A stretch of DNA of 64,000 nucleotides from Paracoccaceae bacterium (GTDB lineage Bacteria; Pseudomonadota; Alphaproteobacteria; Rhodobacterales; Rhodobacteraceae): assembly GCA_902606585.1 (NCBI GenBank), contig CACLGX010000004.1:48336-112335 (forward strand), given 5' to 3'. The position numbers were made by a program, and so were the translations under genes. Of the stretch, positions 1 to 64,000 are shown in pieces. Position 1 is the first letter of the stretch; each line of letters opens with the position of its first letter. A model generated the notes under the pieces. The model did not search any database, had not been told where the DNA came from, and was given only the letters and a program-made list of their open reading frames with translations.

Positions 1-43
1 AAGAGCAGTCTTTATTAGGAAGCAACCGCAAAGGTCGATAGAA

Positions 44-307
44 ATGGCAAATACGGCTCAATCAAAAAAGAGAGCTCGTCAAAACGAGAGACGTGCCGCA
101 GTCAATAAATCGCGACGGTCGCGTATTAGAACGTTTTTACGAAGAGTTGAAGAAGCAATCTCAAATGGTGATAAAAGCGCCGCTAGTGCTGCACTTACTG
201 CTGTGCAACCTGAGCTAATGAGAGGTGTATCTAAAGGGATATTTCACAAAAACACTGCTGCTCGTAAAATGTCTAGGCTCTCAGCCAGGATAAAAAAGAT
301 AGCTTAA
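44..307 (+). CDS. rpsT: 30S ribosomal protein S20
   Basis: [33 protein letters not shown]..., typical bS20; located just upstream of dnaA as in many alphaproteobacteria. Confidence 0.97.
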
Positions 308-327
308 TCCAAATTACAAATTTGAAT

Positions 328-354
328 ATGCCTCTCTTCAGAGGCATTTTTTAT
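328..354 (+). terminator. Rho-independent terminator after rpsT
   Basis: Perfect 7-bp stem atgcctc-tcttca-gaggcat followed directly by a T tract. Confidence 0.85.
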
Positions 355-623
355 TTTAAAAGAGATTCTTTTTAATTTTTTTTCGAGTCAAGTAATAAGT
401 TGTGTTGAAACTTCTTGTATCAAGTTGTTACCGTATATTAGCGATTCACCGCGTCTGGGGGGACAATAATTTTTAACGCTTGAAACAACAGCATGAAATT
501 TTGTCTTTCATGAATTGGGCGAAAATATTTTTGACCCTTAAAATGTTTCTCAGAAGATGTGAGTCAGGGAAATTTCAGGTCATTAAATTGAACTGATGGT
601 TTTTATGAATTTAGGACTTAAAA

Positions 624-1973
624 ATGGATGAAAAAATATGGACCAAGTTAAAAATTTCCCTAAAAAAATCAATCGGCGAAAACAACTTTAATAATTGGTT
701 ATCACCCATTAACTTCAGCTATGTTGATGAAGACATGGCTGTGTTCACTGTGCCAACAAATTTTTTAGGCAATTACGTATCACAAAATTGGGGCGATTTG
801 ATAATAGAGCAAATTTCATCCAAAAATAATAAAATTAGTCGCATAAAATTTGAAGTAGATACAAAATCGAACAACTTTGGAAATTCCCAACCTTCTGCGC
901 CTGCTCACATTAATGTTCAAAAAGATAATGAATTAGCTGGCGCACAGTTGGATAAGAGATTTACATTTGATGCTTTTGTTGTTGGCAAACCAAATGAATT
1001 GGCTCATGCAGCAGCTAGACGCGTTGCTGAAGCCGGTGATGTGAGTTTTAATCCACTTTTTCTTTATGGAGGCGTTGGCTTAGGAAAGACTCATTTAATG
1101 CATGCTATAGCTTGGGAGCTTAGTAACCGCCGGCCAGATATAAATGTACTGTATTTGTCCGCAGAACAATTCATGTATAGATTTGTTCAAGCTCTAAGAG
1201 AGCGAAAAATGATGGATTTCAAACAACTGTTTCGGTCCGTAGATATTTTAATGGTTGACGATGTTCAGTTTATTGCAGGTAAAGGAAGCACCCAAGAAGA
1301 GTTTTTTCATACTTTCAATGCATTGGTTGATCAAAGCAAACAAATAATCATCTCAGGCGATCGTGCGCCCGGTGAAATTAAAGATTTAGAAGACAGAATT
1401 AAAAGTAGACTACAGTCGGGTTTAGTTGTTGATTTGCACCCAACTGACTACGAGCTGCGCTTAGGCATTCTACAATCAAAAGTTGAACGTCAAAAACAGC
1501 AATACCCAGAGCTGAGTATAGATAATAACGTTTTAGAATTTCTTGCTCTCCGGATTTCAACAAATGTCCGGGTCTTAGAGGGTGCTCTAACGAGATTATT
1601 TGCATTTGCCTCACTTATTGGGCGGCATATTACCCTCGAGGTGGCACAGGATTGTCTTGCTGATGTACTTCGAGCATCTGAAAGAAAGATAACGGTTGAA
1701 GAGATTCAACGCAAAGTATCAGAGCATTATAATATCAGGCTATCGGATATGATAGGCCCTAAACGTCTTCGAACCTATGCTAGACCTAGACAAATAGCGA
1801 TGTTTCTAAGCAAGCAACTAACTAGTCGTAGCCTACCAGAAATTGGTCGTCGGTTTGGTGGCAGAGATCATACAACAGTAATGCATGGCGTAAGGCGAAT
1901 AGAAGAGCTAAGAGCACAAGATGGACAGATCGCTGAAGATTTAGAAATGCTTAGAAGAGCACTAGAAGCATAA
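624..1973 (+). CDS. dnaA: Chromosomal replication initiator DnaA
   Basis: Walker A GGVGLGKTHLMHA, DDVQFIAGK, C-terminal signature GRDHTTVMHGVRRI. Confidence 0.98.
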   Translation: MDEKIWTKLKISLKKSIGENNFNNWLSPINFSYVDEDMAVFTVPTNFLGNYVSQNWGDLIIEQISSKNNKISRIKFEVDTKSNNFGNSQPSAPAHINVQKDNELAGAQLDKRFTFDAFVVGKPNELAHAAARRVAEAGDVSFNPLFLYGGVGLGKTHLMHAIAWELSNRRPDINVLYLSAEQFMYRFVQALRERKMMDFKQLFRSVDILMVDDVQFIAGKGSTQEEFFHTFNALVDQSKQIIISGDRAPGEIKDLEDRIKSRLQSGLVVDLHPTDYELRLGILQSKVERQKQQYPELSIDNNVLEFLALRISTNVRVLEGALTRLFAFASLIGRHITLEVAQDCLADVLRASERKITVEEIQRKVSEHYNIRLSDMIGPKRLRTYARPRQIAMFLSKQLTSRSLPEIGRRFGGRDHTTVMHGVRRIEELRAQDGQIAEDLEMLRRALEA

Positions 1974-2108
1974 ATCATAATAAATAAATACATTTATTTT
2001 AAAAAAAATTAAGATACCCTAACAACATAAATTTTATCTCTAACGAAAACTTGCGTTGACTGGATGTTTTAGTACATTATCCTTCGTTTCAGTAAGAGGA
2101 GCAACATA

Positions 2109-3227
2109 ATGAAGTTGAGCGTAGAACGAAGCTATTTATTAAAAGCAATTTCACAGGCTCAGTCAGTTGTTGAGCGCAGAAATACAATCCCTATTTTGTC
2201 AAATGTGTTAATTGAAGCAGACGGCGATACCGCCAAATTTCGTGCTACCGATCTAGATATTGAAGTTGTTGACAAAGCTCCAGCTCAAATTGAACAGCCA
2301 GGCTCAATAACAGTTTCTGCCATAACTTTGCATGAGATTGTTCGAAAGTTACCTGACGGAGCCCTTGTAACTTTAACGGGTGATACCGATAAAGGTCGTT
2401 TGACTGTTGAGGCTGGCAGATCAAACTTTTCGCTAGCTACATTGCCTAAGGAAGACTTTCCAATAATGGCTAGCTCAGAATATTCATCGAATTTTACTGC
2501 AAAGGCTTCTCTGTTGAGACGATTATTTGATAAGTCAAAATTTGCTATCTCAACAGAAGAAACAAGATATTACCTGAATGGTGTATACATGCACATTGCA
2601 TCATCTGATGGTGGTGAGGTCCTTCGATGTGTAGCTACTGACGGTCACAGACTTGCAAGAATTGACTCGGACTTGCCTGAAGGCGCCTCAGATATGCCTG
2701 GCGTGATAGTGCCAAGAAAAACCGTCGGAGAATTACGCAAGTTACTTGATGATGATGAACTTAAAATTGCTGTTTCTGTATCAGAAACAAAAATTAGATT
2801 TGCCACTCCAGAAATAACATTAACGTCGAAAGTTATAGATGGAACTTTTCCGGACTATACTAGAGTTATACCAAATGAAAATGTAAAGCGGCTTGAAGTC
2901 GATGCTAGTGACTTTGCTAAAGCAGTAGATAGAGTTGCAACTGTTTCTTCAGAGCGATCACGAGCCGTAAAGTTATCACTGAATGAAGATAGATTGGTAC
3001 TATCAGTAAATGCTCCAGATAGTGGAGCAGCAGAAGAGGAGCTTGCCGTTGCATATGGCGATGAGCCTTTAGAGATAGGTTTTAATGCTAAATATCTTTT
3101 GGAGATTGCAAGCCAAGTTGATCGAGAAAATGCTGTCTTTTTGTTCAACTCCTCAGGTGATCCTACCTTAATGCGAGAAGGAAATGATACCAGCGCTGTT
3201 TACGTTGTTATGCCAATGCGTGTTTAA
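2109..3227 (+). CDS. dnaN: DNA polymerase III beta subunit (sliding clamp)
   Basis: MKLSVERSYLLKAISQAQSVVERRNTIPILSNVLIEA...; C-terminal YVVMPMRV. Confidence 0.98.
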   Translation: MKLSVERSYLLKAISQAQSVVERRNTIPILSNVLIEADGDTAKFRATDLDIEVVDKAPAQIEQPGSITVSAITLHEIVRKLPDGALVTLTGDTDKGRLTVEAGRSNFSLATLPKEDFPIMASSEYSSNFTAKASLLRRLFDKSKFAISTEETRYYLNGVYMHIASSDGGEVLRCVATDGHRLARIDSDLPEGASDMPGVIVPRKTVGELRKLLDDDELKIAVSVSETKIRFATPEITLTSKVIDGTFPDYTRVIPNENVKRLEVDASDFAKAVDRVATVSSERSRAVKLSLNEDRLVLSVNAPDSGAAEEELAVAYGDEPLEIGFNAKYLLEIASQVDRENAVFLFNSSGDPTLMREGNDTSAVYVVMPMRV

Positions 3228-3270
3228 ATTAAAGTTTTTTAATTTTTAAAATAAAGGGTTTGAATAGGTC

Positions 3271-4371
3271 GTGGAACATATATCAAACCTGATCCTTTCG
3301 CATTTCCGGTCTCATAAAATTTCTAAGCTTTCACTTGATGGAAGACCTGTTGTTGTTTTTGGAAAAAATGGCACAGGTAAAACTAATATTTTAGAAGCTG
3401 TTTCGTTATTTTCACCAGGTCGAGGACTAAGGCGTGCGACCGCTGAAGATATTACACGCAACCCTGAAGCGATAGGCTGGAAAATTGAAGGTACGGTAAA
3501 AAATAGAGTCTCAGAATATGAGGTGGTTATTAGCTCTGAGAACGGTGAATCCAGACGTCTTTTTTTAGATGGAAAAAGAACTTCTGTTATGAGGCTAAGC
3601 CAAATCTTACGAATTGTGTGGCTTGTGCCGTCAATGGATAGAATATGGATAGAGGGCTCCAGCGGAAGAAGGCAATTTTTAGACAGGCTTACTTTAAGTT
3701 ATTTTCCAGAACATGCAGAAACTAGTCTTTCATATGAAAAAGCAATGAGAGAAAGAAACCGCCTCTTAAAAGAGAAAATATGTAACGATCACTGGTATAA
3801 TGCTCTTGAAATTGAGATGGCTAAAAGTGCAGTTTCTATCCAAAAAGCAAGATTAGAGGCTATAAAATACCTGAGCGAAGCACAAAATAATTTGACGGGA
3901 AAATTTCCTAAGGCTGAGTTGCTTTTAGACGATCCAGATCAAACTATAATCACCGACGAAGAAGAAGCTATTCAAGTTCTGAAAAATTCACGTCCAAGTG
4001 ATATGATAATGGGCCGCACAAGCGTTGGTCCTCATAAGTCAGATCTTCAAGCCATTTATGAAGACAAGTTAACTTTAGCTAAAGATTGCTCAACAGGAGA
4101 ACAAAAAGCCATTTTGATATCAATAATATTAGCAAATGCTAAGTCCCTTGCAAAAATTAGTAAAGTTTCACCAATTGTCTTGCTTGATGAAGTTTCCGCA
4201 CATCTCGACAAAGAAAGACAAGCAGCTTTGTACGATGAAATATGTGGACTTGGAGTTCAGGCTTGGATGACAGGAACAGGGCCCGAATTGTTTTCAGAAC
4301 TTAAAAACAAAGCGCAGTTTATAGAAGTTTCAACTATTGATGGTATTTCCGAACTCTCAATTTCTAATTAA
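3271..4371 (+). CDS. recF: DNA replication and repair protein RecF
   Basis: Walker A VVFGKNGTGKTNILEAVS, SVGPHKSDL, LLDEVSAHLD; GTG start; dnaN-recF-gyrB order. Confidence 0.95.
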   Translation: MEHISNLILSHFRSHKISKLSLDGRPVVVFGKNGTGKTNILEAVSLFSPGRGLRRATAEDITRNPEAIGWKIEGTVKNRVSEYEVVISSENGESRRLFLDGKRTSVMRLSQILRIVWLVPSMDRIWIEGSSGRRQFLDRLTLSYFPEHAETSLSYEKAMRERNRLLKEKICNDHWYNALEIEMAKSAVSIQKARLEAIKYLSEAQNNLTGKFPKAELLLDDPDQTIITDEEEAIQVLKNSRPSDMIMGRTSVGPHKSDLQAIYEDKLTLAKDCSTGEQKAILISIILANAKSLAKISKVSPIVLLDEVSAHLDKERQAALYDEICGLGVQAWMTGTGPELFSELKNKAQFIEVSTIDGISELSISN

Positions 4372-4446
4372 TAACCCAGAACAACTAAAGAAATCCAAAT
4401 AGTACACATTTTTAGCCTAATGTAGGTACTAAATGTAGTGAAATGC

Positions 4447-4475
4447 GTGACATATGCTACCATAAATCGTATAGT
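4447..4475 (+). promoter_or_regulatory. Candidate sigma-70 promoter for gyrB
   Basis: GTGACA -N17- TATAGT, 25 nt upstream of the gyrB ATG; read by eye. Confidence 0.45.
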
Positions 4476-4488
4476 ATTAGAAAATTAA

Positions 4489-6918
<2,430 letters not shown>

Positions 6919-6932
6919 GTATGAATTTCTTT

Positions 6933-7979
6933 TTAAGCTGCGTTTCTCATAATTTCTAAAAATTTGTCTATGTCTTTTAATGAGCGACTCCAGTCTACTA
7001 CAAAACGAGCCACTACTGGTGTATCATCACTGACCCCATCTATCTCAGACCAAGTATAATACTCTAAACCTTCAGCATATGCCTTTCTATGCATATATGC
7101 TGGCATTTTGACAAAAATTAAATTTGCCTTTGGTTCAACTAAAAACTCAACTTTTTTAATTTCCCTTAATCCCGCTATAAGTCGCGCAGCAGCTTTATTT
7201 GCTTTCCCTGCTAATTCTATCCACAAATCATTTTGCAAATAGGCCAACATTTGAGCAGAAAGATAACGGTGCTTAGAAAATAAGTGGGCCGATCTTTTTC
7301 TTCGTAACTCAAACTCCCAAGCTTTTTGGGGATCAAAAAATATGACACCCTCCGCGCCCATCAAGCCATTTTTTGTACCGCCGAAGCTCACAACATCAAC
7401 TCCAGCTTTCCAAGTCATTTCTGCAGCGGTACATTCAAGTGAGACTAGTGCATTTGCAAACCGCGCACCATCCATATGAACTGGCAAATCAAATTCCTTA
7501 GCAATTTTAGTAAGTTCCTTAATTTCATTTAATGTGTAAACTTGTCCTTTTTCTGTAATTTGGGTGATTGATATCGGGCCTCTTTGTGGGCCATGCACAC
7601 CTCTGGACTCTTCAGCTTGTATTGATTCCCTTAATTCTTTTGGGTTTATTTTATCGCTATTGCCAACAAGAGTTAGTTTCGCTCCAGAAAAAAACTCAGG
7701 TGCATTACATTCATCCTCGTGTATATGTGAAACAGGACTACAAAAAATCGTTTGCCAAGGCTCGCATAAGGTCGAAAGCGCAAGTGAGTTAGCTGCAGTT
7801 CCAGTTGCAACCAAATAAACTGCTGCCTCAGGAGCCTCAAATGCCTTTTGGATCATATGCCGAACTTTTGTCATTTGACTATCTTCGCCATAGCTAGGCT
7901 GGTAACCTTTGTTCGCTTCAGCTAGAGCATCCAGGACCTGCTGAGGAACTGGGCTGTAGTTATCAGATGAAAAAATCAT
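6933..7979 (-). CDS. Low-specificity L-threonine aldolase / beta-eliminating lyase family, PLP-dependent
   Basis: MIFSSDNYSPVPQQVLDAL...; HMDGARFANALVSL; VVSFGGTKNGLMGAEGVIFF. Confidence 0.85.
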   Translation of the reverse strand: MIFSSDNYSPVPQQVLDALAEANKGYQPSYGEDSQMTKVRHMIQKAFEAPEAAVYLVATGTAANSLALSTLCEPWQTIFCSPVSHIHEDECNAPEFFSGAKLTLVGNSDKINPKELRESIQAEESRGVHGPQRGPISITQITEKGQVYTLNEIKELTKIAKEFDLPVHMDGARFANALVSLECTAAEMTWKAGVDVVSFGGTKNGLMGAEGVIFFDPQKAWEFELRRKRSAHLFSKHRYLSAQMLAYLQNDLWIELAGKANKAAARLIAGLREIKKVEFLVEPKANLIFVKMPAYMHRKAYAEGLEYYTWSEIDGVSDDTPVVARFVVDWSRSLKDIDKFLEIMRNAA

Positions 7980-8450
7980 CTAAACCTCTTCTTCCCATAA
8001 ATAATCTTCCCATTCATCCTCGTTTACTTCAAATTCTGCAATAGTTTTATTTTGCACTGAAACATTTGCATCATGAACAGAATTTGACGTTCCAGAAATG
8101 AGTGGATGCCAATTATATAGCTCTTGTCCTTTCCAGACTAGATAATAAGCGCAAGTTTTAGGCAACCAATATGCATGTTCACTGATATTTTTTGGAGTAA
8201 GCACTATACATTCAGGCACAAATTGATGACGGATTGAGTACTGGCTGCATTTGCAGCTTTCATTATCAAGTAACCTACATGCTATCGTTGTGTAGTGGAT
8301 CTCATCAGTTTCATCGTTTTCCAGTTTATTGAGGCAACACTTTCCACACCCATCGCAAAGGGCTTCCCATTCTACTTTGGACATCTCAGACATTTGTTTA
8401 TTTTTCCAGAATCCCTGCTGAATCCCTTCTTTTTGTGAACGGTTTTTCAT
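7980..8450 (-). CDS. UPF0260 / YcgN-like cysteine-cluster protein
   Basis: WEALCDGCGKCCLNKLE...CRLLDNESCKCSQYSIRHQFVPECIVL. Confidence 0.8.
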   Translation of the reverse strand: MKNRSQKEGIQQGFWKNKQMSEMSKVEWEALCDGCGKCCLNKLENDETDEIHYTTIACRLLDNESCKCSQYSIRHQFVPECIVLTPKNISEHAYWLPKTCAYYLVWKGQELYNWHPLISGTSNSVHDANVSVQNKTIAEFEVNEDEWEDYLWEEEV

Positions 8451-9397
8451 TTCAGGCTCTTCAGTAATTCTTTTGCTTTTAGGCTATCCTGATCCATTTG
8501 GACTATAAGGTTTTCTAGCGAGTCAAATTTTATTTCAGGACGCATAAAATCTACTAGTGCAACTGAAAGAGTAGCGCCATATAGATCACCGGAAAAGTCA
8601 AAGATAAATGTCTCCAAATTAGGAGTATTTTCACCAAACATTGGTCGCACACCCAGACTTGCAACGCCATTATAACAACCAACATGCTCTCCGTTCAACA
8701 CATCTACTAAGACTGCATATACCCCTAAATTTGGTAAATGAAGCCCATCCAAAGACATATTAGCTGTAGGATATCCAAGTTCCCGGCCCCGTTGCTCACC
8801 CCCTATCACGACACCTTCTATCCTATGCCAATGTCCTAATTGTTTTGCAGCATCCTTTGGCCGCCCTTCGGCTAAAGCTGTTCTTATTGAAGTGCTAGAC
8901 ACTTGGCCTGTTTCAGTTTCCATTAGGTTAGCTATTGTTACCTCAAAACCCATAGAGCTGCCTAATGAAATTAAATCTTTAACTGTCCCTGACCGACCTT
9001 TACCGAAGCAAAAATCTTCCCCAACAACAAGATGACGCAAACCTAGACCTTTACTTATAACCTGGTCAGCAAACTCAAATGGAGTTAGAGAGGACAACGT
9101 TTTGTTAAAATTCAGCTCATACAGCTTTTCAACATTCAATTTATTTAAATACGTTGCTTTTGCATCAGAGCTCATTAAACGAAAATTCGGGCCCTCTGGA
9201 AAAAAGTATGATCTTGGATGAGGTTCAAAGGTCAAAATGCCCAACGGGGATTTATTTTTAAGGCCCCATAGTCGCGCTATTTCTATAACATGCTGGTGCC
9301 CTATGTGAACGCCATCAAAGTTCCCAACAGCGACGCTAGCTCCCTTGTCACTTGGTTTAACAAATTGATAATCACGAATAATCCTCATGATTTTCAC
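8447..9397 (-). CDS. ribF: Bifunctional riboflavin kinase / FAD synthetase
   Basis: VGNFDGVHIGHQHVI; GEDFCFGKGRSG; GRELGYPTANM. Confidence 0.95.
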   Translation of the reverse strand: MKIMRIIRDYQFVKPSDKGASVAVGNFDGVHIGHQHVIEIARLWGLKNKSPLGILTFEPHPRSYFFPEGPNFRLMSSDAKATYLNKLNVEKLYELNFNKTLSSLTPFEFADQVISKGLGLRHLVVGEDFCFGKGRSGTVKDLISLGSSMGFEVTIANLMETETGQVSSTSIRTALAEGRPKDAAKQLGHWHRIEGVVIGGEQRGRELGYPTANMSLDGLHLPNLGVYAVLVDVLNGEHVGCYNGVASLGVRPMFGENTPNLETFIFDFSGDLYGATLSVALVDFMRPEIKFDSLENLIVQMDQDSLKAKELLKSLK

Positions 9398-9449
9398 GTA
9401 TCTCGCAAATCATTGTAAAACAAGTTTGAATTTATTTAATCATTCGAAT

Positions 9450-9893
9450 TCAGTCAAACTTTCTACTTGGAGCTAGGACCATCGCCTCCCCAACCAATAC
9501 GTTTTTCCCATTTACTTCACAACGACAATCCAACTTAACTCGGCGCTTATCAATTACCATATCTACGACCCGAACTTCGGCATGAACTAGATCCCCAGGT
9601 CTTACAGGAGCTAAAAATTTTAAGTTCTGGCTCATATATATAGTGCCATGGCCAGGAAGCTGCTCTCCTATTACTGCAGAAATTAATCCCGCAGTTAACA
9701 TACCATGAGCTATTCTTCCTTCAAAAATTGTATCCCTTGCATAATCATCGTCTAGATGAACCGGGTTATGATCTGTTGAGATTTCTGCAAATTGTTCAAT
9801 ATCTCTATCGGTTATGATTTTCCGAATATACCGAGTCATACCCATTTCGATATCTTCTATACATATTGTTCCTCGCGGATTATTATCTAGCAT
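9450..9893 (-). CDS. MaoC-like (R)-specific enoyl-CoA hydratase
   Basis: FAEISTDHNPVHLDDDYARDTIFEGRIAHGMLTAGLISAVIGEQLPGHGTIYMSQNLKFLAPV. Confidence 0.88.
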   Translation of the reverse strand: MLDNNPRGTICIEDIEMGMTRYIRKIITDRDIEQFAEISTDHNPVHLDDDYARDTIFEGRIAHGMLTAGLISAVIGEQLPGHGTIYMSQNLKFLAPVRPGDLVHAEVRVVDMVIDKRRVKLDCRCEVNGKNVLVGEAMVLAPSRKFD

Positions 9894-9986
9894 AAGAACT
9901 TCACCAATAAGTAATTTTCGTTAATAAAAGAGCTTTTAAATGAAATATAATTACTTGGCAACCGCAGTATTTTGCTTTGTTCAATG

Positions 9987-10859
9987 TTATCTTAAATACC
10001 CAATAGAATAGGCTGGGTTAAGTTTTTGCTCTTTTAGATAATGCTCTAGTAGCCCTTGGTCTGGTTGGTCTTTAGTCCCAGTTTCTAATGCAGCTAAACC
10101 TCCAGTAATAAATAAACTATCAATGCCTTCTTTTACAGCACCTAGAATGTCTGTTGTTATTCCATCCCCAATAGCCAGAATACGGTCATCGTTTATTTGA
10201 AACCCGCTAGAAGAAAGTCGCTGTCTAGCTAAGTCGTATATAGGTTGAAATGGTTTTCCAAAATATAAACTCTCCCCCCCCAGATCAGTATATATTTTAG
10301 CCAAAGCGCCAGCACACCATTCTCTAACGCTTCCTCTATCAACGATAATATCTGGATTTGCACAAAGAAGCTTTAAACCCCGCTTTTTGGCAAACTCAAA
10401 GTCGGAAAAATAAACATCGAGATTTTCTAGACTGTTAAAAGGTCCAGTACAAACAATTCCCTCTGCTTCATCTATTGGTACGCGCTCAATATTGACCGGA
10501 TTTTTTACGACGTTAAGTGGCTCAAAAAAATTTTCTTCATACGGCGTTCCGATAAAATAAATTTTATTTCCAACAACACCCTGAAACATTGCCATTCTTG
10601 CACTGTCACCAGATGTAGCTATTAGATCCCAAGCCTCAGGATCAACTCCAAATTTTATTAACTGCTTTTCAACGCCAGACCGCGGCCGAGGAGAGTTGGT
10701 TACCAAAACGACTTTACCACCTTTGGCCCTATATTTTTTTAAGGAGTCGTTGGCACTCGTATATGCTTTAACGCCATTATGTACGCACCCCCATAAATCG
10801 ACGAACAAAGCATCGTACCTATCAGAAACGTCATCTAATGATTTTATCACTACTGTCAA
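9987..10859 (-). CDS. HAD-superfamily IIA hydrolase (NagD/PGP-like)
   Basis: DALFVDLWGCVHNGVKAY; VLVTNSPRP; FGKPFQPIYDLA; ILAIGDGITTDILGA. Confidence 0.85.
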   Translation of the reverse strand: MTVVIKSLDDVSDRYDALFVDLWGCVHNGVKAYTSANDSLKKYRAKGGKVVLVTNSPRPRSGVEKQLIKFGVDPEAWDLIATSGDSARMAMFQGVVGNKIYFIGTPYEENFFEPLNVVKNPVNIERVPIDEAEGIVCTGPFNSLENLDVYFSDFEFAKKRGLKLLCANPDIIVDRGSVREWCAGALAKIYTDLGGESLYFGKPFQPIYDLARQRLSSSGFQINDDRILAIGDGITTDILGAVKEGIDSLFITGGLAALETGTKDQPDQGLLEHYLKEQKLNPAYSIGYLR

Positions 10860-10878
10860 AGAACCGTCCTGAAAAGTT

Positions 10879-11799
10879 CTAGATCTTTAAATTCGGTATT
10901 ATCTGCTTTTTACGACTTACCACACCAGGCAGGAGCACCGAATCATCAGACACACTCACACCAAAGGATTTTTCAGCCACTTTTTTAACATTTTTGTTAG
11001 GTACAAATAGGGTAGATTCTTCTTTCAGTATATCAACAACAAAAAATAACACATGGTCGACGGAGTCTTCCGCACATACGGTTTCCATTGTCTCTATTAA
11101 ACTTTTTTTTCTTCTAAATATCATATCTGGCTCTGTTGTTTCCAGAACTGATACACGAAACGTCAAATCGGCTATCGAGTATTTTTTCGAGTCCATTCTG
11201 AGCAGATCTGAATCTGAAAAATCGGAAATATCTGATTTTGCCCGAAATAATTCGGACGCGTAATTTGATACATCAATTTTTAATTCTTTAGCTAGCCACT
11301 CCGCAACTTGACGATCTCTACTGGTAGTAGTTGGACTTCGGAATTCTAAAGTATCCGATATTATACAGGATAAAGCCAAGCCCTTTATGGGATCTGGCAT
11401 GTCTGACACATCGTCACCCATCAAATCAAACATTATTGTCGCCGTACAAGCTACAGGCCTAATCGTTATATCAATAGGACCAGATGTTTCTAATCCACCA
11501 ACTAATTTATGATGATCAATTATTCCCTGAATATCTGCATCATTGATATTTTCTGGCAGTTCGGCAGGGTTATTAGTATCTACAATAATTACACTTTCGC
11601 CTTTATTAATATTGTTTATTATCAATGGCTTCTCGAAACCCCAGTGATCTAGCACAAACAAAGCTTCTGTATTTGGCTCACCCAACAATTTAGGGACCGC
11701 AGACAATCCTTTTTTTTCTTTTAAATACCATGCCCATATTATTGGCGACCCGGTTGAGTCAGTGTCAGGAGACTGATGTCCAAAAACCTGCAAGTCCAT
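10879..11799 (-). CDS. ppaC: Manganese-dependent inorganic pyrophosphatase (family II, DHH)
   Basis: VFGHQSPDTDSTGSPI; IIVDTNNPAELP; IIDHHKLVGG; C-terminal VVSRKKQIIP. Confidence 0.93.
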   Translation of the reverse strand: MDLQVFGHQSPDTDSTGSPIIWAWYLKEKKGLSAVPKLLGEPNTEALFVLDHWGFEKPLIINNINKGESVIIVDTNNPAELPENINDADIQGIIDHHKLVGGLETSGPIDITIRPVACTATIMFDLMGDDVSDMPDPIKGLALSCIISDTLEFRSPTTTSRDRQVAEWLAKELKIDVSNYASELFRAKSDISDFSDSDLLRMDSKKYSIADLTFRVSVLETTEPDMIFRRKKSLIETMETVCAEDSVDHVLFFVVDILKEESTLFVPNKNVKKVAEKSFGVSVSDDSVLLPGVVSRKKQIIPNLKI

Positions 11800-11871
11800 T
11801 TTTATACCTTTTTAAAAACTAATCGACCGCCTTATAAGCATCTTTAAAATGCTTGTCACGCATAAGAAAGA

Positions 11872-12633
11872 CTAATCGTTTTTTCTAAAGAAGACCGGCG
11901 AAAATCGAGATGACTCTTTCGAATTATAACTATAGCCAGCAAGATTAAACTGAATTAAATCTTCTATTGTAGCAATTCTATTTTCCACCACATACCTGGC
12001 CATCGCACCTCTCGCTTTTTTTGCGTAAAAACTTATTTGCTTAGGGCCTTTTGAGGTCAGCTCAAAAAATTGAGGCGTGATAACTTCTAATTCCAATGAC
12101 TTGTTATCTACTGCCTTAAAGTATTCTTGGCTTGCACAATTTAAAAGCAATGTAGACTCAGTACTTTTTGCTTGAAGGTTTATTTCATTAGATAATCGAC
12201 TTCCCCAATAGGCATACAAATCAGAGGTGTTTTCAACTTTTAATCGACTACCCATTTCCAGGCGATAAGGTTCAATTTCATCCAGAGGCCTTAAAAGCCC
12301 ATAAAGACCTGATAAGATCCTCATGTGGTCCTGAGCCCATCGTAAGGCATCTTCATCTAGTGATTTAGCATCAAAACCAGTATAGGTATCACCTGCGAAA
12401 GCAAACGCTGCAGGCTTTCGTTCTTGATTTCCAAAACTGTTAAATCGTTCCTTGTTCAGACGTGCCAAGGCAGGGCTAATTTTCATTAGGGACTGTAAGT
12501 TTTCCTCCGATAGCTGACTTGCGGCTTTGACTAACCTATCGGTATCATCAGAAAATAGTGGTTTTGATGTTTTTATTTTCTCAACTTCAGGGCTCATGTC
12601 TAATTTCTTAGCCGGAGAAACAACAACAAGCAT
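11872..12633 (-). CDS. yaaA: Peroxide stress protein YaaA (UPF0246)
   Basis: MLVVVSPAKKLDMSPE; ILSGLYGLLRPLDEIEPYRLEMGSRL; FYAKKARGAMARY. Confidence 0.92.
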   Translation of the reverse strand: MLVVVSPAKKLDMSPEVEKIKTSKPLFSDDTDRLVKAASQLSEENLQSLMKISPALARLNKERFNSFGNQERKPAAFAFAGDTYTGFDAKSLDEDALRWAQDHMRILSGLYGLLRPLDEIEPYRLEMGSRLKVENTSDLYAYWGSRLSNEINLQAKSTESTLLLNCASQEYFKAVDNKSLELEVITPQFFELTSKGPKQISFYAKKARGAMARYVVENRIATIEDLIQFNLAGYSYNSKESSRFSPVFFRKND

Positions 12634-12774
12634 TTAATTAATTCCTTTTATCTTTCATCTTACAACAAATAATTCAAATTTAAATTCAAACAAGATTATA
12701 ACCAAACCAGTAATATAGTTTATCGATTTTTACCTAAATATAGATAGTAACTTTATTTAACTCTTTACGTTAGC

Positions 12775-13062
12775 CTACCTGAGCCCAAATAATTCAGGAA
12801 GAATATAATCGCGCAAAGAAATTAAGATAATAAACGCTACTAGCGGCGATAAATCTAAAGGCTGGGTATTTGGTAAAACTCTACGAATTGGACCGTATAT
12901 TGGTTCCAAAAGCCGGTTCAATCCCGTCCAGATTTGGGCAACAAGAGGCTGATAAAGATTTAAAACCTGGAAACTTATTAGCCAACTCATAATTATATGA
13001 GCGATCATAATAAAAAACGCGACATCTAATATCAAAAAGACAGGACCGTATATAGCTGACAT
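12775..13062 (-). CDS. YggT family membrane protein
   Basis: Small membrane protein; LLEPIYGPIRRVLPNTQPLDLSPLVAFIIL. Confidence 0.85.
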   Translation of the reverse strand: MSAIYGPVFLILDVAFFIMIAHIIMSWLISFQVLNLYQPLVAQIWTGLNRLLEPIYGPIRRVLPNTQPLDLSPLVAFIILISLRDYILPELFGLR

Positions 13063-13128
13063 TAAAACTTTTCCTTAAATATTCTGATAAAGTAAATCTT
13101 GCTTACCAATTTAACAAGAAAAGTAAAA

Positions 13129-14619
13129 TCAACTTTTTGAGCTATCATCTTCAATTTTGACATTGTCTGGTTCCGCTAGGCTCTCTTCTACTTCTAGGTC
13201 AAATTGAGCAGTTTCAGTATCATTGCTATTTAATACCTCTAATACAATGGGAGCTCGCTCGCTTTCAGAAGCAAGCTCAGCTTTTGTCTCAGGAACATCC
13301 ATCCATGTTAAAGTATCTAATGCATTACAATTAAAACATGTTGGCCGCCAAACAGAATGAACTGTAGAGCAAATTTCGCAAACCCATTGTGGGCCACGCG
13401 GTGCTGAAACTGCTTTTGTTAGCCATTTTCGAATTACACTATCATCTGCACCTTCGCCTTTTTCGATGGCTGCAATAATTGTTAACGTGCGGACGTTAGG
13501 CACCGCCTCATAAGTATCTCCAAATGATCTGCGCGCATTAGGAAAATCTTCAGCCTGCAGATACATTTCTGCCATCATTATTTTCGTTTCAACATGCATG
13601 GGATTCATTTTAGCGAGTAACTTGAACCCCTTTTCTCTATCCTCTGAATTTTCCCCTTCATAAATTTCTGAATAGATCGCAGCCAAATCGGGATGAGGTT
13701 GAGACTCCCATGCCTTTTTAATTACTTTTATTGCTTTTTTTTTCTTGTCGTCTGTCAAATATTCTTTAGCAACTAGAACAGCAGCTGGCACTAAATCAGG
13801 AGACATACGATTTGCCTCTATTGCCGTTACTTGAGCATCAATTCTTTTATCAGTTTCAATTATTTCGGCCGCCTCTGATAATGCTAAAACAGCATCTCTT
13901 CTTTTATGGATATCTTTAGGTAGACTTCCATATTTCAATTTTGCGCTGAGAGTTTTTCGAGCTCCACGCCAATCAGATTCGCGAGTCTGAAGGCCTATCA
14001 GAACATCCTGTGTTTCTTCATGTTTTGGTTTTAACGAAAAGGCTTTTTCAGCTAATTTTAGGGCAGTATCAGTGTCGCCTTCCGACAGTCGCTTTTTCAT
14101 AATGCCCCTTACTCCAACAAACCTTGTGGTGGGATCTAAAATAAGCTCTTTATATATTTCTTCTGCATGTTCAGCCTCACCTGCTATTTCTGCCGCCTGG
14201 GCAGCTAATAAATTAGTAAGTGATGGTTGCTTTAAATACTTTTCAGCTTTTTTTGCCTTGGATAAAGCGGTGGACCCTTCGCCAGAAGCTAGAGCCATCA
14301 TCCCTTCCGATAAAGCTCTAAATCCCTTTCTTTCTCTGTTGCGATCAAAATATCTAGAAACTGCTGTTTCATCACCGTTTATAAATCTAAAAATAGCGAG
14401 AATAAGCGAAACTATTTTAAGGACAAGCCAAGCGGCTAGTATAATCAAACCCAAAATTATCAACAATTGTATTGGACTAATTGAATACTCAAAACCTGAA
14501 ATTTCAATAATTGTACTTCCTAAAATTTTATTTTGGTCGCTAGCTAAATAACTAGCGCCCCAAGCAAAAGCCATTACAATCATTAAAAATAAAGACAGTC
14601 TAAAAAGCGATATCAACAT
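13129..14619 (-). CDS. HemY-like TPR membrane protein
   Basis: Two N-terminal TM segments, AVSRYFDRNRERKGFRALSEGMMALASGE, TPR region, C-terminal CxxC...CxxC ribbon; adjacent to hemD. Confidence 0.85.
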   Translation of the reverse strand: MLISLFRLSLFLMIVMAFAWGASYLASDQNKILGSTIIEISGFEYSISPIQLLIILGLIILAAWLVLKIVSLILAIFRFINGDETAVSRYFDRNRERKGFRALSEGMMALASGEGSTALSKAKKAEKYLKQPSLTNLLAAQAAEIAGEAEHAEEIYKELILDPTTRFVGVRGIMKKRLSEGDTDTALKLAEKAFSLKPKHEETQDVLIGLQTRESDWRGARKTLSAKLKYGSLPKDIHKRRDAVLALSEAAEIIETDKRIDAQVTAIEANRMSPDLVPAAVLVAKEYLTDDKKKKAIKVIKKAWESQPHPDLAAIYSEIYEGENSEDREKGFKLLAKMNPMHVETKIMMAEMYLQAEDFPNARRSFGDTYEAVPNVRTLTIIAAIEKGEGADDSVIRKWLTKAVSAPRGPQWVCEICSTVHSVWRPTCFNCNALDTLTWMDVPETKAELASESERAPIVLEVLNSNDTETAQFDLEVEESLAEPDNVKIEDDSSKS

Positions 14620-14631
14620 GCCTTGATCTTC

Positions 14632-15753
14632 CTATTTCTCAGTACTTTTTAAAAGTTGCTTGACGGCCAAAAGAGATTCAATTCTACTTTCAGCGGAAAG
14701 GCGCCACGGCTCCATAACCTTCGAGGCAGTGCCATCAAGTTGCGTCAACTCAAAAAGAGATTTTTCAAGATCATTTGATTTTAAAAATGCTTCTGACCTG
14801 GACAAAACCGCGTCGGGGTCAGAGCCTTGACGAGGTATAGTAGACCGGGCTTGAAATTGTGATTTTAAAAAGCTTAAAAATTTAAAATTTTCTGTTTCTT
14901 TTTCATTTCTATAAGCTGATAAAGCTAAACGAGAGAACTCCGGAAAAGATTCCGTAAGATTTTTCATGGTAGGAATACCGGTCTCTGCTAAATTTCTTAA
15001 GATGTCTGGGGCTTTCAGACCCAAAATGCGCTCAATATTATCTAAACTCGCTTTATAAGGGGTCCCATAGAGTGTTGATTTCTGAATTTCCCTAAAGTTT
15101 TCTTGTATTGACTGGTCAATTGGTATGCTTTTTTCAGGATTGTCTTTAGCCTTGTCTAATATTTCTTCCTTCGGAACATCTTTTTCCTGTTTTTTCTCTA
15201 AAGGCGTCAACATCATGGATCGAATTTCTGTTTCCAAACTATCAATGTTCGCAAAATTAGTTTCTAATTGTTTTTTAATACTTCCAAGTTCCAAAAATTT
15301 GAGATCAAATTCCTCTTTGTTACTTATGATTTTACTTTCAAGTTTGGTTAAATTGGCAACTAATTCTCTTTCACTAATAAAGTTTTCTGTTTTTTTGCTT
15401 ACATTTGTAAGATCAATTTCAAGTTTTTTTATTGAAGTTGACAGCTCTTTTAGTCTGACCTGGATATTCTGCTCAAATACGATTTGTGACTTATTTTTAA
15501 AAAAATTAGGATAATTATTATTTATTAGAAAAACACCCAAAAGACCAAAACTTGCTGTTGCCAGGCCAGATAAGCCAATGAGTAAAAAAGAATTAAGTTT
15601 ATTTTTTGGCTCTTTTATATGATTAACGTTGCCCGGTTTTTCTATCTCCAAGCCTGCTCCTTTAGTTTCATTTTTTTCATAATTTAATGATAAATCGGCT
15701 TCCTTTAAATCAGTGCCGTCACTTTCTTTTTTTTGAGACTTAGGCTTTGGCAT
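14632..15753 (-). CDS. Mitofilin/Mic60-like (COG4223) membrane protein
   Basis: One TM segment followed by a long coiled coil and an amphipathic C-terminus; sits between hemD and the HemY-like gene, the known alphaproteobacterial Mic60 context. Confidence 0.7.
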   Translation of the reverse strand: MPKPKSQKKESDGTDLKEADLSLNYEKNETKGAGLEIEKPGNVNHIKEPKNKLNSFLLIGLSGLATASFGLLGVFLINNNYPNFFKNKSQIVFEQNIQVRLKELSTSIKKLEIDLTNVSKKTENFISERELVANLTKLESKIISNKEEFDLKFLELGSIKKQLETNFANIDSLETEIRSMMLTPLEKKQEKDVPKEEILDKAKDNPEKSIPIDQSIQENFREIQKSTLYGTPYKASLDNIERILGLKAPDILRNLAETGIPTMKNLTESFPEFSRLALSAYRNEKETENFKFLSFLKSQFQARSTIPRQGSDPDAVLSRSEAFLKSNDLEKSLFELTQLDGTASKVMEPWRLSAESRIESLLAVKQLLKSTEK

Positions 15754-15778
15754 TTTTCCTCAATTCTCCAGCCAATTG

Positions 15779-16516
15779 CTAACTAGTACTATCATCAAAC
15801 TTGATCAATCGTCTCAAAATAGCAAGCGTAGCTTCTTGCATACTGTTTAAATCAGGTTTTTTCGAAATCACTAGTTCCCCCAATTCGACCCCTGTAACTA
15901 TTTTTGCAACAGCTTCGCTGATTGCAATAACATTAAACCCAGTCAAATCTAGATTACTTTGCAACAATTCAGCAGACCTTGATGAGAAAATTGGCAAAAT
16001 CACTGGTCTACCACTGTGAATCTTTTGCAAATTTTGTTTTTTTATTTTCAGTGGCTCTTGATTGTATCCAATTATGTCCAAGCAACTGAACTGGTTTCTT
16101 TTCAATTCATCACATAGATTTCCGACAGTATGCTTGCCTCTAATATGAACCATGCTTTCGGTAGTTTTTTTTAATTTAATTAACTTCAATAAATTTTCTT
16201 GATCTGTCGAAAACCCCAAAACGTCATATCCAAAACTGACCGCTATTTTTTTTGTATTTGCTCCAACTACAAAACATTTTTTATTTATCAAATTATGTTT
16301 TTTTGCTGCTCGAAGCCCATTCGCTGAGGTAAAGATTAAAACCGAATTCTTATTGACCTTACTGAGGCTTGGTAGAAAATCTATTTTTTGTATTGGGTTA
16401 TCTATGATTTCGCAGCTATACAACAGATGTTTTATTTTTAAACAAAACCGTTCATTTCCACCTAATGGCCGCGTTAAAAGCAATATTACATTTTCTTGGT
16501 CGGGATTGTTTGTCAT
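15779..16516 (-). CDS. hemD: Uroporphyrinogen-III synthase
   Basis: LLLTRPLGGNERF...; VLIFTSANGLRA; divergent sequence but conserved context. ORF is open to 16561; start reassigned to MTNNPDQ. Confidence 0.75.
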   Translation of the reverse strand: MTNNPDQENVILLLTRPLGGNERFCLKIKHLLYSCEIIDNPIQKIDFLPSLSKVNKNSVLIFTSANGLRAAKKHNLINKKCFVVGANTKKIAVSFGYDVLGFSTDQENLLKLIKLKKTTESMVHIRGKHTVGNLCDELKRNQFSCLDIIGYNQEPLKIKKQNLQKIHSGRPVILPIFSSRSAELLQSNLDLTGFNVIAISEAVAKIVTGVELGELVISKKPDLNSMQEATLAILRRLIKFDDSTS

Positions 16517-16552
16517 ATGCTGAAATGCTACTCCGATGCTGCCTGCGATACA

Positions 16553-17662
16553 ATGGAACATAATATGGATTTACACAAAGCCCTTATTTTAGGAATTGAA
16601 AGTAGCTGTGATGATACCGCTGCTTCAGTTTTGGAAGTAAACCCTAAAGGCTCAAAAATTAAATCTTCTATCGTATATAATCAATTTAATCTCCACAAAG
16701 AATATGGGGGCGTTGTGCCAGAAATAGCAGCTCGGGCTCATGCTGAATTAATTGATGTTGTTGTCGAGAAATCGTTAAAAACAGCAAAAGTTGCCATGAC
16801 AGATATAAGTGCTGTTGGGGTAACTGCTGGTCCAGGCCTTATCGGTGGTGTGCTTTCAGGGCTAATGTTTGCAAAAGGGCTATCGGTCTCAACTAATAAG
16901 CCGCTAATTGGCGTAAATCATCTTGCAGGCCATGCGCTTACCCCTAGACTGACCAATAAAGTTGCCTTTCCTTATCTTGTACTGTTGGTTTCAGGTGGGC
17001 ATTGTCAATTTCTCATAGTTCATAATTACAATAAATATGAAAGATTAGGTGGAACGATAGATGATGCGCCTGGCGAAGCCTTCGATAAGGCGGCGCGTCT
17101 TTTAGGTTTGCAACAGCCTGGAGGACCCGCAATTGAAGAAGCTGCCAAAAAAGGTAATGCGGGCCGCTTTGATTTACCACGTCCTTTGCTTAATAGGGAC
17201 GACTGTAATTTTTCTTTTTCTGGCCTCAAAACAGCTTTAATGCGAAAACAAGCTGGGCTTATGAATAAACAGGGCGGCTTATTTAAAAAAGATGTAAGCG
17301 ATTTGAGTGCAAGCTTCCAGCAAGCAATGCATGATGTTATTATTGAAAAGTCAATTCGAGCTATTGACCTATATTCAAAATTTACTAACGAAAACCAGAC
17401 TTTTGCTATTGCTGGTGGAGTAGCCGCAAACGAAAAAATTCGACACTCGCTTCAGAAAGTATGCAAAACAAAAAAGATAGGTTTTTTAGCGCCACCTTTA
17501 GAATTATGCACCGATAATGCAGCGATTATTGCTCATGCAGCAGCAGAAAGGTTTTTGCATGGCGATTATGATGACACCACAATATCAGCTCGGCCAAGAT
17601 GGCCACTAGACAATAAAAAGCCTGCAATTTTAGGTAGCGGTAAAAAAGGATCAAAAGCATGA
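16553..17662 (+). CDS. tsaD: tRNA N6-adenosine threonylcarbamoyltransferase
   Basis: ILGIESSCDDTAASVLE; GVNHLAGHALTPRL; LVSGGHCQFL; FSFSGLKTALM. ORF is open from 16496; start moved to MEHNMDLHK (16565 is also possible). Confidence 0.95.
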   Translation: MEHNMDLHKALILGIESSCDDTAASVLEVNPKGSKIKSSIVYNQFNLHKEYGGVVPEIAARAHAELIDVVVEKSLKTAKVAMTDISAVGVTAGPGLIGGVLSGLMFAKGLSVSTNKPLIGVNHLAGHALTPRLTNKVAFPYLVLLVSGGHCQFLIVHNYNKYERLGGTIDDAPGEAFDKAARLLGLQQPGGPAIEEAAKKGNAGRFDLPRPLLNRDDCNFSFSGLKTALMRKQAGLMNKQGGLFKKDVSDLSASFQQAMHDVIIEKSIRAIDLYSKFTNENQTFAIAGGVAANEKIRHSLQKVCKTKKIGFLAPPLELCTDNAAIIAHAAAERFLHGDYDDTTISARPRWPLDNKKPAILGSGKKGSKA

Positions 17663-18609
17663 AAATATCTATTGCTGGCGCGGGTGCGTTTGGCTCCGCA
17701 ATAGCATCAGTTTTCGCTAAAGGTGGGCATTCGACCAAGCTTTTTTCACCAACTAACTTTAAGGAATTAAGCGCCACAAGAGTTCCTAGGAAACTCAGTA
17801 ACATAAAATTACCCGCAGAAGTTGATATCATAAAATCGTTAGAAAAAACTGAAAAAAACGAGTATTTATTTCTAGCAGTACCAACACAAAATTTAGCATC
17901 TTTTTGCAAAGAGAATAAATCTTTTTTAAATGACAGACCGCTAATTGCTTGTTGTAAAGGTATGGATCAAACAACCGGGCTGAGACCGTCAGAAATTTTA
18001 AGTGAGCACTCTTCAAAAGTTGCCATAATGTCTGGCCCAAGCTTTGCGATTGATATTTCCAAAGGCATGCCAACCGCTTTAGTTTTAGCTTCATCCGAGC
18101 CTGGCTTTTTGAAAAAATTACAATCAGATATTTCAATGCAAAACTTTAGACTTTACCGAACATCAGATGTTGTAGGTGTAGAACTTGGCGGCGCACTAAA
18201 GAATATAATTGCTATAGCATGTGGTATAGCAATCGGTGCCAAGCAAGGTGATAGTGCTAGAGCAGCACTGATGACACGTGGTTTTTCAGAAATGGTTGCT
18301 TTTGCAGAAGCGCATGGAGCTAAAGAAAAAACACTGGCAGGTTTGTCAGGTTTAGGGGATTTAAGTCTTACTTGTAATTCAGAAAAGTCTCGTAATTTTG
18401 TTTTTGGCGTATCGCTTGGTTGCCAAAAACCTTTCAATAAAAACACAACCGTAGAAGGCGTTGCCACAGCATTTGCCGTAAACCAAAAAGCAAGGTCTCT
18501 AGGCCTAGAAATGCCCATAACCTCTTCTGTCAGCGCTTTAGTTGAAGGTTCGGCTTCCACTGAAGAGGTAATTAACTCTCTGTTAAGCAGGCCAACCAAA
18601 GAAGAATAA
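17659..18609 (+). CDS. gpsA: NAD(P)-dependent glycerol-3-phosphate dehydrogenase
   Basis: ISIAGAGAFGSAIASVFA; MSGPSFAIDI; GGALKNIIAIACGI; GLSGLGDLSLTC. Confidence 0.95.
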   Translation: MKISIAGAGAFGSAIASVFAKGGHSTKLFSPTNFKELSATRVPRKLSNIKLPAEVDIIKSLEKTEKNEYLFLAVPTQNLASFCKENKSFLNDRPLIACCKGMDQTTGLRPSEILSEHSSKVAIMSGPSFAIDISKGMPTALVLASSEPGFLKKLQSDISMQNFRLYRTSDVVGVELGGALKNIIAIACGIAIGAKQGDSARAALMTRGFSEMVAFAEAHGAKEKTLAGLSGLGDLSLTCNSEKSRNFVFGVSLGCQKPFNKNTTVEGVATAFAVNQKARSLGLEMPITSSVSALVEGSASTEEVINSLLSRPTKEE

Positions 18610-18661
18610 AGTTTTAGGGCCCACTACATTTTCAATCCTGCAGCAGTGCGCCCTCAGAATG

Positions 18662-20050
18662 TCAATAACGATAGTGTTCTGGCTTAAAAGGCCCCTCGGG
18701 AGTTACGCCAATATACTCTGCCTGATCAGTAGCTAGTTTTGTCAATTTCACACCAATACGCTCCAAATGCAGTCGGGCAACCTTTTCATCTAAATGCTTG
18801 GGTAAAATATAAACATCGTTTTTATACTCGCCGCCCTTTTTCCAAAGCTCAATCTGCGCAAGAACTTGGTTTGTAAATGAAGCTGACATCACAAAAGATG
18901 GATGACCCGTTGCATTTCCAAGATTTAGTAAACGACCCTCTGAAAGTAATATCAATCGATTTCCAGATGGCATTTCAATCATATCTACTTGGTCTTTAAT
19001 ATTCGTCCACTTGTGATTTTTAAGATGGGCAACTTGAATTTCGTTGTCAAAGTGACCAATATTGCCAACGATTGCCATGTCTTTCATTTCACGCATGTGT
19101 TCTATTCTAATGACATCTTTATTACCTGTTGTTGTAATAAAAATATCAGCGCTTTCTAAAGTGTCCTCTAAAGTTACAACTTCAAAACCATCCATGGCAG
19201 CCTGTAGAGCGCAAATTGGATCAACCTCTGTCACCTTAACGCGCGCGCCGGCGCCACGAAGAGATGCAGCAGACCCTTTTCCAACGTCGCCGTATCCACA
19301 TACGACGGCCGTCTTACCTGCCATCATTGTATCAGTTGCACGACGAATACCGTCCACTAAAGATTCTTTACAACCATACTTGTTGTCAAACTTTGACTTA
19401 GTCACAGAGTCATTAACGTTAATAGCTGGAAAAGGAAGTTGACCATTTTTAACCAATTCGTAAAGACGGTGAACACCAGTTGTTGTTTCTTCAGAAACAC
19501 CTTTGATGGCATCGCGCGTTTTCATAAACCACCCAGGTGATTGTTCCATGCGCTTTTTAATTTGCAACTTGATGACCTCTTCTTCCTCTGATTGGGGAAC
19601 TGGAATGATGTCTTCACCTGCTTCAGCGCGCGCACCAAGAAGCACATACAAAGTTGCATCACCCCCATCATCTAAAATCATATTTGGGCCATCAGGAAAC
19701 ATAAAAGATTTATCTAAGTAATCCCAATGCTCTTCTAAAGACTGGCCCTTAATAGCAAACACAGGAATATTTGCTGCGGCAATTGCTGCGGCTGCATGGT
19801 CTTGGGTGGAGAAAATGTTGCAGGAAGCCCAACGCACATCTGCGCCTAATGCCACCAGTGTTTCAATTAAAACTGCTGTTTGAATAGTCATGTGAAGTGA
19901 ACCGACGATACGCGCACCTTTTAAAGGTTTGCTTTCTCCATATTCCGAGCGCAGCGCCATCAATCCAGGCATTTCTGTTTCAGCTATACTTAATTCCTTG
20001 CGCCCAAAATCAGATAAAGAAATGTCTTTTACGATATATTGCTGGCTCAT
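18662..20050 (-). CDS. ahcY: S-adenosylhomocysteine hydrolase
   Basis: [39 protein letters not shown]-terminal [11 protein letters not shown] open to 20074; start likely MSQQYIV. Confidence 0.97.
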
Positions 20051-20197
20051 AGTTTTTTCCTCATCAAATTTCATAGTTGCCTAACAGTAAATAAAAAATG
20101 GTTCAATCAGATAAATGTAGATATGACTTTTGCTAACTCTATGGGTAATATAGTTCGCAAATTCAAATTTTAAACTAAACACAGAGCTAACTGACTA

Positions 20198-20782
20198 ATG
20201 AAGAAAAATCGCGCTTGGCAAAGAATGCTTTCAGGACGCAGGCTTGACCTTTTGGACCCTACCCCTCTCGATATTGAAGTTGAGGATATAGCGCATGGTT
20301 TATCTTTCGTTGCCAGGTGGAATGGGCAAACGAATGGAAATTTTCCATACAGTGTTGCGGAACATTCGCTCTTAGTGGAACAGATTTATTCTAAATCTTT
20401 TAAAAACCCTGAAAAAAAATGGTGCTTGGCGGCACTTCTTCACGATGCGCCAGAATATGTAATTGGGGATATGATTTCACCAGTAAAATCAGCTATTGGT
20501 AGTGGCTATCAGTCTTTAGAAAATCGTTTAAGTTCTGCAATTAACCTTAGGTTTGGGCTTCCCACAAAAATACCGGACAAAATTAAAAAGCAAATTAAAA
20601 AAGCAGATAAAATTAGCGCATGGATCGAAGCCATTCAAATCGCTGGCTTTTCAAAAAATGAGGCAGACAAATTATTTGGGGGTGTAGATACTAAAGAAAT
20701 AGACAGGTTTTCTATTCGACTGCGCCCACCTATTGAGGTTCGAGAAAACTATATTTCAAGATTCAACGAATTAATTATTTAG
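20198..20782 (+). CDS. HD-domain phosphohydrolase (YfbR-like)
   Basis: YSVAEHSLLVEQIY; LAALLHDAPEYVIGDMISPVK. Confidence 0.8.
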   Translation: MKKNRAWQRMLSGRRLDLLDPTPLDIEVEDIAHGLSFVARWNGQTNGNFPYSVAEHSLLVEQIYSKSFKNPEKKWCLAALLHDAPEYVIGDMISPVKSAIGSGYQSLENRLSSAINLRFGLPTKIPDKIKKQIKKADKISAWIEAIQIAGFSKNEADKLFGGVDTKEIDRFSIRLRPPIEVRENYISRFNELII

Positions 20783-21344
20783 GGCTCCGTTTTGCTAGAA
20801 TTCTCTGAAGGGTTCTTCGATGCATATTAAGACGTCGGGCAGTCTCACTTACATTCCTATCGCATAGTTCATAAACTCGCTGAATATGTTCCCACCTTAC
20901 TCTATCGGCACTCATTGGATTTTCTGGAGGTGGCGGTAGATCATCGCCAGAAGCAAGAAGAGCATTCATTATATCTGATGCATCCGCAGGCTTTGATAAA
21001 TAGTCAGTCGCGCCAATTTTTACCGCAGCAACTGCAGTCGCTATAGCTCCATAACCTGTCAAAACAACAACACGGCAATCTGGGCGCTTATCGTTTAAAA
21101 CCTCCACGACATCTAACCCGTTACCATCTGTTAGTCGCAAATCCACGACAGCATAAGCTGGTGGTCGAGCAGTAGCTATTGCTCTGCCAGCCGCAACTGA
21201 ACCCGCAGATTCAACTTTAAAGCCTCGTTTCTCCATAGCTTTCGTCAATCTACGCAAAAAGGGCTCATCGTCGTCAACCAATAACAACGTTTTATCTACG
21301 CCAATTTCTTCCGTTTTTCTTTCAAGCAAATCGACCAACTCCAT
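20775..21344 (-). CDS. regA: Redox response regulator RegA/PrrA/ActR
   Basis: LLLVDDDEPFLRRLTKAMEKRGF; YAVVDLRLTDGNGLDVV; Fis-like HTH VSETARRLNMHRRTLQRILAKRSPK. Confidence 0.93.
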   Translation of the reverse strand: MELVDLLERKTEEIGVDKTLLLVDDDEPFLRRLTKAMEKRGFKVESAGSVAAGRAIATARPPAYAVVDLRLTDGNGLDVVEVLNDKRPDCRVVVLTGYGAIATAVAAVKIGATDYLSKPADASDIMNALLASGDDLPPPPENPMSADRVRWEHIQRVYELCDRNVSETARRLNMHRRTLQRILAKRSPK

Positions 21345-21393
21345 TCAATTATGTTTATTTAGTACGACATCAAGTTAGGGTCAAATTTTGTAT

Positions 21394-22062
21394 TTAACTA
21401 TTCTTTATAAAGCAGGCAGTAATATTCGCGATTTCATCAGCTGATTTATCTCGCCTAAAAAACTCAACAAAGCCATATTCAGGCAGAATTAGATAAGTCA
21501 GAGTCGAATGATCAACTAAATACCAATCATCGTTAGAATTTTGTGCTTTGTAATATGTTTTATATACTTTTGAAACGTGGTCGATTTGATCTTTGCTTCC
21601 CGTTAAGCCTATCATTTTTGGGTGATGATACTTCACAAAATCACCAATCACCTCTGGTGTGTCTCGTTCAGGATCAATGCTCACAAAAACAGGGGTTACT
21701 GAAATGTTATTATTATCCAGCAGATCTACTGCCTCAGCATTTCGATATACATCCAAGGGGCATATGTCTGGGCAAAAAGTATAACCAAAATATAAAATGG
21801 TTGGTTCTTTAAAAATATCTTTTTCTGTAACGATCTGACCATCTTGATTTATAAGCTCAAATTCACCGCCAATATTTGTATTGCCCAAGGCCTTGCTCAT
21901 TCTACACTCTGCAAATGGATCAACACCCTTTGCAAAATTGATTTGGCCGGATGTAAAAATCCAAAAAATAAATAAGCTCAGCAAAAGCAGGATCAAAGCG
22001 AATAGGCTAATTAACAAACCCAGTGATCGCGACATTAAAATTCCCTTTGTACGGTGAAGCAC
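21394..22062 (-). CDS. SCO1/SenC/PrrC copper-chaperone family protein
   Basis: TILYFGYTFCPDICPLDVYRN; VSIDPERDTPEV; DHSTLTYLI; divergent from the regB homologue. Start may be MSRSLG at 22035. Confidence 0.92.
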   Translation of the reverse strand: MLHRTKGILMSRSLGLLISLFALILLLLSLFIFWIFTSGQINFAKGVDPFAECRMSKALGNTNIGGEFELINQDGQIVTEKDIFKEPTILYFGYTFCPDICPLDVYRNAEAVDLLDNNNISVTPVFVSIDPERDTPEVIGDFVKYHHPKMIGLTGSKDQIDHVSKVYKTYYKAQNSNDDWYLVDHSTLTYLILPEYGFVEFFRRDKSADEIANITACFIKNS

Positions 22063-22120
22063 TAATTTAGTTTTACTAAGTATACCTTAATATGATTAAA
22101 TGTAATAAGGTAAGGCGATT

Positions 22121-23497
22121 ATGATAGAGTCAAATCAAGACCTTTTCCCGGAAAGCAAACGAGGAGAATGGATAAGACTTCGCACCATGATTTTTATCAG
22201 GTGGGTTGCAATTAGTGGCCAATTAGCTGCGATTGTTACCGCTTTCCAATATTTCGAATTGTCTTTAAACCTTAGTCTTTGTTTTTTTGCTGTGGGCCTA
22301 TCTGCATTAGCAAATATCGTAGCAAGCCTTTTGTTCCCAGAAAGCAAAAGGTTAAGCGAGTTGGAAAATGTATTCATGATTTTGTTTGACCTGTTTCAAT
22401 TAGCTTTTCTGCTTTTTTTAACTGGTGGATTAAACAATCCTTTTTCTTTTCTACTCATAGCCCCTGTTGTTGTTTCTGCCGCAGCCCTAAAAAAAAGATC
22501 CACTTTCATTATAGGTTCAGCCGCCGTTTTCATTGTAACTCTCCTGTCACATTTTTATGTACCTTTAGAAAGTTTATCTGGTGAAACTTTAAATATTCCC
22601 GATATTTTCTTGTTTGGAAATTGGATTGCAATAAGTACTGGAATTGTATTTTTGGCTTTTTATTCAACCCGAGTTACGTCGGAACTAAACACAATGAGTG
22701 ATGCTCTATTCGCTACACAAACAGCACTATCTAGAGAGCAAAAGTTAACTGATCTGGGTGGAGTTGTAGCAGCGGCAGCCCACGAGCTAGGAACCCCACT
22801 AGCAACGATAAAATTAACAAGCTCAGAACTGATAGAGGAGCTTAAAAATTTTCCAGAACTTCTTAATGATGCATTGTTAATTCGCGATCAGGCTGATCGC
22901 TGCGGAAATATCCTAAATAATATGGGTAGCGCTGGGAAAGACGACTTACAAATGCATCAAGCTTTACTTGCTGAAATAATTAGAGAAGCAGCAGAACCGC
23001 ATTCAAATCGAGGAGTAGCAATTGAGACAAAAATATCAGATGGCCACAAGGGCGGAATAGATGAACCGTATATAATTCGAAGGCCAGAAATAATCCATGG
23101 GCTGAGAAATATGATTCAAAACGCTGTTGACTTTGCAACGTCAAAAGTTTGGGTAGAAAGCTCTTGGACCAAAGAGTCAATTAAAATTACTATTTCTGAT
23201 GATGGTTATGGTTATCCTCCAAATCTTTTAGGAAGACTGGGTGATCCTTTCCTAGGAGCCAAAATAGGAAAAGAAAACAGACAAGGATATGAAGGTATGG
23301 GGCTGGGCTTGTTTATTGCCAAAACACTGCTTGAGAGAACAGGCGCAAATATAAGTTTTTCCAACGGACATAAAAACCAAACATCTAGCCAATCGCAAGG
23401 CGCACCATCTGGGGCTATCGTTCACATATATTGGCCAAGAAAAAAAGTCGAGATAACTTCAAACCTTTTTGGTGAAAATCAAAATTTTTCTATATAA
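22121..23497 (+). CDS. regB: Redox sensor histidine kinase RegB/PrrB
   Basis: GGLNNPFSFLLIAPV; AAAAHELGTPLATIKL; RDQADRCGNILNNMGSAGKDD; GMGLGLFIAKTLLERTGA. Confidence 0.93.
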   Translation: MIESNQDLFPESKRGEWIRLRTMIFIRWVAISGQLAAIVTAFQYFELSLNLSLCFFAVGLSALANIVASLLFPESKRLSELENVFMILFDLFQLAFLLFLTGGLNNPFSFLLIAPVVVSAAALKKRSTFIIGSAAVFIVTLLSHFYVPLESLSGETLNIPDIFLFGNWIAISTGIVFLAFYSTRVTSELNTMSDALFATQTALSREQKLTDLGGVVAAAAHELGTPLATIKLTSSELIEELKNFPELLNDALLIRDQADRCGNILNNMGSAGKDDLQMHQALLAEIIREAAEPHSNRGVAIETKISDGHKGGIDEPYIIRRPEIIHGLRNMIQNAVDFATSKVWVESSWTKESIKITISDDGYGYPPNLLGRLGDPFLGAKIGKENRQGYEGMGLGLFIAKTLLERTGANISFSNGHKNQTSSQSQGAPSGAIVHIYWPRKKVEITSNLFGENQNFSI

Positions 23498-23574
23498 GTT
23501 TTTTTGAACCTTTTTGCCAATTGCTTTGTCGGCAATATCACCAAAACAATTATTTTATTTTGTAGTACAGTTTT

Positions 23575-24039
23575 ATGAAAAAAACACTTATATCAAATGG
23601 ACCCCTCGAAACCAAAGCGCTTGCTTCAAGAATAAGAGAAAAGTTGCAAAATGGTGATATAGTATTGTTGAAAGGGGAAATTGGAGCAGGTAAAAGTCAC
23701 TTTGCAAGGTCCCTTATACAAGCCGCAATGGATAAAGTAGAAGACGTTCCATCTCCAACATTTACCCTAGTACAAACTTATGACACTTTAGCTGGCTCTA
23801 TTTGGCATGCCGATCTGTACCGATTAAGTGATCAGAGCGAGGTTTTTGAATTAGGCTTAATTGATGCGTTTGGTAATGATATTGTTCTAATAGAATGGCC
23901 AGATCGACTTGGTTATCTTGAACCACAAGATGCACTTACGATTGAATTAGTTATTCTTGAAAATGATAAAAGAGAAGTAATTTTTTCAACTAGCTCTTGC
24001 GTATGGGAGGCGCGTCTTGAGAAGACCTTACAGAAATAA
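23575..24039 (+). CDS. tsaE: tRNA threonylcarbamoyladenosine biosynthesis protein TsaE
   Basis: LLKGEIGAGKSHFARSLI; VPSPTFTLVQTYD; IWHADLYRL; VLIEWPDRLG. Confidence 0.95.
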   Translation: MKKTLISNGPLETKALASRIREKLQNGDIVLLKGEIGAGKSHFARSLIQAAMDKVEDVPSPTFTLVQTYDTLAGSIWHADLYRLSDQSEVFELGLIDAFGNDIVLIEWPDRLGYLEPQDALTIELVILENDKREVIFSTSSCVWEARLEKTLQK

Positions 24040-24089
24040 AATCTGTATTAATTTATTTTTTAGAAACCTTTACGTAAAAGGGCTTACAG

Positions 24090-27020
24090 ATGATTTTTCC
24101 TGATATTTCTGGGATATTTGGCATCAGCCCTGGAGCAAACTTTCCACGCGAGCTTGCAAATGGAATATTGAACCGTTTTGCAACATCTGAGCCAGAGGTT
24201 TTAGCAAATTTACAAGTAATAGTTAATTCAACAAGAATGCGTCACAGGTTAACAGAAGAATTAGTTGAGTTGGGGGCCATGCTCCATCCCCGTATTTTAA
24301 TTTTGCCTGAAGTATCCGAACTTATTCCCGATAGTTATAAACCAAATCCTCCTTATTCTTTAGTTCATAAATTTGAAATTATGGCATTAGTTCAAAAACT
24401 GGTCGAAGCACAGCCAGATATTGCTGCTCAATCGTCTATCTACGCACTTACAAAAAGTCTTTCTGATTTGATTGACGAAATTCAAGGGGAAGCTGTACCT
24501 GTTGAAAAAATTTTAAACCTCGATATTTCAGATCTATCTGGCCATTGGAAAAGAAGCCAACTTTTTTTGAATATCATAAAAAAATATCTTGAAAATCGAA
24601 AAACTGACCCAGATGAAGAGGCTTGGTTAAGACAAGTTATAGGTGCTCTTACTATTTATTGGTCAAAGAGCCCGCCCCAAAACCCTATACTTATTGCTGG
24701 CTCATCCGGCTCGCGAGCAACGACAAGAAAATTAATACAGGAAATTATTAAGTTGCCTAATGGGGCAGTAGTTTTACCAGGTTTCGATTTTACTTTACCT
24801 AAAGAATTATGGGGTGAAAAAGAACAAGTAGGCGTGCCAGAAGACCATCCACAGTTTAGAAATTTGAAAACATTTTTTACCTTAGGGCTGCGGCAAGAAC
24901 AACTACAAAAATGGTACCTAAAAGAAAAATCTAATATAGCATTACAAAATTTAATTGGTCTATCTTTAAGGCCAGCACCTGTTACGGATTGCTGGTTAGA
25001 AGAAGGCCCAAAATTGGGCAATGTTTCAGATATCACAGAAAAAATAAGTCTGGTTGAAGCTGATAGCATTAGGGATGAGGCTTTGGCTATATCATTCAGA
25101 ATAATTTCTGCCGTGAAAGAAGAGCAAAATCTGATTTTGATATCACCAAACCGAAAGCTGACAAGAATGGTTTCCGCCTACCTATCTAATTGGGATATTA
25201 TTCCTGATGACAGTGCTGGGGTTCCTTTACAGCTAACACCCTCGGGTAGATTTCTACGCTTAGTGGTTTCTCTTTTTACAGGACCTGTGACGACAACAAA
25301 AATTTTTGCTTTATTGAAGCATCCTTTAACTCACAGTGGCGGGGAATTTAGAAATGATCATTTAGTATTTGTTCAAAGCCTCGAACTGTTCTTCAGAACC
25401 GCCGATGTCAGTATATTTTGTGCAGAAAGTATTTCTATTTGGTTGCAGGAAGTAAAGAATCCATATGCCTCAAAGTGGACGTCTTGGGTTTGCAATATTT
25501 TAGAAATGTTTAAGTTGCAGGATTCCTATGTTTTTGAAGAAATTCTCGATAAACACATTGAGATTTCCAACAGCTTGGCTTCTGGTCCAGACCAAAATGA
25601 GGCAAACAGTTCTGGTGGATTATGGAAACAAAATGATGGCCGCCATTGTTTTAAAATTATTGAAAAAATAAAGGAGGCCTCTCCAACGGCTAGTTCTATA
25701 TCAGCATCAAGATATGCAGACGTCTTTAATTCAATACTGGCCGAGGAACATGTACCAGAAATAAACCCAACTCATCCCAATATTATGATTTGGGGAACTT
25801 TAGAAGCTAGAGCGCATAATGCTGAGGTTTTGATTTTAGCCGGTATGAATGAAGGCTCCTGGCCATCTCCTGCTGCAATAGATCCATGGTTGAATAGAAA
25901 GATGCGAAAAGAGGCTGGATTGCTCTCTCCTGAGAGACGAATAGGCCTATCAGCACACGATTATCAACAGTCAGTCTGTAGCTCTAGTGTTTTAATGACT
26001 AGAAGTACCAAGGATAACGAATCGGAAACGATACCATCCAGATGGTTAAATAGACTTTTGAACCTACTAAGTGGGCTTTCCGGAAATAATGGTCCCGAGG
26101 CAGTTGAAAAAATGAAAGGTCGTGGCACAAAGTGGCTAGACTGGGCTTATGAAACAAAAAACTTTACCCCAACGAAAACAGCAAAACGGCCTTCTCCCAA
26201 ACCACCAAAAGACACACGGCCCAAAAAACTATCTGTAACAGAGATAAAAACTCTTATTCGAGACCCTTATGCTATCTATGCAAAACATATCCTAAAATTA
26301 ACCCCTCTTAAGCCATTACATCGAACGGCTGATCCTCTATTAAGGGGGGTTATAATACACAAAATTTTTGAGCAGTTTGTTAGGAATTGGCAACAAGACG
26401 CTTCATTGCTTGATCAAAAAAACTTTTTGTTAGATCTAACAAAAGAGCAACTAATAAAAAAAGTTGCTTCACCTACTGCACAGATCTTTTGGTTTTCTAG
26501 GGTTGAAAAAATAGCAGACTGGTTTGTTTCGGAAGAAGCAATTAGGAGGACTATGAGCAAGCCCATTGCATTAGAGAAGAAAGGGCAAATTATTATCCCA
26601 AACCTGGGCTTTAAACTCACTGCGCAAGTTGACCGAGTTGATATTAATCAGGACGGTAAAGCTATAATTTATGATTATAAAACGGGCACTGTACCAAATA
26701 GAAATGTCCAATTACATTTTGATAAGCAGCTTTTTTTACTTGCTTTAATTGTTGAAGATGGTGGTTTTTCGGATATTGCACCTTTGAGTGTTTCTAATGC
26801 TTCTTTTATTGATCTTAATAATAAAAAGGCAGTTTTTGCCCCATTTGATCAAGAATGTTTAGAAACACACCGTGGCAAATTCCACTTATTGATTGAGAGA
26901 TATCTCAATCCAGAACAGGGCTTTACCGCAAGGCGAGCTATGTTTCAGGTTGAAGATATTTCTGACTATGATGGGATATCCCGTTTTGGGGAGTGGTCTA
27001 TTCAGGATAAGACCCAATGA
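24090..27020 (+). CDS. addB: Double-strand break repair protein AddB
   Basis: C-terminal nuclease region (IYDYKTGTVPNRNVQLHFDKQLFLLAL); LILAGMNEGSWP; ATGA overlap with addA. Confidence 0.93.
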   Translation: MIFPDISGIFGISPGANFPRELANGILNRFATSEPEVLANLQVIVNSTRMRHRLTEELVELGAMLHPRILILPEVSELIPDSYKPNPPYSLVHKFEIMALVQKLVEAQPDIAAQSSIYALTKSLSDLIDEIQGEAVPVEKILNLDISDLSGHWKRSQLFLNIIKKYLENRKTDPDEEAWLRQVIGALTIYWSKSPPQNPILIAGSSGSRATTRKLIQEIIKLPNGAVVLPGFDFTLPKELWGEKEQVGVPEDHPQFRNLKTFFTLGLRQEQLQKWYLKEKSNIALQNLIGLSLRPAPVTDCWLEEGPKLGNVSDITEKISLVEADSIRDEALAISFRIISAVKEEQNLILISPNRKLTRMVSAYLSNWDIIPDDSAGVPLQLTPSGRFLRLVVSLFTGPVTTTKIFALLKHPLTHSGGEFRNDHLVFVQSLELFFRTADVSIFCAESISIWLQEVKNPYASKWTSWVCNILEMFKLQDSYVFEEILDKHIEISNSLASGPDQNEANSSGGLWKQNDGRHCFKIIEKIKEASPTASSISASRYADVFNSILAEEHVPEINPTHPNIMIWGTLEARAHNAEVLILAGMNEGSWPSPAAIDPWLNRKMRKEAGLLSPERRIGLSAHDYQQSVCSSSVLMTRSTKDNESETIPSRWLNRLLNLLSGLSGNNGPEAVEKMKGRGTKWLDWAYETKNFTPTKTAKRPSPKPPKDTRPKKLSVTEIKTLIRDPYAIYAKHILKLTPLKPLHRTADPLLRGVIIHKIFEQFVRNWQQDASLLDQKNFLLDLTKEQLIKKVASPTAQIFWFSRVEKIADWFVSEEAIRRTMSKPIALEKKGQIIIPNLGFKLTAQVDRVDINQDGKAIIYDYKTGTVPNRNVQLHFDKQLFLLALIVEDGGFSDIAPLSVSNASFIDLNNKKAVFAPFDQECLETHRGKFHLLIERYLNPEQGFTARRAMFQVEDISDYDGISRFGEWSIQDKTQ

Positions 27021-30000
27021 AAAACCATAACATGGCAACTCTCGCTCAAATCCGTGCATCTAATCCAGATGGCTCTACTTGGCTTTCTGCTAACGCAGGT
27101 TCTGGCAAGACGCGTGTTTTAACCGATAGGGTTGCTAGATTACTACTGGAAGGCGTGTCACCCGAAAATATTTTATGCTTAACTTATACAAAAGCCGCAG
27201 CGTCAGAAATGCAAAACCGCTTATTTGAGCGCTTGGGTAAGTGGGCTATGCAAGATGACAGAAATCTCAGAAATAGCCTTACTAAACTAGGCCTAGAACT
27301 GAGACTAAACAAACAAACATTTAAGCAAGCAAGAACTCTGTTCGCTCGAGCAATTGAGGTGCCAGGAAGCTTAAAGATACAAACAATTCACTCTTTTTGC
27401 TCTTCGTTACTCAGACGTTTTCCTCTTGAGGCAGGTGTTTCTCCGAATTTCACAGAAATTGATGAATGGACTGCCAAAGCACTTTGTACAGAAATTTTGG
27501 AAAAAATATCAAATGATGAGATAGTCTCAATCTCTTTGGCTAATGTTTCAAAATTTCTGAGTGATGTTAATTTGACAGACCTGCTGACAGATATTTTAAA
27601 GAATCGTACTGTTTTGTCCAAATTTAAAAGTCATTCTGAAATCTATTCTGAGTTTGGATTAAATAGTAATGTGCCTTTTGAAGAATGCTTAAATAAACAC
27701 TTCGACAGTAAAGACCTTAAAGTGATAAAAATTTTACGAGAGGGCATGCAAAATGGTGGTGTCCGAGACAGAGCAGCTGCCAAAAAACTCTTAAATATAA
27801 AATCTATCAATTTAGAATTTATAAAAACCTTAGAAGATATTTTATTGTACAAAGGCAGTACGGAAAAGAGACCCGAATTTAGTGCAAAAACTAATAGTTT
27901 TGCCTCTAAAACTGTCCTAAACGAATTTTTAAATTCTTCTGTAGAACAAGTAAATAAATTAGCAGCGAGAATAGAAGTTTTTCGACAAACAAGAATTTCA
28001 TATGAAACGTCAGAGAAAATCTGTGCTCTTTACGATTTCTCACGAGTTTTTCTTAATCATTATACAAATGAAAAATTACTTCGTGGTTGGTTAGATTTTG
28101 ATGACCTTATTTTAAAAACCCAAAAACTTTTGATAGATCCTACGATAGCAACTTGGATATTATATCGTTTAGATGGAGGTATCGATCATATACTCATTGA
28201 CGAGGCACAAGATACTAGCCCTACACAATGGCGAATTATAGAAAAACTATCGCAAGAGTTTTATGCCGGAGAAGGCTCTCGAGACAAAATAAACCGGACC
28301 CTATTCGTTGTTGGTGATAAAAAACAATCAATTTATTCTTTCCAAGGCGCCGACACTTTTGAGCTCAATCGAATTCAAAAAAAATTTAAAAAACGATTTG
28401 ACGAGGCGGCCAAACCCTTAAAAGAATTAAGTTTACAATATTCTTTTAGATCATCTCCTACAATTCTAAGGTTTGTTGATAGCATTCTAGAAAAACCTGA
28501 AAGTAAAAATGGAAGTGAACTAGAAAGCACAGAAAATCATATATCATTTTATTCTAAATTACCGGGCCGAGTTGATCTTTGGCCCTCTATAGAAAAGGCC
28601 GAGCAACCAAAAGATACAGAGTGGCAAAGCCCTGTAGATATGCCAGGAAAAGAAGATGAGAGGGTAAGATTGGCATGCCTATTAGCTGACCAAATTAACA
28701 CATTAATATCTTCTAACAGTTTAATTCCAGAAAGAACTGGCAATGATTATGTTATGCGTAAAATTAGCGCTGGCGATTTTTTAATACTGGTCCAGCGCCG
28801 ATCAGTTTTATTTCATGAGATAATCAAAGCATGCAAAAAAAGAGGCCTGCCTATTTCAGGAGCTGATCGCTTAAAGCTTATGGACGAGATTGCGGTTAAA
28901 GACCTCATTGCTTTGCTTTCATTTTTATCCTCTCCACAAGATGACTTGTCGTTAGCCACTATACTAAAATCACCTCTATTTAGCTGGAGCGAGAAGGAGC
29001 TTTTTGACTTAGCACATGATCGAGAAAATAGATTTTTATGGGAAGAGCTTAAAAAAAGGTCGGATATATTTACACATGAGTATTTAGTTTTGAGCAATCT
29101 ACTAGCCAGTATTGATTATCTAAGGCCTTATGAACTTCTTGAAAAAATACTCAACCAATATAACGGACGGGCTAATCTGATATCGCGCTTAGGAGCAGAA
29201 GCAGAAGACGCTATAGATGCTTTGCTATCTTTATCAATTGATTACGAAGTGCAAGAAACACCGAGCCTTGTAGGCTTTTTATCATGGGTTTCAACCTCTG
29301 GTTTTGAGATAAAAAGACAGCTGACAAAACAAGAAAACCAAATACGAGTAATGACTATACACGGCGCAAAAGGTCTCGAGTCTCCAATTGTTATACTACC
29401 AGAGACCCAAAAAAGGAAAGTTGAGCTACGCGATAAAATCCTAGTAGGGGAAAAAATTGCGGTGTGGAACAATAAAAAGGGCGAAGCTTCTCGTACCGAA
29501 GAAGAAATTAAATCAAAAAAAATACAAGCGCTAGAAGCCGAAAGGAGCCGGCTTCTTTATGTTGCAATCACCAGAGCTGAAACTTGGTTCATTGCAATGT
29601 CCGCAGGTCAATTAGACGACAAATGTTGGTATGAGAAAATAAAAAGTAGTTTACAATCGTCTAAAGCAAAAAAGCAAATTTTCCCTACTGGGGAAGGACT
29701 AAGGCTTGAAGAAGGAAACTGGTCATCTGCAACAGAAGAAAAAGAGTATCAGTCAAAAAAATCAAGAAATAAATTACCCGATTGGATCAAAAAGGTAAGT
29801 TTTGAAAACAAAATGCAACCAAATTATCTTATTCCATCGGATTTGGGGGGCTCCAAAACATTATCAAAAGGAAACGGGTTAAGCGAGGAAGAGGCTGCGC
29901 TTCATGGATCGCGTGTGCATAAATTACTTGATTTACTTCCAAGGTATTCTTCTCAAGATTGGCCCGAATATTCTTTAAAAATGCTCAAGGCCAACAGACT

Positions 30001-30409
30001 TTTTGATGGACCTCCAAACGTCGAAAGCGCTATTAAAGAAGCACTATCAGTTTTGACCGACCCAAAGTTTTCATATATTTTTGCTAAAGATGTCCTTAGC
30101 GAGGTACCTTTCTCAGCCCAGTTGCCCAATTTAAAAAATCAGAAAATCTATGGTATTATCGATCGTCTTATAGTTGGAAGCAACAATGTCCAAATTATAG
30201 ATTTCAAAACCAATTCGACCGTTCCAAAAACAGCAAATAAAATTCCACTTGGAATTTTAAGGCAAATGGGGGCTTACAAATTAGCTATAGAGGAGATATA
30301 TCCAGGTAAAGAAGTAAGCTGCTACATTTTATGGACTGCAATCAAAAAAATAGATCATCTGGAAAAAGATCTATTAGATTATGACAATCTTGATAGTTAC
30401 ACATCTTGA
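27017..30409 (+). CDS. addA: Double-strand break repair helicase AddA
   Basis: UvrD-like: WLSANAGSGKTRVLTDRVARLLLEG; LIDEAQDTSPTQW; VVGDKKQSIYSFQGAD; IDFKTNS. Confidence 0.95.
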   Translation: MKNHNMATLAQIRASNPDGSTWLSANAGSGKTRVLTDRVARLLLEGVSPENILCLTYTKAAASEMQNRLFERLGKWAMQDDRNLRNSLTKLGLELRLNKQTFKQARTLFARAIEVPGSLKIQTIHSFCSSLLRRFPLEAGVSPNFTEIDEWTAKALCTEILEKISNDEIVSISLANVSKFLSDVNLTDLLTDILKNRTVLSKFKSHSEIYSEFGLNSNVPFEECLNKHFDSKDLKVIKILREGMQNGGVRDRAAAKKLLNIKSINLEFIKTLEDILLYKGSTEKRPEFSAKTNSFASKTVLNEFLNSSVEQVNKLAARIEVFRQTRISYETSEKICALYDFSRVFLNHYTNEKLLRGWLDFDDLILKTQKLLIDPTIATWILYRLDGGIDHILIDEAQDTSPTQWRIIEKLSQEFYAGEGSRDKINRTLFVVGDKKQSIYSFQGADTFELNRIQKKFKKRFDEAAKPLKELSLQYSFRSSPTILRFVDSILEKPESKNGSELESTENHISFYSKLPGRVDLWPSIEKAEQPKDTEWQSPVDMPGKEDERVRLACLLADQINTLISSNSLIPERTGNDYVMRKISAGDFLILVQRRSVLFHEIIKACKKRGLPISGADRLKLMDEIAVKDLIALLSFLSSPQDDLSLATILKSPLFSWSEKELFDLAHDRENRFLWEELKKRSDIFTHEYLVLSNLLASIDYLRPYELLEKILNQYNGRANLISRLGAEAEDAIDALLSLSIDYEVQETPSLVGFLSWVSTSGFEIKRQLTKQENQIRVMTIHGAKGLESPIVILPETQKRKVELRDKILVGEKIAVWNNKKGEASRTEEEIKSKKIQALEAERSRLLYVAITRAETWFIAMSAGQLDDKCWYEKIKSSLQSSKAKKQIFPTGEGLRLEEGNWSSATEEKEYQSKKSRNKLPDWIKKVSFENKMQPNYLIPSDLGGSKTLSKGNGLSEEEAALHGSRVHKLLDLLPRYSSQDWPEYSLKMLKANRLFDGPPNVESAIKEALSVLTDPKFSYIFAKDVLSEVPFSAQLPNLKNQKIYGIIDRLIVGSNNVQIIDFKTNSTVPKTANKIPLGILRQMGAYKLAIEEIYPGKEVSCYILWTAIKKIDHLEKDLLDYDNLDSYTS

Positions 30410-30462
30410 CGTTTTGCTTTGCACTTCTTACGTTAAAAATATAAAAATTCGGGAGTAAATAA

Positions 30463-30783
30463 ATGGGTACAGTAGCAGTAACAGACGATACATTTGAAAC
30501 AGAAGTCCGCAATTCAACAATACCAGTTGTTGTAGATTTTTGGGCTGAGTGGTGCGGGCCATGTAAGCAAATCGGACCTGCTTTGGAAGAATTGTCCGCC
30601 GAATACGAAGGTAAAGTAAAAATTGCAAAGGTTGATGTGGATACAAACCCTAATGCTGCCGCTTCCATGGGTGTAAGAGGAATTCCCGCATTGTTTATTT
30701 TTAAAGATGGTGAAGTTGTATCTAATAGAGCAGGCGCCGCCCCTAAAGCAGCGCTTCAAAGCTGGATAGACGATAGCATTTAG
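30463..30783 (+). CDS. trxA: Thioredoxin
   Basis: [38 protein letters not shown]. Confidence 0.98.
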
Positions 30784-30812
30784 CAATAAAATTGTAATTT
30801 TGAGGACATATT

Positions 30813-31364
30813 ATGTCATCAAGTGATTTTCCAAACTGGCATGGAACGACAATCATTGGCGTCAAAAAAGAAGGTAAGGTTGTTGTCGCTGGAGATGGAC
30901 AAGTTAGCCTAGGTCAAACCGTTATAAAGGGCAGCGCTAAAAAGGTTCGCAAAATATCACCTGGTGGATTTGATGTTGTTTGTGGATTTGCAGGATCAAC
31001 TGCAGACGCCTTTACTCTTTTGGAACGCTTAGAGGCCAAACTAGAAGCAATGCCAGGCCAGCTTTCCAGAGCATCGGTCGAACTTGCAAAAGATTGGAGG
31101 ACCGACAAGTATCTTCAAAAATTAGAAGCAATGCTTATTGTCACCGACGGTGACAGTCTATTAGTAATAACCGGTGCCGGCGACGTTTTAGAGCCTGAAC
31201 ACAATGTTGCGGCCATAGGATCAGGTGGAAATTATGCTCTGGCAGCGGCTAGAGGAATGATGAATACTAAAAAGTCTGCAGAGGCTGTTGCACGCGAAGC
31301 AATGGCTATAGCAGCTGATATTTGTGTATACACTAATGGGAATCTAACTGTAGAAACTCTTTAA
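30813..31364 (+). CDS. hslV: ATP-dependent protease subunit HslV
   Basis: [29 protein letters not shown]...; adjacent to hslU. Confidence 0.98.
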
Positions 31365-31430
31365 AGATAGTTTATAAAAAAATATATTAACCGCCTAAAA
31401 TTACCAGAAAAAATTAATCCAGAGGAATAA

Positions 31431-32738
31431 ATGACAGACCTTACACCACGTGAAATCGTCTCGGAGCTAGACCGTTTTATTATTGGGCAAAATGATGCGA
31501 AGCGCGCTGTGGCTGTAGCGTTAAGATCGCGTTGGAGAAGGAAACAATTATCCACCGACTTGCGTGATGAAGTTTATCCAAAAAATATTCTAATGATTGG
31601 GCCTACTGGTGTAGGAAAAACAGAAATTAGCAGACGTTTAGCAAAGTTAGCACGTGCCCCATTTATAAAAGTTGAGGCAACAAAGTTCACTGAAGTTGGA
31701 TATGTAGGCCGCGATGTAGAACAAATAGTACGGGATTTAGTAGATGCAGCTATTAATGATACCAGAGAATATATGAGGGAAGACGTAAAAGCTAAGGCTC
31801 AAAAAGCTGCCGAAGATCGTGTTTTAGACGCTATAGCGGGCACTGATGCTCGTGACTCAACACGCGAAATGTTTCGAAAAAAACTTCTGAACGGTGAACT
31901 AGACGAGACCGAGATCGAATTAGACGTGAACGATACTTCCAACCCGATGTCAATGTTTGATATACCAGGACAGCCGGGGTCGCAGATGGGAATGATGAAT
32001 ATAGGAGATATATTCGGTAAAGCTATGAGCGGAAGAAAAACTCGCCGAAGAATGACCGTTTCGGAAAGCCATGATATTTTATTAAGCGAAGAGGCTGACA
32101 AAATATTAGATGATGAGATTGTCACTCGCACTGCATTGGAAGCTGTTCAAGAAAATGGCATCGTATTTCTAGATGAAATCGACAAGGTGTGTGCCCGAAG
32201 CGATTCAAGGGGTGCTGACGTGAGCCGCGAAGGTGTCCAGCGCGACCTTCTGCCACTTATTGAGGGAACAACTGTCAGCACAAAGCATGGACCAATTAAA
32301 ACAGATCACATTCTTTTCATAGCGTCGGGAGCGTTCCATGTGGCCAAACCTTCCGACTTATTGCCAGAGTTACAGGGGCGCCTTCCAATCCGTGTAGAAT
32401 TAAGAGCTCTGACAGAAGATGATTTTGTCCGAATTCTAACTGAAACAGATAACGCTTTGACTCGGCAATATTCAGCACTTATGGGAACTGAAGGTGTAGA
32501 GGTTTCTTTTTCAGATGATGGAATCCAAGCGTTAGCAAAAATTGCAGCTGAAGTTAATCATTCAGTGGAAAATATTGGTGCCAGACGATTATATACTGTC
32601 CTGGAGCGTGTCTTCGAGGAGCTTTCGTTTACTGCACCCGATAAGTCGGGTTCAAAAGTAAAAGTTGACGTTGCTTTCGTTGAACAGCATGTTGGAGAGC
32701 TAAGCAAAAGTACAGATCTTAGCAGATATGTTCTTTGA
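31431..32738 (+). CDS. hslU: ATP-dependent protease ATPase subunit HslU
   Basis: [50 protein letters not shown]-terminal LSRYVL. Confidence 0.98.
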
Positions 32739-32741
32739 CTT

Positions 32742-33425
32742 CTACAAGTAACCTTTCAACGGCCCATCTTCATCTAACGCTTCTGATGTCTCAAATGGGC
32801 CGAGTACAGTTTGATCTTTAACTACTATGCAATGGCCTGCAATTTGTCGGACATCTTTTGGGTCGTGAGTAATCAGCAATACCGAAATATCTTGCTCTTT
32901 TGATAAGCTATCGACCAAGTCAATTAACTCTGATTTCTGATTGGGACCAAGTGCAGAGAATGGTTCGTCAAGGAGCAAAATAGGGTTTCGCTGTAAAAGC
33001 ACTCGAGCTAGCGCAGCGCGACTTTGTTGTCCACCAGACATTTCAGAAGGCAGGCGATCAATTAATTCAACTATGCCAACTTTTTCTAAAACTTTTTTTA
33101 TTTTTTCTCTGGAAGATTCTGAAACAAAAAATTTATTACCACAAACTAAATTTAAATTTTGGACTATAGACAGGTGAGGGAATAAATTGAAATCCTGAAA
33201 TATGATTGAACACGGACGTTTATTTGAAGGCAGTAAATCTATACGAGTTTCATCTACAAAGATTTTTCCAGAAGTTAAGGCTCTATGTCCGCTCAAGGAC
33301 GATAAAAGTGTTGACTTTCCAGCGCCTGATTGCCCAACCACTGATGTAAAACCTTTTGGTAAAGTCATATTCACCGCTAACTGAAAATCAACTATCTTTA
33401 TAATGACATCTTCAAATCTGATCAT
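32742..33425 (-). CDS. thiQ: Thiamine ABC transporter, ATP-binding protein
   Basis: GQSGAGKSTLLSSLSG; MSGGQQSRAALARVLLQRNPILLLDEPFSAL; downstream of a TPP riboswitch. Confidence 0.88.
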   Translation of the reverse strand: MIRFEDVIIKIVDFQLAVNMTLPKGFTSVVGQSGAGKSTLLSSLSGHRALTSGKIFVDETRIDLLPSNKRPCSIIFQDFNLFPHLSIVQNLNLVCGNKFFVSESSREKIKKVLEKVGIVELIDRLPSEMSGGQQSRAALARVLLQRNPILLLDEPFSALGPNQKSELIDLVDSLSKEQDISVLLITHDPKDVRQIAGHCIVVKDQTVLGPFETSEALDEDGPLKGYL

Positions 33426-34924
33426 AGAATACGACCCAATTTATCAAAAAATGCAAAGCTTCCAAATGCTAACAAAGACAACAGGAGAGCAGAAGCTAGA
33501 GCTTCATCTACTCTATAGGATCCCATGAGTTGGTAGATTTTCAAAGGTAAAGTAGCTATTTCACCTGAACCAAATAGTACTATCACTCCCAAATCGCCCA
33601 TAGAAAGCGCTGAGGCCACGCCAAGTGAAAAACCTATTTGTCTTTTAAGCCTCCGAAGATAAACCCACCAGACCCAAAAAATACCCGTCAGACCTATGGA
33701 AAGAGATAAATTTTCGAACTCCGTTCTTATCTCTACAGCTGATGGTTTTAATATGCGGATTACAAAGGGTAGAGATACTAGTGCATTCACAATAGCTGTA
33801 ACTGGTACTGCCAATAAGTAAGGGTTTCCAAAGTTTTTTAGCATCAAAAAAGTACCTGCTCCCATTACTATTGGAGAGATTGCTATACCAAGCGAGCCAA
33901 ACATTTCTCCCATATTTGTCGTTAAGCACAAACCGAGGAAAACAGACAAAAAAGATGACAGTATGGCTATTTGTATTGATAAGATTGCCGCTTTAAATAC
34001 AGAAAATGGCAGAAAGAAAACGTTGGCAAAACCATAGAAAAAAATCACCAGTATTGGGATAAAAATAAAAAGTAATGTTACAATTATAACCGAGGTATCC
34101 ATGATTTTTTGAAAGTTAGAGGGGTTTTGATTTGAGATTTTAATATCAAGACCAAAAACTGTTTTTGGTTTAACTATAAATTGACTAGCGAAAACCACGC
34201 TAAATACTAAAACAATTTGGATTAATGCTAATTGTGCAGCTTTTGAAAAGTCTAAATCGTAAAAAAATGCCTGATAGATAGCTAATTCAACAGTTGTGGC
34301 CTTCGGGCCTCCACCCAAAGTTAAAGCTACAGCAAAACTAGAAAGACAAATTGCAAATATAACCGCCCAAACACCTGGACAAACCTTTTTCAAAACTGGC
34401 CACTCCAGGACAAGGAATTTTTGAGCAGACGACAATTTTAAAGACGAAACGAGCCTATATTGTTCACCAGGCATATCATTAAAAGCCTGAAGTAAAATCC
34501 TAATTGCTAGAGGAAGATTGAAAAATACGTGTGCCAGAATTACACCCCAAAAACCATAAATTTTAATAGAATCAAGGCCAATTAAATTAAGAAAATTATT
34601 CACTATGCCATTATTACCAAAAACTAAAATTAGTCCCAAAACAGCAACAATTACTGGTAAAATAAAAGGTGCTCCTAGAATTAAAACTACGAAGCTTTTT
34701 CCCCAAAATTTTTGCCTTAGAAGCGCTTTGGCTACAGGAATGGCAAGAACTGTTGACAACGTTGCTGAGTAGGCGGCCTGAACAAATGTAAACTTTATCG
34801 CAGCTATATCCGAAATAGATAAGCTTAAAGATAACCCACTAAAATTTATTAGGAAGATGAGTGGGCCCAATAATAGGCCCACTAAAAACATAGAGCTAAT
34901 TACTGCGACAGTGCTGCGCGCCAT
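33422..34924 (-). CDS. thiP: Thiamine ABC transporter, permease
   Basis: Duplicated binding-protein-dependent permease domains, multi-TM; between thiB and thiQ. Confidence 0.88.
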   Translation of the reverse strand: MARSTVAVISSMFLVGLLLGPLIFLINFSGLSLSLSISDIAAIKFTFVQAAYSATLSTVLAIPVAKALLRQKFWGKSFVVLILGAPFILPVIVAVLGLILVFGNNGIVNNFLNLIGLDSIKIYGFWGVILAHVFFNLPLAIRILLQAFNDMPGEQYRLVSSLKLSSAQKFLVLEWPVLKKVCPGVWAVIFAICLSSFAVALTLGGGPKATTVELAIYQAFFYDLDFSKAAQLALIQIVLVFSVVFASQFIVKPKTVFGLDIKISNQNPSNFQKIMDTSVIIVTLLFIFIPILVIFFYGFANVFFLPFSVFKAAILSIQIAILSSFLSVFLGLCLTTNMGEMFGSLGIAISPIVMGAGTFLMLKNFGNPYLLAVPVTAIVNALVSLPFVIRILKPSAVEIRTEFENLSLSIGLTGIFWVWWVYLRRLKRQIGFSLGVASALSMGDLGVIVLFGSGEIATLPLKIYQLMGSYRVDEALASALLLSLLAFGSFAFFDKLGRIL

Positions 34925-35877
34925 TCTTCTATAGCCTTTTTGCGCATCTTATCAGCCTTATCTTCGTCCAGAAAATATGCTTTTTCTGGATAAGGAAGTT
35001 GTGAAAACACTTCTGGCCACTTTGATCTATCTTGTGCTGCGGGATAAGACCAATTGGTAAATGGTATTAGAGACTGAAACTCACCAGAAAGAACGAATTG
35101 CATAAATTTATTTGCTAATTCAGGTTGATTTGAGCTTCGCAATTTCCCAACCAATTCAAAATAGGCATAATGTCCCTCATCAAAAATAGCTGCTTTTTTA
35201 GTCTGGTCTTCTTCCACAGAAATATGGTAGGCGGGCGACGTGTTAAAAGACAACACTATTTCAGCCTCGCCAGAAGTAAAAAGCCCATAAGCTTCGGACC
35301 AGCCCTTGGTAACTGTTAGAATTTTTGGTGCTAGTTTCGACCAATATTCTTCTGCTTTGTCACCATAAATTTCTTTGACCCACAATACGAGGGCCAAACC
35401 AGATATTGAGCTTCGTGGATCTTGTATGACTATTTTAGCGTTTTTCATATTTGCTAATTCATCAAAGCTTTTTGGTGGCTGAGAAATCTTTGTTTGATCA
35501 TACACAAATGAAACATACGACCAATTGAACGGTAAAAAAGTATCATCACTCCATTTTATGGGTAAAAACAGAGAATCATTATTCTGCTGGTGGGGAGCGA
35601 ACAAACCCGTTTCCCGAGCTTTTTTTGTTACGTCTGTATTCAAACCTATAACAATGTCAGCTTCCGTACTGGAGCCTTCTAGAATCAATCGCGGTACTAA
35701 ATCCCCTGCTGAAAACTTAAGATCACATTCACAGATTCTCTCAAAGGCTTCTTCTATCGAGGGGCCAGGGCCCCATTCTGATACAAAATAATCAGGCGCA
35801 TAAACTGTTAGTATTGGCTTATTAGCAGAAGCTAATGTCGCCAAAAAAATACCCGTCAAAAATATCAAAAATCTCAA
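34900..35877 (-). CDS. thiB: Thiamine ABC transporter, substrate-binding protein
   Basis: Signal peptide, LTVYAPDYFVSEWGPGPSIEEAFE, TQ-family binding-protein pattern; TTG start; TPP riboswitch leader. Confidence 0.88.
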   Translation of the reverse strand: MRFLIFLTGIFLATLASANKPILTVYAPDYFVSEWGPGPSIEEAFERICECDLKFSAGDLVPRLILEGSSTEADIVIGLNTDVTKKARETGLFAPHQQNNDSLFLPIKWSDDTFLPFNWSYVSFVYDQTKISQPPKSFDELANMKNAKIVIQDPRSSISGLALVLWVKEIYGDKAEEYWSKLAPKILTVTKGWSEAYGLFTSGEAEIVLSFNTSPAYHISVEEDQTKKAAIFDEGHYAYFELVGKLRSSNQPELANKFMQFVLSGEFQSLIPFTNWSYPAAQDRSKWPEVFSQLPYPEKAYFLDEDKADKMRKKAIEEWRAALSQ

Positions 35878-35927
35878 TTCAATCTCCTCACTTTTTCGGG
35901 GAGAGCAAGTTCAAACTTAAAGAAGTT

Positions 35928-36008
35928 TATCCTTCCCTCCGCCGGCGTTATCCGGTTCAGGTTCTACGGGTTCGCTTGCGCATCTCAGCCGATTTCTGGC
36001 TCCCCGAG
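35928..36008 (-). promoter_or_regulatory. TPP riboswitch (THI element)
   Basis: Minus strand reads cctcggggagccagaaatcggCTGAGATGcgcaagcgaACCCgtaGAACCTGAaCCGGaTAAcGCCGGCGgAGGGAAgga, matching the thi-box consensus and helix pattern. Confidence 0.96.
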
Positions 36009-36133
36009 GTTCTTTACGAATTATCACAAATTTTATTGAGGTCAAGAAACATAATAAAATTTACTTTTGTGTAAGACTTGCCCAGCGCAATAAGAGACAG
36101 TATCAGAATGATTGTAATAGAAAGTTATTGATA

Positions 36134-37237
36134 ATGAGCCTAAATTCTTTTGGACATATGTATAAAGTGACAACCTGGGGCGAGAGCCACGGCCCAAGTC
36201 TTGGTGCAACTATAGACGGTTGTCCTCCAGGCATAGAAATCAATCAAAACAAATTGCAAGTTTGGATGGATAAAAGAAAACCGGGTCAAAACAAATATAC
36301 AACCCAAAGAAATGAAGCAGATAGTGTTGAAATATTATCTGGTGTTTTTGAAGGGGTTTCGACAGGGACACCTATCCAATTAATAATTAAAAACACTGAT
36401 CAAAGATCAAAAGATTACAGCGAAATAGCTCAAACTTTTCGACCCGGTCATGCAGACATAACCTACTGGCAGAAATATGGCATCCGAGATTATCGTGGTG
36501 GCGGTAGATCATCGGCCAGAGAAACTGCTGCTCGAGTGGCTGCAGGTGGAGTAGCTCGCCTTGTACTAAAACATTTAGCGCCCAGTTTAGAAATATATGG
36601 TTATATGACGCAAATGGGCGATCAAAAAATTGATAGATCTAGAATTGATTTAAATCAAATTGACGATAATCCTTTTTGGTGTCCCGATTTGAAAGTTGTC
36701 AGCAAGTGGAAAGATTATTTAGAAAAAGTCAGAAAGTCTCGGGACTCTGTTGGGGCCATAATCGAAATTATAGCTAAAAATATCTCTCCTGGTTTAGGAG
36801 CTCCCATATATGGAAAGATTGATACTGACCTAGCAGCCGCGATGATGTCAATAAACGCCGTTAAGGGTGTAGAGATTGGCGAAGGTATGAATGCTGCATC
36901 ACTTTTAGGGTCTCAAAATGCAGATGAAATTTTCATGGATGGAAAAAACGGACCTCGATATTCATCAAACCATTCTGGCGGTATACTTGGCGGCATCTCC
37001 ACTGGACAAGACATTGTTGTAAGGTTTGCAGTTAAACCAACTTCCTCAATCCTATCACCTAAAAAAACAATAACACAAAAGGGCGAAGAGACTGAAATTA
37101 TAACTAAGGGACGGCATGATCCTTGTGTGGGTATTCGGGCTGTTCCAGTTGGCGAGGCTATGATGGCGTGCGTTCTTCTTGACCATTATCTTTTGCACCG
37201 GGGTCAAATAGGTGAAAACAGAGGCCAAATAGGCTAA
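36134..37237 (+). CDS. aroC: Chorismate synthase
   Basis: [60 protein letters not shown]. Confidence 0.97.
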
Positions 37238-38106
37238 TCAGCCTCGCTTTTAGATGTAAAATATAATCCTAGAATTATAACCATGATTGCTAAATATTGG
37301 CTGATGGAAAAAAACTCCCCCAAAATTATTATTGCCAAAATTACAGCGGTTATTGGTTCTACTAGTGACAATGTCACTGCAGTTGAAGAGGTCAAATATT
37401 TCAGTCCAAACGTAAAAAAAGAGTATGCAATACCCGTAGCAAAAGTTCCAAGAAAAATTAGATAGTAAATTGCATCGTTCGAAAACATCCAAGATGATGG
37501 AAAAAAAATAAATACTGGGGTAGATAGAAACGCAGCTATTAGAAACGTCCAAGCAGCCGTATTATGGTGTGAAACCTCCTTAACTATCCTAGATGTAGAC
37601 AGTGAATAGAGCGCATAAGACAAACCTGAAAGTAGGGCCAAAAAAGCACCTAAGTTTGACCAGTCTGTATTATCTCCAAAAAGCATCAAGACGCAGATAC
37701 CAGTAACAGCCAGAATTGCGCCAATCAGTTTATTCAAACCATGTGTCGATTTTAGTACAATTAACTCGAATAAAATTGCCCAAATAGGCGCACTGCCAAT
37801 AGTAATCGCTGTTCCTACACCCACACCAGAAATCAAAATAGCCGCAAAAAAAGTCATGTTATATAACATCACAAATAGGCCAGAAAAGGCTATTAAAACA
37901 GGGGACCTAAAAATGGCAGAAAGTAGTTTTTTATCAAACAAAATCGATATTAAAAATAAATAAATTGCTGCCAAATAGAGACGTATAGCGCCCACAACCA
38001 AGGGCTCTTTATAATCAGGAATAAGCCCTTGAACGGTTCCCGTTGTACCCCACAAAGTTGCCGCTAAAATCACTGTTAAAATTGAAAGGTTCTTTTTATT
38101 TAACAT
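37234..38106 (-). CDS. EamA/DMT-superfamily transporter
   Basis: About 10 TM segments; [17 protein letters not shown] and a second repeat [32 protein letters not shown]. Confidence 0.88.
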
Positions 38107-38192
38107 ACTTCCCGACCTTGCTCGAATTTATGTAAAATGGTTTAGTGGCCCAACAATAAAAATAAATCATTATAGAAAGTAGAAAAAGCTTA

Positions 38193-39020
38193 ATGAGCAA
38201 ACCATGTATTATTTGTGTTGCGATCACTGGATCTCTTCCAACAAAGAAAGACAACCCTAATGTGCCAATTTCGATATCTGAGCAGATAGAAAGCACACAT
38301 GAATCTTTCGAAGCTGGGGCAACAATATGCCACGCTCATGTCAGAAATGAAGATGAAACCCCAACATCTAATCCAGAAAAATTTGCTTTACTGAAGGAAG
38401 GTATTTCAAAGCACTGCCCAGATATGATTATTCAGTTTTCAACAGGGGGAAGATCTGGTTCGGGAAAAGAGCGGGGAGGGATGCTACCATTAAAACCAGA
38501 TATGGCATCTTTGTCAGTGGGTTCTAACAATTTCCCAACACGAGTTTATGAAAACTCGCCAGAACTAATTCTTTGGTTAGCGGAGCAAATGCGTATTCAC
38601 AAAGTTATGCCTGAAGTAGAGGCTTTCGATCTTTCACATATAATTAATGCTATCGATATGCACTCTAAGGGACTTCTTTATGGGGATTTGTATGTTCAAT
38701 TCGTGATGGGTGTAAAAAATGCTATGCCAGCAGATGAAACTATATTCAAATTTTATGTTGAATTAATGCAGAAACGTGCACCTGAATCAGAATGGTGTGG
38801 AGCAGGAATAGGCGCAAACCAAATCCTAGTTAATGAATGGTCTATTAAAGCCGGTGGCCATACAAGAGTTGGCCTGGAGGATAATGTTCGGCTTGATAAA
38901 GAAACTCTGGCACCATCTAATGCAGCGCTTGTTAAACGGGCTGTCGATTTATGTGAACTGTACAATAGACCAGTTGCGACCTCACAAGAAGCCAGAAATT
39001 TACTCGGCCTTTCAGGTTAG
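38193..39020 (+). CDS. BKACE family (DUF849) beta-keto acid cleavage enzyme
   Basis: KPCIICVAITGSLPTKKDNPNVPISISEQIESTHESFEAGATICHAHVRNEDETPT; GGHTRVGLEDNV. Confidence 0.9.
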   Translation: MSKPCIICVAITGSLPTKKDNPNVPISISEQIESTHESFEAGATICHAHVRNEDETPTSNPEKFALLKEGISKHCPDMIIQFSTGGRSGSGKERGGMLPLKPDMASLSVGSNNFPTRVYENSPELILWLAEQMRIHKVMPEVEAFDLSHIINAIDMHSKGLLYGDLYVQFVMGVKNAMPADETIFKFYVELMQKRAPESEWCGAGIGANQILVNEWSIKAGGHTRVGLEDNVRLDKETLAPSNAALVKRAVDLCELYNRPVATSQEARNLLGLSG

Positions 39021-39024
39021 ATTA

Positions 39025-39714
39025 TTATTCCGTTATTTTTACTTTTAATTCTGTTAAGCCATCTATTTGCGCAACCAGCAAATCACCCGGTTTAACTGCA
39101 CTAACGCCTGCTGGTGTGCCAGTCATTACTACATCTCCAGGAATTAATTGCGTGTATTTTGATAAATCTAAAAGTATTTCATCAACGGAGTAGATCATGT
39201 CTGCTATTCGTCCATGCTGCTGAAGTTTATTATTCAAAAACAACTTTATGTTCGCTTTTCTTATTTGAGGAACTTTTTCAAACTCTGTGATTTCCCCTAT
39301 TAAAGCAGAACCTTCGAAGTCTTTTGACATATCCCACGGTTTACCTTGTTTCTTTGCTATGCTTTGTAAATCACGCCTAGTCATGTCTAGTCCGCAAGCA
39401 TAACCAAATATAGAACCCTTTAGGTCTTCCCTATTTGCTTTTTGAAGTGGTTTTGCGATAGCAACAACCAATTCTACCTCATGATGCAGATCATTTGTCA
39501 TGGGCGGGTAGGTAAGGTTTTTTTCCGAATCCAATAATGAAAATAATGATTTAGTAAAATAAAACGGCTGTTTTTTTTCCACCTTATTCCCAAGCTCGAG
39601 AACATGTTCAACATAATTTCTACCAACACAGAAAATTCTTCGTACTGGATAACCATAGTTTCTTCCTGTAACTTTGAGCAGAGTTGGTTCAGATTCTGGA
39701 AAAACGGATTTCAT
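39025..39714 (-). CDS. Fumarylacetoacetate hydrolase family protein (acylpyruvase/fumarylpyruvate hydrolase-like)
   Basis: YPVRRIFCVGRNYVEHVLELG; HHEVELVVAIAKPL; DMTRRDLQ; DVVMTGTPAGVSAVKPGD. Confidence 0.88.
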   Translation of the reverse strand: MKSVFPESEPTLLKVTGRNYGYPVRRIFCVGRNYVEHVLELGNKVEKKQPFYFTKSLFSLLDSEKNLTYPPMTNDLHHEVELVVAIAKPLQKANREDLKGSIFGYACGLDMTRRDLQSIAKKQGKPWDMSKDFEGSALIGEITEFEKVPQIRKANIKLFLNNKLQQHGRIADMIYSVDEILLDLSKYTQLIPGDVVMTGTPAGVSAVKPGDLLVAQIDGLTELKVKITE

Positions 39715-39720
39715 TTTTTG

Positions 39721-40443
39721 TTAGATAGCAAACTTTAATAAAGAGCTATAAAGAGGCATCGAAGCCTCAGCTAGATTTGCATTTCTTCCTTTCAAGTTTG
39801 GTAAGTTATCTTCTGGACCAGAAAACCCGGTCGATTTATGTGCTGACCCATACCAATGTGAAGCCCAAACACCGTCTTTTCTATGCCCACCCTTTGGCCA
39901 CGATAACATAGACTTTTGAAAGCCTAAATTAACTCTGTTGCATAGTTTTGTAAGTGTCTCCTCAGGTTTCTTTCTGATGTCTTCAGAGTTAACAACAATA
40001 GGGTCTAAGCCTCGTTTTTTAATTTCCAAAAACAACTCTACTTGTTTTTTGTAACCGATATCTTGCTCACTGATCTTATTGTATTTTTTTGCAAAGCTTG
40101 AAATTACTCTTGCCGGATGTCTAAGTAAAAAAACGTGTTTTACTTGGTCAAACCAACCTCGTGGGACTGAAAAGACCATATGGTGAGTCATATGCTTTTG
40201 GTATAAATTTTTGCCAACAATTGATCTGTCTTTTGTTAAATTATCTATCACGCCTGTGACATTTTCTGATTGCGATAATATAATTTCTTCTCGCATTGGG
40301 TGATCTAAACCTGTTTCAATAAGATAATTTGCATAAAATGGTTCATCGATTATTTCGAAATCATCTCGATTACCAAATGAATACATTAAAGCTGTCGAAA
40401 TATTTCTCGGTCCAGACCACACTGCTAAATTAATCATGCACAC
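39721..40443 (-). CDS. Sulfotransferase-like P-loop family protein
   Basis: NLAVWSGPRNISTALMYSFGNRDDFEIIDEPFYANYLIETG; KHVFLLRHPARVISSFAKKY. Confidence 0.75.
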   Translation of the reverse strand: MCMINLAVWSGPRNISTALMYSFGNRDDFEIIDEPFYANYLIETGLDHPMREEIILSQSENVTGVIDNLTKDRSIVGKNLYQKHMTHHMVFSVPRGWFDQVKHVFLLRHPARVISSFAKKYNKISEQDIGYKKQVELFLEIKKRGLDPIVVNSEDIRKKPEETLTKLCNRVNLGFQKSMLSWPKGGHRKDGVWASHWYGSAHKSTGFSGPEDNLPNLKGRNANLAEASMPLYSSLLKFAI

Positions 40444-41342
40444 TCTTTTTTAATTAATAGCTTATAAAGCTTTCTAATGCGTTCTGTGATTGGACCTAAT
40501 TCGCCTTTACCTATACTTCTTCCATCAATAGATCCCACTGGGGTTTGCGCCCCAAAAGTGCCCGTAAGAAACGCTTCTTCCGCACTGTATGTATCGACTA
40601 AAGAAAAATTTTTCTCGTACACTGGTATACCGTTTGATCTACAGATATCTATCACCTTTTGCCTAGTAATTCCGTTCATGCAGTAGTCACCTGTACTGGT
40701 CCAGACTTCATCTTTTTTAACTATAAAAAAATTGCAGGCGTTCGTCGTATTCACGAAGCCATTAATATCAAGCATTAGCGCCTCGTCCGCACCAGCCTTC
40801 TCTGCTGCGATGCAAGCTAATATGCAGTTAAGTTTTGAATGGCTGTTTAACTTTGGGTCTTGCGTCATTGGTAAACCCCTCAAATGAGGCACTGTCGCTA
40901 AAGATATGGGCCTTGGTATTTTGGGAACAGAGTGCTCCATAATAATAACAAATGTGGGCCCGTCTTGTGATAATGCTGGATGTTGAAAGGGTCTTTTTTT
41001 AGGTCCCCGAGTTATCATAAGCCTAGCGTGAGCACTGTTTACCATACCATTGGAGTTTTGAGTTTTGATAAGAGCGTCAATAACATCTGATTTACTTAAA
41101 CCAATGTCTAAATCTATCGCTAATGCTGCCTCAAACAGCCTATCTATATGTTCAGCGCAAAAGGCCCATTTATTATTATATAGCCGTAATCCCTCCCAAA
41201 CGCCGTCTCCCAACATAAATCCACTATCATAAACGCTTACAACCGCCTCATTTTTTGGTAATATTTTCCCGTTTAAATAGATTAAAATATCTTCATTTCT
41301 GATATCTTCCTCAGATTGGTGTGTGGAAACGGTATTTGTCAT
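40434..41342 (-). CDS. Class IV PLP aminotransferase (BCAT/D-amino-acid aminotransferase-like)
   Basis: YDSGFMLGDGVWEGLRLYNNKWAFCAEHIDRL; NSHSKLNCILACIAAEKAGADEALMLD; overlaps the sulfotransferase-like gene. Confidence 0.88.
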   Translation of the reverse strand: MTNTVSTHQSEEDIRNEDILIYLNGKILPKNEAVVSVYDSGFMLGDGVWEGLRLYNNKWAFCAEHIDRLFEAALAIDLDIGLSKSDVIDALIKTQNSNGMVNSAHARLMITRGPKKRPFQHPALSQDGPTFVIIMEHSVPKIPRPISLATVPHLRGLPMTQDPKLNSHSKLNCILACIAAEKAGADEALMLDINGFVNTTNACNFFIVKKDEVWTSTGDYCMNGITRQKVIDICRSNGIPVYEKNFSLVDTYSAEEAFLTGTFGAQTPVGSIDGRSIGKGELGPITERIRKLYKLLIKKECA

Positions 41343-41480
41343 TTTTACCCCTTTTTCGATATTGCTATTAGGTAAGTTAATTTATGCCAAGAAGTATTTC
41401 TTGTTGGTCTTTCAGAATTTCTAGGTTGGCAAAAGCTTTTTTTACCCTATGCCTATAATTAATAATCGCAGGAAAGCTTT

Positions 41481-42137
41481 ATGTATAAAATATTAAAAAC
41501 CGTCTTTATTTTATTTTTAACATTAACAACACAAATTAGTCCTTTTTTAGGCAACCTTACTCTACGCGCGCAATCAAAAGACTCTATAATCTTGGCAGGT
41601 GGGTGCTTTTGGTGTGTGGAAGCTGATTTTGAAAAAGTGAACGGGGTCAGTGAGGTCATTTCTGGTTACACTGGTGGGTTTTTAGAAAACCCAACCTACA
41701 AGCAGGTCGTAAAAGGTGGCACAGGACACTATGAAGCCGTCATTATTCACTTTGATCCCGAAATAATTACAACAAAAAATATATTATATAAATTTTTTCG
41801 TTCTATCGACCCTACTGATGCTGGTGGACAGTTCTGTGACCGGGGTCATAGCTATAAGTCAGCTATTTTTGCCAAACCAAATCAAATTTTAATTGCAAAA
41901 AATGCCCTTCTAGAGGCGGAAGCAATTCTGGGTGAAAAGATTGTTACCCCTATTTTAGAAGTGAGCAAATTTTTTACTGCCGAGAAATATCATCAAGACT
42001 ATTACAAAGGCGAAAATCTGGTATTGACTAGATTTGGCCCAATCAAACAAAAAAATGCTTACAAAAGATACCGTTCCGCCTGCGGGAGAGATGAGCGCCT
42101 TAAAGAGGTTTGGGGCAAAGATGCATTCTTGAATTGA
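41481..42137 (+). CDS. msrA: Peptide-methionine (S)-S-oxide reductase with N-terminal signal peptide
   Basis: GGCFWCVEADFEKVNGVSEVISGYTGG; hydrophobic N-terminal segment. Confidence 0.93.
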   Translation: MYKILKTVFILFLTLTTQISPFLGNLTLRAQSKDSIILAGGCFWCVEADFEKVNGVSEVISGYTGGFLENPTYKQVVKGGTGHYEAVIIHFDPEIITTKNILYKFFRSIDPTDAGGQFCDRGHSYKSAIFAKPNQILIAKNALLEAEAILGEKIVTPILEVSKFFTAEKYHQDYYKGENLVLTRFGPIKQKNAYKRYRSACGRDERLKEVWGKDAFLN

Positions 42138-42217
42138 CAAACATTTATGGCCGAAGTTTTTCAGCTTTTACACAGCGAAACAAGTGTTAGACTATTTTAG
42201 AGCTTGGGAGAACCATC

Positions 42218-44839
42218 GTGACACCAATGATGTCGCAATACATGGAAATCAAATCTGACTATTCTGAGGCTTTATTGTTCTACAGAATGGGTGATTTCTA
42301 TGAGTTATTTTTTGAAGATGCTAAAGTTGCATCCAGTGCATTAGATATCGCCTTAACAAAACGAGGAAAGCATAGTGGAGAAGATATACCTATGTGTGGG
42401 GTTCCTCATCATTCTGCAGAAAACTATATTTACACATTAATACACAAAGGTTTTCGCGTTGCAATTTGTGAGCAAATGGAAAGCCCAGAAGAAGCAAAAA
42501 AAAGGGGTTACAAAGCTGTAGTTAGAAGAGAGGTTGTAAGGCTAGTCACCCCTGGAACCATAACAGAAGATAACTTGTTAGACGCTAAGAAAAGTAACTA
42601 CCTGGCTGCTTATTCTTTGGTACACGAAGAAGCATCAGTTTCTTGGATAGATATTTCGACGGGATCTTTTTATATTTCTAGCATAAAGCCAGAAAGATTA
42701 GCCTCGGAATTAACCAGACTTTCTCCTAGTGAAATACTGCTTTCTGAAAGCTTAGCAAAAGCGCATCGGGATCTAGCAGAGGAGTTTGGTATCAGTGTCA
42801 CGGAGCTTGCAAATTCCGCTTTTGACAGCAGCTCCGCGCGAGAACGTTTAAAAAAAATCTTTAACGTTGAGACCGTCGATGGCTTGGGAACCTTCACTAG
42901 GGCTGAACTATCATCTATGGGAGCCATCATAGAATATTTACAAATAACACAAAAGGGCAAGCTTCCATTATTATCAAGACCAAGGCGAGAACTAAACTCA
43001 TCATTTATGACTATAGATACGGCAACTAGAAAAAACTTAGAATTAACAAAGGGGCTTTCTTCTGGAAATAAATCTGGTTCACTTCTTTCGGTAATTGATC
43101 ATACTTTAACATCAGGGGGGGCAAGATTATTAGAAAAAAGAGTGTCCGCCCCTTCTACTAATCTAGATGAAATTGAAAAAAGATTAAACGGTCTAGATTT
43201 TATGATAGCTTATGCAGACTTATCATCTAGCCTTCGGTCAGAACTCAGAAAAGTTCCTGATTTAGATAGAGCATTATCCCGAATTTCATTGGAAAGGGCT
43301 GGCCCAAGAGACCTGGTGTCTATTAGAAATGGATTGCTGCAATCCTCCATTATATCAAAGATGCTTTCAAGTTTTGCTTTGCCAAAACTCATTGAAGAGA
43401 AGTTGGCTATTTTTCCAAAACAAGATAAATTTTTAGATTTACTTTCTGAAGCCCTTGTGGATGAGCCACCTATATTGGCAAGAGACGGCGGGTTTATTAG
43501 AGAGGGTTTTGATCCCAAATTAGATGAAGCCAGAAGACTAAAAAACGAAGGGAAAAAGATCATTGCTGAAATGCAAATGGGCTATATAAAAACCGCTGGC
43601 ATTCAGTCTCTTAAAATAAAACATAACAATGTTCTCGGATATTTTATCGAAACACCAGCCACTCATGCAGAGCGCATGTTATCGCCTCCTTTGTCTGATA
43701 CCTTTATCCATAGACAAACAACAGCAAATCAAGTTCGTTTTTCAACTGTTGAGCTTTCTGAGATTGAAACTAAGATTTTAAATGCGGCTAGTCATTCTTT
43801 GGAGATAGAAAAACAAACCTTCAAAGAATTATGCGATAGTATATTAAAATATGGCCAACGTATCGCCGATGTTGCCGACTATTTATCAGAAGTAGACCTT
43901 GCAGTTTCCTTTTCTGTGTTAGCTAAAAATGAGTCATGGGTTAAGCCCGCTGTTGATTTGTCACAAAATTTTGAGATTTCTGGTGGCCGCCATCCTGTAG
44001 TTGAAAACGCTCTGAAAAAAGAGGGGAAGGCTTTTATTTCGAATGAATGTATTTTAAACGATGGAAAAATCTGCCTGCTTACTGGGCCAAATATGTCTGG
44101 AAAATCAACTTTTCTGAGACAAAATGCTATCATCGTTTTATTGGCTCAAATTGGTTGTTTCGTTCCTGCCACTTCAGCCAAAATAGGTATTGTATCACAA
44201 CTTTTTAGTCGTGTAGGAGCATCAGACGATTTGGCCAGGGGTCGATCTACCTTTATGGTCGAAATGGTGGAAACCGCATCTATCCTTAACCAGGCTGATG
44301 AAAACTCCTTTGTAATACTGGACGAAATTGGCAGAGGAACAGCAACCTATGATGGCCTATCCATCGCTTGGGCTACTTTAGAGCACTTGCATAATGTAAA
44401 TAAGTCACGAGCACTATTTGCCACCCATTATCATGAATTAACGCATTTATCAGTTGAAATGGATCGATTAGAAAACTCTACTGTCGCGGTCAAAGAATGG
44501 GAAAGTGAGGTTGTATTTTTACATGAAGTTAGAAGAGGCGCTGCAGATCGGTCCTACGGCGTTCAAGTCGCCAAACTTGCTGGCTTGCCAGAAAATGTAA
44601 TAAAAAGATCAAAACTGATATTAGAAAAGCTTGAAAAGGAGCACTACCAGGGCCAATCAAAGTTAAAGGGGCTAATAAGCGATCTTCCTTTATTTTCTAA
44701 CGACCAAAATTCTCATGACCCTATGGAAAAAAAAGCAGACCCGCTTCACGAAGAGATAAAAAACATAAATTTAGACAGCACATCGCCCAGGGAGGCCTTG
44801 GAATTTCTCTACAAGCTAAAAGAAACCCTAAAACATTGA
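42218..44839 (+). CDS. mutS: DNA mismatch repair protein MutS
   Basis: LLFYRMGDFYELFFEDA; GPNMSGKSTFLRQNA; FVILDEIGRGTATYDGLSIAWA. Confidence 0.98.
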   Translation: MTPMMSQYMEIKSDYSEALLFYRMGDFYELFFEDAKVASSALDIALTKRGKHSGEDIPMCGVPHHSAENYIYTLIHKGFRVAICEQMESPEEAKKRGYKAVVRREVVRLVTPGTITEDNLLDAKKSNYLAAYSLVHEEASVSWIDISTGSFYISSIKPERLASELTRLSPSEILLSESLAKAHRDLAEEFGISVTELANSAFDSSSARERLKKIFNVETVDGLGTFTRAELSSMGAIIEYLQITQKGKLPLLSRPRRELNSSFMTIDTATRKNLELTKGLSSGNKSGSLLSVIDHTLTSGGARLLEKRVSAPSTNLDEIEKRLNGLDFMIAYADLSSSLRSELRKVPDLDRALSRISLERAGPRDLVSIRNGLLQSSIISKMLSSFALPKLIEEKLAIFPKQDKFLDLLSEALVDEPPILARDGGFIREGFDPKLDEARRLKNEGKKIIAEMQMGYIKTAGIQSLKIKHNNVLGYFIETPATHAERMLSPPLSDTFIHRQTTANQVRFSTVELSEIETKILNAASHSLEIEKQTFKELCDSILKYGQRIADVADYLSEVDLAVSFSVLAKNESWVKPAVDLSQNFEISGGRHPVVENALKKEGKAFISNECILNDGKICLLTGPNMSGKSTFLRQNAIIVLLAQIGCFVPATSAKIGIVSQLFSRVGASDDLARGRSTFMVEMVETASILNQADENSFVILDEIGRGTATYDGLSIAWATLEHLHNVNKSRALFATHYHELTHLSVEMDRLENSTVAVKEWESEVVFLHEVRRGAADRSYGVQVAKLAGLPENVIKRSKLILEKLEKEHYQGQSKLKGLISDLPLFSNDQNSHDPMEKKADPLHEEIKNINLDSTSPREALEFLYKLKETLKH

Positions 44840-44843
44840 AATA

Positions 44844-45404
44844 TTAGTTGCTCGATGACACTCCTACATGTGCGGGGCGCAACAAGCGGTCGTGTAACAT
44901 AAAGCCTTCAGAAGAAACTTCTATAATATCGCCAGCTTTTGTGCCTGGAACAGGGGCCTCAAACATTGCCTCGTGTAGCTGCGGATCAAATTTGTCACCA
45001 ATTTCTGGAGAAATGGGTTTTATCCCGTGTTTTGAAAAAACATTCAATAATTCTCTCATCGTAAGCTCAACGCCTTCAATCACGGAACCTACAATTTCTT
45101 TTTGATCTGCAGTTATAGAGTCAACAGCTCTTTTCATGTTATCATAGATCGGCAAAAGATCTCTCGCCAATTTAGATCCACCGTAATTCTCTGCTTCTTT
45201 TCGATCTTTATCTGCCCTTTTTCGGGCGTTTTCTGCATCAGCCAGCGCTCTCATAAACCTATCACGATAGTCATCTCGCTCTGCTGTGACTTCATCTAGT
45301 TTTTCTATCTCAGCTGCTTCTGCATCAATATCTATTAACTCATCTTGGTCTAATTCGGGTTCTTCCAATTCATCCAAGAATTCTTCTTTTTTTTGCTCAG
45401 CCAT
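44844..45404 (-). CDS. grpE: Heat-shock nucleotide exchange factor GrpE
   Basis: DRFMRALADAENARKRADKDRKEAENYG...; GDKFDPQLHEAMFE; downstream of hrcA. Confidence 0.95.
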   Translation of the reverse strand: MAEQKKEEFLDELEEPELDQDELIDIDAEAAEIEKLDEVTAERDDYRDRFMRALADAENARKRADKDRKEAENYGGSKLARDLLPIYDNMKRAVDSITADQKEIVGSVIEGVELTMRELLNVFSKHGIKPISPEIGDKFDPQLHEAMFEAPVPGTKAGDIIEVSSEGFMLHDRLLRPAHVGVSSSN

Positions 45405-45407
45405 TCA

Positions 45408-46478
45408 TCACCTCTTATTTCGGTCAGAAACCATTTTTCCAACCAGTTGAGCGGTATAATCCACCACCGGAACTATTCGCCCATAGTTTAATCTTGTGGG
45501 ACCTATTACTCCTACAGCACCAATAATCTTACGATCCGAATTCATATAAGGAGAAACAACCAAAGATGAACCCGTCAAAGAAAAAAGTTTGTTTTCCGAC
45601 CCTATAAAAATTCTTACCCCTTTACCTTTTTCCGTAAGCTCTAAGAAGTCTGCTATATCGCGTTTTCGTTCCAAATCGTCAAATAGATTTTTTATTCTTT
45701 CCAAGTCTTCTTGTTGTGAAGATTCATTTAGAAGATTTGCTCTTCCTTTTACAATTAATCGTTCGTGTCGTTCTTCAGTATCTTCCCAAAGTGCTAAACC
45801 GCTCTGCACCAAGTCACTAGCCAAAGTATCGAGCTCTTGCCGTCGGTAATCAATTTCGTTTTTAATTAATTTTTTAGCTTCGCTTAATGTATTACCCGCC
45901 ATAAGAGCATTTAAAAAATTTGCGGCCTCTTTCATAGAGCTTGGCGTTTGACCCGGTGGGGGCTTGAATAGTCGATTTTCAACATGACCATCAGCAAAAA
46001 CTAAGACAACCAGGGCTTGGCTTGTTGATAAAGGTAAAAACTCCACATGCTTTATTGGAGCTTCGCGTTTCGGTGTTAAGACAAGCGAAGCTCCTTGTGT
46101 CACACCCGATAATGTTGTGGAAATGTCATCTAGAATATCGTCGACTTGATTAGTTTCATCTGAAACTATCTTATCAATTTTTTTTCTATCATTTTTATCG
46201 ACCTCTGATACCTCCAAAATACCATCGACAAACATTCGTAAGCCTTGCTGGGTGGGTATTCTTCCAGCGCTTGTGTGTGGGCTTCCTAGTAGTCCTAAAA
46301 ACTCTAAGTCTTGCATAACATTTCTAATTGTTGCGGCTGAAATATCTTCACTAAATTCACGCGAAAGGGTTCTTGATCCAACAGGCTCACCATCTGCCAA
46401 ATAGCCCTCTACCACCCTACGAAATACTTCTCGCGAGCGGTTATTCATTTCCTCAAGAATTTCTTTTTTTTGAATCAT
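45408..46478 (-). CDS. hrcA: Heat-inducible transcription repressor HrcA
   Basis: NNRSREVFRRVVEGYLADGEPVGSRTLSREFSEDISAATIRNVMQDLEFLGLL. ORF open to 46547; start likely MIQKKEI. Confidence 0.93.
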   Translation of the reverse strand: MIQKKEILEEMNNRSREVFRRVVEGYLADGEPVGSRTLSREFSEDISAATIRNVMQDLEFLGLLGSPHTSAGRIPTQQGLRMFVDGILEVSEVDKNDRKKIDKIVSDETNQVDDILDDISTTLSGVTQGASLVLTPKREAPIKHVEFLPLSTSQALVVLVFADGHVENRLFKPPPGQTPSSMKEAANFLNALMAGNTLSEAKKLIKNEIDYRRQELDTLASDLVQSGLALWEDTEERHERLIVKGRANLLNESSQQEDLERIKNLFDDLERKRDIADFLELTEKGKGVRIFIGSENKLFSLTGSSLVVSPYMNSDRKIIGAVGVIGPTRLNYGRIVPVVDYTAQLVGKMVSDRNKR

Positions 46479-46590
46479 CGGGACGTTTTTTAGCTTAAAT
46501 ATTTCAATTAGCCTAATGAAAAACTTCAAACAGGGTTGCAAATTCACTTAATCGAGATGTATTTCCAAATTAAATTTGAAAGGATTTAAA

Positions 46591-47304
46591 ATGCGCCCAT
46601 CTGGTCGAAAACTTGACGAAATGAGAAACGTTTCAATAGAAACTAATATAACTATGCATGCTGAGGGAAGTTGCATAATTAAAATGGGTGATACTCATGT
46701 TATATGTACCGCGACAGTAGAAGACAGAGTTCCACCATTTATCAAGGGATCTGGTATGGGGTGGGTCACTGCTGAATATGGTATGTTACCAAGGTCAACC
46801 GGTTCCAGAATGCGAAGGGAAGCAGCTTCAGGTAAGCAAGGTGGTCGAACAGTTGAGATACAAAGGCTTATTGGACGATCTTTACGAGCCGGTGTTGATA
46901 GGCTCGCTCTAGGTGAAAGACAGATAACAATCGACTGTGACGTAATACAAGCAGATGGTGGAACGCGCTGCGCCTCTATTACTGGTGGTTGGTTAGCGCT
47001 ACGTCTAGCAATAGATAAGCTATTAGATTCTGGTACAATATCTACAGATCCTTTGATTTCTCCAGTTTCTGCAATTAGTTGCGGTATTTACGCAGGACAA
47101 CCGATCTTAGACCTAGATTATTCTGAAGATAGCGAAGCAGGTGTAGACGGAAACTTTATTATGCTTGAAAGTGGGAATATGATTGAAACCCAAATAAGCG
47201 CAGAGGGCGCAACATATACTAGGGATGAACTCAATTGCCTAATCAATTTGGCAGAAAAAGGTGCTTCTGAACTCTTTGACATTCAAAAAGCTTCCCGAAG
47301 TTGA
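46591..47304 (+). CDS. rph: Ribonuclease PH
   Basis: [57 protein letters not shown] open from 46576. Confidence 0.97.
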
Positions 47305-47912
47305 TGCGAAAATTTCAAGGTAAGAAATTGGTTGTTGCGACACATAATGAAGGTAAGCTCGATGAGGTTCGTGCGCTATTTGCCAACAAATCAGTGGAAA
47401 TTTTATCCAGTAAATCGCTTGATCTTCCAGAACCCATTGAAACAGAAGATAATTTTATAGGAAACGCTCGTGTAAAAGCACACTCTGCATCAAAAATTAC
47501 TAGCCTACCTGCCCTTGCCGACGATAGTGGAATTACTATTGACGCGTTAGACGGTGCGCCTGGGGTATACACTGCAGATTGGGCCGAAACACCAAATGGA
47601 CGAGATTTTTCTTTGGCGATGAAAAAAACTCAAGAAGCTTTAACAAAAATTTCTGCACCACACCCACGATTAGCACAATTCCGCTGTACTTTAGTATTGG
47701 CATGGCCAGACGGCCATGACGAAATCTTCGAAGGTGTTCTGGCTGGTCAAGTAGTTTGGCCCCCAAAGGGATTGGACGGCCATGGGTACGACCCAATATT
47801 TCAACCTAACGGATATGACGTTACCTTTGGGGAGATGAGCTTTGAAAGTAAGAATAAAATAAGCCATCGATCAATAGCTTTTAAAAAACTTTCCAGGGCA
47901 TGTTTTGAGTGA
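47304..47912 (+). CDS. rdgB: RdgB/HAM1 family non-canonical purine NTP pyrophosphatase
   Basis: LVVATHNEGKLDEVRALF; ALADDSGITIDALDGAPGVYTADWA; GYDPIF. Confidence 0.96.
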   Translation: MRKFQGKKLVVATHNEGKLDEVRALFANKSVEILSSKSLDLPEPIETEDNFIGNARVKAHSASKITSLPALADDSGITIDALDGAPGVYTADWAETPNGRDFSLAMKKTQEALTKISAPHPRLAQFRCTLVLAWPDGHDEIFEGVLAGQVVWPPKGLDGHGYDPIFQPNGYDVTFGEMSFESKNKISHRSIAFKKLSRACFE

Positions 47913-49062
47913 AGACTGGAAAAATGGAGGCTTTGGGATTTATTTCCATTGGCCTTTTTGCGCTGCTAAATGTCCATATTGTGACTTCAATAGCCATGTA
48001 AGAAATAATATTGATCAAAAACAATGGCTTAAATCTTACTTAAGCGAAATAAACCGATTTTCGAAAAATACCTCAAGCCGGTTTTTAGATTCTGTTTTCT
48101 TCGGTGGTGGAACACCGAGCCTGATAGAGCCGTGGGTTATCAACGATATTTTAAATGAGATCCAGAAACATTGGACAACCAAAGAGAATTTTGAGGTTAC
48201 ACTAGAAGCTAACCCTGGCTCAGTGGATGCAAAAAATTTTAAAGCTTACAAATCTGCAGGTGTGAATAGAATATCTATGGGTATTCAATCACTTAATGAA
48301 AAAGACCTAAAAGCTTTGGGTCGAACTCATACGGTAAAAGAAGCATTGTCTGCTTTTGAAATTGCTCAGCAAAATTTCACAGCTGTAAGTTTTGATTTAA
48401 TATATGCAAGGCAAAACCAAAAACTGACACAATGGGAAATGGAATTAAATCAAGCCTTAGATTTAGGGGCCAGTCATATATCGTTATATCAGCTAACCGT
48501 TGAGCAGGGCACAGCTTTTGGTGATAGGTATAATCGCGGGTTACTTAAGGGATTACCCAGTGACGATATATCTGCAGAATTATATGATATTACTTCAAAC
48601 TTATGCGAAGAAAGGGGCTTTTCAGCATATGAAGTCTCTAATTATGCGCAAGAAGGCTCCGAAAGCGTACACAATCTTGTCTACTGGCGATATGGTGACT
48701 ACATCGGTATTGGGCCTGGCGCTCATGGTCGTCTCACCATAGATGGTAAAAGATACGCTACCGAAACTTTTTTATCGCCTGAAGAGTGGCTTACAAAGGT
48801 AGAAAATCAAGGTTCTGGAGAATCTTGTCTATCTGAGCTATCCCGACAGCAGCAAGCGGCCGAGATGGTTATGATGGGTTTAAGATTAAACGAAGGAGTT
48901 AATTTTAAGCGGTTTGAAAATTTGTCAGGCTCCTCTTTTTCTGAAGAAAAATTATCTTTTTTAAAAAGCATTCAACTCATCCAGCAAAAAAAGGGAAACA
49001 TAATTGCCACTTTTTCTGGAAGAAAAGTCTTAAACTCTGTACTTGCTGAACTATTAAATTAA
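47905..49062 (+). CDS. hemW: Radical SAM HemW-like (coproporphyrinogen III oxidase-like)
   Basis: GIYFHWPFCAAKCPYCDFNSHV; FFGGGTPSLIEP; GVNRISMGIQSLNEKDLKALGR; TTG start. Confidence 0.93.
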   Translation: MSEDWKNGGFGIYFHWPFCAAKCPYCDFNSHVRNNIDQKQWLKSYLSEINRFSKNTSSRFLDSVFFGGGTPSLIEPWVINDILNEIQKHWTTKENFEVTLEANPGSVDAKNFKAYKSAGVNRISMGIQSLNEKDLKALGRTHTVKEALSAFEIAQQNFTAVSFDLIYARQNQKLTQWEMELNQALDLGASHISLYQLTVEQGTAFGDRYNRGLLKGLPSDDISAELYDITSNLCEERGFSAYEVSNYAQEGSESVHNLVYWRYGDYIGIGPGAHGRLTIDGKRYATETFLSPEEWLTKVENQGSGESCLSELSRQQQAAEMVMMGLRLNEGVNFKRFENLSGSSFSEEKLSFLKSIQLIQQKKGNIIATFSGRKVLNSVLAELLN

Positions 49063-49073
49063 AAGCACCAATA

Positions 49074-49973
49074 TCAGCTACAATTTAATATCACTTCAGA
49101 AATACGATCTAATTCGTCCAAAGATTTATAAGTTATTGAAATTACGCCTTTTTCTTTTCCTTCTTCGTGGTTAATGGAGACTTTCATCCTAAGTGCTGCA
49201 GATAGATCAGATTCCAAAAGAATTGTATCGGCGGGTTTCTCTTTTATTTTTGTTTTATTAGAAACTTTTTTCTCACTAACATTTTTAGCCAACCTTTCTG
49301 CATCTCTTACCGAAAGGCCAAGTGAAATAATCTGTTTTGCTATAGCTAATGGATTGTCACATGTCACCAAAGCCCGAGCATGCCCCGCTGTCAGCTGCCC
49401 TGAAATCAATAGTTCTTGAACTGCTGATGGAAGATTAAGTAGTCTTAATAAGTTGGCTATGTGACTTCTGCTTTTTCCAATTTCTTTTGAAAGTCCGTCT
49501 TGAGTATGATCAAAGTTTTTCATTAAACTCTCGTATCCAAGAGCTTCTTCTATTGGGTTTAAATCGGCCCTTTGCACATTTTCAATTATGGCTATTTCTA
49601 AAACCTCTATATCGGTGAACTCTTTTATAATAACTGGCAGTTCATGAATCTGGGCTCTTTGAGCAGCGCGCCACCTTCGCTCACCTGCTACTATCTCGAA
49701 ACTTTCTTTTGCTCCTTTCTTTTTTCTCACTATTAAAGGTTGGACTATACCTTTTGTTTTAATCGAGTTTGCTAATTCAATTAATTTTTCTTCTTGAAAA
49801 GATTTTCTAGGCTGATTTGGGTTTGGATATATTTTTTCAACCGGTACAAGTTTCTCAATTGTTTGGCTTTCTAAATTTTTTTTGCTGGTTAAAGGTTCGT
49901 TATTGAAGTCACCCATCAAAGATGACAACCCTCGTCCAAGACCTCGTGATTTACTTTTTCTTTCTACCATCAA
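49074..49973 (-). CDS. parB: Chromosome partitioning protein ParB
   Basis: RGLGRGLSSLMGD; NPNQPRKSF; VAGERRWRAAQRA; GKSRSHIANLLRLLNLP. Confidence 0.97.
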   Translation of the reverse strand: MMVERKSKSRGLGRGLSSLMGDFNNEPLTSKKNLESQTIEKLVPVEKIYPNPNQPRKSFQEEKLIELANSIKTKGIVQPLIVRKKKGAKESFEIVAGERRWRAAQRAQIHELPVIIKEFTDIEVLEIAIIENVQRADLNPIEEALGYESLMKNFDHTQDGLSKEIGKSRSHIANLLRLLNLPSAVQELLISGQLTAGHARALVTCDNPLAIAKQIISLGLSVRDAERLAKNVSEKKVSNKTKIKEKPADTILLESDLSAALRMKVSINHEEGKEKGVISITYKSLDELDRISEVILNCS

Positions 49974-49983
49974 AAACCTCCTA

Positions 49984-50778
49984 TCAAGAATTATTAGCTA
50001 GTAACTCTTTGGCCAAACTCATATATGCCTTTGATCCCTTTGAAGAAGAATCATAAGTTAAAACAGGCATTGAATACGAAGGCGCTTCACTTACCCGTAC
50101 ATTTCGCGGAATAATTGTTTCAAAAACTAACTCGCGCAGATTACTTCTAGCATCAGCTTCTACCTGTTTGGATAGATTGTTTCTTCCATCAAACATGGTT
50201 AAAACTATTCCTTCAACACGCAAATTCTCATTTGCAGTTTGACGTACTTCTTTAACTGTCAATAAAAGTTGTGAGAGACCCTCAAGCGCAAAAAACTCAC
50301 TCTGTAATGGTATTAAAACAGAGTGCGATGCCACCATCGCGTTAACCGTTAAAATATTTAGAGAAGGTGGACAATCTATAAGGATATAGTCATATTTTTG
50401 TTTGTTTTCCTGTTTTTTTCTAAGTGCTTCATGCAATAAGTAGCTTCTTTTTTCATTTGATATCAAGTCTATGTCTGCTGAGCTCAAATCTATCGTTGCA
50501 GGAACAATACTCAAACCTGATATTTTTGTTTCCATTGCGATCTTTTCTAGTGGAACACCCTCAACCAAAAACTCATATGTCGACAATTCTCGATCCTCTA
50601 CATCTACGCCCAAACCAGTGGATGCATTTCCTTGGGGATCCAAGTCGATAATTAGAACTTTCTTTTTTAATTCTGACAATGCCGCTGCTAAGTTAATAGT
50701 TGTAGTTGTTTTACCAACCCCGCCTTTTTGATTTGTCACTGAAATTATTTTTGCAGTTTTGGACTTATTAGTTGGCAC
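49984..50778 (-). CDS. parA: Chromosome partitioning ATPase ParA
   Basis: ISVTNQKGGVGKTTTTINLAAAL; LIDLDPQGNASTGLG; ILIDCPPSLNILT. Confidence 0.97.
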   Translation of the reverse strand: MPTNKSKTAKIISVTNQKGGVGKTTTTINLAAALSELKKKVLIIDLDPQGNASTGLGVDVEDRELSTYEFLVEGVPLEKIAMETKISGLSIVPATIDLSSADIDLISNEKRSYLLHEALRKKQENKQKYDYILIDCPPSLNILTVNAMVASHSVLIPLQSEFFALEGLSQLLLTVKEVRQTANENLRVEGIVLTMFDGRNNLSKQVEADARSNLRELVFETIIPRNVRVSEAPSYSMPVLTYDSSSKGSKAYMSLAKELLANNS

Positions 50779-51382
50779 GCGAAAGCTCTCCTATTTTCAA
50801 AACCACTGACTTTGCATCAGTTATACTGGTAACTGCTTCCCAACTAAAGTTCCAGGTTTTCTCTGCAGCAAACAATTCTTCTTTCCAAGACTTTCCCTTT
50901 GAAAATAAAAGAGTGGTATCATCACTCAAATGGTTAAATGATAAATCAAGAAGACTAGGTAAATCAGCTAAAGCCCTAGCTGATATTACATCAGCCTGCT
51001 GTCTATCGCAGCCCTCTATCCTATTGTTTATAATAGATAAATTTAGATTCAATTCTCTTTTTACAGTGCTAAGAAAAACACATTTTCTTTTATCACTTTC
51101 AACCAAGATTATCTCACCACCAATATTTTTGTCCTGAGCAAGAATTGCCACGACCAGTCCTGGAAATCCTGCCCCAGATCCCATATCCAACCATTTTTTA
51201 AAACTTTTGTTGTTAGCATAAAAAATCTGGGCTGAGTCCAAAATATGACGATTCCATATTTCAGGTACAGTTTTTTCAGAGATTAGATTTATACTCTTAT
51301 TCCACTTTTCAACAAGCAACCCAAGCCGCTGTAAAAGTACTAATGTTTCACGTGAAACATCTATTAAAATATCATCTTTCAT
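50768..51382 (-). CDS. rsmG: 16S rRNA (guanine-N7)-methyltransferase RsmG (GidB)
   Basis: [31 protein letters not shown]; between parA and mnmG. Confidence 0.95.
51344..51359. promoter_or_regulatory. parS centromere site
   Basis: TGTTTCACGTGAAACA, exact 16-bp palindromic parS consensus, inside rsmG next to parAB. Confidence 0.95.
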
Positions 51383-53253
51383 CCGGCCTTAATCTGATTT
51401 TGACCCTGTTTAACTTTTGATAATATTAAAAAAAGAGCTGCCGGCGTCATTCCTTCTATACGGGAAGCTTGAGCTATATTTTTTGGTTTTTGGGTAAGTA
51501 ATTTATTTTTTAATTCGTTTGATAGGCCAGACATTGACTGATAATCAAAACTGGATGGTATTTTTATCGCTTCATCTCTTTTGATAGCTTCAATATCTTT
51601 CTTCTGCCTATCAATATAATTTGAGTACAGCGCATCTCTATGGACCTGCTGTTGAATCTCACTCTCTGTGAGTGACAACCTACTATCAAATACCGTTATG
51701 CTATCAAAAGTGACGTTTGGAAATGCCAATACTTGTTTCAGGTTTCTTTTATTCCCATCTTGGCTCACCGAAATACCCTGATCTATCAGTTGGTTTGGAG
51801 TAAACTCTTTTTCAGAAAGTATTGTATTGCATTCCTCTATTTTATTGATTTTTTCTAAGAATACCTCCTTTCGATTTGTCGATATACAGCCTATTTCTAT
51901 GCCTTTTGGGGTCAACCGTTGATCTGCATTGTCTGCACGAAGTGAAAGTCTAAATTCTGCTCTTGACGTAAACATTCTATAAGGTTCGCTTACACCTTTA
52001 GAAATTAAGTCATCTATCATAACGCCTATATAACTATCTGACCTCGAAAAAATAATTGCTTCTTCTTCACTTGACACTGCTGCTGCGTTTAATCCAGCAA
52101 CCAATCCCTGCGCCGCCGCCTCTTCATAGCCCGTAGTTCCATTGATTTGACCTGCGAGATAGAGACCACTAACACCATTAACGCTTAAAGTTAGTGATAA
52201 GGACCTAGGATCAACATAGTCATATTCTATCGCATAGCCTGGTTGTAAAATCTCAACCTTCTCTAATCCTTTTATTGAGCGCACGTATTCTTTTTGGGTT
52301 TTTTCCGGGAGTGATGTGGAAATTCCATTAGGATATATGGTGTCAACCGAAAGACCTTCCGGCTCTAAAAACACCTGATGCGATCTTTTATCTCTAAATC
52401 TGACTATTTTATCTTCTATAGAGGGACAGTATCGAGGACCCGCACCGTCTATATGACCTCCATACATTGCTGATTTTGATAGGTTTTTTTCTATAATCTC
52501 ATGCGTCTTCTCGTTAGTAAAAGTTATTCCACAGGAAATTTGCTCTGCTGTTGGGTTTTTTGATAAAAAGGAAAACATTGTAGGCTCAACATCACCGGGC
52601 TGCCTTTCTAGCTCTTCCCAATTTATAGATTTTCCATTTAATCTTGGGGGTGTTCCTGTTTTTAACCTCCCTAGTTTTAAACCAAAACCCTCAATCTTTT
52701 CCGCAAGTTTTAATGATGGATTTGCGTCCATACGGCCAGCCGAATATGAAAAATCTCCTATATAAACCTTTCCTCGAAGAAATGTTCCGGTGGTTATAAT
52801 GGTTGATTTTGCTAAAATTTCAGAGCCATCGGCTAAAATTACACCCCTTACCTCATCCTGAGACCCAACAAGATCAACAACTTCTCCCTCGACGATGGAG
52901 AGGTTTTCAATTGACTTTAAAGCTTTTTTTATTGAATTTTGATACAGTAATCGATCGGCCTGAACCCGCGGTCCCTGAACTGCAGGCCCTTTTTTGCGGT
53001 TAAGTAATCTAAACTGGATACCCGCCTCATCCGCTGAACGCGCCATAATACCGTCCAGCGCATCAATTTCACGCACCAAGTGACCCTTGCCAAGACCACC
53101 TATAGCAGGGTTACATGACATTATGCCGAGATCAGAAGATTTCAGCGTAACGAGAACTGTACTGGCACCCATTCTTGATGAAGCCGCAGCGGCCTCACTA
53201 CCTGCGTGTCCACCACCAACCACGATCACGTCAAATTGTTTCACATGAAACAC
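51379..53253 (-). CDS. mnmG: tRNA uridine-5-carboxymethylaminomethyl modification enzyme MnmG (GidA)
   Basis: [58 protein letters not shown]. Confidence 0.98.
53237..53252. promoter_or_regulatory. parS-like site overlapping the mnmG start codon
   Basis: TGTTTCACATGAAACA, one substitution from the parS consensus. Confidence 0.75.
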
Positions 53254-53256
53254 TCC

Positions 53257-54546
53257 TTACTTTCCTAAACAAAAAGACGAGAAAATCTCATCAAGAATTT
53301 TTTCTACATCCACTTTACCAAACAATTCATCTAAGGTGTAGGCAGCTTGTCTTAATTCTTCTGCTGCCAGATCATAAAAGGCTGGTCCATCAGCAATAAA
53401 TTTTTTTGCTGTTGTTAACTTATTTATAGATCTATCGATCGCCTCCTTATGCCGAAATCTTGTTGCAACACCCTGATTTTGAACGTTATTTCCCAATTTA
53501 TTTTTAACAAGATCCATCATGTTATTTATGCCGAAACCTGTTTCAGCTGAAAGACCATTTTTCATATTACCATCATCGCACTTTGATATAAAAGTTAAAA
53601 TGTTTGGGTTCTTTATTTCTGGTAGTTCTTCACCATCATCTGTAAGCACGATAACCAAATCCGAAGAGTTAGCTCTTTCAATAGCCCTATGAATACCTTT
53701 TTTTTCGATCAAATTGCTTGTCTCTCTCAATCCAGCTGTATCTAGCATCGTTACAGGTAGACCATCCAAATCCATCCTTACTTCTATTATGTCTCTAGTT
53801 GTTCCAGCTTGTTCTGATGTTATGGCAGCCTCTCTACCCGCTAGTGCATTTAAAAGTGTAGACTTACCAACATTTGGTTTTCCAACTATAGCTACTTCAA
53901 AGCCAACTCTTATTCGCTCTGCAACATTTATACCTGTTGATTCTGTATATAGGTCTCTGATTATATTAGTTAAAATTGATAATACGTCTTTAGAAACATC
54001 TGTGGGAACTTCTTCATCGGCAAAGTCTATAGTTACTTCAATTAAAGCCATTGCTTTAATTATCATTGAGCGCCATTCTTGGGCTCGTTCCCCTAATTTA
54101 CCTGAAAGAACTTTTAAAGCTTGTACTCTTTGAGCTTCTGTTTCAGCCTCTATAAGATCTGCAAGACCTTCTATTTCTGCCAAATTAAGCTTTTCATTTG
54201 AAAAAGCTCGTCTTGTAAACTCCCCTGGTAATGCTTGTCGGAAATTAGCTATTCTTGAGAGCGCTTCTAAAGCTTTTTGAATTACGGCTATACTCCCATG
54301 AAGGTGTAATTCAACCACATCCTCACCTGTAAAACTATGAGGTCCTTTAAATGGAAGCACTAAAGCCCTATCGAGGTGTAGTCCCTCTTGTGTATATAAA
54401 TCACAAAGTATTGTTTTCCTTGGTTTAATTATGATATCGTTACACAAAGAGTGTAATGACATGAAAGCATCTGGACCTGAAATCCGAACGACTGCAACTC
54501 CGGCGCGTCCCTGAGGTGTGGCAAGCGCATAAATAGTATCAACCAT
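53257..54546 (-). CDS. mnmE: tRNA modification GTPase MnmE (TrmE)
   Basis: IYALATPQGRAGVAVVRISGPDA; GKPNVGKSTLLNALAGREAAITSEQAGTTRDIIEV; C-terminal FSSFCLGK. Confidence 0.97.
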   Translation of the reverse strand: MVDTIYALATPQGRAGVAVVRISGPDAFMSLHSLCNDIIIKPRKTILCDLYTQEGLHLDRALVLPFKGPHSFTGEDVVELHLHGSIAVIQKALEALSRIANFRQALPGEFTRRAFSNEKLNLAEIEGLADLIEAETEAQRVQALKVLSGKLGERAQEWRSMIIKAMALIEVTIDFADEEVPTDVSKDVLSILTNIIRDLYTESTGINVAERIRVGFEVAIVGKPNVGKSTLLNALAGREAAITSEQAGTTRDIIEVRMDLDGLPVTMLDTAGLRETSNLIEKKGIHRAIERANSSDLVIVLTDDGEELPEIKNPNILTFISKCDDGNMKNGLSAETGFGINNMMDLVKNKLGNNVQNQGVATRFRHKEAIDRSINKLTTAKKFIADGPAFYDLAAEELRQAAYTLDELFGKVDVEKILDEIFSSFCLGK

Positions 54547-54560
54547 AAAAAATCCCTAGA

Positions 54561-55832
54561 TTAGGTATTCATAGAATCGAAGAACTCAGAATTTGTCTTT
54601 GTTTGTTTTAATTTTGATAAAAGAAATTCTATCCCATCTGTCGTGCCCATTGGATTTAAAATACGTCTCAAAACAAATGTTTTCTGTAAATCGATCTTAT
54701 CTATAAGAAGATCTTCTTTTCTTGTACCGGACTTCAATATATCTATTGCAGGGAAAACCCTTTTATCAGCGACTTTTCTGTCTAACACGATTTCGCTGTT
54801 ACCTGTTCCTTTAAATTCTTCAAAAATAACTTCATCCATTCTACTTCCTGTATCTATCAACGCTGTAGATATGATGGTTAATGAGCCACCTTCTTCTATA
54901 TTTCGAGCCGCCCCAAAGAACCTTTTTGGTCTTTGAAGAGCGTTTGCATCAACTCCACCTGTTAAAACTTTACCTGATGATGGTATTACGGTGTTAAAAG
55001 CCCTACCCAGCCGGGTTATAGAATCTAAAAGAATAACAACATCACGCTTATGTTCAACAAGTCGCTTTGCTTTTTCTATCACCATTTCTGATACTGCTAC
55101 ATGCCTAGCTGCAGGTTCATCGAAAGTAGAAGATATTACTTCTCCCTTTACTGACCTCTGCATATCAGTAACTTCTTCTGGTCTCTCATCTATAAGAAGA
55201 ACTATAAGATAACACTCTGGGTGATTTTGCTCTATACTATGGGCTATATTTTGCAAGATAACTGTCTTACCGGTTCTTGGTGGTGCAACAATAAGTGACC
55301 GTTGACCCTTACCAATAGGTGCGACTAAATCTATAACTCTTGCTGATTTATCTTTAACCGTTGGATCTTCTATCTCCATAATAAGGCGCTCATCAGGATA
55401 TAGAGGTGTAAGATTGTCGAAAGCTATTTTATGTTTTGCTTTATCAGGATCTTGAAAATTTATTTGATGTGCTTCTATTAAAGCAAAATACCTTTCGTTG
55501 TCTTCTGGTGCTTTTATTAATCCCTCTATCGTATCACCTGTTCTCAATGAGTATTTTCTTATCATTTCTGGGGATACATAAATATCGTCTGGACCTGGTA
55601 AATAGTTGGCTTCCGGTGACCTTAAAAACCCAAATCCATCTTGTAAAACCTCAAGAACACCATCGCCTGCGATTTCCCAACCTTCATCCGCCCTCTCACG
55701 CAGAATCTGAAACATTATTTCACCTTTGCGCATAGTTGATGCATTTTCTATTTCTAGTTCTTCTGCCATAGAAAGAAGATCTTTAGGGCTCTTAACTTTT
55801 AAATCAGATAGGTTTAAGCGAGTAGAAGACAT
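54561..55832 (-). CDS. rho: Transcription termination factor Rho
   Basis: [62 protein letters not shown] open to 55919; start likely [12 protein letters not shown]. Confidence 0.97.
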
Positions 55833-56276
55833 ACCGGTACCTGCTAATAATAAATTATTGAAAAACAACACAGAACAGCGTTGTGAAATTTCGGTACACT
55901 GTGTATCAAATTGTGTCAACTTCTTTAGAAATTTATAATTATCAGCTTTTCTATTTAGCTAGAAGGAAAATCAAAACTTTCTGTTAAATATAAAAATAAT
56001 ATTTATATAAGATATAGAAGATATTGTAGGTATCGAGAAAAGTGTGGATAAAATTTAATCCACATTCTAATCAAATAAAATTTCACTGTAAGTAATTAAA
56101 AAATAGGAAAAAAAAATTTAATTAACAATTTGTGGGTTATTATTAAAGTTCATACTCACAAAGGATAAAATGTAATTTATTTTTTATAAAGAACAGAATA
56201 AATTAAAAACATAAGAAAAAAATATAATGTTAACAAATACAGTAAAACAAAACATTTTTTATCCACAAAACCATAC
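55833..56276. other. oriC: Probable chromosomal replication origin (oriC)
   Basis: Longest non-coding gap in the window. Perfect DnaA boxes at 56043-56051 (TGTGGATAA) and 56259-56267 (TTATCCACA), near-box TAATCCACA at 56056-56064, very AT-rich, flanked by divergent rho and maf, near parAB/parS. Confidence 0.85.
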
Positions 56277-56888
56277 ATGGATTTATTAATGAGCGGAGAA
56301 CTTATTCTAGCGTCTTCTTCTGAAGTGAGAAAAGAACTATTAGAAAAGTCGAATATATCTTTTTTTTCAGTCGAACCAAATATAGACGAGGATGCTGTAA
56401 AATCCACTTTATTGGTCGAAAATTATTCACCTCGCGACATAGCAGACGCATTGGCAGAACTGAAAGCTAGTAAGATTTCCTTAAAAACCCCAGATAGTTT
56501 GGTATTGGGATGCGACCAGATTTTAGAATTCGAAGGTATTTTATTGGAGAAGCCGCCATCTAAAAATTTAGCTGTGCAGCAATTAATTAAAATTTCAGGA
56601 AAAAAACACAGTGCTTATTCTGCAGCGGTTATATTCGAAAACTCTAAACCTATTTGGCGTTTCGTTGGTAAAGCGGATTTATTTTTAAAAAATAATAGTG
56701 AGGAATATATTTCTGACTATGTAAGTAGAAATTGGGATAGTATTAAGCACAGTGTGGGTGGTTATAAAATAGAAGAAGAAGGTTGCCGTTTGTTTTCAAA
56801 GATTAATGGTGATTATTTCTCTATTTTGGGTATGCCATTACTAGAAATTATAAACTTCCTATGTATCAGAGGTGTAATTGATGGATGA
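56277..56888 (+). CDS. maf: Maf family nucleotide pyrophosphatase
   Basis: LILASSSEVRKELLEKSNISF; VLGCDQILEFEG; SVGGYKIEEEGCRLF. Confidence 0.93.
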   Translation: MDLLMSGELILASSSEVRKELLEKSNISFFSVEPNIDEDAVKSTLLVENYSPRDIADALAELKASKISLKTPDSLVLGCDQILEFEGILLEKPPSKNLAVQQLIKISGKKHSAYSAAVIFENSKPIWRFVGKADLFLKNNSEEYISDYVSRNWDSIKHSVGGYKIEEEGCRLFSKINGDYFSILGMPLLEIINFLCIRGVIDG

Positions 56889-57714
56889 GTCAAGGCCACG
56901 CTTAGCAGCTGTTTTAGGCAATCCGATATCGCACTCAAAATCGCCTAGAATGCATAACTATTGGTTAAAGCAAAACAAATTAAATGGGTATTATATACCA
57001 ATAAAAGTTGAACTAGAAAATTTTGAGGAAACTATTCGGGTGTTAGTGAGTATGGGATTTTCTGGAGTTAATGTTACTATACCACATAAATTATCAGCTC
57101 TTAAGATAGCAGATGAAAGTTCAAGCACAGCCCAATATATTGGTGCAGCGAACACTTTAACGTTCACCCAAGAAAATAAAATATATGCCGATAATACAGA
57201 CGCTTACGGTTTCATAAACAATATAAAATGCAAATATCCAGACTGGAATCCAAAAAAAGGAACGTCAGTAGTATTAGGAGCAGGAGGAGCAAGTAGAGCT
57301 GTTATAGCAGCGTTATTATCAGAAGGTTCTAAAAAAATAATAGTTCTAAACAGAACTATTGAAAAAGCTGAAGCACTTAAAAAAGATTACGACAATAAAA
57401 TCACCGTTGAGTCTTGGAAAAATATAAATGAAGTAGCGGCCTCCAGTAGCAATATAATTAATACTACCTCACTGGGTATGAATAATGAATCACTTATTTC
57501 TATTAACCCAAACGCTATACCTGAAACGGCTCTTGTCTCAGATTTGGTTTATACGCCTTTAGAAACAAACTTATTGAAAATGGCAAAAAACAGAGGATCT
57601 AGAACGGTGGATGGCTTAGGCATGTTAATTCATCAGGGCGTACCAGGTTTTGAAGCTTGGTTTGGTCAAAAGCCTTTAGTTACTGAAGAACTTAGAAAGA
57701 TATTAATAAAATGA
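56878..57714 (+). CDS. aroE: Shikimate dehydrogenase
   Basis: LAAVLGNPISHSKSPRMHNYWL; GVNVTIPHKLSAL; VVLGAGGASRAVIAAL. Confidence 0.97.
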   Translation: MMDESRPRLAAVLGNPISHSKSPRMHNYWLKQNKLNGYYIPIKVELENFEETIRVLVSMGFSGVNVTIPHKLSALKIADESSSTAQYIGAANTLTFTQENKIYADNTDAYGFINNIKCKYPDWNPKKGTSVVLGAGGASRAVIAALLSEGSKKIIVLNRTIEKAEALKKDYDNKITVESWKNINEVAASSSNIINTTSLGMNNESLISINPNAIPETALVSDLVYTPLETNLLKMAKNRGSRTVDGLGMLIHQGVPGFEAWFGQKPLVTEELRKILIK

Positions 57715-58301
57715 AATTCAAACTTGGTCTAACAGGATCAATGGGGATGGGTAAAACAAGCACAGCAATCTTGTTCCAAAAACACAATTGCGGAGTGTGG
57801 CATGCTGATAAAGCAGTTCACAGACTTTATGGAAAAGATGGTGATGCTGTAAAGCCAATAGCTAAGTATTTTCCAAAAGCTATAATAGAGGGCTCGGTAA
57901 ATAGGACAGAGCTAAAAAAATATCTGAGCGAAGATTTTGATAAGATAACTCTATTAGAAAAAATTGTTCACCCCCTAGTGTCTGAAGATAGGGAAAAATT
58001 TATCGAAAAAACAAAATATAAGATCAATGTGTTCGACATACCGTTGTTGTTTGAGACTGGTTCAAATAAAGAAATGGATAAAGTAGCGTGTGTATATGTC
58101 TCCAATTCCATTCAAATGGAGAGAATACGGTCACGAAAATCTATGACGGAAGAACAAATAGAAAAAATAAATAAACAACAGATGCCAATAGAAGAGAAAT
58201 GTAGGCAGTCAGATTTCGTTATAGAAACCAACAATAAAAAAGATACTGAAAAACAAGTTGTAAGTATAATTAAACAGATAGAAAGCTATTTAGATGCGTG
58301 A
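57711..58301 (+). CDS. coaE: Dephospho-CoA kinase
   Basis: LGLTGSMGMGKTSTAILF; HADKAVHRLYG; FDIPLLFETG. Confidence 0.96.
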   Translation: MKFKLGLTGSMGMGKTSTAILFQKHNCGVWHADKAVHRLYGKDGDAVKPIAKYFPKAIIEGSVNRTELKKYLSEDFDKITLLEKIVHPLVSEDREKFIEKTKYKINVFDIPLLFETGSNKEMDKVACVYVSNSIQMERIRSRKSMTEEQIEKINKQQMPIEEKCRQSDFVIETNNKKDTEKQVVSIIKQIESYLDA

Positions 58302-58992
58302 AATAGTTTTAGATACCGAGACCACAGGGCTCGACCCTGCAACTGGTGATAGAATAGTAGAAATAGGAGCCATTGAGCTTTGGAACCACCTTCCTACAGG
58401 TAAAACATTTCATAAATACCTGAACCCAGAGCGTAACATGCCCGAAGAAGCGCAGGCTGTTCATGGTTTGACGGAGGAGTTTCTAAAGGATAAGCCTGTA
58501 TTTTCTCAAATAGCAGACGATTTTTTGGCATTTTTAAAAGATTCAAAGCTGGTCATCCACAATGCTTCTTTTGATATGAAATTTATAAACGCAGAATTGG
58601 CGTTAGTTGAAAAAACCAGACTACCGGTCAATATAGCTATAGATACTCTGGGAATAGCACGAAAAAAATTTCCAGGATCACCTGCTTCATTAGATGCATT
58701 GTGCCGGCGTTTTAATATCGATAACTCTGCAAGAAAATTGCATGGAGCTTTGTTAGACGCAGAGATCTTGGCAGAAGTTTATTTGGAGCTTATCGGCGGT
58801 CGTCAACCAGATTTTGGTCTATCCGACGTGAATAACACTGGTGAAACAAAAGTCGATGAAAAAACACAAGTATTTAAGCGGCTTAAGCCACTAAAAAATC
58901 GTTTGACCGTTAAAGATGAAGAGGTTCATGCAGAATTTGTAAAAAAACTCGGGGCAAATGCTATGTGGAATAAAATAGTTTCAAAAAACTAA
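58294..58992 (+). CDS. dnaQ: DNA polymerase III epsilon subunit
   Basis: REIVLDTETTGLDPATGDRIVEIGAIEL; LVIHNASFDMKFIN; LHGALLDAEILAEVYLEL. Confidence 0.97.
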   Translation: MREIVLDTETTGLDPATGDRIVEIGAIELWNHLPTGKTFHKYLNPERNMPEEAQAVHGLTEEFLKDKPVFSQIADDFLAFLKDSKLVIHNASFDMKFINAELALVEKTRLPVNIAIDTLGIARKKFPGSPASLDALCRRFNIDNSARKLHGALLDAEILAEVYLELIGGRQPDFGLSDVNNTGETKVDEKTQVFKRLKPLKNRLTVKDEEVHAEFVKKLGANAMWNKIVSKN

Positions 58993-59519
58993 TTTTTAGT
59001 CGCTTTTTCTGCTTCTGCTTGACGCCGAGCAATTTCGTTTTGGTATAAAGCTAAAAAATTAATTTGCTCAAGATTTAGAGGTGGAAAACCACCATCGCGC
59101 GTCACATCTCCAACTATACGCCTTAGATATGGGAATAAAATTCTTGGACATTCGATCATTAAATAGGGGTGGATTTGGTCCTCAGGAACACCGGTCACTT
59201 CAAATATACCTCCATATTCTATTTCTAATATAAAAAGTTTAGAATTTTCATTATCATCAGAAGTTTCAGGAGTTCCTTTCTTAGCTGAAGAGACAACAGA
59301 TAACTTTATCAATATTTCATATTGGTTTTCAGGTGTTCTTTTTTTCGCATCAAGTTTAACTCCCACTTTGATGTCTGGGGGCGTATTTGAATCAAGCCCT
59401 TTTTGAGCTAAAATATTTTCAAACGACATGTCCCTGATAAATTGGGCCAGAACTTTTGTATTCGGTTGAACTGTCTGTTTTATCGTATCCGGTTGAACTG
59501 TCTGTTTTCTCTTTGCCAT
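58989..59519 (-). CDS. secB: Protein-export chaperone SecB
   Basis: FIRDMSFENILAQKG; YGGIFEVTGVPEDQIHPYLMIECPRILFPYLRRIVGDVTRDGGFPPLNLEQINF. Confidence 0.96.
   Translation of the reverse strand: MAKRKQTVQPDTIKQTVQPNTKVLAQFIRDMSFENILAQKGLDSNTPPDIKVGVKLDAKKRTPENQYEILIKLSVVSSAKKGTPETSDDNENSKLFILEIEYGGIFEVTGVPEDQIHPYLMIECPRILFPYLRRIVGDVTRDGGFPPLNLEQINFLALYQNEIARRQAEAEKATKN
59458..59511 (-). repeat. 27-bp x 2 in-frame tandem repeat at the 5' end of secB
   Basis: gtattcggttgaactgtctgttttatc / gtatccggttgaactgtctgttttctc; encodes KQTVQPDTI-KQTVQPNTK. Confidence 0.95.
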
Positions 59520-59557
59520 TTATAACTCCAAGACACTCTTCAATATAATAATTTAGT

Positions 59558-60043
59558 TTAGTCATTATTATGCATTTTACTATCATTGGTCCATGGTGAT
59601 TTTTCTTCTGGCTCTACTTCTTTGTAATCTGTAACTTCTATATCTGAATATTTTTTTTTATGAGAACTATTCCTTTCAGAGGGGGAGTATTTCACCAGAT
59701 TGATCTTGTTTTTTAACCAAAAAAACGCAGCTTTTCTAACCCTTGGTAATAATAGTAAAAACCCAACGGTATCCGTAAAAAACCCTGGCGTTAAAAGCAA
59801 AGCACCCGCAAACAAAATCATTGCACCGTGTACTATTGGTTCTGTGGGGTTTTCTAACTTGTTAAACTTACTTTGGATTTCTTTTAAAACGTTTATACCT
59901 TGTGTCTTAACTAAGAATGTACCCAGGATAGCAGTCAGTAAAATAATTAAAAGAGTGGGATAAACACCAATAAAACCACCCAGTAGTATGAAAAGCCAAA
60001 TCTCCAAAAGTGGTATTAGGATAAATAGCAATAACAACCACAT
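59558..60043 (-). CDS. fxsA: FxsA family membrane protein
   Basis: FILIPLLEIWLFILLGGFIGVYPTLLIILLTAILGTFLVKTQG; ILFAGALLLTPGFFTDTVGFLLLLP. Confidence 0.92.
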   Translation of the reverse strand: MWLLLLFILIPLLEIWLFILLGGFIGVYPTLLIILLTAILGTFLVKTQGINVLKEIQSKFNKLENPTEPIVHGAMILFAGALLLTPGFFTDTVGFLLLLPRVRKAAFFWLKNKINLVKYSPSERNSSHKKKYSDIEVTDYKEVEPEEKSPWTNDSKMHNND

Positions 60044-60143
60044 TTTTTATCTCCAATTTATCGGGTAGTGGACTTGTTGGGCCTTTGCACCTACATAAGT
60101 AATGAGTTAGTATATTTCTACCCATTCTTTAATTGAGGCTAAA

Positions 60144-60797
60144 ATGAACCCTGCGCTAATAGAATTAATTATCTTGGCTGGAATAGCCGTTTTTTTATTT
60201 TTGAGACTTAGAAGCGTTCTTGGAACTCGGGAAGGGTTTGAAAAACCACGTATGCAGCCAAAAAATGATGCACCCAAGCGAGAATTTAAGGTGATAGATG
60301 GTGGAGAAGATAAAGACATTACAGATAACGTGGAAAAAAATTCTAATTCTGCAAAGGCTTTAAAAACTATAAAGGAAAAAGATGAAACCTTTACAGTAAA
60401 TGAATTCCTGTCCGGTGCTAGATCAGCTTATGAATGGATTCTTATGTCATTCGAAAAAAATGAAATTGACGATATAAGAGAGCTTTTGAGTGAAGAAGTT
60501 GCTGAAGCCTTTGACTCAGTAGTAGAACAGCGAATTTTGCAAGGTTTGACAATTGAAGCAGAATTTATAGGTGTTAGGGAAATGAAATTGGTAGATGCTA
60601 GCTATAATTCGAAAACAAAAACAGCAGAGATAGCGGTGTCTTTTATTGGCGAAATGACTTCAGTTGTGAAAAATTCTTCTGGAGAAATAGTTGAGGGTGA
60701 CTCAAAGCAAATTAAAAGACAGAAAGACACTTGGACGTTTTCTAAGGATATTGAATCGTCCAATCCAAATTGGCTATTAGTTGCAACCGGTGAATAA
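60144..60797 (+). CDS. Tim44/TimA-like domain protein
   Basis: N-terminal TM anchor FLRLRSVLGTREGFEKP; FLSGARSAYEWILMSFEKNEIDDIRELLSEEVAEAF; position fxsA-tim44. Confidence 0.9.
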   Translation: MNPALIELIILAGIAVFLFLRLRSVLGTREGFEKPRMQPKNDAPKREFKVIDGGEDKDITDNVEKNSNSAKALKTIKEKDETFTVNEFLSGARSAYEWILMSFEKNEIDDIRELLSEEVAEAFDSVVEQRILQGLTIEAEFIGVREMKLVDASYNSKTKTAEIAVSFIGEMTSVVKNSSGEIVEGDSKQIKRQKDTWTFSKDIESSNPNWLLVATGE

Positions 60798-60846
60798 CGC
60801 ATAAATAGTAACTAAATGCTTTACCCAGATATTGGGTGGGAAAGAT

Positions 60847-61410
60847 ATGAAAAAGCGCGATCTAAGCGATGATGAAAAAGATTTATGGAAAGAATTTTCT
60901 AAGTCTACCAAGCCTTTACCACACCAAAATAAGAAAACTCACGAGACAAAACCCGAGAAAAAGAAACGAATAAACTCTGTAAATTTTAAAGACCAAGAAA
61001 AATATTTCATGGGAGTTCGAAAAACCCCTGCGCATGTTGAGAAGACCCCAGCCTTACCTATGTTAAGTATGGATTCTAAACTTCATACTAAAATGCGACA
61101 GGGCAAAATAAGACCAGAAGCAAAGTTAGACTTACATGGACTAAACCTGTCTCAGGCGCAGCCAGTTTTAACAAAATTTGTTTTGGATGCTCATGGCAAG
61201 GGTTTAAGACTTATCCTTGTAATAACAGGAAAAGGAAGAAACTCTGAAGACTACGGAGTAATACCCAAAAACAAGGGTGTTTTAAAAGCCACTGTTCCTA
61301 ATTGGCTTGCTATGGAGCCCCTATCAAGCAAGATTCTTCAGATTACAAATGCTCACGTTAAGCATGGTGGTGGTGGCGCTTTTTATGTATATTTAAGAAA
61401 AAAACGATGA
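60847..61410 (+). CDS. Smr/MutS2-domain protein
   Basis: KLDLHGLNLSQAQPVLTKFVLDAHGKGLRLILVITGKG; GGGGAFYVYLRKKR. ORF open from 60832; start likely MKKRDLSDDE. Confidence 0.9.
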   Translation: MKKRDLSDDEKDLWKEFSKSTKPLPHQNKKTHETKPEKKKRINSVNFKDQEKYFMGVRKTPAHVEKTPALPMLSMDSKLHTKMRQGKIRPEAKLDLHGLNLSQAQPVLTKFVLDAHGKGLRLILVITGKGRNSEDYGVIPKNKGVLKATVPNWLAMEPLSSKILQITNAHVKHGGGGAFYVYLRKKR

Positions 61411-61456
61411 GTATAACTAAGCAAATCAGAACACTAGACATAATAAGAACAAATTT

Positions 61457-61975
61457 TTGGATGCGTTAATGGAACTGACAGAAAACAAAATTATAAAATC
61501 GCAAAAAAAAATCGTTTGGAGCGCTTTGATGTCATCTGAGGTACTTTCACAGTGCATTCCAGGGTGCCAACAAATGACAGGCAACCTACAAGATGGCTTT
61601 GAAGCGACAGTTGTTCAGAAAGTAGGCCCAGTTAAGGCAACCTTTAAGGGGAAGGTTACGCTTTCGGATATTCTATCAGAAGAAAGTTTAAAACTGAGCG
61701 GAGAGGGAAAAGGAGGTGCAGCAGGTTTTGCTAAGGGAGAAGCGACCGTTAATTTATCAGAAGATAACAACATCACCACCTTATCTTATTCAGTAAATGC
61801 AAAGGTTGGTGGAAAACTTGCTCAGTTAGGAAGTAGAATAATAGATGGTTTTGCCAAAAAAACGGCTGATCAATTTTTTGAAAACTTCAAAGCTATAGTT
61901 GAGGGGACCGCTATACCTGAAAAAGAAAAGAAAGGTTGGTTTAAGAAACAAATCAAACCTCACAGGCGGCCCTAA
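61457..61975 (+). CDS. CoxG-like SRPBCC domain protein
   Basis: [84 protein letters not shown]. Confidence 0.85.
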
Positions 61976-62693
61976 TAGATTTTAAGTTTTCCCCATATGG
62001 ATCAGGGTTCAATACTGATCCATTTTTAAATACAGCAGATCCAGCAACAAGTATGTTTGCGCCCGCCTGAGCAGAAAGAGGAGCGGTCTCAGTAGTTATC
62101 CCTCCATCAACTTCCAAGTGGATTGGTCGATCTGCTATCATTTCTCTTAGGGTTTTTATCTTTGTTAGCTGTGAATGAATGAACTTCTGACCTCCAAAAC
62201 CAGGGTTTACTGTCATAACACAAACTAAATCAATTTCATCTAGTAGGTATTCTATACTCTCTGCGGGAGTGGACGGGTTTAGTGCTATTCCTGCCTTACA
62301 CCCAGAGGCTCTAATAGCTTGCATGGTTTTGTGTGAATGTTTTCCAGCTTCAATATGTGCAGTTATCATATCTGCGCCTGTTTTAGCAAAAGTTGTGATA
62401 TAATCATCAACATTCGAAATCATCAAATGTACGTCCATTATTGTTTTTATATGGGACCGAATAGCACTGCAAAGTGGTGGACCAAAAGTTATATTGGGTA
62501 CAAAATGCCCATCCATCACGTCAACATGTATCCAGTCTGCACCTTGGCTTTCTACAGCCTGAATTTCTTGACCAAAATTTGCAAAATCTGCTGAAAGAAT
62601 AGACGGTGCTATTTTTATTGAACGATCAAAGCCCATACTGCTATCCTTACTTTGTGTTAGATAAGCCATACAATTTAAAAATTTAAATCTCAA
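61953..62693 (-). CDS. rpe: Ribulose-phosphate 3-epimerase
   Basis: [56 protein letters not shown]. Start may be [12 protein letters not shown]. Confidence 0.96.
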
Positions 62694-62760
62694 CTATTAG
62701 TCATTTTCTGACTAAAGAGTTTCAGTTACGTAAAGTTAAAAAATCAAAAGGGCAAAGAAA

Positions 62761-63681
62761 GTGTTGGCAAACCCTATAAAAGAAATCAAAGATAGTCTCG
62801 CTAAAATAAGACCTTATATTGTTACAACACCAACGTTTAAGACATTATCTTTTGGTCAAATAATGGATTTAAAGTTGGAACAGTTACAGCACACTGGAAG
62901 TTTTAAATGTAGAGGGGCATTTAATTCACTTTTAGATAATGAGAAAGCAAAACAAGGAGTGATTGCCGCTTCTGGTGGAAACCATGGTGCTGCCGTTGCT
63001 TATGCTGCCCAAAAACTTGGCATAAAATCACATATATTTGTTCCAGAACTATCTGGTAAAACAAAAATAGATTTAATTAAAAGAACTGGTTCTGATTTAA
63101 CAGTAGTACCTGGGGCATATGCAGACGCACTAGAAGCAGCAAATAAGCACCAAAAAGAAACAGGCGCCGTATCGGTTCACGCTTATGATTCAAAGGAAAC
63201 GATTATTGGACAAGGGACACTTTTTTGTGAGTGGGAAGACCAAGGGCTGGAAGCAGATACTATTATTATAGCCGTTGGCGGTGGTGGGTTGATTTCTGGC
63301 GCTATTTCCTGGTTTCAAAAAAGAAAGAAAATAGTAGCAGTCGAACCTGAAAATTGCCCCACTCTAAACGTAGCATTGAAAAAGGGTAAGCCATCTAATG
63401 TCTCAGTATCTGGAGTTGCAGCAAGTGCACTGGGGGCAAAGTCAATTGGAAATATTTGCTTTAATCTTTCAAAAGAAAATCAGATAGAGAGTTTGGTTAT
63501 ATCAGATGATGAAATCGAAACAGCTCGGAGACTGCTGTGGGAAAACCATCGAATTTTTGTAGAGCCGGCAGGAGCTGCGGCATTGGCCGCAATTATTTCT
63601 GGAAAATATAAGCCAAAGACTGATGAAAAACTTGCTGTCTTAATTTGTGGGGCAAATCCAAATATAATACCAGAATTTTAA
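62761..63681 (+). CDS. Threonine/serine dehydratase-like PLP enzyme
   Basis: LEQLQHTGSFKCRGAFNSLL; AASGGNHGAAVAYAAQKLG; VAVGGGGLISGA; GTG start. Confidence 0.88.
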   Translation: MLANPIKEIKDSLAKIRPYIVTTPTFKTLSFGQIMDLKLEQLQHTGSFKCRGAFNSLLDNEKAKQGVIAASGGNHGAAVAYAAQKLGIKSHIFVPELSGKTKIDLIKRTGSDLTVVPGAYADALEAANKHQKETGAVSVHAYDSKETIIGQGTLFCEWEDQGLEADTIIIAVGGGGLISGAISWFQKRKKIVAVEPENCPTLNVALKKGKPSNVSVSGVAASALGAKSIGNICFNLSKENQIESLVISDDEIETARRLLWENHRIFVEPAGAAALAAIISGKYKPKTDEKLAVLICGANPNIIPEF

Positions 63682-63743
63682 TCTGGGATTGTATCATTCT
63701 ATTTCGCTGTTTATAGCGTCAGGAAATTTTGAGGAGCTAGAAG

Positions 63744-64000
63744 ATGTCTAATGCTATACTAGAGGGTGAAATAGAGGCGGCGTGGAGTGTAAGAGAGTCA
63801 ATAAGCCCTAAAACTAAAGGCAAAGTTCGCGACGCCATAGAAGAAACTTTGGAAGCTCTAGATAAAGGAAAACTTCGCGTAGCCGAAAAAACAAAAGATA
63901 ATGTTTGGCAAGTTAATCAATGGGCAAAGAAAGCGGTGCTTCTAGGCTTTAGGATTAAAGACATGGAGATTCAAAGTGGTGGACCACAGTCCTCAGGATG
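63744..64000 (+). CDS. dapD: 2,3,4,5-tetrahydropyridine-2,6-dicarboxylate N-succinyltransferase, N-terminal part (truncated by window end)
   Basis: Hand translation [81 protein letters not shown]; not in the supplied ORF track. Confidence 0.92.

Follow-up and report, generated by a model that had tools for sequence, protein, structure and literature searches.

The DNA analyzed here is a 64,000-nucleotide window (C4:48336-112335) of a MAG (G000; 76 contigs totaling 1.81 Mb, with a completeness of 73%) that its named relatives assign to the Rhodobacteraceae, and the 112-kb contig that carries it has a GC content of 39%. In window coordinates, rho (54561 to 55832, minus strand, with Pfam Rho domains) and maf (56277 to 56888, plus strand, Pfam Maf) are divergently oriented and enclose an intergenic region at 55833 to 56276. 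A first-pass annotation of this DNA had put the length of the gap at about 440 bp if rho starts at 55832, and had described it as strongly AT rich; it is 444 bp long, with an AT content of 77.5% compared to 61.6% for the 64-kb window, and the most AT-rich 444-bp stretch in the 64 kb starts at 55845. It is not quite the only long gap, as had been stated, since the box-free stretch before dnaA (∼307 to 623) also exceeds 300 bp. The initiator gene dnaA itself (624 to 1973, plus strand) lies ∼54 to 55 kb from the rho-maf gap and has no DnaA boxes nearby. A perfect parS, TGTTTCACGTGAAACA, is found in rsmG (51344 to 51359, plus strand) adjoining parA/parB, and a second parS with one mismatch is found at the mnmG start (53237 to 53252, plus strand). 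Both sites are 3 to 5 kb from the gap, and parS and parA/parB all lie within less than 7 kb. Inside the gap, a TTGACA at 55914 to 55919 (minus strand), conserved as GTCAA in the congener alignment, is the likely −35 element of the rho promoter.

The gene neighborhood is that of a known origin locus. The Caulobacter crescentus origin, Cori, represents a conserved alphaproteobacterial arrangement, hemE-ori-COG1806/CC0001 (PMC1914354). Like this locus, the gap has rho on one side and maf-aroE-coaE-dnaQ-secB on the other, is AT rich, carries DnaA boxes, and is far from dnaA; the first-pass annotation had pointed out that in several alphaproteobacteria, such as Caulobacter, the origin is next to the maf-aroE-coaE-dnaQ-secB side and not at dnaA. 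Unlike the Cori locus, hemE does not flank the gap but sits on another contig (C1:141452), and the 73%-complete genome gave no match to the COG1806 gene (PF03618). A scan of the gap for CtrA and IHF sites found no TTAA-N7-TTAA, TTAACCAT, or WATCA-N5-WTR, a scan of full sites only, such that degenerate ones could remain, and GANTC had no match in the gap. Within the Rhodobacteraceae, Ori-Finder predictions are available for 101 closed genomes (PMC6699656). Those predictions concern the same family and use the same criteria, namely, the skew minimum, DnaA boxes, and nearness to parAB; the present analysis describes the box layout, the fixed spacer, and the loss of hemJ.

A cumulative GC-skew minimum at the gap, the check proposed in the first-pass annotation, was found on its own contig and in eight relatives. 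The minimum was at the gap or within ∼2 kb of it in all nine genomes examined: G000, six congeners (G001, G002, G004, G006, G014, and G015), and two members of other genera of the family (G060 and G018). Because G000 is fragmented, its skew was computed on its own contig rather than genome-wide, and the minimum fell at window position 55767, 66 bp inside rho. In the six congeners, it was inside the orthologous gap or at most 0.1 kb from it, and in G060, it was ∼0.9 kb from the maf start. G018 has a closed 3.56-Mb chromosome, and coarse whole-chromosome skew, computed from 20-kb samples around the circle, placed the minimum at 3.470 Mb, compared to 3.478 Mb for maf, and the maximum at 1.63 Mb, near the opposite point at 1.70 Mb; at 1-bp resolution, the minimum was ∼1 kb inside rho. 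These data bear on the possibility that replication starts in the gap upstream of dnaA (307 to 623), with the boxes between rho and maf forming a DnaA cluster of regulatory function. Origins next to dnaA are common outside the alphaproteobacteria, and a gap of more than 300 bp does precede the gene. However, no box with one mismatch or fewer lies 1.5 kb or less from the start of dnaA, and the skew in the 10 kb on either side goes from −0.029 to +0.019 at dnaA compared to −0.117 to +0.104 at the rho-maf gap. Moreover, the contig minima lie at rho-maf in the genomes used for skew, where dnaA is 54 to 81 kb distant. An origin at dnaA is thus highly improbable.

Because a divergent gene pair alone can make a local dip in skew, the skew at 4-fold degenerate sites was determined separately for each gene orientation. 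At these sites, a shift of approximately +0.14 to +0.24 across the gap is seen in genes of either orientation (G001, G015, G006, and G014). In G001, G015, and G006, the strand-corrected minimum coincided with the maf/rho(hemJ) junction; it was ∼0.7 kb away in G014 and 2 to 3 kb off in G018; in G000, where the contig extends only 8 kb to the right of the gap, it was weak and 2 to 3 kb off. One might argue that the dip reflects nothing other than divergent rho and maf transcription, with the conserved sites being the promoters and leaders of these genes, as the gene arrangement and the conserved TTGACA-like rho promoter at 55914 to 55919 would allow. This explanation is highly improbable in view of the shift that remains at 4-fold sites in both orientations, the global skew minimum at this place in a closed chromosome, and the retention, in congeners that lack hemJ, of a module (DnaA box, spacer, and CTAC; see below) that is positioned ∼100 bp farther upstream than the rho promoter and is distinct from it.

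The gap contains three DnaA boxes with one mismatch or fewer. Box 1 (56043 to 56051) reads TTATCCACA on the minus strand, i.e., TGTGGATAA on the plus strand, and anchors the proposed unwinding module; its family consensus is TAATCCACA, at positions from −236 to −350 relative to maf across the family. Box 2, TAATCCACA (56056 to 56064, plus strand), is inverted relative to box 1 and less conserved, and the two form a near-palindrome at 56043 to 56064. Box 3, TTATCCACA (56259 to 56267, plus strand), lies 10 bp before the maf ATG and is near invariant in the genus, and many family members have a box at about −11 from maf. The two exact boxes, the one-mismatch box, and the near-palindrome had all been picked out in the first-pass annotation, and their positions hold. 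Its two weaker candidates each have two mismatches: TGTGGGTTA at 56131 to 56139, which is TAACCCACA on the minus strand and corresponds to a family box located about −192 from maf, and TGTGTATCA at 55900 to 55908. A conserved CACAAAGGATAA in the congener alignment (56157 to 56168) may be a degenerate DnaA site.

The exact 9-mer is not enriched genome-wide (21 matches compared to 24 for the reversed control); therefore, it is the clustering that carries the signal. Two exact boxes did not arise in any of 5,000 dinucleotide shuffles of the gap itself, three boxes with one mismatch or fewer arose in about 2 of 5,000 (P = 0.0004), and the gap is the densest 500-bp DnaA-box cluster on the 112-kb contig. 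The boxes in the rho-maf gap are real and beyond chance. The sole other exact pair less than 500 bp apart in the genome (C9:20529/20848) was considered as another origin and rejected, since its boxes lie inside two coding genes.

Alignment of the gap among relatives showed that the boxes are conserved across the congeners and the family. Among six close congeners, 8 of 9 columns were identical at box 1, and the inter-box bases were conserved as well. Other conserved segments were the TGTGGG...CACAAAGGATAA block (30 of 40 columns), the box before maf (21 of 26), and an A-rich block, TAAGTAATTAAAAAATA...TTTAATTAACA, at 56089 to 56130 (34 of 42 columns identical), which is a second candidate for a duplex-opening or protein-binding region; the left spacer was conserved at 15 of 62 columns. 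The footprint was seen across eight congeners. In the family, the order of boxes from maf is minus at about −324, plus at about −298, minus at about −192, and plus at about −11, and the corresponding distances in the window are shorter, at −237, −224, −150, and −21. Most relatives carry hemJ between rho and the boxes. It is absent from the gap in six genomes, including the one studied here, and a search of the whole of the latter, which is 73% complete, turned up no hemJ (UPF0093). Retention of the module in genomes that have lost hemJ makes it part of the origin rather than of a hemJ leader, and the loss of this gene beside a retained module offers a comparison by which the sequence of the origin can be told apart from that of a gene leader. 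The sparse boxes had earlier been taken as perhaps a minimal origin; a better description is the usual layout of the family in a shorter form that lacks the flanking hemJ. In other words, the origin in the window is the ordinary oriC of its family, beside which hemJ was lost. Three congener assemblies end 34 to 236 bp upstream of maf (G008:C29:34, G010:C12:236, and G011:C61:146), and these breaks in or at the origin are possibly an effect of strain variation or of low-complexity DNA.

Read on the minus strand from box 1, the sequence consists of TTATCCACA, a 13-nt spacer (56030 to 56042), and a tract that starts with CTAC, CTACAATATCTTCTATATC, and continues as AT-rich DNA (55982 to 56029), G being absent over 48 nt. 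The spacer is constant in length but varies in sequence (in six congeners, 3 of 13 columns are conserved), a pattern to be expected of a distance that is measured by a protein. In other genera, the spacer was 13 nt at 21 of 29 sites and 14 nt at 7, and the tracts at these 29 sites, CTAC..AATCATCATCCTTTTCTTT, are also nearly G free. When a profile was trained on other genera, with none from the genus under study, the box-spacer-CTAC site ranked first in 8 of 8 contigs (seven of the genus plus G018; ∼1.2 Mb). A stricter pattern matched 17 of 199 family genomes, once in each, with 16 of the matches between rho and maf and none in the controls. A search of the whole class gave only one match outside the genome studied here, and the exact module is therefore a family feature. 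A signature that combines the box, the 13-nt spacer, CTAC, and the G-free tract and occurs at one site per genome can place origins in fragmented genomes.

This tract, to the left of box 1, is most likely the unwinding element. On the rho side, it includes the longest A/T-only run of the gap (27 nt, 55984 to 56010), and the 30-bp and 45-bp segments of lowest stability in the gap also lie left of box 1. The first-pass annotation had suggested the opposite side, where an A/T-only stretch at about 56170 to 56240 could be the element, but the longest A/T run there is only 18 nt and the region is weakly conserved. Unwinding that begins on the maf side of the same oriC, at 56089 to 56130 or 56170 to 56240, would fit the conservation of the A-rich block (34 of 42 columns) and the position of the second least stable 45-bp stretch (56164 to 56209). 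However, identical columns make up 50% (40 of 80) of 56171 to 56250 compared to 69% of the left tract, and it is the left tract to which the minimum of stability, the fixed spacer length, and the family-wide conservation belong. A start on the maf side therefore appears unlikely, and 55982 to 56029 is the better candidate.

The arrangement at 55982 to 56051 recalls the basal unwinding system (BUS) of Bacillus subtilis and many other origins, in which a DnaA box is followed by a spacer, most commonly of 13 nt, and by DnaA-trios (PMC8287927). Like a BUS, the window has a DnaA box, a spacer of 13 nt (∼10 to 13 bp is expected after the box), the CTAC start, and an AT-rich tract beyond. The tract is also trio-like in having 3′-GA-5′ dinucleotides in 3-nt phase, which account for 27 of 34 within the genus. 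However, three or more contiguous 3′-NAN-5′ trios within 16 bp of the box are absent from the window, where the longest run is 2 and below the shuffle mean, and most of the family likewise fails this strict rule, with runs shorter than in shuffles. Unlike in a BUS, other genera use ATCATCATC, which is out of trio phase. A true BUS was thus rejected, and the element is called BUS-like. We hold with moderate confidence, by analogy, that it works like a BUS. In B. subtilis DnaA, Asn187 reads the trio adenine (PMC10721633); compared to this protein, the DnaA encoded in the window keeps Glu183 and Glu228 but has Lys for Arg202 and Tyr for Asn187. Both replacements also occur in congener DnaA, and the Tyr is found in G060 too. 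A Rhodobacteraceae-specific unwinding code, made up of the box, a fixed 13 to 14 nt, CTAC plus ATC triplets, a G-free strand, and a DnaA with Tyr for Asn187, is a speculative idea that we think is probably wrong; if true, it would mean diverged single-strand recognition and not the canonical DnaA-trio. The locus offers a testable example of BUS-like opening with a diverged trio array and a diverged trio-reading residue.

The box cluster beyond chance, the skew minimum, and the AT-rich element beside a box are the sequence-level hallmarks of an oriC, and the rho-maf gap is very probably the oriC, in agreement with the first-pass proposal of an origin here, ∼55 kb from dnaA. The location and the box array are strongly supported by these comparisons, and they place the origin for an uncultured low-GC Rhodobacteraceae lineage. 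We are nearly certain that the gap is the single chromosomal origin. Filament growth and its direction, strand capture, the side of melting, and helicase loading are modeled on the BUS. DnaA-ATP would bind the strong boxes (56043, 56056, and 56259) first and the weaker intervening sites next. From box 1, which is in minus orientation, a DnaA filament would extend leftwards over the fixed 13-nt spacer onto the CTAC-initiated, G-free tract at 55982 to 56029, bind one strand of it, and melt the adjacent A/T run at 55984 to 56010, where DnaB would be loaded. The new origins would then be segregated by ParB bound to parS 3 to 5 kb away.

Two further sets of sites were noted. First, in three divergent congeners, G005, G003, and G013 (L172, L173, and L176, respectively), DnaA boxes are weak, or exact ones are absent, and near-canonical trios, CTATTACTAAAACTACTC, lie 13 nt after TAATCCAC[CTG]; in each, the spacing is exactly 13 nt and leads into three trios in a row. 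The pattern in these genomes resembles a trade-off between the strength of the box and the quality of the trios. Second, L059, L080, L188, L189, and similar alphaproteobacteria carry box-spacer-C(T/A)AC tracts of a looser form, with AGATTCTT after them. These look-alikes are placed in the rho-maf interval, ∼1.1 to 1.4 kb from maf, and could delimit the oriC unwinding sites of those alphaproteobacteria.
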